Assembly (NCBI GenBank): GCA_944391285.1
Contig: CALXSY010000006.1
Location: 1-64,000, forward strand
DNA from: an uncultured Clostridia bacterium
Lineage (GTDB): Bacteria; Bacillota; Peptococcia; Peptococcales; Peptococcaceae
Direction of reading: 5' to 3'
Length of the DNA stretch: 64,000 nt
Part shown: one piece after another, positions 1 through 64,000 of the stretch
How positions within the stretch are numbered: the first letter of the stretch is position 1
Layout: each line of letters opens with the position of its first letter
The notes under the pieces: model-generated
The model's input: the letters and a program-made list of their open reading frames with translations, nothing else
The model's database searches: none
Told to the model about the DNA's origin: nothing
Position numbers and translations under genes: made by a program

Positions 1-6
1 TTTTAA

Positions 7-201
7 TTATTCAGCAGCAGCGATTTCTTTTTTCACTACTTCACGACCATTGTAATAACCACAGCTGGGGCATACATGATGCGGTAATTTAGGCTCGTGG
101 CATTGCGGGCAGCTCATAGCACCGTTAACACTCAACTTAGCCCAGGCAGTTCTTTTTCTTCTGCTTCTTGCTTTAGATCTTTTACTTTGTCCAACACCCA
201 T
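7..201 (-). CDS. rpmF: 50S ribosomal protein L32
   Basis: Structural protein of the large ribosomal subunit. The 64-aa product starts MGVGQSKRSKARSRRKRTAW, the usual basic L32 N-terminus, and has a four-cysteine zinc ribbon (CPQC near residue 31, CPSC near residue 44), so this is the zinc-binding C+ form. It lies 13 bp downstream of the DUF177 gene and is evidently co-transcribed with it, the arrangement typical of Bacillota. Length and motifs are normal; identification is secure. Confidence 0.97.
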   Translation of the reverse strand: MGVGQSKRSKARSRRKRTAWAKLSVNGAMSCPQCHEPKLPHHVCPSCGYYNGREVVKKEIAAAE

Positions 202-214
202 GACTTACACCTCC

Positions 215-745
215 TCAATCACTATAAGTAAGCTTTGTTAAAATTGCAAGTCGCGGATCTATATCCTCGAATACACAATCACATTGACCTTCATTAAGAT
301 TATGACCGCAATGAGGGCACAATCCCTGGCAATCCTCGCGGCATAATACTTTGCTGGGCAAGCTTGCAATAATATTTTCCACCAAGAGATCGGTAAAATC
401 AAAAACATCACCGTCATAAATGGTGTACTCTTCCTCCAGCTCCCCAAAAGCCAAATCGCTGAAACGGCTCGTATCTGCCTTATACAGCAATTTTTCTGCG
501 AAAGATTCGTCGATTTTCTCTCTTACTTCCGTTAAACAGCGGGAACAAGCACCGATCAATTCGCCGCAAATCTTTCCTTCAAGCAATAAATAGCCGTCTT
601 TGTTTGTCACTGTTCCTTCAACCTTTAACCTGTCAGCAATCTGCCAACCTTCCACAGTGACATCATCCTCAGTAATATCAAAAGCAAAATCCTCTTTTGC
701 TCCGACATTATTCCTGATTTTGGCAATGTTTATTTTTGCAGACAT
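215..745 (-). CDS. DUF177/YceD family protein (YlbN-like)
   Basis: A 176-aa protein of the DUF177 (YceD/YlbN) family, which is nearly always encoded directly upstream of rpmF and is linked in other bacteria to 23S rRNA metabolism or ribosome assembly. The central CSRCL motif and a cysteine-rich C-terminus (CREDCQGLCPHCG, then CDC) suggest metal binding. It is the first gene of a two-gene operon with rpmF. The exact molecular role in this lineage is not established. Confidence 0.9.
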   Translation of the reverse strand: MSAKINIAKIRNNVGAKEDFAFDITEDDVTVEGWQIADRLKVEGTVTNKDGYLLLEGKICGELIGACSRCLTEVREKIDESFAEKLLYKADTSRFSDLAFGELEEEYTIYDGDVFDFTDLLVENIIASLPSKVLCREDCQGLCPHCGHNLNEGQCDCVFEDIDPRLAILTKLTYSD

Positions 746-773
746 AGAACCACTCCTATCCCTAACCTATATT

Positions 774-802
774 ATTATATATATACTTACAGCGCTTGTC
801 AA
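774..802 (-). promoter_or_regulatory. sigma-A promoter for DUF177-rpmF
   Basis: On the minus strand, TTGACA (802-797) and TATAAT (779-774) are separated by 17 bp: perfect consensus hexamers. The -10 box lies about 29 bp before the DUF177 start codon, so the operon leader is short. Confidence 0.85.
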
Positions 803-884
803 GAGTTTTTCTTGCTTTGCTTTGGCACTTTAAGAGCATTTATGAGGTTTTTCTCCCTTATTTTTCTTTATCGCTTTTATTAGC

Positions 885-913
885 TTGCGCTCATAGCCCT
901 TTTGTGCTATAAT
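885..913 (+). promoter_or_regulatory. sigma-A promoter for tmcAL
   Basis: TTGCGC (885-890) and TATAAT (908-913) with a 17-bp spacer, ending 28 bp before the chosen tmcAL start. It diverges from the rpmF operon promoter. Confidence 0.7.
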
Positions 914-941
914 AATTTATTCTTTCAAGGAGGTGCGGACT

Positions 942-2120
942 TTGCATATTTTAGCCGTGGTTTGTGAATACAACCCCTTTCATCTGGGACACCAATACCA
1001 GCTGCAGCAAGCAAAAAATCTATATCAGCCCGATGGCATTATAGCCATCATGAGCGGCAATTTCACCCAAAGAGGCGAATGTGCCGTCGTCGATAAATAT
1101 TACCGCACCCATCTGGCATTGGAAGGCGGAGCTGATTTAGTGCTTGAACTTCCCGCCCTTTATGCCACCGCCGCCAGCGGTTATTTTGCCCAAGGAGCCC
1201 TTTTATCCTTAGCCGCCTGCGGAGTAGTCGATGCCATTTCCTTTGGCTGCGAAACCCCCGATTCGGAGCACTTAGAGCGCTGTGCCGCCGTCTTGGCCGC
1301 AGAGCCCGCTGAATACTCCGCCCTTTTGCGCCAATACCTTGCCCAGGGACTTTCTTATCCCAAAGCGCAGAGTTTGGCATTAAAGGAGCTTTATGAGCTA
1401 AAGCTCCCTTCGGCTAATGCCAACGACCTTTTAGGGCTTAACTATCTGACTGCAATCAAACGATTCAATCTGCCTATCAAAGCCCTGCCTATTTTGCGCC
1501 AAGGCAGTCACCACGGCGGCAGCAGTGCCGGTTTTGCTTCATCAAGCATTATCCGCCGCAAGATTATTGCCGGCGAAAATTATCTTGACGATGTGCCGCC
1601 CTTTACTGCCCGGCTTCTCGCTCAGGCTAAGACGGTGAATATGGCTATGCTGGAGCAAACATTGCTGACCCTTCTAAAACGCTCCTCCCCAAACGAACTG
1701 TTAAACCTGCCGGATATGACCGCTCAGCTTGCCAATAGACTTAGCGGCGCCATCCGGCAATACCAATCCACCACCGAAATATTGGAGCACCTTAAAAATA
1801 AATCCTGCACCTACAGCCGGCTGCGCCGTTTGCTCTGTCATTTGCTGATTAATATTGCTAAGAACGATTATGCCTATTCCCCGGCTTATCTTAGAGTGCT
1901 GGGCTTTAATCATCAAGGACAGCAAATTTTAAAAGTTATGAAAAAGCAAGCCTCTTTGCCGATCCTCACCACCTTATCGGCGGCAAATTCCCTTTTGGAT
2001 TCTGCCGGCAGGCATTTGCTGGAGCTGGATTTGCGCGCTGCCAATATCTACCGCAGCTTTTCCGGAGAATTTACCGCCAATGCCGAATATCAGCTTTTCC
2101 CCGTTATGATGGACAAATAG
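942..2120 (+). CDS. tmcAL: tRNA(Met) cytidine acetate ligase TmcAL (YlbM)
   Basis: TmcAL activates acetate with ATP and forms N4-acetylcytidine at the wobble position of elongator tRNA-Met; it belongs to the nucleotidyltransferase fold. The N-terminus VCEYNPFHLGHQYQ holds the family HxGH-type nucleotide-binding motif, followed by SGNFTQRGE, and the length (392 aa) is normal. The start is taken as TTG at 942: the GTG at 933 lies inside the Shine-Dalgarno AAGGAGG (927-933), which sits 8 nt before the TTG. The neighbourhood with ylbJ, DUF177 and rpmF matches the ylb cluster of Bacillus. Confidence 0.92.
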   Translation: MHILAVVCEYNPFHLGHQYQLQQAKNLYQPDGIIAIMSGNFTQRGECAVVDKYYRTHLALEGGADLVLELPALYATAASGYFAQGALLSLAACGVVDAISFGCETPDSEHLERCAAVLAAEPAEYSALLRQYLAQGLSYPKAQSLALKELYELKLPSANANDLLGLNYLTAIKRFNLPIKALPILRQGSHHGGSSAGFASSSIIRRKIIAGENYLDDVPPFTARLLAQAKTVNMAMLEQTLLTLLKRSSPNELLNLPDMTAQLANRLSGAIRQYQSTTEILEHLKNKSCTYSRLRRLLCHLLINIAKNDYAYSPAYLRVLGFNHQGQQILKVMKKQASLPILTTLSAANSLLDSAGRHLLELDLRAANIYRSFSGEFTANAEYQLFPVMMDK

Positions 2121-2130
2121 TTATATTTTC

Positions 2131-2165
2131 ATCACCCTTGGCATACTTTGCTAAGGGTGATTTTT
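2131..2165 (+). terminator. 13-bp hairpin with U-run abutting the ylbJ start codon
   Basis: Bases 2131-2143 pair with 2149-2161 (13 bp, one G-U, loop TACTT) and are followed by TTTT and then ATG at 2166. It has the form of an intrinsic terminator for tmcAL, yet its 3' arm AAGGGTGA is also the only Shine-Dalgarno candidate for ylbJ. It may therefore act as terminator, attenuator or translation mask. Confidence 0.7.
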
Positions 2166-3308
2166 ATGCGTAAATTTATCTTTTGGAGCCAAGCAGTGGT
2201 TTTATTGCTCCTGTTTTTCCTGCTTTTAACCTCCCCCCAAGCAGCCTTTGACGGCGCCATGCGGGGAATTAAGCTCTGGGCGTTGACCTTGGTGCCTTCT
2301 CTTTTGCCTTTTTTGATTTTGTCCGAATTATTGCTGAGCTGCGGCGTAGTTGGATATTTGGGCAAATTTTTAGAGCCTTTGATGCGGCCGTTATTTCATC
2401 TGCCCGGCAGCTGCGGCTTCGGCTTAGCTTTGGGGTTTACCTCAGGCTTTCCCATGGGCGCCAGCTGTGCCGCCTCCTTAGTGCGCAATAATTTATGTAC
2501 CCCCAATGAAGCGGCACGCTTAGCGGCGTTTACCAACAACAGCAGCCCTCTTTTTCTCCTTTCCGCCGTTGCCATCGGGCTTTTGGGGCGGGCTGAAGTG
2601 GGGCTGATTCTGCTGTTAGCCCATTACGGCGCCAATTTTATCTTAGGGCTCATCTTAGCCCGCTTTGCCCCTCTGCCTGCCCGGCAAAGAAGCACTGCTC
2701 TCAGCTTAACCGACAAGCCTTTAGGCGCTATCCTTTCTCAAAGCGTCCGCCAAGGGATTAATTCCATCTTAAATATCGGCGGCTTTGTCACCCTTTTTTC
2801 AGTTATCATCGCCCTATTAAAGGACGCCGGTTTTTTGGAAATCTTTAATCAGCTCTGGCAGCCGCTTCTGCATGCGCTTTCCTTTCCTGCCGGCACAGCT
2901 CAAGGCTTAAGCTTTGGCTTTTGGGAAATGACCTTGGGCGTGCAGGAAGTCTCGTTGAGCCATTCTTCATTATTAGTAAAACTTCTGCTCATCAGCTTTA
3001 TTTTAGGCTGGGGCGGATTGTCGGTGCAGGCGCAGGTTTGCGCTATTTTGGCGCAGGAAAACATCTCCGGCAAATATTTTTTGCTTTTGCGCCCGCTGCA
3101 CGGACTTTTGAGCGCTCTTTTGGCTCTGCCGCTTTTTTATTTTCTCTACTCGCACCCGCAGGCTGTCAGCCTGAGCTTTAATCAAGCGGTCGCTTCCTCG
3201 CCCATTGTCAGCTCTTTTCTTATCACCTTTTTCCCGTTAGGTGTTCTCCTGCTGACCATCTTAATCATCAGCTTCTTTAAACTTTGGTATAAATTGCTTT
3301 GTCGATGA
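2166..3308 (+). CDS. ylbJ: Sporulation integral membrane protein YlbJ
   Basis: A 380-aa polytopic membrane protein with nucleoside-recognition (Gate)-type segments, for example GAMRGIKLWALTLVPSLLPF near the N-terminus and FTSGFPMGA around residue 100. YlbJ proteins are spore-specific and needed for full spore cortex or heat resistance in Bacillus; the transported substrate is unknown. The ATG at 2166 is preferred over the upstream TTG because AAGGGTG lies 6-7 nt before it. The 3' end overlaps the convergent AI-2E gene by 32 bp. Its presence suggests an endospore former. Confidence 0.87.
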   Translation: MRKFIFWSQAVVLLLLFFLLLTSPQAAFDGAMRGIKLWALTLVPSLLPFLILSELLLSCGVVGYLGKFLEPLMRPLFHLPGSCGFGLALGFTSGFPMGASCAASLVRNNLCTPNEAARLAAFTNNSSPLFLLSAVAIGLLGRAEVGLILLLAHYGANFILGLILARFAPLPARQRSTALSLTDKPLGAILSQSVRQGINSILNIGGFVTLFSVIIALLKDAGFLEIFNQLWQPLLHALSFPAGTAQGLSFGFWEMTLGVQEVSLSHSSLLVKLLLISFILGWGGLSVQAQVCAILAQENISGKYFLLLRPLHGLLSALLALPLFYFLYSHPQAVSLSFNQAVASSPIVSSFLITFFPLGVLLLTILIISFFKLWYKLLCR

Positions 3309-4320
3309 GGTATTTTACAACTATTTTTAATACCCCGGCTAAGGGCACCGCCAAAATAAGCCCCCAGAAACCTAAAATTTTACCTGCCGCCAATAACGCA
3401 AACATGATAACTACCGGATGAAGCCCCAGTTTATCGCCCATGATTTTAGGCGTGATAAAATGGCTTTCGCATTGCTGTACCACAAACATTACCGCAATCG
3501 CCAATAATGCTTTGCCCGGCGCCTGAAAAAAAGCAAAGCCCACCGCCGGCACCGCCCCGATAATCGGTCCGAAATAGGGAATGATATTGCACACTCCGGC
3601 TATAAGTCCAAAGATTAAAGCAAAATCCACTCCCACCAGCCATAAGCCCAGTGCCGTCAAAATTCCTACGATGGAGCCTACCAAAAGACTGCCCTTCAAA
3701 AAATTCATCACCACCTGATGCAGTTCGCCCAAAAAAGCCTTTTCTTCATTTTGGTGCCTGAGCGGCAAGATCTGCCAGGCAAACTTTTGCAGTGTTTGTT
3801 TGTCCTTCAACAAATAAAAGCTGATAATCGGCACCAAAAACCAAACAAAGCTGCTGCTTAATATGGGAATTATCCCGTTTAAAAAGCCTTTGATATACTC
3901 GCCCGTCGCTCTTTTGGTGTCGTTAAACCACCCTTCCACCACCTCTTGAATCTCCGCCGGCAGCTCTAAATGCTGATAATAAACCGCTATTTGCTCTGCC
4001 GCCGCTTTAATTTTGGTTATATATCCCGGCAAAACCTCTCCCAGTTCCTGCGCTTGGTTATTTAAAACAGGAATTGCCCATACACCTAAAATTACCAGGA
4101 GTATGAGCAACAATGCATACATCAAGCTAATTGCCCAAAGACGAGGGCAATTTTGCTTTTCTAAAAATTTAACCGGCGGATCCAAGACATACGCCAGCAA
4201 AAGCGCCGTTAAAAAGACCTGCACCACCGACCAGGTTCTGCATATCAGCACAATCAGCCCTAATCCCAGCAAAACCAAGGCAAGCCTGCCCCAAAGCATA
4301 CTTTTTGCCAAATTTTTCAC
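3277..4320 (-). CDS. AI-2E family transporter (YtvI/PerM-like permease)
   Basis: A 347-aa integral membrane protein of the AI-2E/PerM family. Two N-terminal hydrophobic segments are followed by a soluble stretch (about residues 90-150) and a C-terminal bundle containing the family hallmark NIIPYFGPIIGAVPA near residue 245. Members export small molecules or ions; the substrate cannot be inferred. The start is a GTG at 4320 just after the upstream zinc-ribbon gene; AGAGG lies very close to it, so the ATG 21 bp further in remains possible. It overlaps ylbJ tail-to-tail. Confidence 0.88.
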   Translation of the reverse strand: MKNLAKSMLWGRLALVLLGLGLIVLICRTWSVVQVFLTALLLAYVLDPPVKFLEKQNCPRLWAISLMYALLLILLVILGVWAIPVLNNQAQELGEVLPGYITKIKAAAEQIAVYYQHLELPAEIQEVVEGWFNDTKRATGEYIKGFLNGIIPILSSSFVWFLVPIISFYLLKDKQTLQKFAWQILPLRHQNEEKAFLGELHQVVMNFLKGSLLVGSIVGILTALGLWLVGVDFALIFGLIAGVCNIIPYFGPIIGAVPAVGFAFFQAPGKALLAIAVMFVVQQCESHFITPKIMGDKLGLHPVVIMFALLAAGKILGFWGLILAVPLAGVLKIVVKYLIDKAIYTKV

Positions 4321-4325
4321 CGCCT

Positions 4326-4505
4326 CTAGCCTTGCAGCTGGCTTGACAATGCCTCGACCTCATCCAAAATGCCGTCTTCGCCAACCTTATAAACCTTCAC
4401 TCCTTTGCCGCCCAGCTTAAATTCATAATAGCAGTTGCGGCAATAATACTGACTTGCCCCGACCTTGCCGACCATTGTACTGTGACATAACGGACAATAA
4501 ATCAC
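4326..4505 (-). CDS. Small two-CxxC zinc-ribbon protein (59 aa)
   Basis: A 59-aa ORF starting MIYCPLCHSTMVGK, with CPLC at residues 4-7 and CRNC at 22-25: a minimal zinc ribbon followed by an acidic tail. The GTG start overlaps the TGA of the PRC-barrel gene (GTGA), with GGAGGGAGA just upstream, so translation is probably coupled. It ends 5 bp before the AI-2E start. Codon use resembles its neighbours. Function unknown; it may stabilise or regulate a partner in this operon. Confidence 0.8.
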   Translation of the reverse strand: MIYCPLCHSTMVGKVGASQYYCRNCYYEFKLGGKGVKVYKVGEDGILDEVEALSSQLQG

Positions 4506-4933
4506 TTCTCTCCCTCCACTTCAACCAACATATCCTTTAAATGCTCAACACTAACTCTCGTGCGCCCAAAAGCCAAATCACAAATAACTCCTCCGCTTAA
4601 ATCAACTCCCGCCAAACGCAGCTCCTCGCAGTCTATCTGCATATCGCCGATAATTCCCAGCACACTGCCTTCTTCATCATAGACATAGGAGCCTAAAAGT
4701 TGTTTATAGGAGACTCGGTTTGCTGTTTCTTTTGTTTCTTCAGCTTGCGTACAGGCCAAAAGTTCACCATGACGAAATACACCTCCCTTGACATCATACA
4801 TGCCTTCCTTCGTTTCCACCGCTACAAAATGGTAGCTGTCTCTTTCAAACCACAAATCCAGCAAGCACTCTTTATGGGTGCTGCCCAATCTTCTCAAGCT
4901 CCATAATAAAAGCCGGCTTGCCTTTATCTTCAT
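4502..4933 (-). CDS. PRC-barrel domain protein
   Basis: A 143-aa soluble protein. The C-terminal half (LLGSYVYDEEGSVLGIIGDM onward) looks like a PRC-barrel, a small beta-barrel found in ribosome-maturation and photosystem assembly factors; the N-terminal half may be a degenerate second barrel. The ATG at 4933 is chosen because AAAGGTG lies 6 nt upstream, whereas the GTG at 4942 is part of that site. First gene of a three-gene operon with the zinc ribbon and the AI-2E permease. Precise role unknown. Confidence 0.78.
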   Translation of the reverse strand: MKIKASRLLLWSLRRLGSTHKECLLDLWFERDSYHFVAVETKEGMYDVKGGVFRHGELLACTQAEETKETANRVSYKQLLGSYVYDEEGSVLGIIGDMQIDCEELRLAGVDLSGGVICDLAFGRTRVSVEHLKDMLVEVEGEK

Positions 4934-5012
4934 GATCTTCACCTTTCTTTACTGCTATTATCTCCCGCTATTAGGCGGATTAAACATTTTTTTGCCATTT
5001 TTAAAAAACCTC

Positions 5013-5041
5013 TTGACAAAGATTTTTTTTCGTGCTATGCT
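5013..5041 (+). promoter_or_regulatory. sigma-A promoter of the T-box operon
   Basis: TTGACA (5013-5018), 17-bp spacer, TATGCT (5036-5041). Transcription would start near 5048, immediately before T-box stem I. Confidence 0.85.
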
Positions 5042-5047
5042 ATATGA

Positions 5048-5312
5048 AAATATTTTTACAAGCGATAATCGAAAACAAGTAGCCTTAGGTCTGTTTTTCC
5101 AGAGAGCTGTCGGTTTGGTGCAAGACAGTAAAGATACCCTTATGGTGAATACCTTTCGTAGCTTTGCCCCGAACAATCTTTCAGTAGGCGGCAACGGGTT
5201 GTGCCCGTTACAGGACAGAAGTATGAATACGTACTTTATAGAGTTTGCTTTTCAGCAAAAAATTGAGGTGGTACCGCGATTGCTCGCCCTCTGCATTAGC
5301 AGAGGGCTTTTT
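5048..5312 (+). promoter_or_regulatory. T-box leader, apparent tyrosine (UAC) specifier
   Basis: A tRNA-sensing leader. Stem I has the conserved AGAGAGCTG segment near 5101 and a specifier region GAA-TAC-C, with codon TAC at 5150-5152. The T-box core TGGTACCGCG lies at 5269-5278; its UGGU would pair with NCCA of a tRNA with discriminator A, as in tRNA-Tyr. The intrinsic terminator GCCCTCTGC/GCAGAGGGC (5286-5294 with 5299-5307) is followed by a T-run. Uncharged tRNA should favour the antiterminator and switch on the ligase-iorAB operon. Confidence 0.9.
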
Positions 5313-5346
5313 TATTTATTCTGAATTATTTTTAGGAGGGTTTTAA

Positions 5347-6987
5347 ATGCCTATTACTGATTTTTTAACCAAAAATGCTGATTTTTATCCCAATGATGTT
5401 GCTTTAGTGGAGATCAATCCCCTTTTAGAGGAGCAAAAACATCTCACCTGGCGGGAATACTCTCTGATTATGGCCCGCCCCAATGAATCCTACCGCCGGG
5501 AAATCACCTGGAAGGAGTTCAACCAAAAAGCTAACCGCTTTGCCAACTTTTTATTGAGCCGCGGCATTAAAAAAGGCGACAAAGTCGCCATCTTGCTCAT
5601 GAACTGCCTGGAATGGCTGCCCATTTATTTCGGCATTTTAAAAGCCGGCTGTGTAGTTGTTCCTCTCAATTACCGCTACACCGCCGAGGAAATTAAATAC
5701 TGCCTGGAAAAATCCGATTCCTCTCATTTGATTTTCGGTCCGGAATTTATCGGCCGCGTAGAGGAAATCTGCGAGCGTTTGCCGAATATTAAAACTATGC
5801 TTTATGTGGGTGAGGATTGTCCGACCTTTGCCGAGAGCTATGAGGAGCTGATGAATTACTGCTCTGATTTAAACCCTCAGGTTAAAATCAGCGACAGCGA
5901 TGACGGCGCCATTTATTTCTCCAGCGGTACCACCGGTTTCCCTAAAGCTATTTTGCACGCGCACCAAAGCTTGACCCACGCCGCTCGGGTAGAGCAAAAT
6001 CACCACGGCCAAGCTAAGGACGATGTCTTTTTGTGCATTCCGCCATTATACCACACCGGCGCCAAAATGCACCTTTTAGGCGGCTTGATGGTCGGCGCTA
6101 AAACGGTTCTTTTAAAAGGCACCAAACCCGAATGGATTTTAAAAGCAACCAGCGAAGAGCAATGCACCATTGTTTGGCTCTTGGTTCCTTGGGTACAGGA
6201 TATTTTGGATGCTATTCAGCGCGGTGAAATCGATTTAAGCGAGTATAAATTAGACCAATGGCGTTTAATGCACATCGGCGCTCAGCCGGTTCCGCCCAGC
6301 ATGATCAAGCGCTGGCTGGAAATCTTCCCTCATCATCAGTACGACACCAACTATGGTTTAAGCGAATCCATCGGACCGGGCTGCGTGCATCTGGGAGTTG
6401 AGAATATTCATAAGGTTGGTGCTATCGGCAAAGCCGGCTTCGGCTGGGAAGTCAAAATAGTTGATGCCAATCACAATGACACCGTTCAAGGCGAAGTAGG
6501 CGAATTAGCGGTTCGCGGTCCCGGCGTGATGAAATGCTACTACAATGATCCCGAAGCTACCGCTGAGGTTCTCTCCGCTGACGGCTGGCTTTTCACCGGC
6601 GATATGGCGCAGATGGACGAGGACGGCTTCATCTATTTAGTGGACCGCAAAAAAGATGTCATCATCTCCGGCGGTGAAAATTTATATCCGGTGCAGATTG
6701 AAGATTTCCTGCGCAAACATGATGCTATTAAAGACGTAGCGGTCATCGGCTTGCCCGATGCTCGTTTGGGCGAAATCGCTGCCGCTATTGTGGAAGTTAA
6801 GCAAGGCTACAGCCTAAGCGAGGACGAATTAAACCAATTTTGTCTGGAGCTGCCCCGCTACAAGCGCCCCCGCAAAATTATTTTTGCCGATGTCCCCAGA
6901 AATCCCACCGGCAAAATCGAAAAACCCCTCTTGCGCAAGCGCTATGCCAGTGAACATTTAGTAGCTAAGCAAAATGAACTGATTTAA
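5347..6987 (+). CDS. AMP-forming acyl/aryl-CoA ligase
   Basis: A 546-aa class I adenylate-forming enzyme that would activate a carboxylic acid with ATP and CoA through an acyl-AMP. The P-loop FSSGTTGFPKA lies near residue 190, followed by the family motifs YGLSES, GWLFTGD and the hinge region DRKKDVIISGGEN, ending with the catalytic lysine region NPTGKIEKP. First gene after the T-box, with AGGAGG upstream, and 38 bp before iorA. Because iorAB handles arylpyruvates and arylacetyl-CoAs, an arylacetate such as 4-hydroxyphenylacetate or phenylacetate is the likely substrate (inference); motifs alone do not separate this from medium-chain acyl-CoA ligases. Confidence 0.88.
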   Translation: MPITDFLTKNADFYPNDVALVEINPLLEEQKHLTWREYSLIMARPNESYRREITWKEFNQKANRFANFLLSRGIKKGDKVAILLMNCLEWLPIYFGILKAGCVVVPLNYRYTAEEIKYCLEKSDSSHLIFGPEFIGRVEEICERLPNIKTMLYVGEDCPTFAESYEELMNYCSDLNPQVKISDSDDGAIYFSSGTTGFPKAILHAHQSLTHAARVEQNHHGQAKDDVFLCIPPLYHTGAKMHLLGGLMVGAKTVLLKGTKPEWILKATSEEQCTIVWLLVPWVQDILDAIQRGEIDLSEYKLDQWRLMHIGAQPVPPSMIKRWLEIFPHHQYDTNYGLSESIGPGCVHLGVENIHKVGAIGKAGFGWEVKIVDANHNDTVQGEVGELAVRGPGVMKCYYNDPEATAEVLSADGWLFTGDMAQMDEDGFIYLVDRKKDVIISGGENLYPVQIEDFLRKHDAIKDVAVIGLPDARLGEIAAAIVEVKQGYSLSEDELNQFCLELPRYKRPRKIIFADVPRNPTGKIEKPLLRKRYASEHLVAKQNELI

Positions 6988-7025
6988 CCAACTTTTTTAT
7001 ATGCTTTCAGAAAGGAGTTTTACCT

Positions 7026-8759
7026 ATGAAAAAACTATTGCTGGGCAATGCCGCCATTGCCCAAGGTGCTTATGAAGCCGGCGTAAGAGTCGTTTCCTCC
7101 TATCCCGGCACTCCCAGCACCGAAATCACCGAAAACATTGTCAAATACGACGAAATCTATGTCGAATGGGCACCCAATGAAAAGGTTGCCGCTGAAGTAG
7201 CCATTGGTGCCGCTATCGCCGGAGCCCGCAGTATGTCCTGCATGAAGCACGTCGGTTTAAATGTCATGGCAGACCCGGTCTTTACCGCCAGCTACACCGG
7301 GGTAAACGGCGGCTTGCTCTTTTGTGTAGCCGACGACCCGGGCATGCATTCCTCGCAAAATGAGCAGGACAGCCGGCATTATGCCAAAGCCAGCAAAATC
7401 ATCATGCTGGAGCCCTCCGACAGCGGCGAATGTAAGGAATTTACCAAAATCGCTTACCAATTAAGCGAAGAATTTGACACTCCGGCATTTTTACGTTTAA
7501 CTACCCGTGTCGCTCACTCCCAAAGCTTAGTGGAAATTGAAGAAAGAGCCAACGATGAGTTAAAACCCTACGAAAAAAATCCGGCTAAATACGTCATGAT
7601 GCCCGGCAACGCTATCAAACGCCATGTAGTTGTTGAGGAGCGCATGAAAAAATTGGCAGCCTTTGCCGAGACTACCAATTTAAACACTATTGAAGATAAC
7701 GGCGCCAAAATCGGCGTTATCTCAGCCGGTGACTGCTATGTTTACGCCAAAGAAGCCTTAGGCACCAAGGTTAATTTCTTAAAATTGGGCTTGGTTTTCC
7801 CCTTGCCGGTTAAAACCATTCAAGACTTTGCCCAAGGCTTGGATAAAGTTTATGTTTTAGAAGAGTTAGACCCCTTCATCGAAGAGCATTGCCGCTCGAT
7901 CGGCGTTGAGGTTATCGGCAAAGAGGCTTTCACCTTATTAGGCGAATACTCCCCCAATATGATCAAAAAAGCCATCTTAAATGAAGATGTAGAAATCGCC
8001 GCCAAAGCCGATGAACCATTGCCGGTACGTCCGCCGGTTATGTGCCCCGGCTGTCCGCACCGCGGCAGTTTCTATGTCCTTAAAAAATTAGGCTTAACTG
8101 TCTCCGGTGACATCGGCTGTTATACCTTAGGCGCCGCCGCTCCCTTAAATGCCTTAGACACCACCATTTGCATGGGCGCGTCCATCGGCGGAGCTCTGGG
8201 CATGAGTAAAGCCAGAGGCGAGGAATTTACCAAAAATCTGATTTCCGTCATCGGCGATTCGACCTTTATGCACTCCGGCATCACCGGCTTAGTGGATATG
8301 GTTTACAACAAAGGCACCAACACCGTAATGATTTTGGACAACTCCATCACCGGCATGACCGGTCACCAAGACAACCCCACCACCGGCAAAACTATCCGCG
8401 GTGAAGCTACCAAGCAGGTGGATTTGGAATTGTTGTGCAAAGCTGTCGGCGTAGAGCATGTGCGCATTGTTGACCCCTTCCAGGTTGATGAGTTAGAAAA
8501 AGCTATCAAAGAGGAAGTCAATCGTCCTGAGCCTTCGGTTATCATTTCCCAAAGACCCTGCGCCCTTTTAAAGACGGTTAAATATACCGGACACGCTGTT
8601 ATCACCGATAAATGCCGCAAATGCCGCAAATGTATGCAAATCGGCTGCCCGGCATTGTCCAGCGACGAAAACGGCATCCATGTTGATTTGAACCAATGCA
8701 ACGGCTGCGGCTTGTGTGTTAATGTCTGCCCGTTTGGGGCTATTGTAAAGGAGGGCTAA
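7026..8759 (+). CDS. iorA: Indolepyruvate:ferredoxin oxidoreductase, alpha subunit
   Basis: The large subunit of the thiamine-diphosphate enzyme that interconverts arylpyruvate plus CoA with arylacetyl-CoA, CO2 and reduced ferredoxin. The 577 aa start with the pyrimidine-binding domain (SSYPGTPSTEI near residue 20), have the TPP-binding half (CPGCPHRGSFYVLKK near 340; GDIGCYTLG; GDSTFMHSGI) and end with a two-cluster ferredoxin module (CRKCRKCMQIGCP and CNGCGLCVNVCP). Full length, with all cofactor motifs. It sits 2 bp from iorB, and SD AAAGGAG precedes the ATG. Confidence 0.96.
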   Translation: MKKLLLGNAAIAQGAYEAGVRVVSSYPGTPSTEITENIVKYDEIYVEWAPNEKVAAEVAIGAAIAGARSMSCMKHVGLNVMADPVFTASYTGVNGGLLFCVADDPGMHSSQNEQDSRHYAKASKIIMLEPSDSGECKEFTKIAYQLSEEFDTPAFLRLTTRVAHSQSLVEIEERANDELKPYEKNPAKYVMMPGNAIKRHVVVEERMKKLAAFAETTNLNTIEDNGAKIGVISAGDCYVYAKEALGTKVNFLKLGLVFPLPVKTIQDFAQGLDKVYVLEELDPFIEEHCRSIGVEVIGKEAFTLLGEYSPNMIKKAILNEDVEIAAKADEPLPVRPPVMCPGCPHRGSFYVLKKLGLTVSGDIGCYTLGAAAPLNALDTTICMGASIGGALGMSKARGEEFTKNLISVIGDSTFMHSGITGLVDMVYNKGTNTVMILDNSITGMTGHQDNPTTGKTIRGEATKQVDLELLCKAVGVEHVRIVDPFQVDELEKAIKEEVNRPEPSVIISQRPCALLKTVKYTGHAVITDKCRKCRKCMQIGCPALSSDENGIHVDLNQCNGCGLCVNVCPFGAIVKEG

Positions 8760-8761
8760 CG

Positions 8762-9334
8762 ATGGGAAAAAGTATTATGATTGTAGGTGTCGGCGGTCAA
8801 GGCACCCTTTTAGCCAGCCGTATTTTGGGCAATGCCATCATTTCTGCCGGCTATGACGTCAAAGTCTCCGAGGTCCACGGCATGAGCCAAAGGGGCGGCA
8901 GTGTTGTTACTTATGTAAAATATGCCGATAAGGTTTATTCGCCTATTATCGACCAGGGCGAAGCCGATGTTGTTTTAGCCTTTGAATTATTGGAAGCTTA
9001 CCGTGCTCTCCCCTACCTCAAAAAAGGCGGCAAGGTCATCGTCAATACTCAAGCCATGGATCCCATGCCCGTTATCATCGGGGCAATGAAATATCCGGAA
9101 AATATCGCAGAAAAAATGGGCAAAATGGTTGATTTAACCGCTGTCGATGCCCTCTCCTTAGCCAAGGAAGCCGGCAATATCAAAGCGGTCAATGTCGTTT
9201 TAATCGGCTTTATGGCCAAAGCCACCGATATTGCTTACGACACTTGGATTGAAACCATTAAAACCACTGTGCCTGCTAAATTTTTAGAGGTCAACTTAAA
9301 AGCCTTTGATCTTGGCTATAATTATACCGCCTGA
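8762..9334 (+). CDS. iorB: Indolepyruvate:ferredoxin oxidoreductase, beta subunit
   Basis: The 190-aa gamma-domain-type subunit of the IorAB complex. It starts with GVGGQGTLLASRILGNA, the glycine-rich motif of the catalytic domain of 2-oxoacid:ferredoxin oxidoreductases, followed by EVHGMSQRGGSV. Its start is 2 bp after the iorA stop, so translation is probably coupled. Last gene of the T-box operon, followed by a strong terminator. Confidence 0.95.
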   Translation: MGKSIMIVGVGGQGTLLASRILGNAIISAGYDVKVSEVHGMSQRGGSVVTYVKYADKVYSPIIDQGEADVVLAFELLEAYRALPYLKKGGKVIVNTQAMDPMPVIIGAMKYPENIAEKMGKMVDLTAVDALSLAKEAGNIKAVNVVLIGFMAKATDIAYDTWIETIKTTVPAKFLEVNLKAFDLGYNYTA

Positions 9335-9340
9335 ATATAA

Positions 9341-9370
9341 AAAAGCGCATGAATTAATTCATGCGCTTTT
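9341..9370. terminator. Bidirectional terminator between iorB and the EamA gene
   Basis: A perfect 30-bp palindrome centred at 9355/9356, with A4 and T4 at its edges (core AAAAGCGCATGAA and its complement). It overlaps the stop codon of the convergent EamA gene, so it should terminate both transcripts. Confidence 0.9.
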
Positions 9371-10289
9371 ATTTTTGCAAAGTTATTAAAATAACCATCA
9401 ATATTATACTGACTAACCCCAAATAATCCGCCGCCGCAAAGGACGTATTGAGCCATATCGCCGAAAATCCTACCGCCGCCAAAGGCTCAATGGTAGCAAA
9501 CAAGCTGGTTTTCAAAGGTCCGATAGCTACCAGTGCTTTCAAATAAAACAGATAAGCGATCATCGTCCCCGGCACTACCACTCCGCTCAATGCCAGCAGC
9601 ATTTGCCAATCCCAGACAATTTCCCATTGCCACAAACGCAAAACCAAGGCAAATAAGACGCCGCTTAAAAGCATAGCATAAGCGCTTACGGGGATGCTGC
9701 CGTATTTTTTAATCAATCCTCCCGGCATCAGGGTATAAAGCATTAATGTTACTGCGGCGATGAGCCCCCAAAACAGCGCTTTGGGTGCCAAAGCCAAGGT
9801 GCCGATTTTGCCGTGCGTAGCCAAAAGCAGGGTGCCCAGCAAAGCAAAGACTATCGCCACCACTTCCAGCCGTTTGGGCAGGCGTTTAGCCATCACGCAG
9901 CTCACCAAAAGGACAATCACCGGTCCCAGATACTGCAAAACCGTTGCTGTTCCGGCATTGGAATAGCTAATAGTTAAAAGATAGGTATACTGACAAAATG
10001 CCACTCCAAAAACGCTGAATAACGCCAGCGTCAGCAAATCATGCTTATTGTGCCAGATTTCCTTGGAGCTATTGCCTTTTAAAAAAGCCATGACTGCCAA
10101 AAAGCTTCCCGCCACCAAAAGCCTGACCGCAGTCAGCCACGAGGGATCAATATTTTTATAGGTGAACAAATACTGCCCGCAGTTGCCGCTCAATCCCCAA
10201 AAAATTGCCGCGCCCATTGCCAAGCTCATGCCTTTGACAAAATTCTTTTCTAAGATTATTTTGTTTTTCTTTCTGCTGATGCTTCCCAT
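9369..10289 (-). CDS. EamA/DMT-family transporter
   Basis: A 306-aa inner-membrane protein of the drug/metabolite transporter superfamily with about ten hydrophobic segments in two EamA repeats; the first begins GAAIFWGLSGNCGQYLF near residue 27. Homologues export amino acids or other metabolites, or drugs; the substrate is unknown. The ATG lies 1 nt after the smpB stop, so expression is likely coupled to the argH-tmk-smpB operon. Confidence 0.88.
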   Translation of the reverse strand: MGSISRKKNKIILEKNFVKGMSLAMGAAIFWGLSGNCGQYLFTYKNIDPSWLTAVRLLVAGSFLAVMAFLKGNSSKEIWHNKHDLLTLALFSVFGVAFCQYTYLLTISYSNAGTATVLQYLGPVIVLLVSCVMAKRLPKRLEVVAIVFALLGTLLLATHGKIGTLALAPKALFWGLIAAVTLMLYTLMPGGLIKKYGSIPVSAYAMLLSGVLFALVLRLWQWEIVWDWQMLLALSGVVVPGTMIAYLFYLKALVAIGPLKTSLFATIEPLAAVGFSAIWLNTSFAAADYLGLVSIILMVILITLQK

Positions 10290-10290
10290 T

Positions 10291-10743
10291 TTAACAACGT
10301 CCCTTTTCCTTTATTGCTCGGTCCATTTCCCTTTTGGCGCTTTTTTCGGCGGCTGCCTCCCTTTTATCATAAAGCTTTTTGCCTCTGACCAAAGCCAGCT
10401 CGATTTTAACCTTATCCCGGTCGAAATAAGCCTTTAAAGGCACCAATGTAAGTCCGTCGGTTTTAACCTTGCCCAAAAGGCGCATGATTTCTTTTTTATG
10501 CATCAAAAGCTTGCGCACCCTTAAGGGATCGACATTAAAAATATTGCCCTGCTCATAGGGGCTGATGTGCATGCCGTGCAAAAAAAGCTCGCCGTTTTCG
10601 ATTTGCGCATAGCTGTCCTTTAAATTTATCCGTCCGCCGCGCATGGATTTGACCTCGGTGCCGGTTAAAACGATGCCCGCTTCAAAGGACTCCTCGATGA
10701 TATAATCATGGCGGGCTTTTCTGTTTTCCGCAATTACCTTCAT
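10291..10743 (-). CDS. smpB: SsrA-binding protein SmpB
   Basis: SmpB binds tmRNA and delivers it to stalled ribosomes for trans-translation. The 150-aa product starts [14 protein letters not shown] and contains [18 protein letters not shown], the SmpB core, with the usual basic C-terminal tail ([11 protein letters not shown]). The start at 10743 is preferred over the ORF maximum because GAGGAG lies 7 nt upstream and the homologous N-terminus begins there; that SD is formed by the last codons of tmk. The tmRNA gene itself is not in this window. Confidence 0.96.
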
Positions 10744-10747
10744 TTTC

Positions 10748-11377
10748 TCACTCCTCAAAAAGCCCCAGTTTCTCTAAGCTTTGCCGGATATTTTGGGCAA
10801 CCTCCTCTAAAGATTGCTCCCCTTGAATGATGATGATCTTTTCCTCTGCCTTTAGTTTTGCGATAACCTTTTCATAGCTTTTTTTCGTCTGGCTGAGGCG
10901 TTCCTTGCTTTCGTAAATATCTATTTGACTGCGGTTTTGGCTAATGCGCTCCAATGCCTTATCTACCGAAATATCCAGATAAATATTGACCGTCGGGCGG
11001 GCAATTTGAGCCGCCTGACTGTTTAAAGCCATCGCCCACTCAAGATCAACCTCCACGCTTTGGTAAGCGTAGGTCGAAAGATAATAACGGTCGCAGATAA
11101 CAATCTTGCCCTCGGAGAGCGCTTTTAAAACGCCGTTTTCCTGATTGGTCAAATGATCCAAGCGGTCAGCGGCAAACAATGCCGCCATCGTCTGCTCGCA
11201 AAATTTAACCTCCCCCCGCAAAGCCTGGCGCAATAATTGCCCTACCTTGCCGTCGCTGGGTTCTCTGGTCAAAGTGCATTCTTTGCCCATTTGGCTGAAA
11301 TACTCCGCCAACATTTCCGCCTGTGTGCTTTTGCCGCAGCCGTCAATGCCTTCAAAGACGATAAACGCACTTTTCAT
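10748..11377 (-). CDS. tmk: Thymidylate kinase
   Basis: Phosphorylates dTMP to dTDP in dTTP synthesis. The 209-aa protein has the P-loop GIDGCGKST near residue 10, the DR(Y/H) motif [13 protein letters not shown] near residue 96 and the LID arginines ([13 protein letters not shown]). Its ATG overlaps the argH stop by one base (TAATG), and its stop is 4 nt before smpB. Normal length. Confidence 0.95.
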
Positions 11378-12768
11378 TAATGCTCACCTCGATGAATTTT
11401 GAGAAAATCCAATCCCTCTTGGATAGTGCGGTTTAACTGCTCCACGCTGGGTCCGCCGATAGTGTTGCGCTTTGCCACACAGGTATAAACGGAGATGGCT
11501 TCGTAAATATTCTCCTTAATCAGCGGTGAAAAACCTTTGAATTCCTCTAAGCTCAAATCATCTAATGCGCAGCCCTTATCTAAGCAATAAGCCACTGCCT
11601 GCCCGACGATAGCATGAGCATCCCGGAAAGGCACACCTTCCCGCACCAGATAATCCGCAAAATCCGTCGCATTGGTAAAGCCGCCTTTGCTGGCTTTAAG
11701 CATATCCTCTCGGCGCACAGTCATAGTTTTTAGCATGGGAGTTAAAACCAGCAGGCATTTTTCCCAGGTTTCCACTGTGTCAAAAAGTCCCTCTTTATCC
11801 TCCTGCATGTCTTTGTTATATGCCAAAGGCAAGCCCTTCATCACCGTTAAAATGCCCATCAGATTGCCGTAAACCCTGCCGGTTTTGCCGCGCATAAGCT
11901 CGGCAACGTCGGGATTTTTCTTCTGCGGCATAATGCTGCTGCCGGTAGAATAAGCATCGTCCAAATCAATAAAATGAAATTCCTGCGACGACCAGAGAAT
12001 TATCTCCTCGCACAGTCTGCTCAAATGCATCAGGCAAATAGCCGCATCCGCCATAAATTCAACGATAAAATCCCGATCGCTGACCCCATCCAAAGAATTT
12101 AAGCAAACATGGCTGAAGCCTAGTTCTTCTGCAACCATTTCTCTGTCTAAGGGGAATGTTGTGCCTGCCAAGGCACCGCTGCCCAAAGGAAGCACATCGC
12201 ATCTTTGTAAATTGTCCTCTAAGCGGGTAATATCTCGTTTGATCATTTCCCCGTAAGCCAATAAATGATGCCCGAAAGTAATCGGCTGAGCCCTCTGCAA
12301 ATGAGTATATCCCGGCATAATCGTTTCTTTATGCTTCATAGCAATATTTAACAATGCCTCCAAAAGCTCCAATAACTGCCCGTGGATATGCTCCATTTCG
12401 TGGCGCAGATACATTCTGACATCTACCGCTACCTGATCATTGCGGGAACGTCCGGTATGCAGTTTTTTGCCCACTGCGCCGATTTTTTCCGTCAAAAGGA
12501 TTTCCACATTCATGTGAATATCCTCTGCCGCCGGATCAAAGGTTACCTGCTTATTTTCAATTTCTGCCAATATTTCTTCCAAGCCTTTAATAATTTGCTC
12601 GCTTTCTTCGGCGGTTAAAACGCCGATTTTCCCCAACATTCTGGCATGGGCGATACTGCCGGTGATATCCCAGAAATACAATTTTTGGTCAAAGGAAATT
12701 GAAGAATGAAAATCCTCGACTAATTTATCGGTGTCCTTGCTGAAGCGTCCACCCCATAACTTTTTCAT
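11377..12768 (-). CDS. argH: Argininosuccinate lyase
   Basis: Cleaves argininosuccinate to arginine and fumarate, the last step of arginine biosynthesis. The 463-aa protein starts KLWGGRFSKDTD and carries the fumarase/aspartase signature GSSIMPQKKNPD near residue 280, including the catalytic serine. No argG is adjacent; instead argH heads a run with tmk, smpB and an exporter, with overlapping or closely spaced ends. A promoter and a weak ArgR-like dyad precede it. Confidence 0.96.
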   Translation of the reverse strand: MKKLWGGRFSKDTDKLVEDFHSSISFDQKLYFWDITGSIAHARMLGKIGVLTAEESEQIIKGLEEILAEIENKQVTFDPAAEDIHMNVEILLTEKIGAVGKKLHTGRSRNDQVAVDVRMYLRHEMEHIHGQLLELLEALLNIAMKHKETIMPGYTHLQRAQPITFGHHLLAYGEMIKRDITRLEDNLQRCDVLPLGSGALAGTTFPLDREMVAEELGFSHVCLNSLDGVSDRDFIVEFMADAAICLMHLSRLCEEIILWSSQEFHFIDLDDAYSTGSSIMPQKKNPDVAELMRGKTGRVYGNLMGILTVMKGLPLAYNKDMQEDKEGLFDTVETWEKCLLVLTPMLKTMTVRREDMLKASKGGFTNATDFADYLVREGVPFRDAHAIVGQAVAYCLDKGCALDDLSLEEFKGFSPLIKENIYEAISVYTCVAKRNTIGGPSVEQLNRTIQEGLDFLKIHRGEH

Positions 12769-12783
12769 ACTCTTGCCTCCATC

Positions 12784-12837
12784 ATGCGTAAAATATTCGT
12801 ATCTTTTATTGTATCACAGAGGATACCATTTCGCCAA
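12784..12837 (-). promoter_or_regulatory. argH: argH promoter with possible ArgR-type dyad
   Basis: On the minus strand, TTGGCG (12837-12832) and TACAAT (12813-12808) lie 18 bp apart. Just downstream, 12784-12802 is an imperfect AT-rich dyad (ATACGAAT...ACGCAT), where an ArgR operator would be expected. The dyad match to ARG-box consensus is weak. Confidence 0.45.
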
Positions 12838-12921
12838 GTAGTTTTCCCCATAATTTTTAGCTGATAAAAATTTTTATCCTTTTCACCTTAATTTTATTCA
12901 GAGCTAAGTGAAAATTTTTCC

Positions 12922-12950
12922 TTGACATCATTTCTGATTAGTGCTATAAT
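12922..12950 (+). promoter_or_regulatory. sigma-A promoter for tRNA-Leu
   Basis: TTGACA (12922-12927), 17 bp, TATAAT (12945-12950): perfect consensus, ending 15 bp before the mature tRNA 5' end. Confidence 0.9.
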
Positions 12951-12965
12951 AATCTTTGCATTTGA

Positions 12966-13047
12966 GCGGATGTGGCGGAATAGGCAGACGCGTGCGTTTC
13001 AGGGGCGTATACCGCAAGGTGTGAGGGTTCGACTCCCTCTATCCGCA
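12966..13047 (+). tRNA. tRNA-Leu (anticodon CAG)
   Basis: Acceptor stem GCGGATG pairs with TATCCGC (one G-U) and discriminator A at 13047; D-loop region, anticodon loop TTCAGGG with CAG, long type II variable arm (ACCGCAAGGT) and T arm GAGGG-TTCGACT-CCCTC are all present. CCA is not encoded. The long variable arm and anticodon fix the identity as leucine. Confidence 0.95.
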
Positions 13048-13073
13048 TTTAAGGCGTATTTATCGAGATCTAT

Positions 13074-13094
13074 AAGCGATAGATGCGCTTTTTT
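13074..13094 (+). terminator. Probable terminator of tRNA-Leu
   Basis: AAGCG (13074-13078) and CGCTT (13086-13090) can pair around a 7-nt loop and are followed by a T-run. A competing hairpin ATCTAT/ATAGAT overlaps it. Short stem, so moderate confidence. Confidence 0.45.
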
Positions 13095-13172
13095 CTTTGC
13101 CTTAAGCTTGGACAAAAAGCTTATTTTTATCCCTTTTATTCGACTTTTTTCTCCGGCAAAAGCCTTTTTTTA

Positions 13173-13201
13173 TTGACAGATCTTTTAAAGTCTGTTATAC
13201 T
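13173..13201 (+). promoter_or_regulatory. Consensus promoter with no downstream gene on its strand
   Basis: TTGACA (13173-13178), 17 bp, TATACT (13196-13201). Downstream there is only about 110 bp and a strong terminator before the convergent yraN gene. Confidence 0.75.
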
Positions 13202-13207
13202 ATCAAA

Positions 13208-13316
13208 TGATCGCTATTTTTGAGCATTTTCTTAAATTTTCCAAACGGTATCATTTCATCATAAACATACGCTGAGGGGCAGGATTTATTTTAAATCCTG
13301 CCTTTCGGCGTTTTTT
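13208..13316 (+). ncRNA. Candidate small RNA, promoter-to-terminator unit
   Basis: From the predicted start near 13208, a transcript of about 109 nt would end in a 19-bp hairpin (13270-13288 with 13292-13310, three G-T pairs more or less, loop TTT) followed by six Ts. There is no ribosome binding site; the only ATG (13207) would give a leaderless 22-aa peptide ending inside the terminator. I do not recognise the RNA family. The T-run overlaps the yraN stop codon. Confidence 0.55.
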
Positions 13317-13671
13317 ACTGTGCAAAAGCATCTTGATACCATTTTATCTCTGCTTTGCCGTCTTTAAAAAGCACGCTCACTACATCAAAACGGCAATTTT
13401 TCTCCAGCCACTCATTTTTAATTAAATACTGCTCCGCCGCCCGGTAAAGAAAGCCTTGCTTTTTTTCTGAAACAGTCTCCTCCGGCAAGCCGTAGCAATC
13501 ACTGCTCTTGCTGCGCACCTCGACAAAAACTACCGTTTCGCCTTCCAGCGCTATGATGTCCAATTCGCCGCCGCGGATATAGTAATTGCGCTCCACAATC
13601 TCCAAACCCGCTTTCTTAAGATACTCGCCCGCCAAATCCTCTGCCCTTTGCCCTAATTCTTTTCTATTCAT
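13315..13671 (-). CDS. yraN: UPF0102 endonuclease-fold protein YraN
   Basis: A 118-aa protein of the YraN/UPF0102 family with a restriction-endonuclease-like fold. The motif GGELDIIALEGETVVFVEVRSK (residues about 34-55) contains the E/D-(D/E)xK-like catalytic pattern. The role is unclear; it has been linked to DNA repair or uptake by context. Its start overlaps the upstream FAD-oxidoreductase gene by 8 nt, so the two are co-expressed. Confidence 0.9.
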   Translation of the reverse strand: MNRKELGQRAEDLAGEYLKKAGLEIVERNYYIRGGELDIIALEGETVVFVEVRSKSSDCYGLPEETVSEKKQGFLYRAAEQYLIKNEWLEKNCRFDVVSVLFKDGKAEIKWYQDAFAQ

Positions 13672-15280
13672 CGTCTTTCACCAAGGGCTGATAGAGTTTA
13701 ATAATTTCCTCTGCCGCTTTCATGCCATCTACCGCCGCTGAAACAATCCCTCCGGCGTAGCCTGCACCCTCACCGCAGGGATAAAGCCCGCCAATATTGA
13801 TCGCCTGCCCCAAGCTGTTGCGCAATATCCTTACCGGCGAGGAACTGCGGCTTTCGATAGCCGTTAAAACCGCCTGCGGATGAGCAAAGCCTTTGATTTT
13901 GCCGGCAAACTGCGGAATAGCCTCTCTAAGCGCCTCTGTCACGCCTGCCGGCAGGCATTCCTTAATCTCCCGCAGCACCACTCCCGGGCGATAAGTGGGC
14001 TCAATCTCGCCAAACCCCTTGCTGGGTCGGTCTTTCAAAAAATCCCGTACCAGCTGGCAAGGGGCTTTGTAGCCGTCATGGGCTAACTCAAAAGCCTTGC
14101 GCTCCCAATAGTGCTGGAACTCTACTCCTGCCAAAACCCCTTCGCCGAAATCCCGTTCATCAACGCTGACGATTAAAGCGCTGTTGGCGTTTTTGCCGTC
14201 CCGAGCGTGCAGGCTCATACCGTTGGTCACAATTCTGCCTTCCTCTGAAGTCGCTGCCACTACTTCACCGCCGGGACACATGCAAAAGCTATACACCGCC
14301 CGTCCGTTGGAAGCATGATAGGTCAGCTTATAATCCGCCGCGCCTAAAATAGGCAAATCAGCGTATCTCTCACCATACTGTGCCAGATTAATCAAACTTT
14401 GCGGATGCTCAATCCTCACCCCTATAGCAAAGGCTTTCGGCACCATCTCCACCTTTTGCTCCGCCAACTGATAAAATGTATCGCGGGCGCTGTGCCCGAT
14501 AGCCAATATAACTGCCTGCGCCGAAATTTTTTCCTCGCCGTTTACCACTACCCCTTTGATAGCTCCGTCTTCGATGATAAATTCCGTCACCTTAGCCTTA
14601 AAACGCACCTCCGCACCTAAATTAAGCAAATGATAGCGAATATTGCGCACTACCTTGCGCAAGATATCCGTGCCGATGTGGGGACGATAACTGTAAGTAA
14701 TATCTTTCGGTCCGCCGTGCGCCACCAACTGCTCCAAAACATATTTAAGGCGGATATCCTTAATGCCGGTAGAAAGCTTGCCGTCAGAAAAAGCCCCTGC
14801 TCCGCCCTCGCCAAACTGCACATTGCTTTCAATATCCAGCTTGCCGCCCTGCCAAAATTCCTCAACCTTTTGAGCCCGGCTGTCCACATCCTCGCCCCGC
14901 TCTAACAATAGCGGTTTATAGCCCTTTTGCGCCAGCATAAGAGCGGCAAATAAGCCGGCAGGTCCGGCTCCGATTACAATCGGGCGGTCACTAAGCGGAA
15001 TTTCTCCGCACTTAGGCAGACTGTATTGCTCGTCCTTAGCAATAGTGACCTGCTTAGGGTCGCATTTCTTCAAAATCTTTTTTTCGTCGCCTTTCACCTC
15101 GGCATCAACAGTATAAACCAAGGCTATCCGCTCCTTTTTGCGGGCATCAATGGACTGACGGTGAATTTTATAGCTCAGCAGCTCGCCTTCTTCAATATGC
15201 AAAAGTTTGCAGATTTCCTTTTTTAATATGGGCTCCTGTTTTTTATAGGCATCTATTTTAATCGCATTAATTCGTAACAT
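13664..15280 (-). CDS. NAD(P)/FAD-dependent oxidoreductase (COG2509-like)
   Basis: A 538-aa flavoprotein of the type annotated as uncharacterised FAD-dependent dehydrogenase. Residues 1-90 form a charged N-terminal domain; the FAD-binding dinucleotide fold begins PIVIGAGPAGLFAALMLAQ near residue 100, and the C-terminal FAD motif GGLYPCGEGAGYAGGI lies near 500. A GEGGAGAFSDGKL stretch is typical of this family. Substrate unknown. It is followed with overlap by yraN and is preceded by a terminator closing the next operon. Confidence 0.85.
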   Translation of the reverse strand: MLRINAIKIDAYKKQEPILKKEICKLLHIEEGELLSYKIHRQSIDARKKERIALVYTVDAEVKGDEKKILKKCDPKQVTIAKDEQYSLPKCGEIPLSDRPIVIGAGPAGLFAALMLAQKGYKPLLLERGEDVDSRAQKVEEFWQGGKLDIESNVQFGEGGAGAFSDGKLSTGIKDIRLKYVLEQLVAHGGPKDITYSYRPHIGTDILRKVVRNIRYHLLNLGAEVRFKAKVTEFIIEDGAIKGVVVNGEEKISAQAVILAIGHSARDTFYQLAEQKVEMVPKAFAIGVRIEHPQSLINLAQYGERYADLPILGAADYKLTYHASNGRAVYSFCMCPGGEVVAATSEEGRIVTNGMSLHARDGKNANSALIVSVDERDFGEGVLAGVEFQHYWERKAFELAHDGYKAPCQLVRDFLKDRPSKGFGEIEPTYRPGVVLREIKECLPAGVTEALREAIPQFAGKIKGFAHPQAVLTAIESRSSSPVRILRNSLGQAINIGGLYPCGEGAGYAGGIVSAAVDGMKAAEEIIKLYQPLVKDDE

Positions 15281-15318
15281 CTTTCCCCCACCTTTTTTCT
15301 TCTTTCTCTAATCATAAT

Positions 15319-15351
15319 AAAAAAAAGACCGATGGTCAAGCCCTATCGGTC
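15319..15351 (-). terminator. Terminator of the tepA-ylzJ operon
   Basis: On the minus strand GACCGAT (15351-15345) pairs with ATCGGTC (15333-15327) and is followed by an eight-T run (15326-15319). Confidence 0.85.
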
Positions 15352-15366
15352 AATCTTTCAGCAATT

Positions 15367-15576
15367 TTACATTTTTATGACTGCTCCCGGAGCTATGCTC
15401 TTTTTAAGAAAATCCTGCGGCTCGGTGGATAATATTTGCTCCACCTGATACTCCCTGCCTTTTAAATGTCTGGCATAGAGCTTCACCCCTTGATAATCCA
15501 TCAAAAGCAGTTCCCCTTGCTCCGAATTTTCTTGAGCAAAATCCACCGGATAAAGGCTGTAAATGACGTCCATCAC
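15367..15576 (-). CDS. ylzJ: YlzJ-like protein
   Basis: A 69-aa protein resembling the YlzJ family ([14 protein letters not shown] start; a central [28 protein letters not shown]). YlzJ is conserved downstream of tepA in spore formers; its function is unknown. The start is GTG (15576) or the ATG 3 nt later: both overlap the tepA stop and share GGGGAGGA upstream, so translation is coupled. Confidence 0.8.
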
Positions 15577-16244
15577 TTTTTATCCTCCCCGATCAGCTCA
15601 TCAACCTTTTTCATCGCCGCGCCGACACCGCCTACCTCGTCAATCAGCCCGTATTCCACTGCTTTAGGTCCGACAACTACCGAGCCGATATCCTGAGATA
15701 ATTCGCCTACGGTCATCATCAGCTCCCGAAACTGCTTCTCTTTAATCTTAGAATGGCGCACCACAAAATCCACCACCCGATCCTGCATACGTTCGATATA
15801 TTCCATGGTAGCCGGCACGCCGATAACCATGCCGGTTAATCTAACCGGATGGATAGTCATCGTCGCCGTATTGGCGATAAAAGTATAATCGCCGGAAACG
15901 GCAATAGGCACGCCGATGCTGTGTCCGCCGCCCAAAACTACTGTTACTACCGGCTTGGAAAGGCTTGCTAAACCTTCGGCTATTGCCAAGCCCGATTCCA
16001 CATCGCCGCCGACAGTGTTTAAAAGAACAATGACGCCTTCAATCCTTTCGTCCTGCTCGATAGCGGCTAACTGAGGCAAAATGTGCTCATATTTGGTGGT
16101 TTTATTTTGATTTCCCATCAGCATATGTCCTTCTATTTGTCCGATAATGCTGATCAGCTGAATTCGGCTGGTCTCCTGCGGCAGTTTATTTTCGCCGAAT
16201 TCGGTTAAATTTTTGCTTAAATCCTCTTGATTGGTTGTGCTCAT
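15573..16244 (-). CDS. tepA: ClpP-class serine protease TepA (YmfB)
   Basis: A 223-aa ClpP/crotonase-fold protein. [13 protein letters not shown] near residue 105 carries the nucleophilic serine; TMTIHPV near 130 carries the histidine. Family members (TepA, translocation-enhancing protein, YmfB) act in spore development in Bacillus, where a role in degrading small acid-soluble spore proteins or aiding protein export has been proposed. No signal peptide, so cytoplasmic. AAAGGAG lies 7 nt before the ATG. Confidence 0.9.
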
Positions 16245-16295
16245 ACTTTCACTCCTTTGGTAATGGTGCTATTAGTATGAGCATTTTTTGAAAAA

Positions 16296-16433
16296 TTACT
16301 CTCTATATCCTGCTATGGTAAAACCTAAACCAACTACGGCGACAAATAAAGCTATATTCTCTATCCTATGAGAACAGAGCACCAAGGCAATGGCAAACAA
16401 AATAAAGGCGATACCTAAAAACATTTTTTTCAT
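16296..16433 (-). CDS. Small membrane protein (45 aa)
   Basis: A 45-aa ORF, MKKMFLGIAFILFAIALVLC then about 25 more residues, with two hydrophobic segments (residues 4-20 and 27-42) around a short polar turn (SHRIEN). A very good AAAGGAG lies 7 nt before the ATG, and the gene begins 2 bp after the DUF1653 stop. Function unknown; possibly a small subunit or regulator of a membrane complex. Confidence 0.75.
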   Translation of the reverse strand: MKKMFLGIAFILFAIALVLCSHRIENIALFVAVVGLGFTIAGYRE

Positions 16434-16435
16434 AA

Positions 16436-16654
16436 TTATTCTCCTTTTAAGGCAAAGCGGGGAATTTTTTTACCGTCTATTTCTACCATTTCCATAAACA
16501 TCGCAAGCGGTCTGACCCAAACAGCTTCTTCACCGTATAATGCCTGGTAAACCACCATTTTTTCCAAAGTTTCAGTGTGGGTAGCTAAGGCTAACACCTT
16601 ATACTCTTTATTTTTGTAATGGCGGTAAATGCCGCCGATTTTTATCTCTGCCAT
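16436..16654 (-). CDS. DUF1653 domain protein
   Basis: A 72-aa protein that matches the DUF1653 pattern along its length (GGIYRHYKNKEYKVLALATH, VVYQALYG, WVRPLAMF). Such proteins are small beta-rich folds of unknown function. It lies 9 bp after the activase-module gene and directly before a 45-aa membrane protein on the same strand. Confidence 0.88.
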   Translation of the reverse strand: MAEIKIGGIYRHYKNKEYKVLALATHTETLEKMVVYQALYGEEAVWVRPLAMFMEMVEIDGKKIPRFALKGE

Positions 16655-16663
16655 CTCATTCTC

Positions 16664-17941
16664 CTATTGAGCATCTGCCAGTTTGCGCCCGGTGGAGAGC
16701 ATCAGCTTTAAGCGGTTCTCCTGATTAACCTTAGTTGCGCTGGAATCATAGTCGATAGCCACAATATTGGCTTCCGGATAGCCTTCCTTAATCTTGCGCA
16801 CCATGCCGCGGCCGCAGATATGATTGGGCAGGCAGCCAAAAGGCTGGGTGCAGACGATATTGTTCACTCCGCTGTCCAATAACTCCAGCATCTCTGCCGT
16901 GAGCAGCCAGCCTTCGCCCATTTTTACGCCGTAGTGAATGTAATCTTTAGCCAAAGCCTTAGTATGGGCAAAATTAGACGGTGCTCTTAAAGGCGGATGA
17001 CGCTTGATAGCCGCAATCATTTCATTTTGCAAGGCGGAAAATTTATTGACCAAGAAGGAAAAAATCATCGCCTTAGCCTTGCTGTGCCCGTAAAGCTTGC
17101 GGTCCTCTTGGTGAGTGTCGATGGTGTATAATAAAAAGTCCAAAAGCCCCGGCACTACCACCTCAGCATCTTCCTTATGCAAAAAATCTTCCAAATTATT
17201 ATTGCCCAAAGGCGCAAATTTAACATAAATCTCGCCTACGATGCCAACTTTGATTTTTTCCTCGCCGGCGGTTTTCACTTGAGCGAAATCCCGGCAAATA
17301 TTCTCCATATTAGCCAAAATCTCTTTTTTCTTCAAGCCTTTGCCCGCCTTAAACTGCTCTGAAATCTCCCGGCACCATTTGTCCACTAAATTATTAACAC
17401 TGCCTTCCTCTGCTTCGTAAGGCAAAAGCTGATTGCGCAGGCACATCAATAAATCGCCGTAAACAATAGCTTTAATCAATTTAAAGGTAAAGCTTAAATT
17501 TAAATCAAAGCCCGGATCCTTTTCCATGCCGGTATAGTTTAAAGACACCACCGGAATATAAGCCAAATCCGCCTTTTTTAAGGCTTTGCGCAAAAGCCGG
17601 ACATAATTGGACGCCCGGCAGCCGCCGCCGGTTTGCATCAGCATTAAAGCAACCTTGTGCTTATCATACTTGCCGCTCTCCAAAGCGTCCATTAATTGTC
17701 CGATAGTTAACTGCGCCGGATAGCAAATATCATTATGAGTATATTTCAATCCTTTGTCCACCACCCGCCGGTCACGGGTATCGATGATTTCCATTTTATA
17801 GCCTTCGATAGCAAACAAAGTCTGCATCAGCTGAAAATGAATCGGCAGCATCATGGGGACTAAGATTGTATAATTTTCTTTCATTTCTTTGGTGAAAACC
17901 ACACGCTCTTCTTCTGCCAATAATTCTTCCGCCATTCTCAC
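16664..17941 (-). CDS. 2-hydroxyacyl-CoA dehydratase-like protein (DUF2229/COG3580 type)
   Basis: A 425-aa protein of the group that accompanies BadF-type activases. Cysteines in THNDICYPAQL, QTGGGCRASNY and CTQPFGCLPNHICGRG are candidate iron-sulfur ligands. It resembles one half of 2-hydroxyacyl-CoA dehydratase-like enzymes, but its reaction is not known. It overlaps the activase gene by 4 nt (GTGA start; an ATG two codons in is the alternative). The two products almost certainly form one ATP-driven low-potential redox system. Confidence 0.85.
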   Translation of the reverse strand: MRMAEELLAEEERVVFTKEMKENYTILVPMMLPIHFQLMQTLFAIEGYKMEIIDTRDRRVVDKGLKYTHNDICYPAQLTIGQLMDALESGKYDKHKVALMLMQTGGGCRASNYVRLLRKALKKADLAYIPVVSLNYTGMEKDPGFDLNLSFTFKLIKAIVYGDLLMCLRNQLLPYEAEEGSVNNLVDKWCREISEQFKAGKGLKKKEILANMENICRDFAQVKTAGEEKIKVGIVGEIYVKFAPLGNNNLEDFLHKEDAEVVVPGLLDFLLYTIDTHQEDRKLYGHSKAKAMIFSFLVNKFSALQNEMIAAIKRHPPLRAPSNFAHTKALAKDYIHYGVKMGEGWLLTAEMLELLDSGVNNIVCTQPFGCLPNHICGRGMVRKIKEGYPEANIVAIDYDSSATKVNQENRLKLMLSTGRKLADAQ

Positions 17942-20868
17942 TTCTTCCTTTCTATGGCAGCAAATAAGCTGCGCAAACGAATTTTTACTGCTCCTAAATT
18001 GTTGATCTCATCTATTTTAATCTGGGTGTATAACTGATGATTTCTTTCCAAAATATCTCTGACCTCGTCAGTGGTAACGGCATCTAAGCCGCAGCCAAAG
18101 CTGACCAGCTGCACCAGGTAAATATTATCGTGTGTGCAGACATAATCAGCAGCATTGTAAAGTCTGGCATGATAGGTCCATTGGTTTAAAACACCCCGGC
18201 GTTTTTTCTCATTTTCTAAAGGCAGGCAATCCTCGGAAATGACCACCGCACCGAAATCAGCAATCAGCTTATCGATGCCGTGATTGATTTCCGGGTCGAC
18301 ATGATACGGTCTGCCGGCTAAAACGATTACGGGCAAATTATTTTCCTTCGCATATTTTAAAGCTTCTTCGCCGTATTTAAAAAGACCTTGGCGATAATTA
18401 TCCTGCGCCTGATAAGCCGCCTCGATAGCTTTGGCAACTTCTTTTTTAGCGGTGATGCTATACTTTTCTTTCAGATAATGCTCCATGGATTTGGTGAAAT
18501 ATTTGCGGTTATGGAGCCCGAAATATTCATAAGAAAAATCCACCTCTTTTAACGCCTTCATATTGGCGCTTAAAACTTCCGGATAATAAGCCACTACCGG
18601 ACAATTATAATGATTATCGCTGATATGTTCGTCAAAATTGTAAGGCAAGCAAGGGTAGAAAATGCGTTTCTCACCTTTATCCAAAAGATACTCAATATGC
18701 CCGTGCATGAGCTTCGCCGGATAGCAAATGGTATCGCTGGGCACGGTATGCTGTCCGTGCAGATAGAGCTCCCGGTTGCCAAAAGGCGAGCGTATCACTT
18801 CAAAGTCCAGCGCTGTCCAAAAAGCGTGCCAGAAATGCCAGTTTTCGTACATATTTAAGCCCATGGGAATGGCGATATGCCCCCGTTTGGCGTCTTTTTT
18901 CGCCTTGGTTTTGCCGATTAAACCTAATTTATACTGATAAGCGTTAAAGGTAGTTTTATTGATTAATAAACCGTTATTGAGCGGTCTTTCGCAGCGGTTG
19001 CCGCTGATTAGTTCCCTGCCGTCGCCAAAAGAGTTAACGCTTAACTGGCAGTGATTGCCGCAATACTGACAAATGCGGCTGGTCACCGTAGGCGCAAAGG
19101 TCTTTAACTCTTCGGCAGTTAAAATCTGCGATTTTTCGATGGGCAGTTCCTTGGCAAACAAAGCCGCGCCGTAAGCGCCCATAAGTCCGGCAATCACCGG
19201 ACGAACAACCTCCACCTCAACCTCTTTTTCAAAGGCTCGCAGAATAGCATCATTTAACAAAGTGCCGCCCTGCACCACGATTTTTTTGCCCAAATCATCC
19301 TTGCTGTTGGCTCTTATTACCTTATATAAAGCATTTTTTACCACGCTGACCGAAAGCCCCGCTGAAATATTATCAATGGTAACGCCCTCTTTCTGCGCTT
19401 GCTTCACTGACGAATTCATAAAGACCGTGCAGCGGGAGCCCAAATCCACCGGATGAGGCGCAAATAAGCCTAATTTGGCAAATTCCTCTACCTCATGCCC
19501 CATGGAGGTCGCAAAGGTTGAGATGAAAGAACCACAGCCGGAAGAGCAGGCTTCATTTAAAAAGATGCTGTCAATAGCGCCGTTTTTAATCTTAAAGCAC
19601 TTGATATCCTGTCCGCCAATGTCCAACAAAAATTCGACATCAGGCATAAATTTCTGCGCTGCCGTCAAATGCGCCATAGTTTCGACCAAGCCATAATCCA
19701 AGCGGAAGGCGTTTTTCACCAATTCTTCACCATAACCGGTGGAAGCGCTGGCTTTAATTTGTACTTGCGGATTAAGCTTGTAAATCTCCTCTAAAGCTTC
19801 TTTGACAATCTCCACCGCTTTGCCGTTGTTGTCCTTATAGACGCTGTATAATAATTCGCCTTCTTCGCCCACTACTGCCACTTTTACAGTGGTGGAACCG
19901 GAGTCAATGCCGATGGTTACCGGTTTGTCATAGCTAACCAAATCCGCCGTCTTAACCATAGCTTTGGCATGGCGGGCACAAAATTCGTCGTATTCCTCTT
20001 GATTGGCAAACAGAGGCTCTAAATAATTGCCCTCTGCTAACTCTTGATTGCTGCTTTTAATTTTTTCTGCTAAACTTGCTAAGTTGACAGGTTTTTCCCG
20101 GTTAGCATACAAAGCCGCGCCGTAAGCGACATAATATTGCGCATTTTCCGGAAATACTGCCTGATCGGGACTTAAGTTTAAAACATCAACAAAACTTTTT
20201 TGCAGCGCGTCCATAAAGCTTAACGGACCGCCCAAAAACATAATGCGCCCTACAAAATCCCGTCCTTGGGCTAAACCGCCGATAGTCTGATTGACTACGG
20301 CATGATAGATGCTTAAGGCAATATCCTCCTTAGCCGCTCCTTGATTGAGCAAAGGCTGAATATCCGTTTTAGCAAAAACACCGCAGCGGGAAGCTATGGG
20401 GTAAATACGCTTAGCTTTTTTTGCCAGCTCATTTAGTTGCTCTAAATCAACATCCAGCAATACCGCCATCTGATCGATAAAAGCGCCGGTTCCGCCGGCA
20501 CAGGAGCCATTCATGCGTACCTCTACGCCGCCGGTCAAAAATAATACCTTGGCATCCTCGCCGCCCAGCTCAATTACGGCATCAATCGTTTCCGGATAGC
20601 TTTCTACTGCTATTTGGGTAGCGATAACCTCCTGCACAAAGCCTACACCGATCCTCTCTGCCATGCCCATGCCGGCTGAGCCGGTGATAACCAAAGAAGC
20701 CGGCTCGTTTTCGGGTATACTTGCTTCCATTTCTGACAAAAGTTCCTGAGTCTTCTCCTTGATCATTGCCCGGTGTCTCTGATAGGATTTGTATATAATA
20801 TTATCTTTTTCGTCTAAAACTACTGCTTTAATCGTGGTAGAACCTATGTCTAAACCTATTCTATACAT
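17938..20868 (-). CDS. Tandem acyl-CoA dehydratase activase (BadF/HgdC-like, DUF2229)
   Basis: A 976-aa protein with two actin-fold ATPase domains: GLDIGSTTIKAVV at the N-terminus and GIDSGSTTVKVAV near residue 322. Each carries the glycine/cysteine motif that holds a bridging [4Fe-4S] cluster in HgdC-type activators (GSCAGGTGAFIDQM; CSSGCGSFI). The C-terminal third (from about residue 640) starts with CQYCGNHC and has the DUF2229 region. Activators of this type drive electrons to very low potential at the cost of ATP. The substrate of this two-gene form is unknown. The start has a promoter 38 bp upstream. Confidence 0.9.
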   Translation of the reverse strand: MYRIGLDIGSTTIKAVVLDEKDNIIYKSYQRHRAMIKEKTQELLSEMEASIPENEPASLVITGSAGMGMAERIGVGFVQEVIATQIAVESYPETIDAVIELGGEDAKVLFLTGGVEVRMNGSCAGGTGAFIDQMAVLLDVDLEQLNELAKKAKRIYPIASRCGVFAKTDIQPLLNQGAAKEDIALSIYHAVVNQTIGGLAQGRDFVGRIMFLGGPLSFMDALQKSFVDVLNLSPDQAVFPENAQYYVAYGAALYANREKPVNLASLAEKIKSSNQELAEGNYLEPLFANQEEYDEFCARHAKAMVKTADLVSYDKPVTIGIDSGSTTVKVAVVGEEGELLYSVYKDNNGKAVEIVKEALEEIYKLNPQVQIKASASTGYGEELVKNAFRLDYGLVETMAHLTAAQKFMPDVEFLLDIGGQDIKCFKIKNGAIDSIFLNEACSSGCGSFISTFATSMGHEVEEFAKLGLFAPHPVDLGSRCTVFMNSSVKQAQKEGVTIDNISAGLSVSVVKNALYKVIRANSKDDLGKKIVVQGGTLLNDAILRAFEKEVEVEVVRPVIAGLMGAYGAALFAKELPIEKSQILTAEELKTFAPTVTSRICQYCGNHCQLSVNSFGDGRELISGNRCERPLNNGLLINKTTFNAYQYKLGLIGKTKAKKDAKRGHIAIPMGLNMYENWHFWHAFWTALDFEVIRSPFGNRELYLHGQHTVPSDTICYPAKLMHGHIEYLLDKGEKRIFYPCLPYNFDEHISDNHYNCPVVAYYPEVLSANMKALKEVDFSYEYFGLHNRKYFTKSMEHYLKEKYSITAKKEVAKAIEAAYQAQDNYRQGLFKYGEEALKYAKENNLPVIVLAGRPYHVDPEINHGIDKLIADFGAVVISEDCLPLENEKKRRGVLNQWTYHARLYNAADYVCTHDNIYLVQLVSFGCGLDAVTTDEVRDILERNHQLYTQIKIDEINNLGAVKIRLRSLFAAIERKK

Positions 20869-20905
20869 TTTGACACCTCATCATTGCAAAGTAATAATAC
20901 ACTTA

Positions 20906-20933
20906 ATTATAACACAATATTTTTAAAAAACAA
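20906..20933 (-). promoter_or_regulatory. Promoter of the activase module
   Basis: Minus-strand TTGTTT (20933-20928), 16 bp, TATAAT (20911-20906). The region 20869-20981 is otherwise AT-rich and holds no gene. Confidence 0.6.
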
Positions 20934-20981
20934 TTACAAATATTTGCGCTAAATTCCAGCTCTATCTAATAAAAAATTCGA

Positions 20982-21545
20982 CTATTGTCGCTCAAAATCC
21001 TCTATCCACACCTCATCAAGGGCAAAGTCAGCGCATAGGTCTACGATGAAATCTTCTTCACACAGCCTTTGGCAAAAATCATACACTTTTTTTGCCGTCT
21101 CCTTTTGGTAGATCTCTACGACTCCTTGTGAACGGTAGCTTTGAAGCGCATGGCTTATTACCGCACCTTCTAAAGCTAAGATTTCGCTCATTTCCTCCAG
21201 CTTTTCCGGGGAGCAAAACATATACACCAAATCATGCTCATCAAAATAAACTTCCTTTGAGCCATTGGCTAAGCCTATGAGCATGAGGCTGTCCTCGTCT
21301 AAAAGGTTTAAATTTTTGCTTAAAACTATCTCCCCTTGCGGATAAAACAACCAGCGCAGAGTGCGGTCCTCTGCCGCTTGATGCTCCTTTAAAATCTGCG
21401 CCAGGATTTCCTCTTTTGACGGATTCATCTCCTGCACGCCAATCAAAAAATTTGCCGCCCGCTCTATTTTAACGGGACGATAAGTAATTTCATCATTTTT
21501 CAGATGCCCTCTTAAGCGGTATTGCCAATATGTATAATCTATCAT
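20982..21545 (-). CDS. Protein of unknown function
   Basis: A 187-aa soluble, acidic protein with no signal peptide or membrane segment. I do not recognise a family. It starts MIDYTYWQYRLRGHLKND and ends in an acidic tail (DEVWIEDFERQ). Its start overlaps the stop of the upstream PF06541-like gene by 4 nt, so both are translated together, probably downstream of trkA-trkH. Codon use is like its neighbours. Confidence 0.7.
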   Translation of the reverse strand: MIDYTYWQYRLRGHLKNDEITYRPVKIERAANFLIGVQEMNPSKEEILAQILKEHQAAEDRTLRWLFYPQGEIVLSKNLNLLDEDSLMLIGLANGSKEVYFDEHDLVYMFCSPEKLEEMSEILALEGAVISHALQSYRSQGVVEIYQKETAKKVYDFCQRLCEEDFIVDLCADFALDEVWIEDFERQ

Positions 21546-22039
21546 GCCGCTCCTCCCATGCGTCTAATCAAAGTGCACACCACATCCCCTAAAAATCCTG
21601 CCCACAATAACCAAAGGAGCTTCTTTTTCTCCTCGCTTTCTTCTAAACGCAAGCTTTTCGCCAGTTTTGGCTGCAAAATATACACAAACGCATATGCCAG
21701 CACCACCCAGGCAAAAGCAAAATCCAGACAAATCAAGCCGTTTAGATTATATTTATGCTCGCTGTAATCCCAATATTGCAGTCCGAAAGCTTTTTTCAGC
21801 CACCAGCCGCTTAAATATTCTACCCCTAAAGGAATAATTGCCGCGCAAAGAAAAAAACTGCCTTTGCTCAATGATTTCACAGCTAAAAGCAGTACAGAAG
21901 CAATCCCATACATAGGTTTAAAGGGACCAAAGAGAAAATTGGGCTTAATAAATGTCCCTTGCGTCATAAATTGATAAACCTCTTCCAAAAGCCAGCCGCC
22001 AAAGCTGTAAAGCATCAAGCGCAAACAAGTTATCTGCAT
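21542..22039 (-). CDS. PF06541 (putative ABC-transporter permease, CmpB-like) membrane protein
   Basis: A 165-aa protein with about four membrane segments. LLEEVYQFMTQGTFIKPNFL, GPFKPMYG, EYLSGWWLKKAFGLQYWDYS and NLNGLICL are the family landmarks, all shared with the larger paralogue at 54268-55311. Function of the family is unknown despite the ABC-permease label. The start codon is inside the 3' arm of a perfect 15-bp inverted repeat, so translation may be controlled. Confidence 0.83.
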   Translation of the reverse strand: MQITCLRLMLYSFGGWLLEEVYQFMTQGTFIKPNFLFGPFKPMYGIASVLLLAVKSLSKGSFFLCAAIIPLGVEYLSGWWLKKAFGLQYWDYSEHKYNLNGLICLDFAFAWVVLAYAFVYILQPKLAKSLRLEESEEKKKLLWLLWAGFLGDVVCTLIRRMGGAA

Positions 22040-22093
22040 ACTTTAAACCCTCCTTTTGCTTTATTATTGGTCGAAACTGGTTTAAAGTATGCA
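22035..22093 (-). promoter_or_regulatory. Perfect 15-bp inverted repeat covering a start codon
   Basis: TGCATACTTTAAACC (22035-22049 on the plus strand) and its exact complement (22079-22093) flank 29 bp. In a trkH-proximal mRNA this would be a 15-bp hairpin whose 3' arm holds the ATG of the PF06541 gene and the last two bases of its Shine-Dalgarno AAAGGAGG. It may be a translational mask or, as DNA, an operator. Confidence 0.7.
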
Positions 22094-22110
22094 TTTGTTT
22101 CTTGCTTAAT

Positions 22111-23565
22111 TTATTTCTTGATTTTTCTCTCCGGCAATATTGCCGCAAAAACTGTATAAATTTCCAAACGCCCTAAAAGCATTAGAATACTCATTAAGAT
22201 TTTGCCAGCCTGAGGAAATGCAGCATAGCACTCACTGGGTCCAAAACTGCCCCAGACAGCGCCGATATTGCCCAGTGAAGTGATAGCCGCCATATAAGCA
22301 TCCAAAATGCTTAAATCCAGACAGACCAAGAGGAAAATTCCTATTGCTAAGGTAATTAAATAGATAAAGATAAAGGTTAAAGTTCTGGCAACGCCTTCGG
22401 CATCCATAGGATAGCTGCTGCTTTTGACATTGCCCACCAAGCGGGGATGCAGGATTCGCTGAATATCTATTTTGACCTGCTCAAAAGCAATAACAAATCT
22501 GTCAACCTTAATACCGCCGCTGGTAGAGCCGGCACAGCCGCCAATCATCATTGCCAAAACTAAGATATATTTGCTCATCTGTGACCAGCATTCAAAATCT
22601 GTTGTGACAAAGCCGGTAGTCGTACCGATGGTAATTACCTGAAAAGCAGCAGTGCGCACGGCATCATGCACGCCCAAATCCTGCTGTAAAAAAAGCTGGC
22701 AGGATAAGACAGCGATCAAAAATCCGTAAATCAGCAAATACGCCTTTACCACCGAGTTTTTGAAAAAACCTTGTAGTTTATGTTTAGCTCTCCAGGCATC
22801 ATAATAAAGCGCCAGATTAATACCGCTTAAAAACATCACGATAATTCCGACCCATTCAATGCCGGCATTTTGATAATAGCCCAGGCTGCTGTTTTTAGTG
22901 GAAAACCCGCCGGTAGCTACGGTAGCAAAGCTATGGCAAATAGCATCAAACATATCCATGCCGCAGAGCCAATAACCGGCTATGGCTACAACCGTCAGCA
23001 CCATATAGACAATCCATAATATTTTTGCTCCGTCGCTTATGCGGGGAGTCAGCTTGTTGCCTACTGCTTGGGAAATCTCCGCTTTAAACAGCTGCATACC
23101 GTTATTGCCCAAGGCGCTGAGCAAAGCGACGAATAAAACCAAAATACCTACGCCGCCCAGCCAATGGGTCAGCGCCCGCCACAATAAAATACCTTTGCCT
23201 AAAGCTTCCACATCGGTAAAAATGCTGGCGCCGGTAGTAGTGAAGCCGGACATCGTTTCAAAGATCGCATCGGGCAAAGTATCCACTGCTCCGCTTATTA
23301 AATAAGGCAGCATCCCGAAAAGCGTAGCAAAAACCCAGCCCATAGTCACTATCAGATAACCGTCTTTAGCTCGCATCCGCTTCTCATTATTCTTAAAGCC
23401 ATAGCTCAAAATCCCGCCGCAAAGCAGGGTAATTACCATGGATATAAAGAACGCCCAAGCTTCATTTTCGCCGTAATAAAGCGAAATTGCCAGCGGAAAA
23501 ATCATACTTATGCCGATAATCAGCAATAACTTGCCGCTGGTAGACCAAATTATTTTTCCTCTCAT
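22111..23565 (-). CDS. trkH: Trk/Ktr-type potassium uptake protein TrkH
   Basis: The ion-conducting subunit of a Trk/Ktr potassium transporter, 484 aa, with four pore-loop repeats carrying selectivity-filter glycines: TMSGFTTTGAS near residue 105, FATVATGGFSTKN near 215, TIGTTTGFVT near 313 and TSLGNIGAVWGSFGPS near 430. Membrane location is clear from the many hydrophobic segments. It lies 33 bp downstream of trkA, its regulatory partner, in the same operon. Confidence 0.95.
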   Translation of the reverse strand: MRGKIIWSTSGKLLLIIGISMIFPLAISLYYGENEAWAFFISMVITLLCGGILSYGFKNNEKRMRAKDGYLIVTMGWVFATLFGMLPYLISGAVDTLPDAIFETMSGFTTTGASIFTDVEALGKGILLWRALTHWLGGVGILVLFVALLSALGNNGMQLFKAEISQAVGNKLTPRISDGAKILWIVYMVLTVVAIAGYWLCGMDMFDAICHSFATVATGGFSTKNSSLGYYQNAGIEWVGIIVMFLSGINLALYYDAWRAKHKLQGFFKNSVVKAYLLIYGFLIAVLSCQLFLQQDLGVHDAVRTAAFQVITIGTTTGFVTTDFECWSQMSKYILVLAMMIGGCAGSTSGGIKVDRFVIAFEQVKIDIQRILHPRLVGNVKSSSYPMDAEGVARTLTFIFIYLITLAIGIFLLVCLDLSILDAYMAAITSLGNIGAVWGSFGPSECYAAFPQAGKILMSILMLLGRLEIYTVFAAILPERKIKK

Positions 23566-23598
23566 ATCACTATCTCTTTCTTTGTTTATTTGTCCGCT

Positions 23599-24936
23599 TT
23601 AGCCAAAAATAGCATCAATCTTGCCAACTCTTTCGGCGCTGGTGAACACAACCAGCCTGTCGCCTGCCAAAAGCATATCACCGCCGGAGGGAATAATAAC
23701 CTCATCATTGCGGAATATAGAGCCGATAATCGCTCCTTTAGGGAATTTGATATCCATAATCCGCTTATTGACCAGTTTTTTCATATCTTCGGTCAAAACA
23801 ACCTCATAGGCTTCTGCGCCGCCGTTTTCAATAATGGAAATGGATAAATATTTGCCTTTGCGCACAAATTTTAAAATTGCTTCTGCTGTCAGCATCTGCG
23901 GGCAGACGCAAACGCCGATTCCCACCTGCTGCATTAACGGCATATAATCAGACCGCCTGATTTGGGCAATGCGGTTTTTAGCCCCTAGCTGCTTTGCTAA
24001 AAGGCAAGTTAAAACATTGAGCTTATCATCATCCGACAAGGCGATCAAAGCATCGGTTTCACTAATGCCTTCGTCCTGCAAAAGGTCAATATCGCCGATA
24101 TCACCGTTTAAAACTATTGCTCCATCCAAAGCGGCACTGAGCTTTTTACATTCCTCATAGTTCTTTTCGATGATTTTTATTTCCATATCCTCTTTTTCGA
24201 GATACTGCGCCAAATAAAACGCTACCCGGTTGCCGCCTAAAATCATACAGCTGTCAATGGTATAATGCTTAAAGCCTAAATACCCTTCAACTTCAATGGC
24301 TTTTTCTTTCTTGGTCATGATCAAAAGCTGATCATTTTCCTCGATAATATCATCACCGCGGGGAACGATAATTTTATTTTTTCGAATAATCGCCACGATG
24401 ACATATTCCTTTGTGCCGGGCAAATCCTTCAGGCACTTGCCGATAGTAGGATTTTTTTCCTCTACCCGCAAATCCAGCATCAGCAGTCTGCCGTTGGCAT
24501 AATAATTGACATCCATTGCTTCCGGATAATGCAGAAGCTGGGTTACTTCTTTAGCCGTTACCTTTTCCGGGTTAATCGCTAAATCAATGCCTAATGAAGG
24601 ATTATTGAGCAGCTTTTCATCGGAAGCATATTCAGGATTGCGAATACGAGCTACCGTTTTGGCTACGCCCGATTGCTTGGCTAAAAGGCAAGCCAGCATA
24701 TTAACTTCATCGCTCTCCGTAACGGCTACCAATAAATCAGTTGCTTTAATATTACACTTTTGCAAAACCTCTGAGCAAGCACCATTGCCGATGATCACTT
24801 GAACATCCATGCTTTCCTCTACGACCCTGGCTCGGTCGGGGTTAGGCTCAACTACAGTGACATTGTGCCTTTCCTTGGCCAGCAAAGAAGCTATACTGTA
24901 ACCTACTTTTCCGGCGCCTAATATAACAGCATTCAT
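23599..24936 (-). CDS. trkA: Trk system potassium uptake protein TrkA
   Basis: Cytoplasmic nucleotide-binding regulator of TrkH, 445 aa. Two RCK units are visible: the first Rossmann motif GAGKVGYSIASLL at the N-terminus and the second GGNRVAFYLAQYL near residue 232, each followed by a TrkA-C region (VVEKNPTIGKCL-type and PKGAIIGSIFRNDEVIIPSGGD). Two tandem RCK/TrkA-C units at this length are typical of full TrkA. First gene of the trkA-trkH operon. Confidence 0.95.
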   Translation of the reverse strand: MNAVILGAGKVGYSIASLLAKERHNVTVVEPNPDRARVVEESMDVQVIIGNGACSEVLQKCNIKATDLLVAVTESDEVNMLACLLAKQSGVAKTVARIRNPEYASDEKLLNNPSLGIDLAINPEKVTAKEVTQLLHYPEAMDVNYYANGRLLMLDLRVEEKNPTIGKCLKDLPGTKEYVIVAIIRKNKIIVPRGDDIIEENDQLLIMTKKEKAIEVEGYLGFKHYTIDSCMILGGNRVAFYLAQYLEKEDMEIKIIEKNYEECKKLSAALDGAIVLNGDIGDIDLLQDEGISETDALIALSDDDKLNVLTCLLAKQLGAKNRIAQIRRSDYMPLMQQVGIGVCVCPQMLTAEAILKFVRKGKYLSISIIENGGAEAYEVVLTEDMKKLVNKRIMDIKFPKGAIIGSIFRNDEVIIPSGGDMLLAGDRLVVFTSAERVGKIDAIFG

Positions 24937-25054
24937 ATCTTCACCTTCCTAAAATGCATTTTTTGCAAATTCTGTACTTCTATATTTTAAATGATTTTTG
25001 TCAATTTCGCAAGACTTTTGCCTAAAAAAACTCATTTTTACCTTTATTATCATC

Positions 25055-25089
25055 TATAGTTTAAATATTAATCTTTTCGTTAAACTATA
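25055..25089. promoter_or_regulatory. Inverted repeat in the trkA-ecfT intergenic region
   Basis: TATAGTTTAA (25055-25064) and TTAAACTATA (25080-25089) are exact complements around a 15-bp spacer. The site sits between the divergent trkA and ecfT genes, upstream of the ecfT promoter, and may be a DNA operator. The remainder of 24937-25178 is AT-rich without a gene. Confidence 0.45.
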
Positions 25090-25116
25090 TCTTTTACCGT
25101 TAAAGTAAGATTTTTC

Positions 25117-25145
25117 TTGTCTGCGTCTTGAAAACATGCTATGAT
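25117..25145 (+). promoter_or_regulatory. Probable promoter of the ECF transporter operon
   Basis: TTGTCT (25117-25122), 17 bp, TATGAT (25140-25145), 33 bp before the ecfT start codon. Confidence 0.55.
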
Positions 25146-25178
25146 TAAATAAAACTATTTGCTTTAGGAGGGATATAT

Positions 25179-26078
25179 ATGCTTAAAGATGAATTCAGCA
25201 CCTTTCATCCGCTGGTAAATCTTTTTTATTTTGCCATCGTCTTAATTTGTGCCATGCTCTTTATGCATCCTTTATATCTCCTTTTAGCACTGTTTTGCCT
25301 ATGCAGCTACAATTATCAGCTGGACAAAAAAGGCTTTTGGCGCAAACTGCGCTATCTGCTTCCTTTGATTTTTTTCACCGCCGGGCTAAGTATGCTTTTT
25401 AATCACCAAGGCGTTACAATCTTAGGGCATTTTCCCTCCGGCAATCCTCTGACCTTGGAGTCAATAATCTATGCCTTTGCCGCCGGCTTGGTTTTGGCTA
25501 ATCTGCTTATCGGTTTTTCCTCTCTAATCAAGGTCTTGACAGAGGAAAAAATCATCTATCTCTGCGGTCGTTTCTCGCCGGCATTGGCACTGGTTATAAC
25601 CATGAGCTTGCGGTTTATCACCAAATTTCAGACCGAGCTGAAGCAAATCAGCCAAAGCCGGCGAATATTCGGCGACGATCTTAAAAAAGGCTCCTTAACC
25701 AAAAGACTGCACGCCGCTTTAAATATTTTTTCCGTCATGATTAGCTGGGCGTTAGAAAGCTCCCTCGATGTCGCCGACAGCATGAGAAGCCGAGGCTATG
25801 GCATAGGCAAACGCAGCAGTTTTGCCCTGTACCGCTTTGAGCGCCGGGATTATTGGCTGCTTTTGTGGCTTTTTCTCTTGGGGCTTTATTTAGCGGTCGG
25901 AATTTATTTTAAAGCTTTTTCCTGGCACTATTTTCCCAAGATTTCCGCTTTTAGCTTAAACGCTTATCAAGCAAGCGTTTTCTTGGCTTATCTTTTAATA
26001 GCTTTAACGCCAATTTTTTGCCGTCTTATCTATCATTATAAGCCTAAAAGCCAGAACACTATGCAAAAGGAGCCTTGA
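25179..26078 (+). CDS. ecfT: ECF transporter T component (EcfT)
   Basis: The membrane scaffold of an energy-coupling-factor vitamin importer, 299 aa. Hydrophobic N-terminal half and a cytoplasmic region that includes the coupling helix motif SMRSRGYG near residue 206 (the ARG-type signature that contacts the ATPases), with a second such region SQSRRIFGDD near 160. AGGAGG precedes the ATG. It ends in overlap with the ATPase-fusion gene, so T, A and apparent S units are co-expressed. Confidence 0.92.
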   Translation: MLKDEFSTFHPLVNLFYFAIVLICAMLFMHPLYLLLALFCLCSYNYQLDKKGFWRKLRYLLPLIFFTAGLSMLFNHQGVTILGHFPSGNPLTLESIIYAFAAGLVLANLLIGFSSLIKVLTEEKIIYLCGRFSPALALVITMSLRFITKFQTELKQISQSRRIFGDDLKKGSLTKRLHAALNIFSVMISWALESSLDVADSMRSRGYGIGKRSSFALYRFERRDYWLLLWLFLLGLYLAVGIYFKAFSWHYFPKISAFSLNAYQASVFLAYLLIALTPIFCRLIYHYKPKSQNTMQKEP

Positions 26079-26080
26079 TT

Positions 26081-28459
26081 ATGGATATTTTTCGCTTAGA
26101 TAATTTTTCCTTTGCCTATCCGGAGCAAAAAAGCTGGTGCTTAAGCGAGCTTAACTGTGCTATACCCCAAGGTTCCTTCACCCTCATCTGCGGCGCTTCC
26201 GCCAGCGGCAAATCCACCTTTTTGCGCCGGCTGAAGCCTATTTTGGCACCCAAAGGCTTCAGCAAAGGCAATATATATTTTAAAGATGCCCCTCTAAGCC
26301 AGTTAACCCCCGCTGAGCAAAGCCAAAAAATTGGCTTTGTACTGCAAAATATTGAAAACCAGCTGGTGACGGACAAAGTCTGGCATGAATTAGCCTTTGG
26401 CTTAGAAAGCTTAAATCTGCCAAGCGCCGCTATCCGCCGCCGAGTGGGCGAAATAGCTGATTTTTTCGGCATCGGTGCTTTATTTGAAAAAAGAGTGGAC
26501 GAGCTCTCCGGCGGGCAAAAGCAATTAGTCAATCTGGCCGCTGTAATGGTCATGCAGCCGGAGGTTTTAATTTTAGATGAGCCCACCGCTATGCTCGATC
26601 CCTTAGCGGCGGCGAATTTTATCCAAGCCCTGCAGCGGCTCAACGAAGAATGCGGCACTACTGTCATCATCGCTGAGCAGCGTTTGGATGAAGTATTTCC
26701 TTTAGCCCGCCAAGTCATCGTTTTGGAGCAGGGCATAATCATTGCCCAAGGCAGTGCCACAGAAGCGGCGCAGGCGCTCTTAGCCGCCGCCCATCCTTTC
26801 AGTTTATCCTTGCCTGCCCCCTGCTTGATTCAATGGGCGGCAGACAAAGCTGCCCCCTTAGCCTTGAGCGTGCGCCAGGGACAAATCTGGCTCGAAAATT
26901 ATCTCCGATGGCATCAGCCTTTGCCCTTTGAGCCTCAAGTTTCTGCACCGGCTAAGGATTGGGTGCTGAAACTTGAGGAGGTTCACTTCAGCTATTCGCC
27001 AGTGCAAGAGGTTTTAAATGGTTTTTCCTTAGAGCTTCGCCGAGGCGAACTGCTGGCTCTGATCGGCTCTAACGGCAGCGGCAAATCCACCGCCTTAGCC
27101 TTAATGGCACAAAACCTCGCCTGCGACCGCGGCAAAATAATCTCCCATGCCAAAACCGCCCTTTTGCCGCAAAATCCTCAGGCTCTTTTTTGCCAAAGCT
27201 CCGTTTTGGCTGATTTGAAAGCCGATCTTCCCCCAGACACCAGCCAAGAAGATTTAGATTATGTTATCAACCTTTGTCAGCTGGGCAAGGTGCTGGCTGT
27301 TCACCCTTATGATTTATCCGCCGGCGAACAACAAAGACTGGCATTTGCCAAAATTCTTCTGCTGAAACCCCAAATTATTCTCTTAGATGAGCCTACCAAA
27401 GGCATGGATAATGATTTTAAGGAATTTTTCGGACATATTTTAAAGGATTTGCAAGCCAGGGGCATAAGCCTTATCATGGCGTGCCATGATTTAGCCTTTT
27501 GCGCCCAGTATGCCGACCGCATAGCCTTTTGCTTCAACGGTCAGATTGTCGACACTGCCCCGCCCCACGAATTTTTCAGCCACAGCAGCTATTTAACCAC
27601 GCCTACCAGCCGCATGTGCCGTAAATATATGCCTGCTGTCATCACTCCGCCGGAGGCGATAGCCGCCTTAGGCGGGCATCTCCCCCCTGCTAAGCCGCCG
27701 CTCCCGCCCAAAGCTGAACCGGTTATTCAAGCGGCAGAAGATGAGGCGGCAGAAAAACCTGCCTTGAGCAAAAAAACCAAGCTTTCCCTTTTTTGCGCGC
27801 TTATTCTTATTCCATTAACGGTTTTTGTCAATGTTTATTGGTTTCAGAGCCATTATTACTCCTTTTTTGCCCTTTTAATTCTTTTGGAATGCATGCTGCC
27901 CTTTTATATCATCTTTGAGGGACGTAAGCCCCAAGCCCGGGAATTGGTCATCATCGCCATTTTCTGCGCTTTAGGTGTTGCCGGACGCATCGTCTTTTTT
28001 ATGCTGCCCCAGTTTAAACCGGTGATGGCAATTGTCATCATTGCCGCTGTCAGCTTTGGCAAGGAATACGGCTTTTTAATCGGTTCCTTGACTATGCTCG
28101 TTTCCAATATGCTTTTGGGCATGGGACCGTGGGTTGTCTGGCAAATGTTTGCTATGGGATTAATCGGCTTTTTAGGCGGCTGTATCTTTGCCCAAGACCG
28201 TCTGCGCCCTAAAAAAACGGCGCTTTGCCTTTTCGGCGCCTTTTGTGCCGTCTTCATCTACGGCGGCTTGATGAATCCTGCCAGCGCTATTTTAAGCCGG
28301 CAAGTTTTAAGCTTGCCTTTGCTCTTGAGCTATTACGCCAGCGGCTTGCCTTTGGATATTATCCATGCCGCAGCAACGGTGATTTTCCTTTGGCTTTTAG
28401 CGGAGCCTTTGCTGGAAAAAACCGAACGGCTCAAAAAGAAATACGCCATCCGCCGTTAA
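26081..28459 (+). CDS. Fused ECF transporter: two ATPase domains plus membrane S-component-like domain
   Basis: One 792-aa chain. Domain 1 (about 3-240) is an ABC ATPase with Walker A GASASGKST, signature ELSGGQKQ and Walker B ILDEPTAMLD. Domain 2 (about 290-505) has GSNGSGKST, a variant signature DLSAGEQQ and ILLDEPTKGMD. A proline/alanine-rich linker leads to a C-terminal membrane region (about 565-785) with six hydrophobic segments that resembles an ECF S component (for example ELVIIAIFCALGVAGRI). In most ECF systems these are three proteins. ATG 26081 is chosen because AAGGAG lies 8 nt upstream; the earlier TTG is too close. The vitamin or metal substrate cannot be named. Confidence 0.88.
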   Translation: MDIFRLDNFSFAYPEQKSWCLSELNCAIPQGSFTLICGASASGKSTFLRRLKPILAPKGFSKGNIYFKDAPLSQLTPAEQSQKIGFVLQNIENQLVTDKVWHELAFGLESLNLPSAAIRRRVGEIADFFGIGALFEKRVDELSGGQKQLVNLAAVMVMQPEVLILDEPTAMLDPLAAANFIQALQRLNEECGTTVIIAEQRLDEVFPLARQVIVLEQGIIIAQGSATEAAQALLAAAHPFSLSLPAPCLIQWAADKAAPLALSVRQGQIWLENYLRWHQPLPFEPQVSAPAKDWVLKLEEVHFSYSPVQEVLNGFSLELRRGELLALIGSNGSGKSTALALMAQNLACDRGKIISHAKTALLPQNPQALFCQSSVLADLKADLPPDTSQEDLDYVINLCQLGKVLAVHPYDLSAGEQQRLAFAKILLLKPQIILLDEPTKGMDNDFKEFFGHILKDLQARGISLIMACHDLAFCAQYADRIAFCFNGQIVDTAPPHEFFSHSSYLTTPTSRMCRKYMPAVITPPEAIAALGGHLPPAKPPLPPKAEPVIQAAEDEAAEKPALSKKTKLSLFCALILIPLTVFVNVYWFQSHYYSFFALLILLECMLPFYIIFEGRKPQARELVIIAIFCALGVAGRIVFFMLPQFKPVMAIVIIAAVSFGKEYGFLIGSLTMLVSNMLLGMGPWVVWQMFAMGLIGFLGGCIFAQDRLRPKKTALCLFGAFCAVFIYGGLMNPASAILSRQVLSLPLLLSYYASGLPLDIIHAAATVIFLWLLAEPLLEKTERLKKKYAIRR

Positions 28460-28526
28460 ACTATCCCTTGCTTAGGGAGAAATTATGAATTATAATTAAA
28501 TTAACCTAAATTTAAGGAGGATTCTT

Positions 28527-28691
28527 ATGGAGCGTTTTAAAAAAATTTACAGTCAGGGAAGCATCTGTGTGATGGAAATTTGGCTCGATACCCAAACGGG
28601 TATCAATTATCTTTTTCACCGTGACGGCAATGCCTCCGGTTTTACGCCGCTTTTGGATAAAGACGGCAAGCCTGTTGTCACCGCCTTATAA
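28527..28691 (+). CDS. DUF6440-like small protein (54 aa)
   Basis: A 54-aa ORF with AAGGAGG 7 nt before its ATG. The sequence MERFKKIYSQGSICVMEIWL leads into DTQTGINYLF and ends GFTPLLDKDGKPVVTAL, the pattern of DUF6440 proteins (ligand-like Tyr-Leu-Phe, then TPLLDKDGKP). Function unknown. It lies 67 bp after the ECF fusion gene and 28 bp before a small membrane protein; both may belong to the ECF transcript or form their own unit. Confidence 0.8.
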   Translation: MERFKKIYSQGSICVMEIWLDTQTGINYLFHRDGNASGFTPLLDKDGKPVVTAL

Positions 28692-28719
28692 CAAGCACAC
28701 AGCTTTTGGAGGAGAAGAG

Positions 28720-28941
28720 ATGAAAAAGTCAGTCCGATTTTTAAACGCTGCTACCGGCGCTTTTATCGGTGTTTTTATCGGCTCCGGCATTTATCGCATC
28801 TATGATTATGCTATGCATCCCGGGCTCTATGCCCTGCAAGCGGCGCCTTGGTACAGCTATATCCTCATCAACGCCCTTTTTACCCTGGCAGTCGTCGCTT
28901 TGCTGTTAATAATCCGCCGTTTCGTGCGCAAAAGATACTAA
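28720..28941 (+). CDS. Small two-helix membrane protein (73 aa)
   Basis: A 73-aa protein with two hydrophobic segments (about residues 8-28 and 45-66) and a basic C-terminus (IIRRFVRKRY). Start at ATG 28720 because GGAGGAGAAG lies directly upstream; the longer in-frame ORF from 28621 overlaps the DUF6440-like gene. No family recognised. Confidence 0.72.
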   Translation: MKKSVRFLNAATGAFIGVFIGSGIYRIYDYAMHPGLYALQAAPWYSYILINALFTLAVVALLLIIRRFVRKRY

Positions 28942-28975
28942 ATTCTTTCAGCCAAACTATTTGCTGAGAACGCCT

Positions 28976-29009
28976 AAAAAATCCCCATTGAATCAATGGG
29001 GATTTTTTA
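28976..29009 (+). terminator. Terminator after the ECF region
   Basis: ATCCCCATTG (28981-28990) pairs with CAATGGGGAT (28994-29003) around AAT, flanked by A-run and T-run. Confidence 0.9.
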
Positions 29010-29046
29010 TTATTGCACCATATTATGGCTAAACTAACGGATAATA

Positions 29047-29075
29047 TTGACAATAATTATTTTAAAGTGTATAAT
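29047..29075 (+). promoter_or_regulatory. sigma-A promoter of the sulP operon
   Basis: TTGACA (29047-29052), 17 bp, TATAAT (29070-29075); perfect consensus, 47 bp before the start codon. Confidence 0.88.
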
Positions 29076-29121
29076 ATTGTAATATATAAATATTTTTCGT
29101 ACTTGACTGGAGGTAAATGAA

Positions 29122-30573
29122 GTGAGTCTGCAAAAAGAATTGCATGAATGGTTTATGCAGCCGACCAAAGATTTCTTTGCCGGATTATTAAGTGCCTTTG
29201 CCGTCATGCCGGAAGTCATCGGCTTCTGTATTGTTGCCGGCATAAGCCCGATGATGGGGCTTTATGCCTCAGTAATTTTAATGATCGTCCTTTCCTTTTT
29301 AGGCGGTCGCCCTGCCATGGTCAGTGCTGCTGCCGGCTCTATGGCATTGGTTATTGTCAATCTTGTCCGCGATTACGGACCCAATTATTTAATGGCAGCT
29401 GCTATTTTAGCCGGCATATTCATGGTTATCTTAGGTATTTTTAAAGTCGGCAAATTAATCAACTATATCCCCAATAACGCCATGATTGGTTTCGTTGACG
29501 CTTTAGCTATTTTGATTTTTTCCGCCCAATTAGAGCATTTTGTCGGCGAAGGCGTGATAATGTATTTATTGGTAGCTTTAGGTTTAGTTATCATTTATGT
29601 CTTGCCCCGTTTCTTCACGGCTCTGCCTTCCGGATTGGTAGCGGTTATCATTATTACGGCAATTACCATGACTATGGGCAACCCGGTACGCACTATCGGC
29701 GATTTAGGCGATATTGTCGCCGCTTTGCCGGTCTTTGCTCTGCCGGATGTACCGCTTAATTTGGAAACACTAAAAATTATCCTGCCTTATTCTATCTCCC
29801 TGGCATTGGTCGGCTTGGTGGAAACTTTGCTCACTGCCCAGGTAGTTGACGAAATGACCGACAGCACTTCGGAGAAAAACAGAGAATGCACTGCTTTAGG
29901 TATTGCTAATATTATCAGCCCGCTCTTCGGCGGCACCTGCGGCTGCGGTATGATTGGGCAGGCTATCGCCAATGTCAGCGCCGGCGGCAGGGGACGGCTC
30001 TCAACTTTTGTCGGCGGCAGCTTTTTGATGATCGCCATTCTCTTGTTTAACGATTTCTTAAGGCAAGTGCCTTTAGCCGCTCTGGTTGCGGTCATGATCT
30101 CCGTTTCTGTCACTACTTTTGACTGGGATTCCTTGCGCAAACTGCACAAAATGCCCCGCACCGATGCTGTAGTAATCGTTATGGTAGTAGCAGTTGTAGT
30201 TTATACCAATAATCTGGCTATCGGTGTAGTTTTGGGCTTTATCGTTTCTGCTATTTCTGCCGCTTTGAGAATGGGCACTGCCACCATGGTGAAGGAGCAA
30301 GACGGCTCGACTGTTACCTATAAATTTAGCGGTCAATTATTCTTTGCTTCCATCAACTCTTTAGTTGCCCAATTTGACTACAAAGATGAGGCTAAAAAAG
30401 TCGTTTTGGACTTTTCCAATGCCACTCTTTGGGACGAATCAGTCGCCACAGCCTTAAGAAAAAGCTATAATAAGTTCAAGGACAATGGCAAAGCTGTCGA
30501 AATTTACGGTCTGGACAGCAAAAGCAAGCATATGCTGCAGCTTTTGTACGGTGATAAAAATATTGCTTTGTGA
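29122..30573 (+). CDS. SulP/SLC26 family anion transporter
   Basis: A 483-aa permease. The N-terminal FAGLLSAFAVMPEVIGFCIVAGISPMMGLYAS region is the SulP entry signature, about 10-12 membrane segments follow, and a C-terminal STAS domain (from about 395, YKFSGQLFFASIN) ends the chain. Family substrates include sulfate, bicarbonate and other anions; none is indicated here. Start is GTG, with GGAGG 8 nt upstream. It is followed after 11 bp by a protein of unknown function in the same operon. Confidence 0.9.
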   Translation: MSLQKELHEWFMQPTKDFFAGLLSAFAVMPEVIGFCIVAGISPMMGLYASVILMIVLSFLGGRPAMVSAAAGSMALVIVNLVRDYGPNYLMAAAILAGIFMVILGIFKVGKLINYIPNNAMIGFVDALAILIFSAQLEHFVGEGVIMYLLVALGLVIIYVLPRFFTALPSGLVAVIIITAITMTMGNPVRTIGDLGDIVAALPVFALPDVPLNLETLKIILPYSISLALVGLVETLLTAQVVDEMTDSTSEKNRECTALGIANIISPLFGGTCGCGMIGQAIANVSAGGRGRLSTFVGGSFLMIAILLFNDFLRQVPLAALVAVMISVSVTTFDWDSLRKLHKMPRTDAVVIVMVVAVVVYTNNLAIGVVLGFIVSAISAALRMGTATMVKEQDGSTVTYKFSGQLFFASINSLVAQFDYKDEAKKVVLDFSNATLWDESVATALRKSYNKFKDNGKAVEIYGLDSKSKHMLQLLYGDKNIAL

Positions 30574-30584
30574 GGTGAATAATT

Positions 30585-31622
30585 ATGCTCTATTTAGCTA
30601 AAAGAGGTTTTGAAAACATTGCTGTTTCCTGTCAGGACTATCAAGCCTTGGAAAAATGGCTTGAAGAAAATTTAAATGCACAAGCAATGGAAAACACCCT
30701 CATTTCTACCGGCGAAAGCCACAATTGCACTATGATTCATCTAAAAACAACTGCCGGATTTAAAAAAATCACTATTGCTCACAGTGCCGGCTTTATCATG
30801 AGCAAAATTTTTGCAGCAGCTGATTTGCCTGCCATCGAAGAAATCAAAGTGCTGCCCCAGAGCATTTTAATGAATATGGGCAAATCCGGCGGTGATACCG
30901 AAGCTGTTGTCACCAAAATCGCCGCTGAACTCAACGCTCAGCGAATCACTATCGGCGAGGCGGCTTATATCAGCGAATCAGAAGGTGCCTTAATCGTTTT
31001 TTTGAATGACAGCAAAACCGGCCAATATATTGCCGCTTCTAACAGTTTGCTTTATGTCAAGGACAATTTTGCCGAGGTTTTAAGCTACTTAAAAATCCAT
31101 GCGCCCCGCTATTTAGCCAAAGCCTACCCCTTTGACGCTTGGCATATTGTAGAAGTGCGCATTTTTGACGAAAAAGAAAAATATTCTGCCCAATACCGCA
31201 GATTTTTGCAGGCTATCCAAAGCCTTGATTTAGGCTATATTATCAGCGAATACTGGGATCGTGAAGTTGAACGTTTTTCTTTGCCGGTAGGCGCTTATCG
31301 CCTCAGACTGCTCACCTTTATGGAACCTTTGGAGCTTAAGATTATGCTGATGGCGCTGGAATATTCCTTAGACGGTCCGCGGATCGTTGACTTAGATCTT
31401 TTTTACCACCAGAAAAAAATCTCCTGGCGTGATGTCATTAATACCAAAGAGTACCGCAAGCTAATCTTAGGCAATACTAATCAGATTTTCGGCAAATCCA
31501 GCTTTTTTGCTGAGCAATCCAACAAAGCTGCTATGGTGAGATATTGCACCAATAAATTGATGTCTTCGCTTTCCGATAAAGACAGAGCACTGCTGAAAGC
31601 TTGGGAAGATAATATTGAGTAA
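30585..31622 (+). CDS. Protein of unknown function downstream of SulP
   Basis: A 345-aa soluble protein with no signal peptide or membrane segment and no family I recognise. It has a glycine-rich stretch NMGKSGGDTEAV near residue 103 and an aromatic C-terminal half (YRLRLLTFMEPLELKIMLMAL). It starts 11 bp after sulP with a GAGGTG site, and shares its terminator, so a functional link to the transporter is likely, for instance as a cytoplasmic regulator (inference). Confidence 0.75.
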   Translation: MLYLAKRGFENIAVSCQDYQALEKWLEENLNAQAMENTLISTGESHNCTMIHLKTTAGFKKITIAHSAGFIMSKIFAAADLPAIEEIKVLPQSILMNMGKSGGDTEAVVTKIAAELNAQRITIGEAAYISESEGALIVFLNDSKTGQYIAASNSLLYVKDNFAEVLSYLKIHAPRYLAKAYPFDAWHIVEVRIFDEKEKYSAQYRRFLQAIQSLDLGYIISEYWDREVERFSLPVGAYRLRLLTFMEPLELKIMLMALEYSLDGPRIVDLDLFYHQKKISWRDVINTKEYRKLILGNTNQIFGKSSFFAEQSNKAAMVRYCTNKLMSSLSDKDRALLKAWEDNIE

Positions 31623-31650
31623 AAAACGTGCCTTTAAAGGCACGTTTTTT
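31621..31650. terminator. Bidirectional terminator
   Basis: Perfect palindrome centred at 31635/31636 (A6 CGTGCCTTT and its complement with T6), between the convergent unknown gene and the anti-sigma gene. Confidence 0.9.
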
Positions 31651-31652
31651 TG

Positions 31653-32537
31653 TTACTTCTCAATCTCAAACTGTACTTCGCCCATAGAGCCGGGAGCAAT
31701 TTCATATTTAGCAAAGCAGATAACCGGATTGCCTTTTTCATTCACATAGAAAGGCGTTTCCTCATCAATAGTTGTAAATCCGCCCATGTCCGGTGAGAAG
31801 AATGGGTTATCTGTGCCGCTGCCATAGGCTGCTATTTGTGTTTTAATGCTTTCGTTAGCTATATTAATATAATCTTCGCCCAAAATATCCTCTAAAGTAA
31901 TGATCTCTTTTTTATTCATATCCCAAGTGTAATAGCTTCTTTCCTCATAGAAACTGGGATAGCTTAGCCAGCCATAGACTACAAAGGAAAGATACTCATC
32001 ATTTTGGCTTAACACATCATAATCAACGGTAGCAGTAATATTGTGATCTATCCACTCTTTCTCAGTTCCGCCGGTAGCAATAAAAGCTTCGTGATAGCCT
32101 TTAGCCAATTCCTGTGCTCCTTCAATATAAGCCTCACATTTTGCCAAAATTTCTTTGTTTACTTCTGCCGGCAAGCCTTCATTATCAGCTTCAATATCCT
32201 GCAAAGCCGGGATATCTACATTGATGAGAACATCTTCATTGCTAATGCTGTAGGAACGGAAAGTTACTAATTCTGCAAAGGAACCGATAATAGGTGCGTT
32301 GTAAATATCCTCCGCAAAAGCCTCACTGGTATTAACTCCGATAGTAGTGCCTAATAATACTACTGCTGCTGCGGCAGCCACTGTTTTTGTAACTTTTTTC
32401 ATAATCTTTCTCTCCTTTTTAATATCTATTTGTTTTCTATTATTTTGTGCGTCTTTAATAGCTTTATCGACACGCATACTTAATTCTTTCGGAATGGGAA
32501 TCATCTCATACTCCTCCCGTGCTTTATCAAAATCCAT
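31653..32537 (-). CDS. rsiV: RsiV-like anti-sigma factor (DUF3298 family)
   Basis: A 294-aa single-pass membrane protein. The N-terminal 50 residues are cytoplasmic and charged, followed by a membrane segment (TKTVAAAAAVVLLGTTIGV, about 50-70) and an extracellular DUF4163/DUF3298 region (YYTWDMNKKEIITLEDILGEDYINIAN), the layout of RsiV, which holds SigV inactive until lysozyme-type stress. ATG 32537 is preferred: GGAGAGG lies 6 nt upstream, formed by the end of the sigma gene, which it overlaps by 11 nt. Confidence 0.87.
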   Translation of the reverse strand: MDFDKAREEYEMIPIPKELSMRVDKAIKDAQNNRKQIDIKKERKIMKKVTKTVAAAAAVVLLGTTIGVNTSEAFAEDIYNAPIIGSFAELVTFRSYSISNEDVLINVDIPALQDIEADNEGLPAEVNKEILAKCEAYIEGAQELAKGYHEAFIATGGTEKEWIDHNITATVDYDVLSQNDEYLSFVVYGWLSYPSFYEERSYYTWDMNKKEIITLEDILGEDYINIANESIKTQIAAYGSGTDNPFFSPDMGGFTTIDEETPFYVNEKGNPVICFAKYEIAPGSMGEVQFEIEK

Positions 32538-33024
32538 ACGCAACCTCTCCTTTTAGTTTTTTCTTGAGCATTTCCAAGCCCCGGTAAAGCTTTGATTTAA
32601 CGGTGTTTTCGTTAAGCTCAAGTATGAGAGAAATCTCTTTCAGCGTAAAGCCCTCATAATAATGAAGCTTAATGATGCTTTGCAAAGGCTCTTCCAAATG
32701 GTTGACTTCCTCATACAAACTTTCACTTTGCAGAAACCCTGTCTCTTCATAGCTTTCTTCCGGCAAATCATCCCATGAGAGAGTCTCTCTTTTGTTTTTT
32801 CGTATAATCTCCAGAGATTCGTGCACTAAAATACGATAAAACCAGGTGTTGACTTTTTGTATATGCCGCAAGTCTTGATAGTGGCTCAAGGCTTGGTAAA
32901 CAGCATTTTGCACAGCATCTAAGCTATTTTCCTTGTTATGCAGATAAGAATATGCCAAACGATAAAACTTGTCCTGATTAGCCAAGATATAATCCACTAT
33001 TTTTTGATAATTCTCCTCTGCCAT
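32527..33024 (-). CDS. sigV: ECF-type RNA polymerase sigma factor (SigV-like)
   Basis: A 165-aa group IV sigma factor with region 2 (YRLAYSYLHNKENSLDAVQNAVYQAL, about 22-50) and region 4 (PLQSIIKLHYYEGFTLKEISLIL, about 113-145). It pairs with the overlapping RsiV-like anti-sigma gene. The promoter upstream resembles an ECF promoter, so it is probably autoregulated. Likely signals: cell-wall attack (from RsiV homology). Confidence 0.9.
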   Translation of the reverse strand: MAEENYQKIVDYILANQDKFYRLAYSYLHNKENSLDAVQNAVYQALSHYQDLRHIQKVNTWFYRILVHESLEIIRKNKRETLSWDDLPEESYEETGFLQSESLYEEVNHLEEPLQSIIKLHYYEGFTLKEISLILELNENTVKSKLYRGLEMLKKKLKGEVAYGF

Positions 33025-33058
33025 TTTCTCACTTCCTTTTTATTTTCTTTACACCTTA

Positions 33059-33087
33059 TAGACCAACTAAAGCGCTGGAAAGTTGCA
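33059..33087 (-). promoter_or_regulatory. Candidate ECF autopromoter of sigV-rsiV
   Basis: On the minus strand TGCAAC(TTT) at 33087-33082 and GGTCTA at 33064-33059 lie 17 bp apart, resembling the AAC ... GTC pattern of ECF promoters. The site is 35 bp before the start codon. Confidence 0.55.
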
Positions 33088-33112
33088 AATTATTTTATTT
33101 TTTCCTTCGCCA

Positions 33113-33150
33113 ATAAAAAAAGCAGAACAAACATCATAGTCTGCTCTGCT
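33113..33150 (-). terminator. Terminator of tRNA-Thr
   Basis: Minus-strand AGCAGA (33150-33145) pairs with TCTGCT (33126-33121) and is followed by a T-run (33120-33114). Confidence 0.75.
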
Positions 33151-33166
33151 CTAACCTTTCATCCCA

Positions 33167-33239
33167 AGCCGATGATAGGAATCGAACCCACAACCTACTG
33201 ATTACAAATCAGTTGCTCTGCCTATTGAGCTACATCGGC
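33167..33239 (-). tRNA. tRNA-Thr (anticodon TGT)
   Basis: Acceptor GCCGATG pairs with CATCGGC, discriminator T; D arm AGCTCAATAGGCAGAGC; anticodon arm CTGAT-TTGTA-ATCAG with TGT; T arm TGTGGGTTCGATTCCTATC (weak stem). CCA not encoded. Transcribed left, with its own terminator. Confidence 0.94.
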
Positions 33240-33351
33240 ATATGAAACAGGAATTTCACATGTGTTATATTATAACTTAAGCAATATATTTTGTCAAGCT
33301 ATTTTTTTAGCTTTAAAACACTTTTTCACTTTAAAGCTGAAAAAAATAGTC

Positions 33352-33379
33352 AAAAAAAACTCACAGCCGCAGCTGTGAG
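33352..33379 (-). terminator. Terminator of the M23 peptidase gene
   Basis: CTCACAGC (33379-33372) pairs with GCTGTGAG (33367-33360) around a TGCG tetraloop, then eight Ts, all on the minus strand, about 10 bp after the stop codon. Confidence 0.9.
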
Positions 33380-33388
33380 AATTTTTTT

Positions 33389-35065
33389 CTATTTCAAATA
33401 GTTAATTGGGTTTTTAGTGGATCCATTAATGATTACTTCAAAGTGTAAATGCGGACCGGTACTATTGCCGGTACTGCCGACTTCACCAATTTTCTCTCCG
33501 CGCAAGACCGTTTGCCCTACGCTGCAATTAATTTTGGAGAGATGGGCATATCTGGTTTTCATCCCATTGCCATGATCTACTATAATACAATAACCATAAC
33601 TGCCGCTCCAACCGGCTGAAGCTACTGTGCCGCCGGCTGCTGCTACTACAGTAGTACCTTTTTTATTGGCAATATCGATACCGGTGTGGAAACCGCTGCT
33701 GCGATAGCCATACGGCGAAGTAATACTGCCGCTGGTTGGCCAATTCAAAGCACCGGTGCCGCTTCTGGAGGAGCTGGCAACTACTGCTGTACCTTTATTA
33801 ACAACCTTATTAACTGGTTCTTTAGTTACTACTTCTGACAAAACTACTTTTTCCAATGTCGTGCCGTTATACTCGCTGATTTGGTAAGTAACATCCTTGC
33901 TGCCTTCTACGCCTTGAGTGACAACCTCAGTCTCACCTTTTAACAAGCTGGAACTCTCTTTTACGGTTTCACCGTAAGGAATAGCTTCGGCTACTGTCAC
34001 AACCTTATCAACTACAACATTGATCAAAGGTTCAATCTTATTAAGTTTAATTTCTTGTCCGATCTGCAATCTATCTTCGCGCAAACCGGGGTTTAATTCA
34101 TTTAATGTGCTTACCGACGTATTATTGTCAACGGCAATGCTCCACAAGCTTTCACCGGAAGTAATAGTGTGAATTTTAACTGCTTCTTTACCAGCTGCAA
34201 TTACATCCAAAGCTTCTTCCTGAGTTAAAATTTCATCCGCATCAACATTGGCTTCTGCTACTGTTAAGGTTTCATAAAAACTGGTGCCTAAAATTTCTGC
34301 ATCAGCATTTTCGTCAACTGCCTTTTGGGTTAAAGTATCCAAAACAGCTTGTGCATCCTCTAAGCTGGCAAATACTAATACTGTTGCATCCTCACCTTCA
34401 CCGACAACAATGCTTGCTCCCGGTACCTGCCAAGCAACCTTATCAGCCAGTATTTCGTTTAATTCTTCTTTGCTGGCAGTATCTACAAACAATTTGTGCT
34501 TAGCTTCAACTTTAACATCTGTGGAAAGCTCTGCATCTTCCAAATCAACTTTAGAAGCAGCATTAGCTTGATCTTTCAGATCGTTAAGTACTGAGTCCAG
34601 CTCAGCTGTATTATCTACATAACAAACACTTTCGCCATCAAGCACCACTTCATAGCAAGTAGAAAAAGAAACGGAAACCAACGCCGCCATCAAAACTACT
34701 GATACAGCCGCTGCTGCCAAAAACTTTTCAGCTTTTTGCGCTCTGATCGTGTTTATGAACCTGTTTTGATAAACCTTTCCTTTAATACCTCCTACCAGAG
34801 GCTCTTTTTGGCTATCTTCTTTTTTTGCATTTATAGTTGTGCCTATTTTCCCCAAGTGATTTTTTCCCTTGTTGGCTTTTTGGCAGATAGTCTTTTTCCA
34901 TGTGTTTTCTTTTTTCACTTCTTGCGTCATATTACTTTCTTTATCGTCGGTATCGCTCAATTCTCTTTTGATCGCCTCTTCGATTGCCTCGATAGAGGCA
35001 AACATATTTGCGTCTTGATCATTTCCTTGAGAATTGCCGTTACTGTTGCGAAAATCTTTACTCAT
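33389..35065 (-). CDS. LysM-G5-M23 cell-wall peptidase
   Basis: A 558-aa envelope protein. Order: charged cytoplasmic N-terminus (1-110), one membrane helix (about 113-135), a domain of unknown type (140-290), LysM (IHTITSGESLWSIA, 297-341), G5 (about 346-425) and an M23 peptidase at the C-terminus. The zinc ligands are present: H460 and D464 (HTGID), H539-x-H541 (HLHFEV), and H508 in RYAHLS. It likely binds peptidoglycan through LysM and cleaves cross-bridges outside the membrane. Single-gene unit. Confidence 0.93.
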   Translation of the reverse strand: MSKDFRNSNGNSQGNDQDANMFASIEAIEEAIKRELSDTDDKESNMTQEVKKENTWKKTICQKANKGKNHLGKIGTTINAKKEDSQKEPLVGGIKGKVYQNRFINTIRAQKAEKFLAAAAVSVVLMAALVSVSFSTCYEVVLDGESVCYVDNTAELDSVLNDLKDQANAASKVDLEDAELSTDVKVEAKHKLFVDTASKEELNEILADKVAWQVPGASIVVGEGEDATVLVFASLEDAQAVLDTLTQKAVDENADAEILGTSFYETLTVAEANVDADEILTQEEALDVIAAGKEAVKIHTITSGESLWSIAVDNNTSVSTLNELNPGLREDRLQIGQEIKLNKIEPLINVVVDKVVTVAEAIPYGETVKESSSLLKGETEVVTQGVEGSKDVTYQISEYNGTTLEKVVLSEVVTKEPVNKVVNKGTAVVASSSRSGTGALNWPTSGSITSPYGYRSSGFHTGIDIANKKGTTVVAAAGGTVASAGWSGSYGYCIIVDHGNGMKTRYAHLSKINCSVGQTVLRGEKIGEVGSTGNSTGPHLHFEVIINGSTKNPINYLK

Positions 35066-35147
35066 AAACTACCGCAGAATCTTCTGCACCTCGCCACCTT
35101 TCTATTATTTTCATTAGTTTTTCTTATCTTTCCTCTTGGTCTTTGTC

Positions 35148-35176
35148 ATTATATCACAAAAATCAACTTTTGAAAA
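35148..35176 (-). promoter_or_regulatory. Possible promoter of the M23 gene
   Basis: TATAAT (35153-35148) on the minus strand with a weak -35 TTTTCA (35176-35171), 17 bp apart. Confidence 0.4.
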
Positions 35177-35373
35177 GGTTTTGTGGCAATCTGTAACTTT
35201 AGTGTCACTTTTTACACAACTTTTTTTATTATTATTGCCACTATTTAACTTTTTATTCCTCTATATCACCTTTTTTCACAATTTTTTCTAACTTTGCTGA
35301 GCTTATGATTAATTATAGACCAAAACTATGAGGTTTTTGTGAAAATAATTTCAAGAAAAAGTTGCAATAGCTT
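35177..35373. other. AT-rich intergenic region, no gene seen
   Basis: Between the M23 gene and the SCIFF maturase (308 bp with the promoter part) I see no ORF, RNA or hairpin of note; in particular no cysteine-rich short ORF that could be the SCIFF precursor. Confidence 0.6.
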
Positions 35374-36753
35374 TTAAGCGTTTTCTGCCAGTAGTTTTTT
35401 TATCTGCACATAAATTGCGCACTCCAAACGTTTCTTTTGCAGCTTGCAGCCCAATTCATAGGGCTCTTTTAAACTGCCGCCATAGCGCAAATTGTTGGCA
35501 TGGCAGCCGCCGGAGCAATAAAATCTTGCCCAACACTTCATACAGGTAGGCTTGCTCAAAACATGGCTGGACTGAAAATTACGGCAAGTATCGTAATTAG
35601 TGATACCCTGCCAGACATCGCCCACCTTAAATTTTTCATCGCCAACAAACTGATGGCACGGATACAATTCACCGTCGGGGCTTACTGCCAGATAATCATG
35701 CCCCGAGCCGCAGCCGCTTAAGCGTTTGGGCAAGCAGGGACCGTGGCTTAAATCCACATTAAAATGAAAGAAATTATACCCTTCGCCAGCTTCCATTTTC
35801 CTTACATAATGACGGGTCAATTCGTCATACTGCTCGCACAAAACAGGCAAATCTTCCTCTTTTAAGGCATAGCTCATCTCCGGCGGCGCCACTACCGGCT
35901 CCACCGAAATTTCCTTAAAGCCTAAATCCACCATGTGGGCAACATCTTTGGCAAAATCTCTGTTCCAATGGGTATAGGTTCCTCTTAAATAATATTCCTG
36001 TCCATTGCGGGTTTGGGCGAAATGCTGAAATTTGGGCACAATAAATTCATACGACCCGTTGCCGTTAGGAAACTGGCGCATTTTATTGTTAACCTCCGGA
36101 CGACCGTCCAAGCTTAATACGGCGCTGATGCCTTCATCATTCAAAAATTTCTGCACTTCGTCAGTCAAAAGCACGCCGTTGGTGGTCAAGGTAAATTTGA
36201 ATATTTTATTATGAATCTTGCCCTGCTCTTTGCCGTATTTCACTAATTCCTTGCAAACCTCAAAGTTGAGCAAAGGTTCGCCGCCGAAGAAATCCACCTC
36301 AATATGCTGGCGATGTTTAGAAGCTTCAATCAAGAAATCCAAGGCTTTTTTGCCAACCTCTAGGCTCATTAAAGAGCGATTGCCGCCATAGCTGCCCGTA
36401 TCGGCAAAGCAATAGCCACATCTTAAGTTGCAGTCGTGCGCCATATGCAGGCAAATTGCCTTTACTATCGGCTCAGTATGGGGTACATAATTGCGCACCA
36501 TTTCATCGGAGCTGAAAAGTTGTCCTTTCTCAATCAAGCTTTGCACCTCATAGGCGCACTCCTCGGCTTCGGCAGCGGAATATTTAGCCGCCAATGCTTT
36601 TTTCGCCTCTTGCCAATCTTTTTCCTCTAAAAAGTCTAAAAAATCCCAGGTAATTTTATCGATCAAATGCAAAGAACCGCTGTTAATGTCAATTAAAATA
36701 TCCAAATCATCCTGATGATATTTGTGGATGCGGTTAAAATCCAATTTTTCCAA
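35374..36753 (-). CDS. scfB: SCIFF peptide maturase (radical SAM/SPASM)
   Basis: A 459-aa radical SAM enzyme that forms thioether cross-links in the six-cysteine SCIFF peptide of Clostridia. N-terminal RiPP-recognition-like part (1-90), then the radical SAM cluster CNLRCGYCFADTGSYGG near residue 107, FFGGEPL near 150, and a C-terminal SPASM region with GCGSGHDYLAVSPDGELYPCHQF and FYCSGGCHANNLRYG. These match the CteB group closely. No SCIFF precursor is found next to it. It follows the zinc-ribbon gene by 29 bp. Confidence 0.9.
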   Translation of the reverse strand: MEKLDFNRIHKYHQDDLDILIDINSGSLHLIDKITWDFLDFLEEKDWQEAKKALAAKYSAAEAEECAYEVQSLIEKGQLFSSDEMVRNYVPHTEPIVKAICLHMAHDCNLRCGYCFADTGSYGGNRSLMSLEVGKKALDFLIEASKHRQHIEVDFFGGEPLLNFEVCKELVKYGKEQGKIHNKIFKFTLTTNGVLLTDEVQKFLNDEGISAVLSLDGRPEVNNKMRQFPNGNGSYEFIVPKFQHFAQTRNGQEYYLRGTYTHWNRDFAKDVAHMVDLGFKEISVEPVVAPPEMSYALKEEDLPVLCEQYDELTRHYVRKMEAGEGYNFFHFNVDLSHGPCLPKRLSGCGSGHDYLAVSPDGELYPCHQFVGDEKFKVGDVWQGITNYDTCRNFQSSHVLSKPTCMKCWARFYCSGGCHANNLRYGGSLKEPYELGCKLQKKRLECAIYVQIKKLLAENA

Positions 36754-36782
36754 TATTCTCGCTCCTTTTTAAGTATGTAATA

Positions 36783-37073
36783 TTATTTAACATAGTAATC
36801 ATATTTGCAAAATGGGCATTTGGGATAATCTATATCGTGCATTTTACCGCAATGAGGGCATTTTCTTTGCGCTATTTCTCCCAAATCTTCCTCTTGCTGC
36901 TGATAAAATTCAATCTTGCCGCAATTAGGGCAGACATAGATAGCTACTTCTAATGCACCTGCAAAAAGATTAGGCAAATCGCCCAAAATCCAGCCGGTTC
37001 TGCCCAGCTGGATTTGTTCACTCTTTAAATATTTTAATGGGGTATTGCACCGTAAGCAATTTATTTTGCGCAT
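36783..37073 (-). CDS. Zinc-ribbon protein of unknown function
   Basis: A 96-aa soluble protein with CxxC pairs at both ends: CLRC at 6-9, CPNC near 48, CPHC near 71 and CPFC near 87, enough for two zinc ribbons. The middle (RTGWILGDLPNLFAGALEVAIYVC) is typical of small nucleic-acid-binding zinc-ribbon proteins of Clostridia. It lies between the ABC-F gene (14 bp) and the SCIFF maturase (29 bp), in one operon. Confidence 0.8.
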   Translation of the reverse strand: MRKINCLRCNTPLKYLKSEQIQLGRTGWILGDLPNLFAGALEVAIYVCPNCGKIEFYQQQEEDLGEIAQRKCPHCGKMHDIDYPKCPFCKYDYYVK

Positions 37074-37087
37074 GATTTTCTCCCTAA

Positions 37088-38641
37088 TTAATGCACCTTA
37101 GTGGTCCATTTCTCACAGTTCCACACTTCTGTTACAATATCCTGATAAAACTCCGGTTCGTGGCAAATCAAAAGAATAGTGCCTTTGTATTCTTTCAGCG
37201 CTCGTTTTAGTTCCTCTTTAGCGTCCACGTCCAAATGGTTGGTCGGCTCGTCTAATGCCAAGACATTAGTTTCTTTGTTGATCAGCTTGCATAGTTCAAC
37301 TTTAGCCCGCTCACCGCCGGATAATACTTGGGTTTTGCTCTCGATATGCTTGGTAGTAAGCCCACATTTGGCTAATGCCGCCCGAATTTCAAACTGGGTA
37401 AAGTTGGGGAAGGTGTCCCAAATCTCCTCGATGCAGGTCTTGCCGTTGTCTTTTGGCTCCTGCATAAAATAGCCGATAAAGAGGTTCTCTCCCCGCTCCA
37501 CTATGCCGGACATGGGTTTTAAATCCCCTAATAAGCTGCGCAAAAGGGTAGTTTTACCGATACCATTCGCCCCAACCAAGGCAACCTTTTGCCCTCTTTC
37601 TAAACGCAAATTAAGCGGCTTAGAGAGCGGAGTATCATAGCCGGTAACCAAATCCTTAGTTTCAAAGATTAGTTTGGAAGAAGTTTTCGCCGGCAAGAAG
37701 TTAAACTCCGGTTTGGGCTTTTCATGCGCTAGTTCAATCAGCTCCATTTTGTCCAGCTTTTTCTGGCGGGACATCGCCATATTGCGAGTAGCGACTCGGG
37801 CTTTATTGCGCTGCACAAAATCATTGAGCTGGGCGATTTCCTGCTGCTGAGCTTTATAGGCAGCTTCCAGCTGCTGCTTTTTAACTTCATAAATGCGGCG
37901 GAAATTGTCATAATCGCCGACATAGCGCTCTAACTTTTTATTCTCCATATGGTAAATAAGATTGATGCAACTGTTTAAAAAGGGAATATCGTGGCTGATT
38001 AAGATAAAAGCATTCTCATACTCCTGCAAATAACGTTTAAGCCAAACAATATGGTTTTCATCCAAATAGTTGGTCGGCTCGTCTAAGAGCAAAATATCCG
38101 GCTTCTGCAAGAGCAATTTTGCCAAAAGAATTTTCGTTCTCTGACCGCCGCTTAAATCATCAACATCTCGCTCTAAACCAATATCCGTTAGCCCTAAGCT
38201 GCGAGCGATTTCCTCGATTTTGCTGTCAATGATGTAGAAATCGTTGGTATTTAATATTTCCTGCAGCTCGCCTACTTCCTCCAATAAAGCATTGGTTTCT
38301 TCTTCGTCGGTTTCAGCCATTTTCATATAAAGCTCGCCGATTTTCTCTTCGATATCATAGAGATATTGAAAGGCGCTTTGCAAGACGTCTCTGACCGTCT
38401 GCCCTTTTTCCAAAACCGCGTGCTGATCCATATAACCAACCCGAACGTGCTTAGCCCAAGTGATATTGCCCTCATCAGGCATCAAATGCCCGGTAATTAT
38501 ATTGATAAAGGTCGATTTACCCTCACCATTGGCTCCTACCAAGCCGATGTGCTCACCCTTAAGCAAACGAAAGGACACATCTTCAAATATTGCTCTATCG
38601 CCAAAGCCGTGGCTTAAATGCTCTACTGTTAAAATACTCAT
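37088..38641 (-). CDS. ABC-F family ATPase
   Basis: A 517-aa soluble protein with two ABC ATPase domains and no membrane region. Walker A motifs GANGEGKST (near 36) and GANGIGKTT (near 348), signatures DLSGGQRTK and VLSGGERAK, and an inter-domain linker (about 240-310) rich in charged residues. ABC-F proteins act on the ribosome in translation or antibiotic protection; this one resembles the housekeeping YkpA/YbiT type rather than a resistance type (inference). Confidence 0.9.
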   Translation of the reverse strand: MSILTVEHLSHGFGDRAIFEDVSFRLLKGEHIGLVGANGEGKSTFINIITGHLMPDEGNITWAKHVRVGYMDQHAVLEKGQTVRDVLQSAFQYLYDIEEKIGELYMKMAETDEEETNALLEEVGELQEILNTNDFYIIDSKIEEIARSLGLTDIGLERDVDDLSGGQRTKILLAKLLLQKPDILLLDEPTNYLDENHIVWLKRYLQEYENAFILISHDIPFLNSCINLIYHMENKKLERYVGDYDNFRRIYEVKKQQLEAAYKAQQQEIAQLNDFVQRNKARVATRNMAMSRQKKLDKMELIELAHEKPKPEFNFLPAKTSSKLIFETKDLVTGYDTPLSKPLNLRLERGQKVALVGANGIGKTTLLRSLLGDLKPMSGIVERGENLFIGYFMQEPKDNGKTCIEEIWDTFPNFTQFEIRAALAKCGLTTKHIESKTQVLSGGERAKVELCKLINKETNVLALDEPTNHLDVDAKEELKRALKEYKGTILLICHEPEFYQDIVTEVWNCEKWTTKVH

Positions 38642-38662
38642 TCTTTTCCTCGTTTCTAAAAT

Positions 38663-39796
38663 TTATTTGACAAATTCTCCATTTGTCCCATCCAGTTTAT
38701 TGGCTTCAATAGTGCCATCGTCCACCAAAACATAATTAACTGTGCCTTGATTGGTTTCTATGCTCACTATAATATAGGCTAACCCATCGTTTAAGGGATA
38801 TTTGAGTTGAAGTGCTTCCCTTTTTTTTAGATTGCTGGTCATCAAAAGCAATTTCTCCGCATAAAAAGTGCTATTTTCCCCTTCATAATAATTGGCTCTA
38901 TAAACCTTGACGCTGTCCATATTTTCCTGTGCTGTTAAAAGAAAGCTGTCTTTGTCCTGCATATACATATCGCCGGCGCTTAGCTTAATATCCTCTTTAT
39001 CTCCGTCACTATAATGGATAATTTCAAACTCGCCTTTGGCAGTAGGCTCACTATTATTAGCATTTAACGCTAATTGCTCAATCTCCTCTAAAGGTATAGT
39101 AAACTCAATAATGCCGGCAGCATAAGGAGCGATGGTGTACTGGTTATAAATGATAGTTAACCCCTCATTGCTGAAATACCAAGTGCCGTCACCAAAGGCG
39201 CTGTCCAAATATTCCTCATAATAATCGAAAAAATAATAATCATCATAGCTGTTGGAAGAAGCCTGGGCAATGATATATTCCTTTAATGTTTTAACCAAAG
39301 CTGAGCTATCAGCGCTGATTTCCTCCCAAGCCAAAAGATGACCGTCCTTTAAATCATAGTTGAACGCACAGCGCAGAGAAGAGCCATGGGCTCCGCCGGT
39401 ATAGCTGTATTCCTCTAAAACTATGCTTAAGATATCGCCGTTTACATAAGCGTCCCTGACGTTTAAATCCATAGCAAAGAGTGCATCATCAATCCCTGCA
39501 TCTGCCATAGCGGCGGTGTATTCATTGGCATCGCTAAAAAGCTCACCCAAGCGCTGCATAAACTCCGTTTGCAAGAGTTTAAGATCATCATTAATAGCTT
39601 TTTGTACCGTTTCGTCAGCCAAAATAACCTCCGGCACCTCAGCCTGAACCTCGATAATATCTCTGATACCGTTATTAACATTATCCAACCCCAGGTCAAC
39701 TGCTCTCACGCTTACCTCGCGGACACCCTCTCCGCCGCAGCCGGCTAAGGCAAAAAGCAGACCTATGATTAGAACTAAACTCAGCAATTTCTTCAT
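38663..39796 (-). CDS. DUF3298-type lipoprotein (RsiV C-terminal-like)
   Basis: A 377-aa secreted lipoprotein. The N-terminus MKKLLSLVLIIGLLFALAGC ends in a lipobox (LAGC), then an extracellular DUF4163/DUF3298-like region (EEYSYTGGAHGSSLRCAFNYDLKDG) as in the sensor half of RsiV, but without a sigma-binding domain. The ATG at 39796 has GGGGTG 6 nt upstream. It precedes the ABC-F gene by 21 bp. Function unknown; lysozyme or envelope ligand binding is possible. Confidence 0.83.
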   Translation of the reverse strand: MKKLLSLVLIIGLLFALAGCGGEGVREVSVRAVDLGLDNVNNGIRDIIEVQAEVPEVILADETVQKAINDDLKLLQTEFMQRLGELFSDANEYTAAMADAGIDDALFAMDLNVRDAYVNGDILSIVLEEYSYTGGAHGSSLRCAFNYDLKDGHLLAWEEISADSSALVKTLKEYIIAQASSNSYDDYYFFDYYEEYLDSAFGDGTWYFSNEGLTIIYNQYTIAPYAAGIIEFTIPLEEIEQLALNANNSEPTAKGEFEIIHYSDGDKEDIKLSAGDMYMQDKDSFLLTAQENMDSVKVYRANYYEGENSTFYAEKLLLMTSNLKKREALQLKYPLNDGLAYIIVSIETNQGTVNYVLVDDGTIEANKLDGTNGEFVK

Positions 39797-39827
39797 TTTT
39801 TTCACCCCAAAAATTTTTTCTTTTCCT

Positions 39828-39856
39828 ATTATAGCCTATTTGCCTGCTTATTGCAA
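39828..39856 (-). promoter_or_regulatory. sigma-A promoter of the lipoprotein-ABC-F operon
   Basis: Minus-strand TTGCAA (39856-39851), 17 bp, TATAAT (39833-39828). Confidence 0.7.
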
Positions 39857-39887
39857 TGAGCAATTAATGAACCAAAAAATAATAATA

Positions 39888-39920
39888 CAAAAACCGGACA
39901 AAATCTTAATTTCGTCCGGT
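39888..39920 (-). terminator. Terminator of the ABC exporter operon
   Basis: ACCGGAC (39920-39914) pairs with GTCCGGT (39899-39893) on the minus strand, with T-run after it. Confidence 0.85.
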
Positions 39921-39926
39921 CGGTTT

Positions 39927-41822
39927 TTATTCTTTGACAAAGGAGCCGGTATAAAGCTCGTAATATTTGCCTTTTTGCTCCATCAAGGCGTCATGATTGC
40001 CGCGCTCGATGATGCGTCCGTTTTCTAAAACCATAATTACATCAGCATTTTGAATAGTGGATAAGCGGTGGGCGATAACAAAAACTGTTCTGCCCTTCAT
40101 CAGCGCATCCATGCCCCGCTGAACGATGATTTCCGTGCGAGTATCGATGCTGGAGGTCGCTTCGTCCAAAATCATGACCGGCGGATCGGCTACTGCCGCC
40201 CGGGCAATAGCTAACAATTGCCGCTGACCCTGAGAAAGACTCTCGCCGTTGGCGGTAATTTCCGTCTGGTAGCCTTGGGGCAAAAGACGGATAAATTCCT
40301 CTGCATTAGCTAATTTAGCGGCGGCATAAACCTCTTCATCGGTGGCATCCAAGCGACCATAGCGGATATTTTCCATGACTGTGCCGGTAAAAAGATTGGT
40401 ATCCTGCAATACTATGCCCAACGAGCGGCGCAAATCGGGCTTTTTGATTTGCTTGATATCAATGCCGTCATACAAAATCTCGCCGTCGGCAATATCGTAA
40501 AAACGGTTGATTAAATTGGTAATAGTTGTCTTACCGGCGCCGGTAGCTCCGACAAAGGCAATTTTTTGACCCGGTTCGGCGTAAAGATTGATATCATGCA
40601 AAACGATTTTTTCTTCATTATAGCCAAAATCCACATCAAAGAAGCGCACATCGCCTTTTAACGGTTCATATGACACACCGTATTCATTGGGACATTTCCA
40701 CGCCCAAATACCATTGCGTGAGGTGGTTTCTTTATAATCTCTGCCGTCTTTTTCAACTCTAACCAAGCTTACTGTGCCTTCGTCCTGCTCTTCTTCGGCA
40801 TCCATCAGCTCAAAAATCCGCTCCGCACCGGCCAAAGCCATAACAATGGAGTTGACCTGCTGGGATACCTGGCTTATCGGGCGAAAGAATCCGCGGCTTA
40901 AATCCAAGAATGCCGCTATAGCGCCCAATGTCAAACCGCCGACACCGTTTAAGGCCATAGCACCGCCGGCTATCGCTAAGACTACATAAAGCAGATTGCC
41001 TAAATTGCTCATAGTCGGCATCATGATATTGGCGAAACTATTGGCTAAAGTCATGCTGCGACATAACTCATTGTTGATTTTCTCAAAACCTTCTTTCGCC
41101 TTTTCTTCATGGCAAAAGACTTTGACGACCTTCTGCCCGTTGATCATTTCTTCAATATAACCATTGACCGCGCCCACAGCTTTTTGCTGGCGGGCAAAAT
41201 AAAAGGAAGATTTGCCGCCTAAGAATTTTACTATAACCAACATTACTACTACTGAGGCTAAAACAATCAGACTCAACTGCCAGCTGGTGTAAATCATGGC
41301 AGCGATAACGGCCAAAATGCTTAAAATTGAGGAGAAAATCTGCGGAATACTCTGGCTGAGCATCTGCCGCAGGGTATCGGTGTCATTAGTATAACGGCTC
41401 ATCAAATCGCCGTGCTGATGCGTGTCAAAATATTTGATAGGCAAACGCTGCATTTTGGCAAACATTTCATCGCGCACTTTTTTCAAGATTCCTTGCGAAA
41501 TGGTAATCATCAGGCGTGAGTAAAGCCACATCGCCAAAATACCAAAGACATAAATAATTGCCAAGATCGTCAGGGCATGCACTAAACTAGTGAAATCGGG
41601 ATTATCCATCAAAACCAATGGCTTGATATAATCATCGATTAAAGGCTGCATAAAAAGTGAGCCGGCTACCGAAGTAAGGGCGGTAATGGCAATACAGATT
41701 AAAACCAGGATAAATCTCCAGCGATAATTGCTCAGATAGCTCAAAACTCGCTTAGCTGTTTTTTTCATATTTTTGGGTTTTGCCCCGGTAAAACCATGAG
41801 GTCCGTGTCCTTTAGGCGGCAT
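39927..41822 (-). CDS. ABC exporter half-transporter, second subunit
   Basis: A 631-aa type IV ABC exporter half: six membrane helices (about 30-330), then an ATPase domain with Walker A GATGAGKTT near 435 and signature SLSQGQRQL near 535, Walker B VMILDEATSSID. A 40-residue insert before the ATPase domain (WAWKCPNEYG) is a feature of this subtype. ATG 41822 is chosen because AAAGGAGG lies 8 nt upstream, so it overlaps the first half-transporter gene by 11 nt. Substrate unknown. Confidence 0.92.
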   Translation of the reverse strand: MPPKGHGPHGFTGAKPKNMKKTAKRVLSYLSNYRWRFILVLICIAITALTSVAGSLFMQPLIDDYIKPLVLMDNPDFTSLVHALTILAIIYVFGILAMWLYSRLMITISQGILKKVRDEMFAKMQRLPIKYFDTHQHGDLMSRYTNDTDTLRQMLSQSIPQIFSSILSILAVIAAMIYTSWQLSLIVLASVVVMLVIVKFLGGKSSFYFARQQKAVGAVNGYIEEMINGQKVVKVFCHEEKAKEGFEKINNELCRSMTLANSFANIMMPTMSNLGNLLYVVLAIAGGAMALNGVGGLTLGAIAAFLDLSRGFFRPISQVSQQVNSIVMALAGAERIFELMDAEEEQDEGTVSLVRVEKDGRDYKETTSRNGIWAWKCPNEYGVSYEPLKGDVRFFDVDFGYNEEKIVLHDINLYAEPGQKIAFVGATGAGKTTITNLINRFYDIADGEILYDGIDIKQIKKPDLRRSLGIVLQDTNLFTGTVMENIRYGRLDATDEEVYAAAKLANAEEFIRLLPQGYQTEITANGESLSQGQRQLLAIARAAVADPPVMILDEATSSIDTRTEIIVQRGMDALMKGRTVFVIAHRLSTIQNADVIMVLENGRIIERGNHDALMEQKGKYYELYTGSFVKE

Positions 41823-43548
41823 CGAAATCGCCTCCTTTGGCTTGGGCTTGGTAAATCTCACGATAAATCTCGTTATTGGTCAATAATTCCTCGTGAGTGC
41901 CTATGGCATCTACAGCCCCGTTTTCCAAAACGATGATGAAATCAGCATCTTTAATCGAGGAAATTCGCTGAGCGATGATTATCTTTGTCATCTGCGATTG
42001 TTCCTCTCTTAAAGCTTTTCTGATGGAAGCATCAGTTGCAGTATCAACAGCGCTGGTAGAATCATCTAAAATTAAAATTTTTGGTTTTTTCAGCAAAGCC
42101 CGGGCTATGCACAATCTTTGCTTTTGCCCGCCGGAAACATTGCTGCCCCCTTGCTCGATATAAGTATCATAGCCTTGGGGGAATTGACGGATAAATCCGT
42201 CAGCACAAGCAATTTGGCAGGCTTTGATTATCTCCTCCTCGCTGGCGTGTTCATCGCCCCAGCGCAAATTTTCCTTGATCGTGCCGGAAAAGAGGGTGTT
42301 CTTTTGCAATACCATTGCTACTTGATTGCGCAGAACCTCTAAATCGTAATTTTTAATATTGACTCCGCCCATAGTAATCTCTCCGCAGGTTGTATCATAG
42401 AGCCGAGGAATCAGCTGCACCAGCGAACTTTTGCCGCTGCCGGTAGCGCCGATAATGCCGACTACTGCTCCTTGAGGAATAGTCAGATTGATATTTTTTA
42501 AACACAACTTATCCAAATCATCGGTATAGCTGAAAGACACATCCTTAAACTCTAAAGTCGCATCCTCCACCTCCGTTAAAGCCTCGCCCGGATTAGTTAA
42601 ATCGCTTTGCTCCCGCAAAACCTCTACTATTCTGCGGGCACCGGTGCGAGAAATGGTCAGCATAACAAAAATCATGGAAACCATCATCAAACTCATCATG
42701 ATTTGTCCGGTGTAAGTGATTAAACTCATCAATTCACCGGTCGTGAGCGTGCCTACTACGATAAAGCGGGCACCGAAATAAGAAATCAAAATCATCGCCG
42801 TATAGACAGCAATCATCATCAAAGGAGCATTCAAAATCATGATGCGCTCTGCTTTGGAAAAATCACGGTAAATATTTTCAGATGTTTGGTTAAACTTTTC
42901 CTCCTCATGCTTCTCCCGCACAAAGGATTTAACCACCCTGATACCGTGCAAATTTTCCTGCACTACGTTATTTAGCTTATCATAAGTTTTAAATACTCGA
43001 TCCATAATCGGAAAAACATTTGTGGAAATAAAGATCAAGCCTATCCCTAAAAGCGGAACAGCCACCAAAAAGGTTACTGCCAGTTTGGGGTTAATAAAGA
43101 CCGCTGCCACTACGGAAAAAATCAACATCAAAGGTGCTCTGACCGCAATGCGGATAAGCATTTGGAAAGCCATCTGCACATTGTTGACATCGGTCGTCAT
43201 GCGGGTTACTAAGCTGGCGGTAGAAAATTTGTCAATATTGTGGAAGGAAAACTCCTGCACCTGATTATAGATATCCCGGCGCAAATTGCGGGAAAATCCG
43301 GCAGCCGCTATAGCGGCAAAACGCCCTGAAGTCACGCCAAAAATTAATGACAAGATAGTCAAGCCGATTAAATAGGCACCATAGCGTTTAATAACTGCCA
43401 TATCACCCATATCTATACCTAAGTCAATTAATCTAGCTAAAACCAAAGGGATCAAAACTTCTAAAGCTACTTCAACCGCCGCTACAATAGGCGTTAAAAT
43501 AGTTACTTTTTTATATTCACCTATATGTTTTGCTAATTCTTTGATCAC
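41812..43548 (-). CDS. ABC exporter half-transporter, first subunit
   Basis: A 578-aa half-transporter with six N-terminal membrane helices and a C-terminal ATPase domain (Walker A GATGSGKSS near 370, signature NVSGGQKQR near 475, and ILILDDSTSAVD: the usual catalytic glutamate of Walker B is aspartate, as in the degenerate half of heterodimeric exporters). It forms a heterodimer with the overlapping downstream gene, so one ATP site is degenerate. MarR-controlled. Confidence 0.92.
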   Translation of the reverse strand: MIKELAKHIGEYKKVTILTPIVAAVEVALEVLIPLVLARLIDLGIDMGDMAVIKRYGAYLIGLTILSLIFGVTSGRFAAIAAAGFSRNLRRDIYNQVQEFSFHNIDKFSTASLVTRMTTDVNNVQMAFQMLIRIAVRAPLMLIFSVVAAVFINPKLAVTFLVAVPLLGIGLIFISTNVFPIMDRVFKTYDKLNNVVQENLHGIRVVKSFVREKHEEEKFNQTSENIYRDFSKAERIMILNAPLMMIAVYTAMILISYFGARFIVVGTLTTGELMSLITYTGQIMMSLMMVSMIFVMLTISRTGARRIVEVLREQSDLTNPGEALTEVEDATLEFKDVSFSYTDDLDKLCLKNINLTIPQGAVVGIIGATGSGKSSLVQLIPRLYDTTCGEITMGGVNIKNYDLEVLRNQVAMVLQKNTLFSGTIKENLRWGDEHASEEEIIKACQIACADGFIRQFPQGYDTYIEQGGSNVSGGQKQRLCIARALLKKPKILILDDSTSAVDTATDASIRKALREEQSQMTKIIIAQRISSIKDADFIIVLENGAVDAIGTHEELLTNNEIYREIYQAQAKGGDFDAA

Positions 43549-43561
43549 TCTATCACCTCCG

Positions 43562-44005
43562 TCAGCCTTTTTTCTTTATATTATTGCGGATTTGCTCTAA
43601 AACTTTCATAAATGTCGCTATATCTTCTTCGCTTATGCCTTCAACCACGCTGCGCTCAAATTCTTCAACTACCGGATCTAAGCTTTCATGCATTTTAATC
43701 GCTTTGTCGGTCAAAATAAGCTTTTTTAATCTGGCGTCATGCTCAACGCTCTCTTTGGTGATATAGCCTTTTTTCTCCAAAGCCTGCAGCATAATAGTCG
43801 CGGTCGAGCGGCGCACGGAAAAGCGCTCCTCGATATCTCTCTGAAAAATATCCTCTCCCTTTTCGATACTCTTGTAGTAAATAAAATCGATCACTACTCC
43901 CTGAATACCGGTTAAATCTCCTCCTATCACCTTATCGACCTCAGCTTCTATATAGCGGCGCAAGCAATGGTGAGTTTTTTTAATTTCAATGCTTGGTTTC
44001 TTCAT
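43562..44005 (-). CDS. MarR-family transcriptional regulator
   Basis: A 147-aa winged-helix regulator with the MarR core RDIEERFSVRRSTATIMLQALEKKGYITKES (about 60-92). It is the first gene of the operon with the two exporter halves, and a palindrome overlaps its own transcription start, so it probably represses the operon and is relieved by an exported compound. Confidence 0.92.
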   Translation of the reverse strand: MKKPSIEIKKTHHCLRRYIEAEVDKVIGGDLTGIQGVVIDFIYYKSIEKGEDIFQRDIEERFSVRRSTATIMLQALEKKGYITKESVEHDARLKKLILTDKAIKMHESLDPVVEEFERSVVEGISEEDIATFMKVLEQIRNNIKKKG

Positions 44006-44027
44006 CCTCTCTCCCCTGCCTTAATTG

Positions 44028-44039
44028 TTAGTTTTCTAA
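44028..44039. promoter_or_regulatory. Likely MarR operator
   Basis: TTAG-TTTT-CTAA at 44028-44039, a perfect 4-bp inverted repeat placed just downstream of the -10 box, over the expected start point. Confidence 0.5.
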
Positions 44040-44040
44040 T

Positions 44041-44068
44041 ATTATATCACTTTTCTTTGCTTTGTCAA
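44041..44068 (-). promoter_or_regulatory. sigma-A promoter of the marR-ABC operon
   Basis: TTGACA (44068-44063) and TATAAT (44046-44041) on the minus strand with a 16-bp spacer. Confidence 0.8.
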
Positions 44069-44148
44069 TACTTCGCCTACAAAATTCACTTATTTTTATA
44101 ATCAAGACAGCTATCTATTTAGTATGAGTTATTTTTCCTCAATTATGT

Positions 44149-44187
44149 AAAAAGGCTCTGATTTAAAAAAATCAGAGCCTTTTTTTA
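44149..44187. terminator. Terminator of the hrcA-dnaJ operon
   Basis: AAAGGCTCTGATTT (44151-44164) and AAATCAGAGCC (44169-44179) with flanking A- and T-runs; it overlaps the dnaJ stop codon region and can act in both directions. Confidence 0.85.
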
Positions 44188-45360
44188 TTCATCCATCCAA
44201 TCCTTTATTTTATCGAAAAACTTCTTGCCTTCTTTGGGATTTTTTTCACTGCGGGTTTCTTTGGTGCTTTCCTTATCTTTATTTACCGAAACATCGCCAA
44301 AGGTTTCACCCAGCTTGCGGAATAATTCTTTTTGCTCGGCAGAAAGGTTTTTCGGCGTTACGATACGCACAATTACATATTGATCGCCTTTGTTGTAGGT
44401 GTTGATGCTCTTGACGCCTTTGCCTTTGATACGGAACTTAGCGCCGTTTTGCACTCCCGGCGGAATAGTAAGTTTGACTTTGCCTTCCAAAGTCGGGATT
44501 TGAATATCCGCACCTAAGGCTGCCTGGGCAAAATTGATTTCCTGCTCCATGTAAATATCGTTTTCATCCCGCTCGAAAATGGGGTGATTGCGCACGGAGA
44601 TGTAAATATATAAATCTCCCTTGCCGCCGCCCTGCTCGCCGGCTTCGCCTTCGCCGCTCATGCGCAGGCGAGAACCATTGTCCACACCGGCAGGGATTTT
44701 GACCTTAAGCTCGGTTTTAACCCGCTTGCGTCCGGTGCCGCCGCAATCCGGGCAAGGGTCTTTGATAACAGTACCTTTGCCTCCGCACTCCGGACAGGTT
44801 TTAACGGATTGGAACTGCCCGAAAGGTGTTTTCTGTGTAGTGGTAATCTGCCCGCGACCGCCGCAGCGAGGGCAAGTGACGGGGCTTGAACCTTCCTTAG
44901 CACCGCTGCCGTGGCAAGTTTTGCAGGTCTCCCAGCGGGAAACGGTAATGTTTTTTTCGCAGCCGAAAATGGCTTCTTCAAAATCGATTACCAAATCATA
45001 GCGCATATCCGCGCCCCGTTTAGGACCTCTCTGCGCGCCGCCGCCTGCTGCGCCGCCGAAGAACATATCAAAGATATCGCCCATATCGCCAAAGCCGCTG
45101 AATCCGCCGCCTGCTCCTCCGCCGAATCCGCCGCCTGCCCCGGCATGACCAAACTGGTCATACTGGGCACGTTTCTGCGGGTCGGACAAATTTTCATAGG
45201 CTTCGTTAATCTCTTTAAATTTTTCCTCTGCTTCTTTATTGCCGGGGTTGACATCCGGATGATACTGCCGTGCCAGTTTGCGGTAGGCTTTTTTTATTTC
45301 ATCATCACTAGCTGTTTTTTCTACCCCCAGCACTTCATAGTAATCACGTTTGTCAGCCAT
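44185..45360 (-). CDS. dnaJ: Chaperone protein DnaJ
   Basis: Type I J-protein that stimulates DnaK. The 391 aa have the J domain with HPD (YHPDVNPG, residue 33 region), a G/F-rich linker ([17 protein letters not shown]), four CxxCxGxG zinc motifs between about 148 and 215 ([32 protein letters not shown]) and the C-terminal substrate-binding domain. Its ATG overlaps the dnaK stop by one base (TAATG). Confidence 0.97.
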
Positions 45361-47195
45361 TATTTCTCATCCTTAACTTCGGTATACTCTGCATCATAAA
45401 CGCCGTCTTCCTGAGGATTGCCCATGTTTTGCGCACCTGCCTGTGCTTGTTGAGCCTGCTGAGCAGCAGCATACATTTTTTCGGTAATTTTATATAAAGC
45501 GTTGGTTAAAGTTTCAGATTTAGTTTTTAATTCTTCGCTGGAAGCATTGTTATCCAAGGCAGCTTTTAAATCATCTTTAGCCTTTTCAACCTCTGCTTTG
45601 TCAGCGGCATCAATCTTATCACCGGCATCAGCCAAAGTTTTTTCTACCTGGAAGACCAAAGAATCAGCGTTATTTCTGATGTCTACCTCTTCTTTACGTT
45701 TCTTGTCAGCTTCGGCATTCATCTCAGCGTCTTTAATCATACGATCGATTTCCTCATCGGATAAACCGCTGCTGGATTTGATAGTGATGCGCTGTTCTTT
45801 GCCGGTGCCTAAATCTTTGGCGGAAACATTAACGATACCGTTGGCATCGATATCAAATTTAACCTCGATTTGCGGTACTCCACGGGGAGCCGGCGGAATA
45901 TCCATCAAAGTGAAGCGACCCAATGTTTTGTTGTACTGAGCCATTTCACGCTCGCCCTGCAAAACGTGAATATCGGTAGATGTTTGGTTATTAGCAGCAG
46001 TAGTAAAGATTTGGCTGCGGCTGACCGGAATAGTAGTATTTCTTTCAACGATTTTGGTAAATACTCCGCCCAAGGTTTCGATACCTAAGGAAAGCGGAGT
46101 AACGTCTAACAAAACGACGTCTTTAACTTCACCAACCAAAACACCGCCTTGGATAGCGGCACCGATAGCTACGCACTCATCGGGGTTGATGCCTTTGAAT
46201 GGCTCTTTACCGATTAAGTTTTTAATAGCGTTTTGGACAGCCGGAATACGGGTAGAACCGCCGACTAAGATTACTTTGTCGATATCTTTAGCGGTCAAGC
46301 CGGCATCCTGCATAGCTTGGCGGGTTGGTCCAATGGTTTTTTCGACCAAATCAGCGGTCAGTTCATCAAATTTTGCTCTGCTCAAGGTTAAATCCAAATG
46401 CTGCGGTCCGTTTTCATTCATGGTGATAAAGGGCAGATTGATATTGGAAGTAGCTACATTGGAAAGCTCGTGTTTAGCTTTTTCAGCAGCTTCTTTCAAA
46501 CGCTGCATAGCTGTTTTATCACCGGAAAGATCGATACCGGTTTGTTTTTTAAATTCAATAATCATCCAATCAATGATTTTCTCATCGAAATCATCGCCGC
46601 CCAAACGGTTATTACCGCTGGTAGCTCTAACTTCAAAGATACCGTCGCCTAATTCCAGGATGGATACGTCAAATGTACCGCCGCCTAAGTCAAAGACCAA
46701 GATAGTGTGGTCTTCGCCTTTATCGATACCATAAGCCAAAGCAGCGGCAGTAGGCTCGTTGATAATACGCATTACGTTTAATCCGGCAATTTTACCGGCG
46801 TCTTTAGTAGCTTGACGCTGGCTATCGGTGAAGTAAGCCGGTACAGTGATAACTGCATCATGTACTTCTTCGCCCAAATAGCTTTCCGCATCAGCTTTTA
46901 ATTTTTGCAAAATCATCGCAGAGATTTCCTGCGGTGTGTATTCTTTGCCTGCCAAATTTACTTTGTAATTGGTGCCCATATGGCGTTTAATAGACATAAC
47001 TGTGTTGTCGCTGTTGGTGATAGCCTGACGTTTTGCTACCTGACCGACCAATCTTTCACCGCTTTTAGAAATACCTACTACGGAAGGAGTAGTACGGTTG
47101 CCTTCGCTGTTAGTAATAACAACCGGTTCGCCGCCTTCCATTACTGCTACGCAAGAGTTTGTTGTACCTAAGTCAATACCTATTACTTTTCCCAT
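45360..47195 (-). CDS. dnaK: Chaperone protein DnaK (Hsp70)
   Basis: A 611-aa Hsp70 with the N-terminal ATPase domain ([13 protein letters not shown] at the start, [13 protein letters not shown] near 165, [10 protein letters not shown] near 310), the hydrophobic linker [15 protein letters not shown] near 360, and a substrate-binding domain with an alanine-rich lid. It works with DnaJ and GrpE encoded on either side. SD AAGGAGG precedes the start. Confidence 0.98.
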
Positions 47196-47261
47196 TATAT
47201 TTTCCTCCTTAAAATTGTCTTTCCAAAAGTAATTTATTTTTTCCTTACAAGGTTTTTTCTG

Positions 47262-47804
47262 CTATTTGGCAGATACTTTACACATTGTAGGGCGAATAAC
47301 CTTATCTTTAAAGGTATATCCTTTTTGCAGTTCCTCAATAACTGTATCTTCCTCTACCTCATCGGTAGGAACAGTCATGATTGCTTCGTGTTTTTTCGGG
47401 TCAAAGGGCTCACCCACCGCTTGGATAGTCGCCAAACCTTCTTTATTTAGGCACTCCAAGAACTGAGTATAAACCATTTCCATGCCTTTTAAATAGCCTT
47501 TGATTTGCTCGTTTAATTCAGCAGCCGCCAAAGCCCGTTCAAAATTATCCACTACCGGCAAAAGCCTGGTAAACATATTGGCTAAAGTATAATCAGCCAG
47601 CTCGCTTTTTTCCTGAGTGGTGCGGCGGCGGTAATTGTCAAAATCCGCTACCAAACGGATGTAGCGCTGGTTTAATTCGTCCAGCTGAGCTTGCAATTCG
47701 CCGCAGGCTGTTTTTTCTTCTGCTTCTTGACTCACTTCCTCGGTCAAATTTTCCTCTATAATGTTTTCCTCGATGGTAGCCTCATTGTTGATTTCGCTTG
47801 CCAT
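47262..47804 (-). CDS. grpE: Nucleotide exchange factor GrpE
   Basis: A 180-aa GrpE: acidic glutamate-rich N-terminus, coiled-coil dimer helix (LDELNQRYIRLVADFDNYRRRT, about 45-65) and a C-terminal beta domain (LQKGYTFKDKVIRPTMCKVS). ATG 47804 has AAAGGAG 8 nt upstream, so the GTG ORF start 9 bp earlier is rejected. It lies between the chaperonin gene and dnaK. Confidence 0.96.
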   Translation of the reverse strand: MASEINNEATIEENIIEENLTEEVSQEAEEKTACGELQAQLDELNQRYIRLVADFDNYRRRTTQEKSELADYTLANMFTRLLPVVDNFERALAAAELNEQIKGYLKGMEMVYTQFLECLNKEGLATIQAVGEPFDPKKHEAIMTVPTDEVEEDTVIEELQKGYTFKDKVIRPTMCKVSAK

Positions 47805-47818
47805 TGGTTTCACTCCTT

Positions 47819-49357
47819 TTATTTATTAAAAACCTCTTCTTTCTTTTGGTATTCTTTCTTTTTAATGATAATATTAATTCGCAAGATAGCGCAGGCAGCT
47901 TCCACAGCTGTTTTCAAGGCATGAATCTTGACGTAATAAGGATCCAGGATGCCTAAAGCATGCATATCAGCGATTTGACCGCTTTCACAGTCCAAAGACA
48001 AATAGTGATTTGCCTGCTGCTCTTGAGCTTGCAGGACATCGCCGATTTTTTCCAAAGGATTAAAGCCGGCATTTTTCACAATCTGCATAAAAGGCTTTTG
48101 CAAGGCTGCTGCGACTGCATCCAGACCATAGCAGCTCATGCCGGTTAATTCATCCCGGCGTTTTTGCAAGCGCTGTGCCACCGCCAGCTCGCTGGCGCCG
48201 CCGCCGGCAACCAAACCATACTTCACGGCCGCCTGCAAGGCTGAGGCAGCATCTTGAGCAATGCGCTCCCGCTCGCCTACCACCTCGGCTGTAGCCGCGG
48301 TAATTATAACCGTAGCTCGTGGCTCTCCGCCGCCGCCGATTAGCTTGCAAAAGGACAGCTTCTCGTCATCAACTACCTCGCTCAAAGTGCCCAAATATTT
48401 TTTTATCTCACTTGCCTCTTTCTTTAAGCCGGTGCGTTTGATGGTATACGCTCCGCAGTGTTTCGCCGCCTGCTCTAATTCTTTATGAGGTATGCGGCTG
48501 ATTGCCATAATCCCGGCTTCACTTAAAATTTCTGCCGCCTCATCATTGATTCCCCGATCCACCAAGACCAGCTTGGCGCCGCTGGAAATGATTTTTTGCA
48601 AGTTTGAGCGAAATTCTTTTTTCAAACTCATATATTCCTGAAAGCCGCTTTCGGTGCTTAAGGCTTTGGCATCAACTTCCTCGCTGTCTAAAGCATCATC
48701 TATGACCAAAACTTTGATTTCGCCCTTTAAATGCTCCGGCATTTGCTTGTCGTGGCGGTTTTTGCTCAAAATCACGCCGTCAAAGACCTCACCTTGAGCG
48801 CCTTGCACTCCTTTAATGCAGCCGGAAAAATCAAACTGCTCATCAAAAAGTTTTTCTCTGCCCACCTTTTGGGCAGCTTCAGTAAGTAAATCTGCTATAT
48901 CAGCATATTCCCGAGCGGCGATAAATGCGATTTTGTGCATCGTATCCCGCTCGAAATTCCAAGGAATTTTTTCTTTTTGCCATTCTTCCTCGGCCATCAC
49001 TGCGGCTTGATTGATGCCTTTGATGACTTGGGCAACAGGTACGCCTTTATTAATCTCCTCGATGCCCTTTAAGATCATCTCGCCCGCTAAAAGAGTAGTG
49101 GTTGTCGTGCCGTCTCCGGTGGCTTCCTGCTGAGAGCGAACGGCATTGATCAGCATTTTAGCAACCGGGTGATTAACCTCCATCATCTCTAAAATAGTCA
49201 TGCCGTCATTGGTAATGGTAACCGAGCCAAAGGGGTCTAGCAACATAGTATCCAAACCCTTAGGACCGATGGTGCTTTCCACCGCCTGCATCAAAGCTTT
49301 GATAGCTTGAGCATTATTCTCCAAAAGCTGATAGCGACTGTCCTTTTCTTCATTCAT
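47819..49357 (-). CDS. Archaeal-type (group III) chaperonin in the dnaK operon
   Basis: A 512-aa Cpn60 of thermosome/CCT-like rather than GroEL type. The N-terminus has ESTIGPKGLDTMLLDPFG and SVTITNDGMTILEMMEVNHPVAKML, and the ATP-binding QEATGDGTTTTTLLAGE lies near 83-98. The C-terminal region has GLVAGGGASELAVAQ near 405. It ends without the GGM tail of GroEL. Such bacterial group III chaperonins, first studied in Carboxydothermus, sit in the hsp70 operon and need no GroES. Its ATG overlaps hrcA by 8 nt, and SD GGAGG is inside hrcA. Expression is thus HrcA-controlled. Confidence 0.93.
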   Translation of the reverse strand: MNEEKDSRYQLLENNAQAIKALMQAVESTIGPKGLDTMLLDPFGSVTITNDGMTILEMMEVNHPVAKMLINAVRSQQEATGDGTTTTTLLAGEMILKGIEEINKGVPVAQVIKGINQAAVMAEEEWQKEKIPWNFERDTMHKIAFIAAREYADIADLLTEAAQKVGREKLFDEQFDFSGCIKGVQGAQGEVFDGVILSKNRHDKQMPEHLKGEIKVLVIDDALDSEEVDAKALSTESGFQEYMSLKKEFRSNLQKIISSGAKLVLVDRGINDEAAEILSEAGIMAISRIPHKELEQAAKHCGAYTIKRTGLKKEASEIKKYLGTLSEVVDDEKLSFCKLIGGGGEPRATVIITAATAEVVGERERIAQDAASALQAAVKYGLVAGGGASELAVAQRLQKRRDELTGMSCYGLDAVAAALQKPFMQIVKNAGFNPLEKIGDVLQAQEQQANHYLSLDCESGQIADMHALGILDPYYVKIHALKTAVEAACAILRINIIIKKKEYQKKEEVFNK

Positions 49358-50384
49358 CGCTCTCGCCTCCGTTCAAGTCCTTCAAAAGCACATCTAAAAC
49401 GGCCATCGAGTTGGAATAATCCATGCGCTTAGGTCCCAAAAGCCCTACCTTACCGATTTCCTTGCCGTTGTTTTTGTAGGATGCCACGATAATGCTGCAA
49501 TCCTGTAAATCGGGAATATCGTGCTCTGTGCCGATTTTAACGCTGATTTCGTTAATGTTATTATTATTGAGGATCTTATTGACCACCTCTTTATTTTCCA
49601 AGGTCATCAAAATATTATGCACCTTGCCTACATCCTGAAACTCCGGCTGGGTCAGCATATTTAAGCCGCCCTTGTAATAAATTTTTTCCTCTGAATTATT
49701 GTTTTTATGCAAAATCCCTGCCAGCATTCCCAAGGCACTGTCTACGACCTGCTTTTGGCGCTGGAGCTGAGAAAAGATGTTTTCCAAAACATTTTTTTGC
49801 CAGCCGTCGACAGACAAGCCTTTTAAATGCATATTGAGCATCTGGCTGACTAACTCCAAATCCTCTTTGCCAAACTGAGGCGGAATTTGAATAAAGCGAT
49901 TTTCTATTTTATCATCGTCAGTAACGATAACCATCAAAGCTCTTCCTGCTTCTAACGGCAAAAGCTGCAAAAGCTGCAAGCTATGATCTGCTTGCTGTTC
50001 ATTAATCAGCATCATCGGCGTATAATGAGTTGTCGTGCTCAAGATATCCAAAATATTGTTGACCGTTTCTTCTACTTCTGTAGTCTTTTTTTTAATGGAC
50101 TCTTGGATATAATCCCGCGCCTCTTTTTTTATTTGATCATGCTGCATGAGATAATCAACATAATAGCGATATCCTTTATCGGAAGGGATTCTGCCGGCGG
50201 AAGTATGCGGCTGAACGATTAATCCCATTTCCTCCAAATCCGCCATCTCATTGCGAATAGTGGCGGGACTGACACCCAAATTGTATTTTTTGGAGATAGT
50301 GCGTGAACCTACCGGCTCGGCAGTTTGGATATAATCCAAGACCACAGCTTCCAATATTTTTTCTTTACGGCTATCCATATCCAT
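49350..50384 (-). CDS. hrcA: Heat-inducible transcription repressor HrcA
   Basis: A 344-aa repressor that binds CIRCE and links heat shock to the dnaK operon. Its winged-helix N-terminus has YIQTAEPVGSRTISKKYNLGVSPATIRNEMADLEEMGL and the C-terminal GAF-like part ends with GLLGPKRMDYSN. ATG 50384 is chosen: GAGAGGAG lies 8 nt upstream; the earlier in-frame ATG at 50402 has no such site. First gene of the operon. Confidence 0.96.
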   Translation of the reverse strand: MDMDSRKEKILEAVVLDYIQTAEPVGSRTISKKYNLGVSPATIRNEMADLEEMGLIVQPHTSAGRIPSDKGYRYYVDYLMQHDQIKKEARDYIQESIKKKTTEVEETVNNILDILSTTTHYTPMMLINEQQADHSLQLLQLLPLEAGRALMVIVTDDDKIENRFIQIPPQFGKEDLELVSQMLNMHLKGLSVDGWQKNVLENIFSQLQRQKQVVDSALGMLAGILHKNNNSEEKIYYKGGLNMLTQPEFQDVGKVHNILMTLENKEVVNKILNNNNINEISVKIGTEHDIPDLQDCSIIVASYKNNGKEIGKVGLLGPKRMDYSNSMAVLDVLLKDLNGGESDE

Positions 50385-50414
50385 AACTGCTGCTCCTCTC
50401 ATTCTTTCAATTTA

Positions 50415-50441
50415 TTAGCACTCAACAACCTCGAGTGCTAA
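50415..50441. promoter_or_regulatory. CIRCE operator
   Basis: TTAGCACTC (50415-50423), 9-bp spacer, GAGTGCTAA (50433-50441): a perfect CIRCE. It lies between the -10 box and hrcA. A further half-site TAGCACTC (50453-50460) lies inside the promoter spacer. Confidence 0.97.
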
Positions 50442-50448
50442 TATAATA

Positions 50449-50477
50449 AAGATAGCACTCTTACAGCAAATTGTCAA
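50449..50477 (-). promoter_or_regulatory. Promoter of the hrcA-chaperonin-grpE-dnaK-dnaJ operon
   Basis: TTGACA (50477-50472), 17 bp, TATCTT (50454-50449) on the minus strand, with CIRCE immediately downstream at the expected start. Confidence 0.8.
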
Positions 50478-50614
50478 GTTGTTTTTTGCCCAATTAGCTA
50501 AAAAAATACCTATTTTTTTGTGTTGTTTTTGTTACAAAATCTTTAAGCCGCCTTTAACATTTTTTTATCTGCCACCTACTGGATCTGATTTTAATAATTA
50601 ACCGATTTTGCGCA

Positions 50615-50712
50615 TAAAAAAAACAAGAAGCAGCTAACTTCTTGTCCTTTGATCGCGAGCAAATATCAAAGTTTATGTGTGTTTGAGTTTTAGGCTGATA
50701 CTGGTTCGCTAG
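50615..50712 (-). ncRNA. Candidate structured small RNA or leader upstream of hrcA
   Basis: Read leftward, GCGAACCAGTATCA (50709-50696) pairs with TGATATTTGCTCGC (50668-50655) (14 positions, two mismatches, one G-U). The competing hairpin CTTTGAT (50671-50665) with ATCAAAG (50653-50647) shares the same bases. Directly after comes an intrinsic terminator: ACAAGAAG (50645-50638) with CTTCTTGT (50630-50623) and eight Ts. No ORF. The RNA family is not recognised; terminator readthrough would run into the hrcA promoter. Confidence 0.55.
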
Positions 50713-50716
50713 ATAT

Positions 50717-50745
50717 ATAATACTACAATTTTAGAAAATTTTCCA
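50717..50745 (-). promoter_or_regulatory. Possible promoter of the small RNA
   Basis: TGGAAA (50745-50740), 17 bp, TATTAT (50722-50717) on the minus strand; a weak match. Confidence 0.35.
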
Positions 50746-50759
50746 GTAATTTTTCCGAT

Positions 50760-50927
50760 TTAAAAAAAGTTAATACTGTCATTATCTATAAATATTTTTG
50801 ATGTTCTTTGCTTGGTGCTCAGCTAAGGCGCGCAAAATTTTTTCTAAAATTTTTTATGCCAAAAATTTTTTTAATTATTGTATTATCTCTCTTTTTGTTT
50901 TGAACTTTATTTTACAGAATCATCAAC
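50760..50927. other. AT-rich intergenic DNA
   Basis: Part of the 694-bp gap between hrcA and the flavoprotein gene. Apart from the small RNA and promoters listed separately, it holds no gene that I can support. Confidence 0.5.
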
Positions 50928-50956
50928 TTGTCGGAATGTTTTAAATGTGCTATAAT
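50928..50956 (+). promoter_or_regulatory. Upstream promoter of the flavoprotein gene
   Basis: TTGTCG (50928-50933), 17 bp, TATAAT (50951-50956), with the Fur-type box at the expected start point. Confidence 0.55.
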
Positions 50957-50965
50957 TTATGTATC

Positions 50966-50980
50966 TGATAATCATTATCA
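50966..50980. promoter_or_regulatory. Fur-family box (perfect 7-1-7)
   Basis: TGATAATCATTATCA is an exact match to the Bacillus Fur 7-1-7 consensus TGATAATNATTATCA. A weaker related repeat (TGATAAT, 5 nt, ATTGTCA) follows at 50990-51008, over the second -35 region. Indicates iron (or related metal/peroxide) control of the flavoprotein gene. Confidence 0.85.
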
Positions 50981-51002
50981 ATAAAAGTTTGATAATTGAC
51001 TA

Positions 51003-51031
51003 TTGTCACAAATGCCATTTTGCGTTATAAT
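51003..51031 (+). promoter_or_regulatory. Downstream promoter of the flavoprotein gene
   Basis: TTGTCA (51003-51008), 17 bp, TATAAT (51026-51031), 47 bp before the start codon. Confidence 0.7.
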
Positions 51032-51078
51032 TTAACCATGGTATTTAGTATAACTATTCTCAAAGGAGTTGGATTAGA

Positions 51079-52770
51079 ATGTCAGATTTAAAAGTAGTTG
51101 TCATCGGCGGTGTTGCCTGTGGTCCTAAAGCGGCTGCCCGTTTAAAACGCTGCAACCCCCATGCTCAAGTTACCTTGATTGAAAAAGGTCACGATATTTC
51201 TTACGGCGGTTGCGGTTTGCCTTATTTTGTTGGCTCTACCGTCAAAGAATTAAAGGATTTAATGACTACCTCTTGGGAAGCAGTCCGCACCCCGGAGTTT
51301 ATGAAGGAAACTAAAGATATTGATACGCTCTTAGGCTGGGAAGCTACCAAAATTGACCGTGAGGCTAAAACTGTCGAAGTTAAAGATTTGCACTCCGACG
51401 AAGTAAGAGTTTTGCCTTATGATAAATTGGTCATCGCTACCGGCTCTGATAACTTTAAACCACCTATTGCCAATATTGATGCTAAAGGCGTATTCGGCAT
51501 GAAAACCCCTGATGATGCTTTGGCTATGCAAAGCTATATCAAAGAACACGGCGTGGAAAAGGCTGTTGTTATCGGCGCCGGCTTAATCGGCATGGAATGT
51601 GCCGAGGCTTATTCCGATTGGGGCGTTGAAGTAACTGTTATCGAAATGCAATCCTGGATTTTCCCACAAATGCTTGATAAAGAAATGGCTGCTGTTCTCC
51701 AAAACTATTTAGAAAGCGAAGACATGAATTTCATGCTCGAAACCAAAGTTGAAGCTTTCGAAGTTGATGACGAAGGCAAGGTTTGCGCTGTTGTTACTGA
51801 CAAAGGCACTGTCGAAGCGCAAATGGTTTTGGTAGCAGCCGGCGTGCGTCCGGTTGTTAAATTGGCTAAAGACTGCGGCTTAGAAGTCAGCAAAGCAATC
51901 ATCGTCAATGAATACTGCCAGACTTCTGACCCGGATATCTATGCCGGCGGCGACTGTGTCATGGTTAAAAATCTTGTTTCCGGCGAGCTGATGTATGCTC
52001 CGATGGGCTCTACCGCCAACAAGCAAGGTCGTGTTATCGGTACCAATATTGCTAACGGCAATGTTGAAACCCTCCCCGGCGTAGTCGGTACCTCTATCGT
52101 TAAAATGTTTGACTGGAGTGCCGGCAAGGTTGGTTTGGGCGAAAGAGACTGCCAGCGTTTAGGCATTGAGTACGCCACCTGCATTGTTCCCGGTCCGGAT
52201 ATTACCCATTTCATGCCCGGCAAGAAAATCATTATGACTCGTCTGTTAGCCGAAAAAGCTACCGGCAAAATTTTAGGTGTCCAAATCGTTGGTCCCGGCA
52301 GGCTTGACAAACGCATTGACACCATGGCTGTAGCTATCACCATGGGTGTTACCGCTGATCAGCTCTCCAAGATGGACTTGGCTTATGCTCCGCCGTTCAG
52401 CTCCGCTGTTGACAATCTCTTAGTTGCCGGCAATGTTATGAAAAACACCTTAGACGGTATGGCTCACAGCATTCGTTATTACGATGTTTTGGAAAAATTG
52501 GATTCCGACGATGTAGTATTCGTTGACTTGCGTACCGCTCACGAAAGAGCACAAAAAACTCTGCCCGCTAAACATCAAATCCATATTCCTATCGAGGAAT
52601 TGCGCGCCAGAGCCAACGAAGTACCGAAAGACAAAGAAGCTATCGTCTTCTGTATCTTCAGTACCCGTGGATTTGAAGGTCAGCTGATCTTAGAGCAAGC
52701 CGGACATCCTAATGTTAAATTTATCCAAGGCGGCATCCAGTTCTGGCCCTTTGATAAAGACGCCAAATAA
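51079..52770 (+). CDS. CoA-disulfide reductase-like FAD oxidoreductase with C-terminal rhodanese domain
   Basis: A 563-aa flavoprotein. FAD motif VVVIGGVACGPKAAARL, single redox cysteine in SYGGCGLPYFVG (about residue 45) as in CoA-disulfide reductases and NADH oxidases, NAD(P)H motif VVIGAGLIGMECAE near 162, second FAD motif DIYAGGDCVMV near 290, and a rhodanese domain from about 465 with candidate active-site cysteine in IVFCIFSTRGFEG. Such fusions reduce CoA-disulfide, CoA-persulfide or sulfur species. Fur-box control suggests a link to iron or oxidative stress. SD AAAGGAG precedes the ATG. Confidence 0.9.
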   Translation: MSDLKVVVIGGVACGPKAAARLKRCNPHAQVTLIEKGHDISYGGCGLPYFVGSTVKELKDLMTTSWEAVRTPEFMKETKDIDTLLGWEATKIDREAKTVEVKDLHSDEVRVLPYDKLVIATGSDNFKPPIANIDAKGVFGMKTPDDALAMQSYIKEHGVEKAVVIGAGLIGMECAEAYSDWGVEVTVIEMQSWIFPQMLDKEMAAVLQNYLESEDMNFMLETKVEAFEVDDEGKVCAVVTDKGTVEAQMVLVAAGVRPVVKLAKDCGLEVSKAIIVNEYCQTSDPDIYAGGDCVMVKNLVSGELMYAPMGSTANKQGRVIGTNIANGNVETLPGVVGTSIVKMFDWSAGKVGLGERDCQRLGIEYATCIVPGPDITHFMPGKKIIMTRLLAEKATGKILGVQIVGPGRLDKRIDTMAVAITMGVTADQLSKMDLAYAPPFSSAVDNLLVAGNVMKNTLDGMAHSIRYYDVLEKLDSDDVVFVDLRTAHERAQKTLPAKHQIHIPIEELRARANEVPKDKEAIVFCIFSTRGFEGQLILEQAGHPNVKFIQGGIQFWPFDKDAK

Positions 52771-52784
52771 TTTTTTCGCATACT

Positions 52785-52815
52785 AAAAGGCTTCCCTTTG
52801 CGGGAAGCCTTTTTG
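52785..52815. terminator. Bidirectional terminator after the flavoprotein gene
   Basis: AAAGGCTTCCC (52786-52796), loop TTTGC, GGGAAGCCTTT (52802-52812), then T-run; between convergent genes. Confidence 0.9.
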
Positions 52816-52825
52816 CTTTATAATT

Positions 52826-53503
52826 TTATTTTACGCTCAAAGCATTGCCTTTGCGCACTACTTCTTTAATTGCTCCGCCGGTAAATTGACCTACGGCGAT
52901 AATCTGCACATCTTGACGCAGGGTATCCAAATCAAATTCTTCCGCCATTTGGCTTGCCTCCAGCAAAACCAAGGCTCCGTGAGGAAGCTCGGATATCTTT
53001 GCCAGCTGCTCCTTATTATTAACCTTTAAAGAGAAAATATTGGCAAAGCCGCGGCGAATCTCTTTAAGCTCGCTTAAGTTAAACAAACAAAGCAAGCTTA
53101 ACTGCTCATTAATCTCCGGGGTTTCCACGCCCTTTAAACTGGCTTGGGCAAAACCGCGGGTAGCGATGATTTCATTGTCCTCATTATAAATCTCTTCCTC
53201 ATCAACCACCATCGCCTCACCGGGCTCCATGCCGTCTAAAGCGGCTTTCCAGCCCTCCTGGGAGGTAGTTTTGGCAAACCAGAGATACTCATGATGATTT
53301 GCCTTAAAATAAAGGCGGGAGATATTGTCCAAATAATTATTCTCCAGACCCAGAGCAAATTTTCTCAGCTCCCGAATCTCCGTTAAAATTGCTAAGGCAT
53401 CTTTTTCATCGGCGCTTTTCAAGATATTTAAGCGCTCAAACTGACATTGTTTAATCATAAAGCCGCTTTTTTTATTGCGCAGCTCAAACTTTTCTATATG
53501 CAT
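52826..53503 (-). CDS. Protein of unknown function
   Basis: A 225-aa soluble protein, rich in acidic residues and leucine, without signal peptide or membrane segment. No family recognised. A stretch FANIFSLKVNNKEQLAKISELPHGALVLLEASQMAEEF and a GGAIKEVVRKG tail are the only notable parts. Its promoter (TTGCAA-17-TATGAT) makes it a single-gene unit. Convergent with the flavoprotein gene. Confidence 0.7.
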   Translation of the reverse strand: MHIEKFELRNKKSGFMIKQCQFERLNILKSADEKDALAILTEIRELRKFALGLENNYLDNISRLYFKANHHEYLWFAKTTSQEGWKAALDGMEPGEAMVVDEEEIYNEDNEIIATRGFAQASLKGVETPEINEQLSLLCLFNLSELKEIRRGFANIFSLKVNNKEQLAKISELPHGALVLLEASQMAEEFDLDTLRQDVQIIAVGQFTGGAIKEVVRKGNALSVK

Positions 53504-53533
53504 AATTTCACTCCTTTTCCTTTCTTAATTCCT

Positions 53534-53562
53534 ATCATAACACTATGCATTAACTTTTGCAA
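53534..53562 (-). promoter_or_regulatory. Promoter of the unknown gene
   Basis: TTGCAA (53562-53557), 17 bp, TATGAT (53539-53534), minus strand. Confidence 0.6.
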
Positions 53563-53588
53563 TGACTTTTTCGGCGATATTCCAACTA

Positions 53589-54257
53589 TTAATCATTTGT
53601 TTGGTTGCCGTCGCCCCACACCGGAATACTCTCGCCTAAAAAAGTCGGCTCCGGCTTAAACAACGCAAAAAAGAAATCCTTATCCCGTGCGGCTATTTCC
53701 CTTAATTCCCGGTAAGTCCCGCCTCGGTATTGACGCAGATCAGCGCTTACCCCTACTGCCTGCAAATCCAAGCTTTCAGCTAAATATAAGGCGCGGTACA
53801 AATGATATTGCTGAGTAACGATGATGATCTTCTCCGCCTCAAAGATATCCCGCGCCCGATAAACGCTTTCATAAGTGGAAAAGCCCGCATGGTCCATAAA
53901 AATATCCTCGCTGGGCACGCCTTTGGCAGTTAAAAAGTTTTTCATCGTATTTACTTCATCATATTCGATTCTGCCGTGATCGCCGGAAACTATAATTTTA
54001 GGTGCCGCTTTGGCTTCATAAAGCTCTAGACCTTTAAGCAAACGGTCCTCCAGCATCGCTGTAGGCTCGCCGCTGGGCAAAACTCCGCAGCCTAAAATCA
54101 AGATGCAGTCATAATCCGCTCCCGCTGTTTGCTCTGCCGTAACTATTTCAGCCGCTGTTACACCTTTAATATAGAAATTGATGCCCAAGACCAGACAGGC
54201 GGTCAATATAATAAGCGCCCCCAGGGCTTTTAAATATTTTCTTCTTTTTTTCGCCAT
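53589..54257 (-). CDS. SanA/YdcF-like DUF218 membrane-anchored protein
   Basis: A 222-aa protein with an N-terminal membrane helix (LGALIILTACLVLGINFYI, about 10-30) and a DUF218 domain outside: ILILGCGVLPSGEPTAMLEDRL near 52, VSGDHGRIEY near 92, YESVYRARDIF near 130 and VTQQYHLYRALYLA near 148. This is the SanA (vancomycin exclusion) branch of the ElyC/YdcF family, linked to envelope integrity. It follows the PF06541 gene by 10 bp on the same strand. Confidence 0.87.
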   Translation of the reverse strand: MAKKRRKYLKALGALIILTACLVLGINFYIKGVTAAEIVTAEQTAGADYDCILILGCGVLPSGEPTAMLEDRLLKGLELYEAKAAPKIIVSGDHGRIEYDEVNTMKNFLTAKGVPSEDIFMDHAGFSTYESVYRARDIFEAEKIIIVTQQYHLYRALYLAESLDLQAVGVSADLRQYRGGTYRELREIAARDKDFFFALFKPEPTFLGESIPVWGDGNQTND

Positions 54258-54267
54258 GCTTCTCTCC

Positions 54268-55311
54268 TCAGGATTTATTTTTGTTTCTTAGCTGGCGCAG
54301 TTCCTCCAATGCTTCGGCATAAGCCTTGGATGCCGCCGCTTGATTGCGCCCCAAAAGCCTTTGGGCAACTCTATAGCTGCGCTCCTCCTTAGTCAAAAGC
54401 TTTTGCGATACGATTTCTTCAATTCTTTCTTTTATACTGCTCAGCTCACCTAAAAGCTCCTCTTTATTTTCTGCACTTGCTAAAGCCAAATATTTCTCCT
54501 TTGCTTTAATATTGCTCAACATTTCTTCAACCTGCACCCGGCGCTCGTCGATGGCTTTTTGGAAGTATTCCCGCCGCATAGTTTTATGCTTATCCCGCAG
54601 CAAATCTCTTTCCTCTTTGAATTCTTCGACTTTCTGCGCAAAATTTTCTTTTTCCAAACTCAGCCTTTCCTTGAAATTCTCCTTATCCTCCGCTGCTACA
54701 GCTGCTAAGACATCTAACCGCTTCTTCAGGCGGCGCAGTTCTTCGTTATTTTCCGCCAGCTTGCGCAAGACATCTTTCAAATCCAAGGCGGCTCTGACCG
54801 AGCAAGTCACATCGACGCTGAAAATTATCACCAAGACAAAAGCCAGCGGGGTAAGGATATTTTCCGAAAAGAGAAACAGGATTTTTTCTACCCAAGTCTG
54901 TCCGACACTCAGCAATGCCACCGAAAAAACGCCCCATGCTAAGGACGCTTTTAAGCAAATATAGCCATTGAGGTTTAAAAACTCCTCGCTGTAATCCCAA
55001 TACCTCACCGCAAAAAGTTTCTCCATCACCCAGCCGGTCACATACTCCAGCGCCGTAGCGGCAAGCATGCCGCAAAAGAAAACCAGCCAAAGGTTCTCTC
55101 TGAACGGAATAGTCGCCAACAATACTATTAAGGCACCGGAGCCGTATATAGGCACAATGGGACCATACAAAAATCCTCGGTCGGTGAGCTTATGGTTTTT
55201 CACCGAAACATAAGCCACCTCCCAGATATAACCCAAAAAGGCGTAAATAAAAAACAGTATGATCCATTGCTCCAGCGAGTACGTTTCAAAATGCCAATTC
55301 ACCGGCTTCAC
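54268..55311 (-). CDS. PF06541 (CmpB-like) membrane protein with C-terminal coiled coil
   Basis: A 347-aa protein. The first 170 residues contain about five hydrophobic segments with the family landmarks YTGWVMEKLFAVRYWDYS-like (EYVTGWVMEKLFAVRYWDYSEE) and GPIVPIYGSGALIV; the rest (about 185-330) is a long, charged, heptad-like helix (LAENNEELRRLKKRLDVLAA onward). It is a larger paralogue of the 165-aa gene at 21542-22039. The coiled coil suggests a scaffold or interaction role; function unknown. Confidence 0.83.
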   Translation of the reverse strand: MKPVNWHFETYSLEQWIILFFIYAFLGYIWEVAYVSVKNHKLTDRGFLYGPIVPIYGSGALIVLLATIPFRENLWLVFFCGMLAATALEYVTGWVMEKLFAVRYWDYSEEFLNLNGYICLKASLAWGVFSVALLSVGQTWVEKILFLFSENILTPLAFVLVIIFSVDVTCSVRAALDLKDVLRKLAENNEELRRLKKRLDVLAAVAAEDKENFKERLSLEKENFAQKVEEFKEERDLLRDKHKTMRREYFQKAIDERRVQVEEMLSNIKAKEKYLALASAENKEELLGELSSIKERIEEIVSQKLLTKEERSYRVAQRLLGRNQAAASKAYAEALEELRQLRNKNKS

Positions 55312-55339
55312 CTCGTCAATCTTATATCAATTTTTTATG

Positions 55340-55732
55340 CTAATTTTTCTTTTCAAAGCAATAGTTTTTATGAAACGGACAATCTACGCCCTCGTTTTCC
55401 CCGTTTAAGCAAGCCGGCGGCTTATAGATGCTGCCCCATTTGCACATTTCCTCCAAAATGGGGATTAGTGATTCGCCTTTAGGTGAGAGCGAATACTCCA
55501 CCTTGGGCGGAATCTGCTGATATTCCTTGCGGATCACAATGCCGTCTTTCTCCAGTTCTTTGAGCTGGGCAGAGAGCATTTTGTGAGTAATATCGGGAAT
55601 TTCCCGTTTTAATTCCCCGTAGCGTGCCACCGTTTTTTCCACCAGAACAAACATGATAACCATCTTCCATTTGCCGCCAATCACGGATAGAGTATAGCCA
55701 AATGGAGTATCCTGCATATTATAATTGCTCAT
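55340..55732 (-). CDS. HxlR-family transcriptional regulator
   Basis: A 130-aa winged-helix regulator ([17 protein letters not shown] near 14, then [24 protein letters not shown]), with several cysteines near the C-terminus ([18 protein letters not shown]) that might sense redox or metal. It is divergent from a DUF1858 gene, and a palindrome lies between its promoter and start, so autoregulation is likely. Confidence 0.9.
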
Positions 55733-55753
55733 CTTTACACTTCCTTTTTAGAT

Positions 55754-55778
55754 AGTATGTTACAAAAAAGTGCATACT
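55754..55778. promoter_or_regulatory. Candidate HxlR operator
   Basis: AGTATG (55754-55759) and CATACT (55773-55778) form an inverted repeat with a 13-bp spacer, between the regulator's promoter and its start codon. Confidence 0.45.
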
Positions 55779-55798
55779 TTCTTTTTCTCTGTAATTGT

Positions 55799-55827
55799 AT
55801 TATAATACATCATGTCCCAAGTGTAAA
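55799..55827 (-). promoter_or_regulatory. Promoter of the HxlR gene
   Basis: TTTACA (55827-55822), 17 bp, TATAAT (55804-55799) on the minus strand. Confidence 0.7.
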
Positions 55828-55887
55828 GGATTAAATATTCGATTAACGGACACACTATAAATATATCTATCCAAGGAGGACTTTGAA

Positions 55888-56088
55888 ATGTCTATTACCG
55901 CAGAAAGCAGTATCTTAGAAACTGTACAAAAATATCCTAAAACCGCCGCTGTATTTATGGAGTTTGGCATGGGCTGCTTAGGCTGTGCCGCTGCTCATTT
56001 TGAAAACATCGGTCAAGGCGCTGCCGCTCACGGCATTGATATCGCAGCTTTAGTTGATGCTTTAAACAAAGTAGCTGTTGAGGTTTAA
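55888..56088 (+). CDS. DUF1858 domain protein
   Basis: A 66-aa protein of the DUF1858 type (hybrid-cluster-associated redox disulfide domain): helix LETVQKYPKTAAVFMEFGMGCLGCAAA with CLGC at residues 29-32. This domain is found near iron-sulfur redox proteins and in nitric-oxide-repair proteins; it may bind or donate redox equivalents. SD AAGGAGG. It is divergent from the HxlR gene and followed by a terminator, so it is a single-gene unit. Confidence 0.88.
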   Translation: MSITAESSILETVQKYPKTAAVFMEFGMGCLGCAAAHFENIGQGAAAHGIDIAALVDALNKVAVEV

Positions 56089-56105
56089 TTTCTGTTTCAG
56101 TCACC

Positions 56106-56140
56106 AAAAATCCTGCCTACATCAAAAGGCAGGATTTTTT
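56106..56140 (+). terminator. Terminator of the DUF1858 gene
   Basis: AAATCCTGCCT (56108-56118) pairs with AGGCAGGATTT (56127-56137), followed by Ts. Confidence 0.85.
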
Positions 56141-56171
56141 ATTTTTTAAGCAATTTTTTTCTCAAAAGGGC

Positions 56172-56200
56172 TTGACAATGTCGGTTTTATGTGGTATATT
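56172..56200 (+). promoter_or_regulatory. Promoter of the DUF3796-XRE pair
   Basis: TTGACA (56172-56177), 17 bp, TATATT (56195-56200); the -10 box lies in the left arm of the inverted repeat. Confidence 0.8.
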
Positions 56201-56231
56201 TCTAACATCAAGTTAAAAATATACCACATAA
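56187..56231. promoter_or_regulatory. Perfect 15-bp inverted repeat operator
   Basis: TTATGTGGTATATTT (56187-56201) and its exact complement AAATATACCACATAA (56217-56231) with a 15-bp spacer. It covers the -10 box and start point, ending 1 bp into the Shine-Dalgarno of the DUF3796 gene. Probable autoregulatory site for the XRE protein. Confidence 0.75.
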
Positions 56232-56243
56232 GGAGTGATTTCC

Positions 56244-56603
56244 ATGACTTGGCGAATCAATTATTTAGGTTTTCTTTCTCTTTTGGCTTTGCTTGCCGTC
56301 TTGGGTTTTTTAACCGACAACAAAGGCTTCTACGGTTTTTTAGGCTTTCTGGTTTATCTGCGCTATTTTTGGGTTAAACCCGATGAATTATTCCTGCTCA
56401 ATGTCCAAAAATCAGCCACTGCCGCCTTTTTGCTGGAAATGGTAGCTCTTGTTCCGCTGATTTTCTACTTTGTCCTAAGCAGCAATTATGCCAATGGTTT
56501 AGCCGCGGCTTTTGGCGGCAGTTTTATTGTAGCCGTTGTTGTTTTCTCTCTCTTGCTCACCTTTTTAGAATTTAAAGAAATAAATGGTGCTGCCAATGAT
56601 TAA
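56244..56603 (+). CDS. DUF3796-like small membrane protein
   Basis: A 119-aa protein with about four hydrophobic segments and an early GFYGFLGFLVYLRYFWVKPDELF motif, as in DUF3796 proteins. These are usually paired with a small XRE regulator, as here. AAGGAG lies 8 nt before ATG 56244. Function unknown; its stop overlaps the regulator's start. Confidence 0.82.
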   Translation: MTWRINYLGFLSLLALLAVLGFLTDNKGFYGFLGFLVYLRYFWVKPDELFLLNVQKSATAAFLLEMVALVPLIFYFVLSSNYANGLAAAFGGSFIVAVVVFSLLLTFLEFKEINGAAND

Positions 56604-56793
56604 AAACAAAATTAAAGAATACCGCGCCAAACACGACATGAAGCAAGAGGATTTAGCCCAATTAGTAGGCGTGCGCCGGGAAACCATCGGCAATTTAGAG
56701 AAAGGCAAATACAATCCATCATTAGTTTTAGCTTGGCATATCGCCAAAGTATTCAATGTCACTATTGAAGAAATATTCACCGTAGAAGAATAA
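56599..56793 (+). CDS. XRE-family helix-turn-helix regulator
   Basis: A 64-aa Cro/C1-type DNA-binding protein: KIKEYRAKHDMKQEDLAQLVGVRRETIGNLEKGKYNPSL, with VTIEEIFTVEE at the end. Start ATG 56599 gives the usual N-terminus and overlaps the membrane-protein stop by 5 nt; an earlier ATG at 56584 is possible. It most likely represses this two-gene operon through the inverted repeat. Confidence 0.9.
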   Translation: MKNKIKEYRAKHDMKQEDLAQLVGVRRETIGNLEKGKYNPSLVLAWHIAKVFNVTIEEIFTVEE

Positions 56794-56808
56794 TCTCCGT
56801 TTAAAGCC

Positions 56809-56833
56809 AAAAACCGCACCCTTGGTGCGGTTT
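56809..56833. terminator. Bidirectional terminator
   Basis: AAAAACCGCACC (56809-56820) and GGTGCGGTTTTT (56822-56833 region) around CTT, between the convergent XRE and Sel1 genes. Confidence 0.85.
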
Positions 56834-56837
56834 TTCA

Positions 56838-57578
56838 TTAGCTATTCAATAATTCCTGAGCTTCTTCCTGACCGTGATCGGCAGCTTTTTTCAGCCAATA
56901 AGCAAATTTTTTCTCATCAGCTTCCACACCCTCGCCGTCACGATAGCACAGTGCCAAAGTATACTGGGCGTCGGACAGCTCCTGCTCGGAGGCTTTGATT
57001 AAATATTCCACCGCTTTGGCTTTATCCACCTCAGCACCTTCGCCGTTTAAATAGCACAGCGCCAGATTATATTCTCCGGCGGCATAGCCTTTGTCGCTGG
57101 CTAACTCAAACCAATAAAAAGCTTTCTCAAAATCCTGCTCGGTGCCTAAGCCTTCGGCATAGCAGATGCCCAAATTAACCATGGAGTCCAAATTATTCTT
57201 TTCTGCCGCTTGGGTGTACCAATTAACAGCCTGCTCAAAATTTTGCTCGGTGCCTTGTCCAAAAGTGTAGCACTCGGCTAAATAATGTCTTGCCATGGTA
57301 TGTCCTTTTTTGGCGGCTATCTCAAAATATTTAAAAGCTTTTTCCATATCTCTGGTGAGCTCTTCACCTTTGTAATAAAGCATCGCCAAGGTGTAAGCGG
57401 CGTTCATATTGCCTTGATCAGCGCTTTTAGTGTACCAGTTAAGCGCCTCATTAAAATCAGCCTCCACAAAATCGCCATGATGATAGCATAATCCCAAATT
57501 AAACTGAGCCCGGGCAAAGCCTTGGGCAGCTGCTTCTTTAATATGCTCAAATTGTTCTTGATTTAAAGTATTTTCCAT
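56838..57578 (-). CDS. Sel1-repeat protein
   Basis: A 246-aa soluble protein made of about six Sel1-like (TPR-type) 36-residue repeats, recognisable by recurring A.YNLGLCY..G.G...D..KA..W. In each, for example QFNLGLCYHHGDFVEADFNEALNWY and MVNLGICYAEGLGTEQDFEKAFYWF. Such proteins are protein-interaction scaffolds. ATG 57578 is chosen because GGAGGG lies 6 nt upstream; the longer ORF start is not supported. No signal peptide. Confidence 0.9.
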   Translation of the reverse strand: MENTLNQEQFEHIKEAAAQGFARAQFNLGLCYHHGDFVEADFNEALNWYTKSADQGNMNAAYTLAMLYYKGEELTRDMEKAFKYFEIAAKKGHTMARHYLAECYTFGQGTEQNFEQAVNWYTQAAEKNNLDSMVNLGICYAEGLGTEQDFEKAFYWFELASDKGYAAGEYNLALCYLNGEGAEVDKAKAVEYLIKASEQELSDAQYTLALCYRDGEGVEADEKKFAYWLKKAADHGQEEAQELLNS

Positions 57579-57662
57579 CGTCGTCCCTCCGTCTCGGCAG
57601 CATTTAAGTTCATTATACACCAATCTCAGCTTTTTAGCTAACAATATTTTTTATATCTTCTT

Positions 57663-60600
57663 TTAGCTGAATAAATCCAAAATAGAAAGCTGATTGCTCT
57701 GGGGTAAGCCTTCCAATAATTTCAGCCGTTTCATCGTTTCCACTACTGTATTGCTTAATTTAGTGCGCTTGCGGAAATCATTGAGTGAGAGAAATTCGCC
57801 GTCCTTGGCTGCTTCCTCCACGCTGTCAGCCGCTTTATCACCCAAACCGTCAATAGTATCCAACGCCGGCATAATTTTTTCACCAATTACTTGAAAATGA
57901 TGGGCCTTGGCTTTATAAATATCGATCGGCATAAAATCAATACCCCTCGCATACATTTCCTGCACCACCCGCATATCCTTAAAGGAATCCTGCTCCTTTT
58001 GGCTCAAATTGTTAGAGCGGCTCAGATAATCCTTGATATGTCTTTCCAAAACTTCCTTGCCCAGGCACATCAGCTCATAATCAAAGCCCGAAGCTCTGAT
58101 AGCAAAATACGCCGCATAATAAGCATGGGGGAAATACACCTTATAATAAGCGATTCTTAACGCCATCATCACATATGCCACCGCATGAGCCTTAGGGAAC
58201 ATATATTTAATCTGCTTACAGGACCAAATATACCAATCCGGAACATTAGCGGCAAGCATTGCTTCCTCCATTTCCGGCTTTAAGCCTTTACCCTTGCGGA
58301 CGCTCTCCATAATGCTAAACGCCAAATCACTCTCCAAGCCCATGCCAATCAAATAAGTCATAATATCGTCACGGGTGCAGATGGCGCTTCTTAAATCGCA
58401 TTTACCCGAGTTAATCAATTCCTGGGCGTTATTGAGCCAAACATCAGTACCATGTGACAAGCCGGCGATACGGGCTAAATCGGAAAAGCATTTAGGCTTA
58501 GTCTCTTTCAGCATCTGCATGGCAAAGTCGGTGCCAAACTCCGGCACACCCAAACAGCCCAGCTCACAGTTAGTCAGATCATTGGGAGTAATGCCTAAGG
58601 CTTCGGTATTTTTAAACAACGACAGCACCTTTTCTTCATTAAGCGGAATACTTTTAGCGCTGAATCCCGTCAGTTCCTCCAAGCGTTTAATCATAGTCGG
58701 ATCATCGTGTCCCAGAATATCTAATTTCAAAAGATTGTGGTCGATGGAGTGATAATCAAAATGGGTCGTGATAATAGAAGTATTGGGATCATTAGCCGGA
58801 TGCTGCACCGGAGTAAAGGAATAAATCTCCTCCCCGTGGGGCAAAACGATAATTCCTCCCGGGTGCTGACCGGTGGTGCGGCGCACACCTACAAAGCCTT
58901 GGCTCAAGCGCTTGACCTCGCAGCTTCTTTTGGTGATGCCCCGCTCTTCGAAATATTTCAAAACATAGCCGATGGCTGTTTTCTCTGCCAATTTGCTGAC
59001 CGTGCCGGCTCTGAAGGTATGACCTTTGCCGAATATTTCCTCGGTATAAGCATGAGCCGTCGGCTGATATTCACCGGAAAAGTTTAAGTCGATATCCGGC
59101 TCTTTATTGCCCTTGAAGCCTAAAAAAGTTTCAAAGGGGATATCGTGCCCGTCTTTTAATAGTAATTCGCCGCAGACGGGACAAATTTTATCAGGCATAT
59201 CATAGCCGCTGCTGCCCCGATAGCTTTTGACTTCGTCCGATTCAAAGTCCGAATAATGGCATTTGGCGCAGTAATAATGCGGCTGCAAAGGGTTAACCTC
59301 GGTAATACCCGCCATAGTCGCCGCAAAGCTTGAGCCTACCGAACCCCGGGAGCCGACCAAATAGCCGTCGGCATTGGATTTCCAAACCAGCTTTTGGGCG
59401 ATGATATACATGACAGCAAAGCCGTTGCCGATGATAGAGTTAAGCTCATGCTCCAAGCGCTCCTCCACCACTTGAGGCAATTTTTCGCCGTACATGCTGT
59501 GCGCCTTCTTGTAGCAAATCTCCCGCAAAGTCTTATCCGAATCCTCAATAACCGGCGGGCATTTGTCCGGTCTGACCGGCGCAATTTTTTCAATCATCTC
59601 ATTTATCCTGCGGCTGTTGGTCACCACGACCTCATAGGCTTTTTCCCTGCCCAAATATTGAAACTCCTCCAGCATTTCCTCAGTGGTGCGAAAATAAAGG
59701 GGTGCTTGATTGTCGGCATCCTGAAAGCCTTTGCCTGCCATGATAATTCGGCGGTAAACCTCATCCTCCGGATCCATAAAATGCACATCGCAGGTCGCCA
59801 CCACCGGCTTTTGAAAGGTTTCTCCCAAGCGCACGATCTTGCGGTTAAGCTCCCTTAAATCCTCATAAGAGTTAATCTGCGGAAGCTTATCGCTGGCAAT
59901 CATAAAGGCATTGTTGCCCAAAGGCTGGATTTCCAGATAATCGTAATATTTCACAATCCGCGCTATTTCCGTTTCTTTGGCATCCCTCAAGATAGCCTGC
60001 ACCAATTCCCCGCTCTCGCAGGCGGAGCCTAAAATTAAGCCTTCCCGGTTTTCCTCCAGCACACTGCGGGGAATACGGGGACGGCGGGCATAATAATCCA
60101 AGTGCGATAAGCTGATCAGCTTATATAAATTAACCCGTCCGATATCATTCTGCGCCAAAACTATGGCGTGATAGGTCGGCATTTTTTTGATAACCTCAGC
60201 GGAAAGCTTGCCGTGCTCGTTGATCTGCGCCAAAGTTTCCACGCCTTTTTCCTTTAGCTGAACCAATAGCTTTTGATAAATCTCCGCCGTAGCCTGGGCA
60301 TCGTCCACCGCCCGGTGATGATTTTCCAAGGAGACCTCCAAGGCTTTGGCAATAGTGTCCAGCTTATAATTATTTAAATCAGGCAGTAAAATCCGTGCCA
60401 CACTCACCGTATCAACCACCGTTTTTTCCCAAGTCAAGCCCTGCCTGTCCGCTTGAGCGGCGATAAAGCTATTGTCAAAATCAGCATTGTGCGCCACCAT
60501 CACACATCCGGCACAAAATTGGAGAAACTCAGGCAAAATCTCCTCAATCTTCGGTGCCTCAAGGACCATTTGGTCGGTGATGCCTGTTAATTTTTCGATT

Positions 60601-62003
60601 TCAAAGCTGATAGGCTTGCCGGGATTGACAAAGGTAGAAAATTTATCCGCTATTTTGCCGTCTCTCAGCTTAACGGCCCCGATTTCAATAATCTGCTCGG
60701 TCTGAGGATTTAAGCCGGTAGTTTCCAAATCAAAAACCACCGCCTCTGCCAGCAATGGCTCAGCCTGGGCGTTTTGCACCGCCTGCTTTAAATCATCTAC
60801 CAAATAAATCTCACAGCCGTAAATCAGCTTCAAAGGATCATCCTTTTCCAATTCATGATAAGCCTCGGTAAAGCCCTGCACTACCCCATGGTCGGTAATA
60901 GCCACCGCCTCATGCCCCCAAGCTTTAGCCCGCTTAATCAAGGCTTTAGGATCAACCAAACCGTCCATATCGCTCATCAAAGTATGCAAATGCAGCTCAA
61001 CTCGTTTTTCCGGAGCATTATCCATTCTCCGGGTCGTAAAATCCTCAATCAAACGGATGCCTCTGACCGAAGAGATGCTGATATCCCGGTCAAATTTATC
61101 CGCCATCGCCATGCCTTTAATCTTCAGAAAAACACCGTCTTTGACCTTCTCCAGGAATTCGTCTTTTTGCTCCTTCTCCAAAAAGACCTTGCAATTGATG
61201 CTGTCAGTAAAATCCGTCACCGCAAAGATAGCCAGAGTCTTTTCGTTGCGCAGCTCTCTGGTTTCCAAAAGAAATACCTTGCCGCGGACGATAACCTCGC
61301 CGATGGTATCGGTGATTTCGCTTATGGGTGTAGCTTCGCCGTCAAAAGTGCGTCCGTAGACTAAATTAGGATCGTCATTAGCACGTTTTTTCTTCGCCGG
61401 CTTTTCCTCGGGTTTTTCCTGAGGTTTTTCCTCCGTTTTCGCCGTTTGCTCTTTTAGCGGAGCCATGCTTTCCGTTTTAGCCTTAGGCTGATAAACGGGA
61501 GTAATTTTGCGCACTTTAGCGGTTTTTAAATAGCTGAAAGTTACTTCCAAAGGCAGATTGAAGCGCTCCTGCAAAATATTTTGCAGATATTTGCGCAAAA
61601 TATTTTCGCTCTTGCTGATAAAAGGCGACAGCGGCACTATTAAGACCAGTTCATTTTCTTTCAGCTGCCATTGGGCTTCTTTTAAAATGCTGTAACCCAA
61701 CATGCCTAAGCTTTGCTTAGCTTCTGCCAAGATGCTTTCCCAATAGTTTTCCAAAATAGCCTGCGGGGTGTACTGCTCCGAAAGGGCAAAGCGCACCTTG
61801 ATCTCCAGAGTACACTCAGACGGCGGAAAATGCTTCTCCAGCTCCTTTTTTAAACGCTCCACATCCTTATATTGCAGCAAACGGCGGCTTAATATATAAA
61901 TGCTCAGCTTTTTTTCGCCCATACCCAGCTTGACCCGCTCAATTACAGCCTGATTAAAAAGCTCGGCTAATTTTTCGTCGCTGATTAATTTGGCTAAATC
62001 CAT
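57663..62003 (-). CDS. polC: DNA polymerase III PolC-type
   Basis: The replicative polymerase of low-GC Gram-positives, 1446 aa. N-terminal domain (1-160), acidic/basic linker, OB fold (about 220-320), PHP domain (RVELHLHTLMSDMDGL from about 335), inserted DEDDh proofreading exonuclease (VVFDLETTGLNPQTE at about 422, HNADFDNSFI near 505), then palm with GSRGSVGSSFAATMAG and PDIDLNFSGEY. A Zn knuckle is present (CAKCHYSDF ... CPVCGE). Start ATG 62003 has AAAGGCGG 7 nt upstream; the TTG at 62021 is less likely. Its size and order are normal. Confidence 0.97.
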   Translation of the reverse strand: MDLAKLISDEKLAELFNQAVIERVKLGMGEKKLSIYILSRRLLQYKDVERLKKELEKHFPPSECTLEIKVRFALSEQYTPQAILENYWESILAEAKQSLGMLGYSILKEAQWQLKENELVLIVPLSPFISKSENILRKYLQNILQERFNLPLEVTFSYLKTAKVRKITPVYQPKAKTESMAPLKEQTAKTEEKPQEKPEEKPAKKKRANDDPNLVYGRTFDGEATPISEITDTIGEVIVRGKVFLLETRELRNEKTLAIFAVTDFTDSINCKVFLEKEQKDEFLEKVKDGVFLKIKGMAMADKFDRDISISSVRGIRLIEDFTTRRMDNAPEKRVELHLHTLMSDMDGLVDPKALIKRAKAWGHEAVAITDHGVVQGFTEAYHELEKDDPLKLIYGCEIYLVDDLKQAVQNAQAEPLLAEAVVFDLETTGLNPQTEQIIEIGAVKLRDGKIADKFSTFVNPGKPISFEIEKLTGITDQMVLEAPKIEEILPEFLQFCAGCVMVAHNADFDNSFIAAQADRQGLTWEKTVVDTVSVARILLPDLNNYKLDTIAKALEVSLENHHRAVDDAQATAEIYQKLLVQLKEKGVETLAQINEHGKLSAEVIKKMPTYHAIVLAQNDIGRVNLYKLISLSHLDYYARRPRIPRSVLEENREGLILGSACESGELVQAILRDAKETEIARIVKYYDYLEIQPLGNNAFMIASDKLPQINSYEDLRELNRKIVRLGETFQKPVVATCDVHFMDPEDEVYRRIIMAGKGFQDADNQAPLYFRTTEEMLEEFQYLGREKAYEVVVTNSRRINEMIEKIAPVRPDKCPPVIEDSDKTLREICYKKAHSMYGEKLPQVVEERLEHELNSIIGNGFAVMYIIAQKLVWKSNADGYLVGSRGSVGSSFAATMAGITEVNPLQPHYYCAKCHYSDFESDEVKSYRGSSGYDMPDKICPVCGELLLKDGHDIPFETFLGFKGNKEPDIDLNFSGEYQPTAHAYTEEIFGKGHTFRAGTVSKLAEKTAIGYVLKYFEERGITKRSCEVKRLSQGFVGVRRTTGQHPGGIIVLPHGEEIYSFTPVQHPANDPNTSIITTHFDYHSIDHNLLKLDILGHDDPTMIKRLEELTGFSAKSIPLNEEKVLSLFKNTEALGITPNDLTNCELGCLGVPEFGTDFAMQMLKETKPKCFSDLARIAGLSHGTDVWLNNAQELINSGKCDLRSAICTRDDIMTYLIGMGLESDLAFSIMESVRKGKGLKPEMEEAMLAANVPDWYIWSCKQIKYMFPKAHAVAYVMMALRIAYYKVYFPHAYYAAYFAIRASGFDYELMCLGKEVLERHIKDYLSRSNNLSQKEQDSFKDMRVVQEMYARGIDFMPIDIYKAKAHHFQVIGEKIMPALDTIDGLGDKAADSVEEAAKDGEFLSLNDFRKRTKLSNTVVETMKRLKLLEGLPQSNQLSILDLFS

Positions 62004-62044
62004 TTCTTCACCGCCTTTCAAAACCTTTACCTATAATATAGCAC

Positions 62045-62077
62045 AAAAAAAAGATGCAAACAAATAAAATTTGCATC
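62045..62077 (-). terminator. Terminator of the right-end operon
   Basis: GATGCAAA (62077-62070) pairs with TTTGCATC (62060-62053) on the minus strand, followed by eight Ts (62052-62045), directly upstream of the polC promoter region. Confidence 0.85.
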
Positions 62078-62104
62078 GGTAATGATATAAAGAAAATAAT
62101 TGAT

Positions 62105-62545
62105 TTATTTTATCCGTTTCTTTAGCCGCCTGCTTAAATACCAAAGCACATAGCATATGCTAAACAAGGCTAAGACAAGACTAAACCAAATATCGCAGGC
62201 AAAGATAATGGTTTCATAATTGCCGAAAGGGAGCAGCTGTCTGGGATCACGCAAAAGCACCTCGTAATTGCTGAAGCTGATAAGGGAGCTATAAAGAGCA
62301 GTCAAAACAGCGCAATACAAATTTTTTGCCAAAAAAATGGCACAAAAGGCGATGATCAGTATGGATAATAGTATAATCAACTCAGCTATTAAACTGTCAG
62401 CGGTCGCTTCACTGGCATAATCTCTCCAGCGATACTCGGTCCTGCCCTCTGCCATAATCGCAGACAATAGAAAATAAAACAAACTAACCGCTGTATACAC
62501 CACAGACAAAACTATCTGCCAGAACCACCATTTTTTGCTTTTCAT
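62105..62545 (-). CDS. Four-helix membrane protein of unknown function (paralogue 3)
   Basis: A 146-aa protein with four hydrophobic segments (about 9-30, 50-72, 75-95, 108-130) and a basic C-terminus (RRLKKRIK). It is a close paralogue of the product at 63039-63473: RTEYRWRDYASEATADSLIAEL and FGNYETIIFACDIWF are nearly shared. No family recognised. Start ATG 62545, with an AGGAGTGG site 8-10 nt upstream that is part of the duplicated segment. Confidence 0.78.
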   Translation of the reverse strand: MKSKKWWFWQIVLSVVYTAVSLFYFLLSAIMAEGRTEYRWRDYASEATADSLIAELIILLSILIIAFCAIFLAKNLYCAVLTALYSSLISFSNYEVLLRDPRQLLPFGNYETIIFACDIWFSLVLALFSICYVLWYLSRRLKKRIK

Positions 62546-62563
62546 CGCCCAGCCACTCCTAAC
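62124..62563 (-). repeat. Tandem gene duplication, copy B (with 63056-63490, copy A)
   Basis: About 435 bp of DNA at 62124-62563 and 63056-63490 are similar along their length, from C-terminal codons through the start codon and the shared site CATCGCCCAGCCACTCCT upstream. Long runs are identical, for example around 62300-62340 and 63230-63270. Copy divergence appears to be about 10%. Confidence 0.85.
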
Positions 62564-63008
62564 TTTTTACTCTTTTATGCCAAGAATTTCTCAGATACCA
62601 CCCTATATAAACAATCCCAAAAATCACCAGACCCAAGTTAAGCAAAATATCACAAGCAAAGATTAGGTTTTCCCAGCTGTTAAAGCTAATCAGCGCCAGA
62701 GGATCTGCGATAAGAGTGATTATATTGCCCCAGCTCAAAAAGCCGCCGAAAATAACTCCCCCTAAAGCACAAAAAAGATTGCGCATAAAAATAGAGGGCA
62801 GTATCACTAATGCCACTAAAATAGACATAATTAGCAAAAAATCCCCAAAATCGCTAAACTCTACTATCCCTACATAGCTATTTTGGGCATATTCATAGTA
62901 AATATCGTGCCAAGCAAGCAAATCAGCTGCTGCCACGGTCACACCATAAGCATACAAAATTACTATAAATACTATTTGCACTAAGAGCCAGAAAAACCTA
63001 TCAACCAT
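62559..63008 (-). CDS. Four-helix membrane protein of unknown function (diverged paralogue 2)
   Basis: A 149-aa protein with four hydrophobic segments. It aligns with its two neighbours mainly in the C-terminal half: FNSWENLIFACDILLNLGLV against FGNYETIIFACDIWFSLVLA, and the loops are different. It thus is an older copy. The stop codon TAG is part of the AGGAG of the following gene. Function unknown. Confidence 0.75.
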   Translation of the reverse strand: MVDRFFWLLVQIVFIVILYAYGVTVAAADLLAWHDIYYEYAQNSYVGIVEFSDFGDFLLIMSILVALVILPSIFMRNLFCALGGVIFGGFLSWGNIITLIADPLALISFNSWENLIFACDILLNLGLVIFGIVYIGWYLRNSWHKRVKS

Positions 63009-63038
63009 TATCTTTGCCTCCTTTTTGCTGAATTTTGT

Positions 63039-63473
63039 TTATCTATTTTTTATTCGCTGTTTTAGATACCAAACCACATAGCTTATGCTAAATAGGGCTA
63101 AGACAAGATTAAACCAAATTTCGCAGGCAAAGATAATAGTTTCATAATTGCCGAAAGGAAGCAGCTGTCTGGGATCCCTAAAAAGTGCATCGTATTTGCT
63201 GAAGCTGATAAAGGCGCTATAAAGAGCAGTCAAAACAGCGCAATACAAATTTTTTGCCAAAAGAATGGCACAAAAGGCGATGATCAGCATGGATAATAGT
63301 ATAATCAGCTCAGCTATCAAGCTGTCAGCAGTCGCTTCACTGACGTAATCTCGCCAGCGATACTCAGTCCTGCCTTCTGCCATAAATACAGATGCTAACA
63401 TGTAGAACAAACTAACCGCTGTATACACCACAGACAAGACTACCTGTCCTGACCACCATTTTTTGCTTTTCAT
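63039..63473 (-). CDS. Four-helix membrane protein of unknown function (paralogue 1)
   Basis: A 144-aa protein with four hydrophobic segments, about 85% identical by eye to the one at 62105-62545 (for example FCAILLAKNLYCAVLTALYS in both, one residue apart). Differences concentrate at the second half of helix 1 and in a loop (DALFRDP versus EVLLRDP). The duplicated DNA includes its ribosome binding site. Function unknown. Confidence 0.78.
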   Translation of the reverse strand: MKSKKWWSGQVVLSVVYTAVSLFYMLASVFMAEGRTEYRWRDYVSEATADSLIAELIILLSMLIIAFCAILLAKNLYCAVLTALYSAFISFSKYDALFRDPRQLLPFGNYETIIFACEIWFNLVLALFSISYVVWYLKQRIKNR

Positions 63474-63498
63474 CGCCCAGCCACTCCTCTAACTATTT

Positions 63499-63954
63499 TT
63501 ATTTCGGATACAGTACAGAATTCCCAAAATACTTATATGCAAGTCTCTGACCTATACCATCACTTTCGCTCGTTTCTGCTGTTTTCGCATGATTATATGC
63601 AAATTCTCTCATTTTTTCACTTCCCATTGCTATCCAGGGAGCAGCAATGCTCAAACCGCTCTTAGCCACAGTTGCCGATAAATCTCTCAAATCGCCTAAA
63701 CCTTCCGAAAAATCATACCCGCCTGCGTGAAGTAAAATTTCTGCGCTGACTTCTTTATCGGGAATATTGAGCTCATAACCGTTTTTTGCCTTAAACTGGC
63801 TTTTAATTTCTTGAGTAAGTCCCATTAAATAATCTTTATCGTACAGCTTGCCTCTAAAATTATCATCTCTTAAATCCAGTGAAAATCCATCATCAGTAAA
63901 GCGAATTTTAAACTTGTCCCCATTATAAAAATGAGTTTCATAATTATTTGCCAT
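63499..63954 (-). CDS. Soluble protein of unknown function, first gene of the right-end operon
   Basis: A 151-aa soluble protein with charged N-terminus (HFYNGDKFKIRFTDDGFSLDL) and a glycine-rich middle (HAGGYDFSEGLGDLRDL). No signal peptide, no membrane helix, no recognised domain. It has its own promoter and SD (GGGAGAG) and is followed by three membrane paralogues. Soluble protein plus repeated membrane proteins recall a toxin with immunity genes, but nothing in the sequence proves that. Confidence 0.72.
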   Translation of the reverse strand: MANNYETHFYNGDKFKIRFTDDGFSLDLRDDNFRGKLYDKDYLMGLTQEIKSQFKAKNGYELNIPDKEVSAEILLHAGGYDFSEGLGDLRDLSATVAKSGLSIAAPWIAMGSEKMREFAYNHAKTAETSESDGIGQRLAYKYFGNSVLYPK

Positions 63955-63971
63955 TTTTCTTCTCTCCCTTT

Positions 63972-63999
63972 ATTATACATATTTTTACAATTTTGTCAA
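63972..63999 (-). promoter_or_regulatory. sigma-A promoter of the right-end operon
   Basis: TTGACA (63999-63994), 16 bp, TATAAT (63977-63972) on the minus strand, 18 bp before the first start codon. It shows the four-gene unit begins inside the window. Confidence 0.8.
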
Positions 64000-64000
64000 C

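Follow-up and report, generated by a model that had tools for sequence, protein, structure and literature searches.

The protein of 512 amino acids that is encoded on the minus strand at 47819-49357 of the window (the whole 64,000-nucleotide stretch of DNA that we analyzed) is a genuine group III chaperonin, which we will call Cpn. We are highly confident that Cpn is functional and that its gene, as the second in an HrcA-repressed operon, provides a second folding chamber beside GroEL/GroES. The presence of a group III chaperonin in the dnaK operon is an arrangement that has already been published, and chaperonins of this kind are already known. Techtmann and Robb reportedly were the first to find, in 2010, that Hsp70 operons of bacteria can contain archaeal-like chaperonins.

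Identity of the chaperonin

Cpn belongs to the Cpn60_TCP1 family (344.6 bits). Using phmmer, its best natural match in the PDB is Ch-CPN from Carboxydothermus hydrogenoformans (5x9u, 390 bits), and the best natural archaeal thermosome scores 213 bits. In a maximum-likelihood tree with 54 rows, the group III proteins form one clade (support 94/96) that includes Cpn, and groups I and II are separate, with support of 100/100 each. Within group III, Cpn lies in a 100/100 clade with members of its own family. The eight thermosomes that were gathered are not enough to resolve where group III falls with respect to group II. Also, because Ch-CPN is a long branch, its exact place inside group III is unsure. 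The original prediction had proposed a group III identity and called for a phylogeny; the protein falls in the group III clade, outside the 100/100 clade of GroEL, and the match to Ch-CPN, the hallmark residues, the missing loop, and the predicted fold all agree with this placement.

We took the hallmark features of group III from An et al. 2017 (PMC5635000) and scored them on one alignment. The nucleotide-sensing segment has 21 residues in all 32 group III rows versus 27 in all 8 group II rows, and Cpn lacks the six-residue nucleotide-sensing loop. The gamma-phosphate arginine (R155 in Ch-CPN and R149 in Cpn) is found in 32/32 group III rows and in 0/22 of the others. More broadly, the catalytic residues D51, R149, and D369 of Cpn align with D56, R155, and D373 of Ch-CPN, and the hydrophobic residues at the tip of the lid (L233, F239, Y242, and F249) align with L237, F243, Y246, and F253. 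The AlphaFold model of Cpn (pLDDT of 86.3) is most similar to 5x9v (TM score of 0.88) and 5x9u, which are crystal structures of group III chaperonins. Besides these features, Ch-CPN (5x9u/5x9v; PMC5635000) shares with Cpn a gene location within the Hsp70 operon. On the other hand, the two proteins are 42% identical, and the organism in the window is most closely related to Peptococcaceae MAGs from animal guts, not to thermophiles from hot springs.

Two other group III chaperonins, from loci L065 and L128 (one of which is from Candidatus Formimonas warabiya), have an alanine instead of the catalytic aspartate of the TNDG motif (Asp56 of Ch-CPN), giving TNAG. These two proteins may hydrolyze ATP slowly or not at all.

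Could Cpn be an ordinary or divergent GroEL that just happens to look like a thermosome? Both have the Cpn60_TCP1 fold, the aspartates of the ATP site, and GDGTTT, which the original prediction had listed as a thermosome-type motif. Because the GroEL from the same genome also contains GDGTTT, the motif does not discriminate, and we rejected it as a marker for the group. Against the GroEL reading, Cpn scores 147.7 bits with the GroEL equivalog model, whose cut-off is 582.1; it lacks the GGM tail, as the original prediction had noted; and it has a built-in lid, with about 20 extra residues relative to GroEL. GroEL has no such lid and works with GroES, and a proper GroEL with its GroES is encoded at another locus in the same genome. 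The tree and the lid rule out a GroEL identity, and we give it next to no chance.

An archaeal (group II) thermosome that was transferred recently is also very improbable. Thermosomes share the built-in lid and the overall fold of the subunit with Cpn, and the best NCBIfam model for Cpn is indeed the thermosome (289 bits). However, this score is far under the model's cut-off of 671; the loop that is present in 8/8 archaeal rows is missing from Cpn; the lid segment of thermosomes is about four residues longer; and Cpn is not in the thermosomes' 100/100 clade but is nested among Bacillota proteins with a common operon slot. This rules out archaeal transfer as a recent event. An ancient transfer, at the origin of group III, is a separate matter. 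The original prediction considered it probable, and it is one of two published hypotheses: An et al. 2017 (PMC5635000) favored an ancestral relic, and a 2025 study in Mol Biol Evol (PMC12696368) favored transfer.

PDB entry 9rwq, which is titled Ancestral Group II Chaperonin, scores 532 bits against Cpn. In sequence it is much nearer to group III than to any other group, so the entry may in fact be the ancestor of group III from that same paper.

Operon layout and control

Open reading frames and curated models agree that hrcA, cpn, grpE, dnaK, and dnaJ form a single run on the minus strand, from 50402 to 44185, as the original prediction had described. The first gene, hrcA (49350-50402), encodes the heat-inducible transcription repressor (TIGR00331, 330.5 bits, cut-off 197.2), and it overlaps cpn by 8 bases. 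After cpn come grpE, the nucleotide exchange factor (47262-47813; PF01025, 172 bits), dnaK, or Hsp70 (45360-47195; PF00012, 835 bits, and the NCBIfam DnaK equivalog), and dnaJ, or Hsp40 (44185-45360; TIGR02349, 482 bits, cut-off 377), with no gap between dnaK and dnaJ. The true start of grpE is likely the ATG at 47804, which is preceded by the ribosome-binding site AAGGAG; this would put 14 bases between cpn and grpE.

A sigma-70 type promoter, TTGACA-17-TATCTT, lies at 50449-50477 on the minus strand, with 10 of 12 consensus matches and a TG before the second hexamer. It is directly upstream of a CIRCE operator for HrcA at 50415-50441, which is the perfect sequence TTAGCACTC-N9-GAGTGCTAA; this was the one match in a search that allowed up to three mismatches (chance expectation of 0.01). 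Two features expected of an HrcA/CIRCE regulon are thus present here: a promoter with a perfect CIRCE, and an hrcA gene that is intact. Thus the gene order, the operator, and the hrcA equivalog bear out the proposal that the chaperonin sits in an HrcA/CIRCE-controlled dnaK operon.

Each of cpn, grpE, and dnaK is preceded by a ribosome-binding site. The stop codon of dnaJ is directly followed by a probable bidirectional terminator (44149-44184), a hairpin with a 16-bp stem and a run of T on either strand. No minus-strand terminator as strong as this hairpin was found inside the run from hrcA to dnaJ. Given the promoter, the CIRCE, the ribosome-binding sites, the terminator after dnaJ, and the lack of a comparable one inside, the genes from hrcA to dnaJ are very likely co-transcribed.

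Just downstream of dnaJ, a promoter with the full consensus (TTGACA-16-TATAAT, 44041-44068 on the minus strand) precedes a MarR-family regulator (43562-44005, minus strand). On the other side of the operon, 51079-52770 encodes a pyridine-nucleotide disulphide oxidoreductase with a rhodanese-like part at its C terminus. A similar-looking protein is encoded at L005:10457-12103, near GroEL2; both of these assignments were made by eye.

Chaperonins of the genome and of its relatives

The genome (1.70 Mb) encodes three chaperonins. The original prediction had suggested that the group III protein might coexist with GroEL/ES and called for a search of the rest of the genome, and groES-groEL is indeed found on contig 14, where it is preceded by a perfect CIRCE of its own. 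The third chaperonin is a divergent GroEL of 525 amino acids from contig 4, without a GGM tail; neither a CIRCE nor groES was found beside it. Its gene (L005:7222-8799, minus strand, corresponding to C4:59233-60735) encodes a fast-evolving paralog that groups, with 100/100 support, with a protein from a second genome of the family and is nested among the family's GroELs; a relative is at L206:5783-7393. A third perfect CIRCE (L037:6525-6551, on contig C25) precedes a gene similar to htpG, for Hsp90 (6578-8482), which suggests that HrcA controls htpG in this organism. The predicted HrcA regulon therefore comprises three operons: the dnaK operon, groESL, and htpG.

Group III chaperonins had been described as rare, and this does not hold, at least in the protein's own lineage. 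We found them in 23 of 31 good genomes from the class, with one copy each and with hrcA adjoining cpn in every carrier, and in 122 of 399 genomes in a sample from across the phylum. Using two strict peptide patterns, we scanned GTDB genomes and confirmed 359 relatives of the chaperonin, some of which could be other chaperonins. We read the best 80 of the 359, and these were all from organisms with Bacillota names, including Pelotomaculum, Desulforamulus, Heliobacterium, Sporomusa, and Tepidanaerobacter, or from unclassified Clostridia or Firmicutes MAGs.

The operon is conserved as well. In a set of 95 related loci, genes of the dnaK operon come after cpn and, where the contig reaches that far, hrcA comes before it; almost all of these loci have a perfect CIRCE. 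The complete order hrcA-cpn-grpE-dnaK-dnaJ is found in 79 of these 95 loci, and most of the others are cut by the ends of contigs. In kin that lack cpn, hrcA is followed directly by grpE, so the position of cpn is fixed, and genomes differ in whether it is occupied. The distances for HrcA, Cpn, and DnaK are correlated (r = 0.68-0.86; in Mantel tests, 0 of 999 permutations were as high), as would be expected for an operon that is inherited jointly.

Almost all of the carriers in the phylum sample (121/122) also contain GroES. We looked for genomes with group III but without GroEL. In the class, G019 seems to lack both GroEL and GroES, and in the phylum sample, GroES was not found in G323. Both are fragmented MAGs, and a search of G019 (run without a positive control) did not find the gene that flanks groESL in its kin either, so a true loss and a gap in the assembly are equally likely.

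The closest relatives of Cpn are from Peptococcaceae MAGs from guts. Three of these (L054, L055, and L057) have the same operon order and a perfect CIRCE, and the proteins from L054 and L055 (genomes G002 and G006) are in the 100/100 clade with Cpn, yet the proteins from all three are only 53-56% identical to it, and Cpn is on a longer branch (0.68). Among 78 loci, a set that was chosen for likeness to Cpn, Cpn is the most divergent chaperonin, while the HrcA and DnaK from the same locus rank 7th and 9th. In one genome of the same family that is 98% complete, cpn is cleanly missing between hrcA and grpE. Because of this loss and the divergence of Cpn, cpn may be under weaker selection here than in other lineages. 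All of this would also fit a gene that is decaying in a host-associated lineage and that, although still expressed, has lost its importance for folding. We consider decay to be unlikely: the reading frame is full-length with a good ribosome-binding site and coupling within the operon, all of the catalytic and lid-tip residues are kept, and the architecture is conserved at 54-56% identity to family members. Since the catalytic and lid residues are intact, we read the divergence of Cpn as faster evolution, rather than decay.

In four relatives, a short open reading frame (84-93 amino acids) between cpn and dnaJ matches only subdomain IIB of DnaK (L064:6613-6891, L095:6637-6891, L108:1696-1953, and L117:6551-6832). 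These operons, all outside of the window, have no full dnaK and no recognizable grpE next to cpn; dnaK is found at a different locus in these genomes, and grpE adjoins it where the contig is readable. The mini-proteins from L064 and L095 are 81% identical to each other, and L064 is about 35% identical to those from L108 and L117. A model of the mini-protein fits subdomain IIB of DnaK at 0.7 Å, which is not independent evidence because the input alignment included one DnaK fragment. When we searched viral contigs for the mini-protein, there were no matches. We speculate, quite tentatively, that group III chaperonins might be physically coupled to Hsp70, that the content of the operon might reflect this coupling, and that the mini-protein might be an adaptor or decoy for GrpE, DnaJ, or Cpn; we would not bet on this.

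Proposed role and significance

With the identity of the gene, the layout of the operon, its operator, the intact catalytic and lid residues, and the coexistence with groESL in hand, we propose the following role for Cpn. Its gene would be transcribed second in the operon that HrcA represses. Control of this kind, by HrcA and GroEL, is established in Bacillus. With GroEL taken up by unfolded protein, HrcA would no longer hold on, so that under heat or other folding stress it would release CIRCE and Cpn would rise along with the Hsp70 system. Cpn is presumably a double ring of eight-membered rings with a built-in lid, which would close upon ATP binding and without GroES. This part of the proposal is based on homology to Ch-CPN, which has no GroES, closes upon ATP binding, and shows little cooperativity (PMC5635000). 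Also, expression of a group III chaperonin gives E. coli protection from lethal heat (PMC5220055).

Kept beside the CIRCE-controlled GroEL/GroES, Cpn would act as a second folding chamber. To our knowledge, bacteria lack prefoldin, so Cpn probably takes its clients from DnaK/DnaJ. A hand-over from DnaK to group III chaperonins is also a published speculation (PMC5635000; PMC5220055).

Most of the carriers of group III chaperonins described previously are from extreme environments (An et al. 2017, PMC5635000). The organism in the window is probably from an animal gut, as its kin within the family include a Peptococcaceae MAG from goat cecum. The carriers of group III include gut lineages and not organisms from hot springs alone. 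Across much of the Bacillota, the HrcA heat-shock operon includes the archaeal-like chaperonin as a regular member, and this chaperonin is nearly always found beside GroEL/ES. Families in which cpn is present in some members and absent from others are natural material for asking what a group III chaperonin adds to GroEL/ES.
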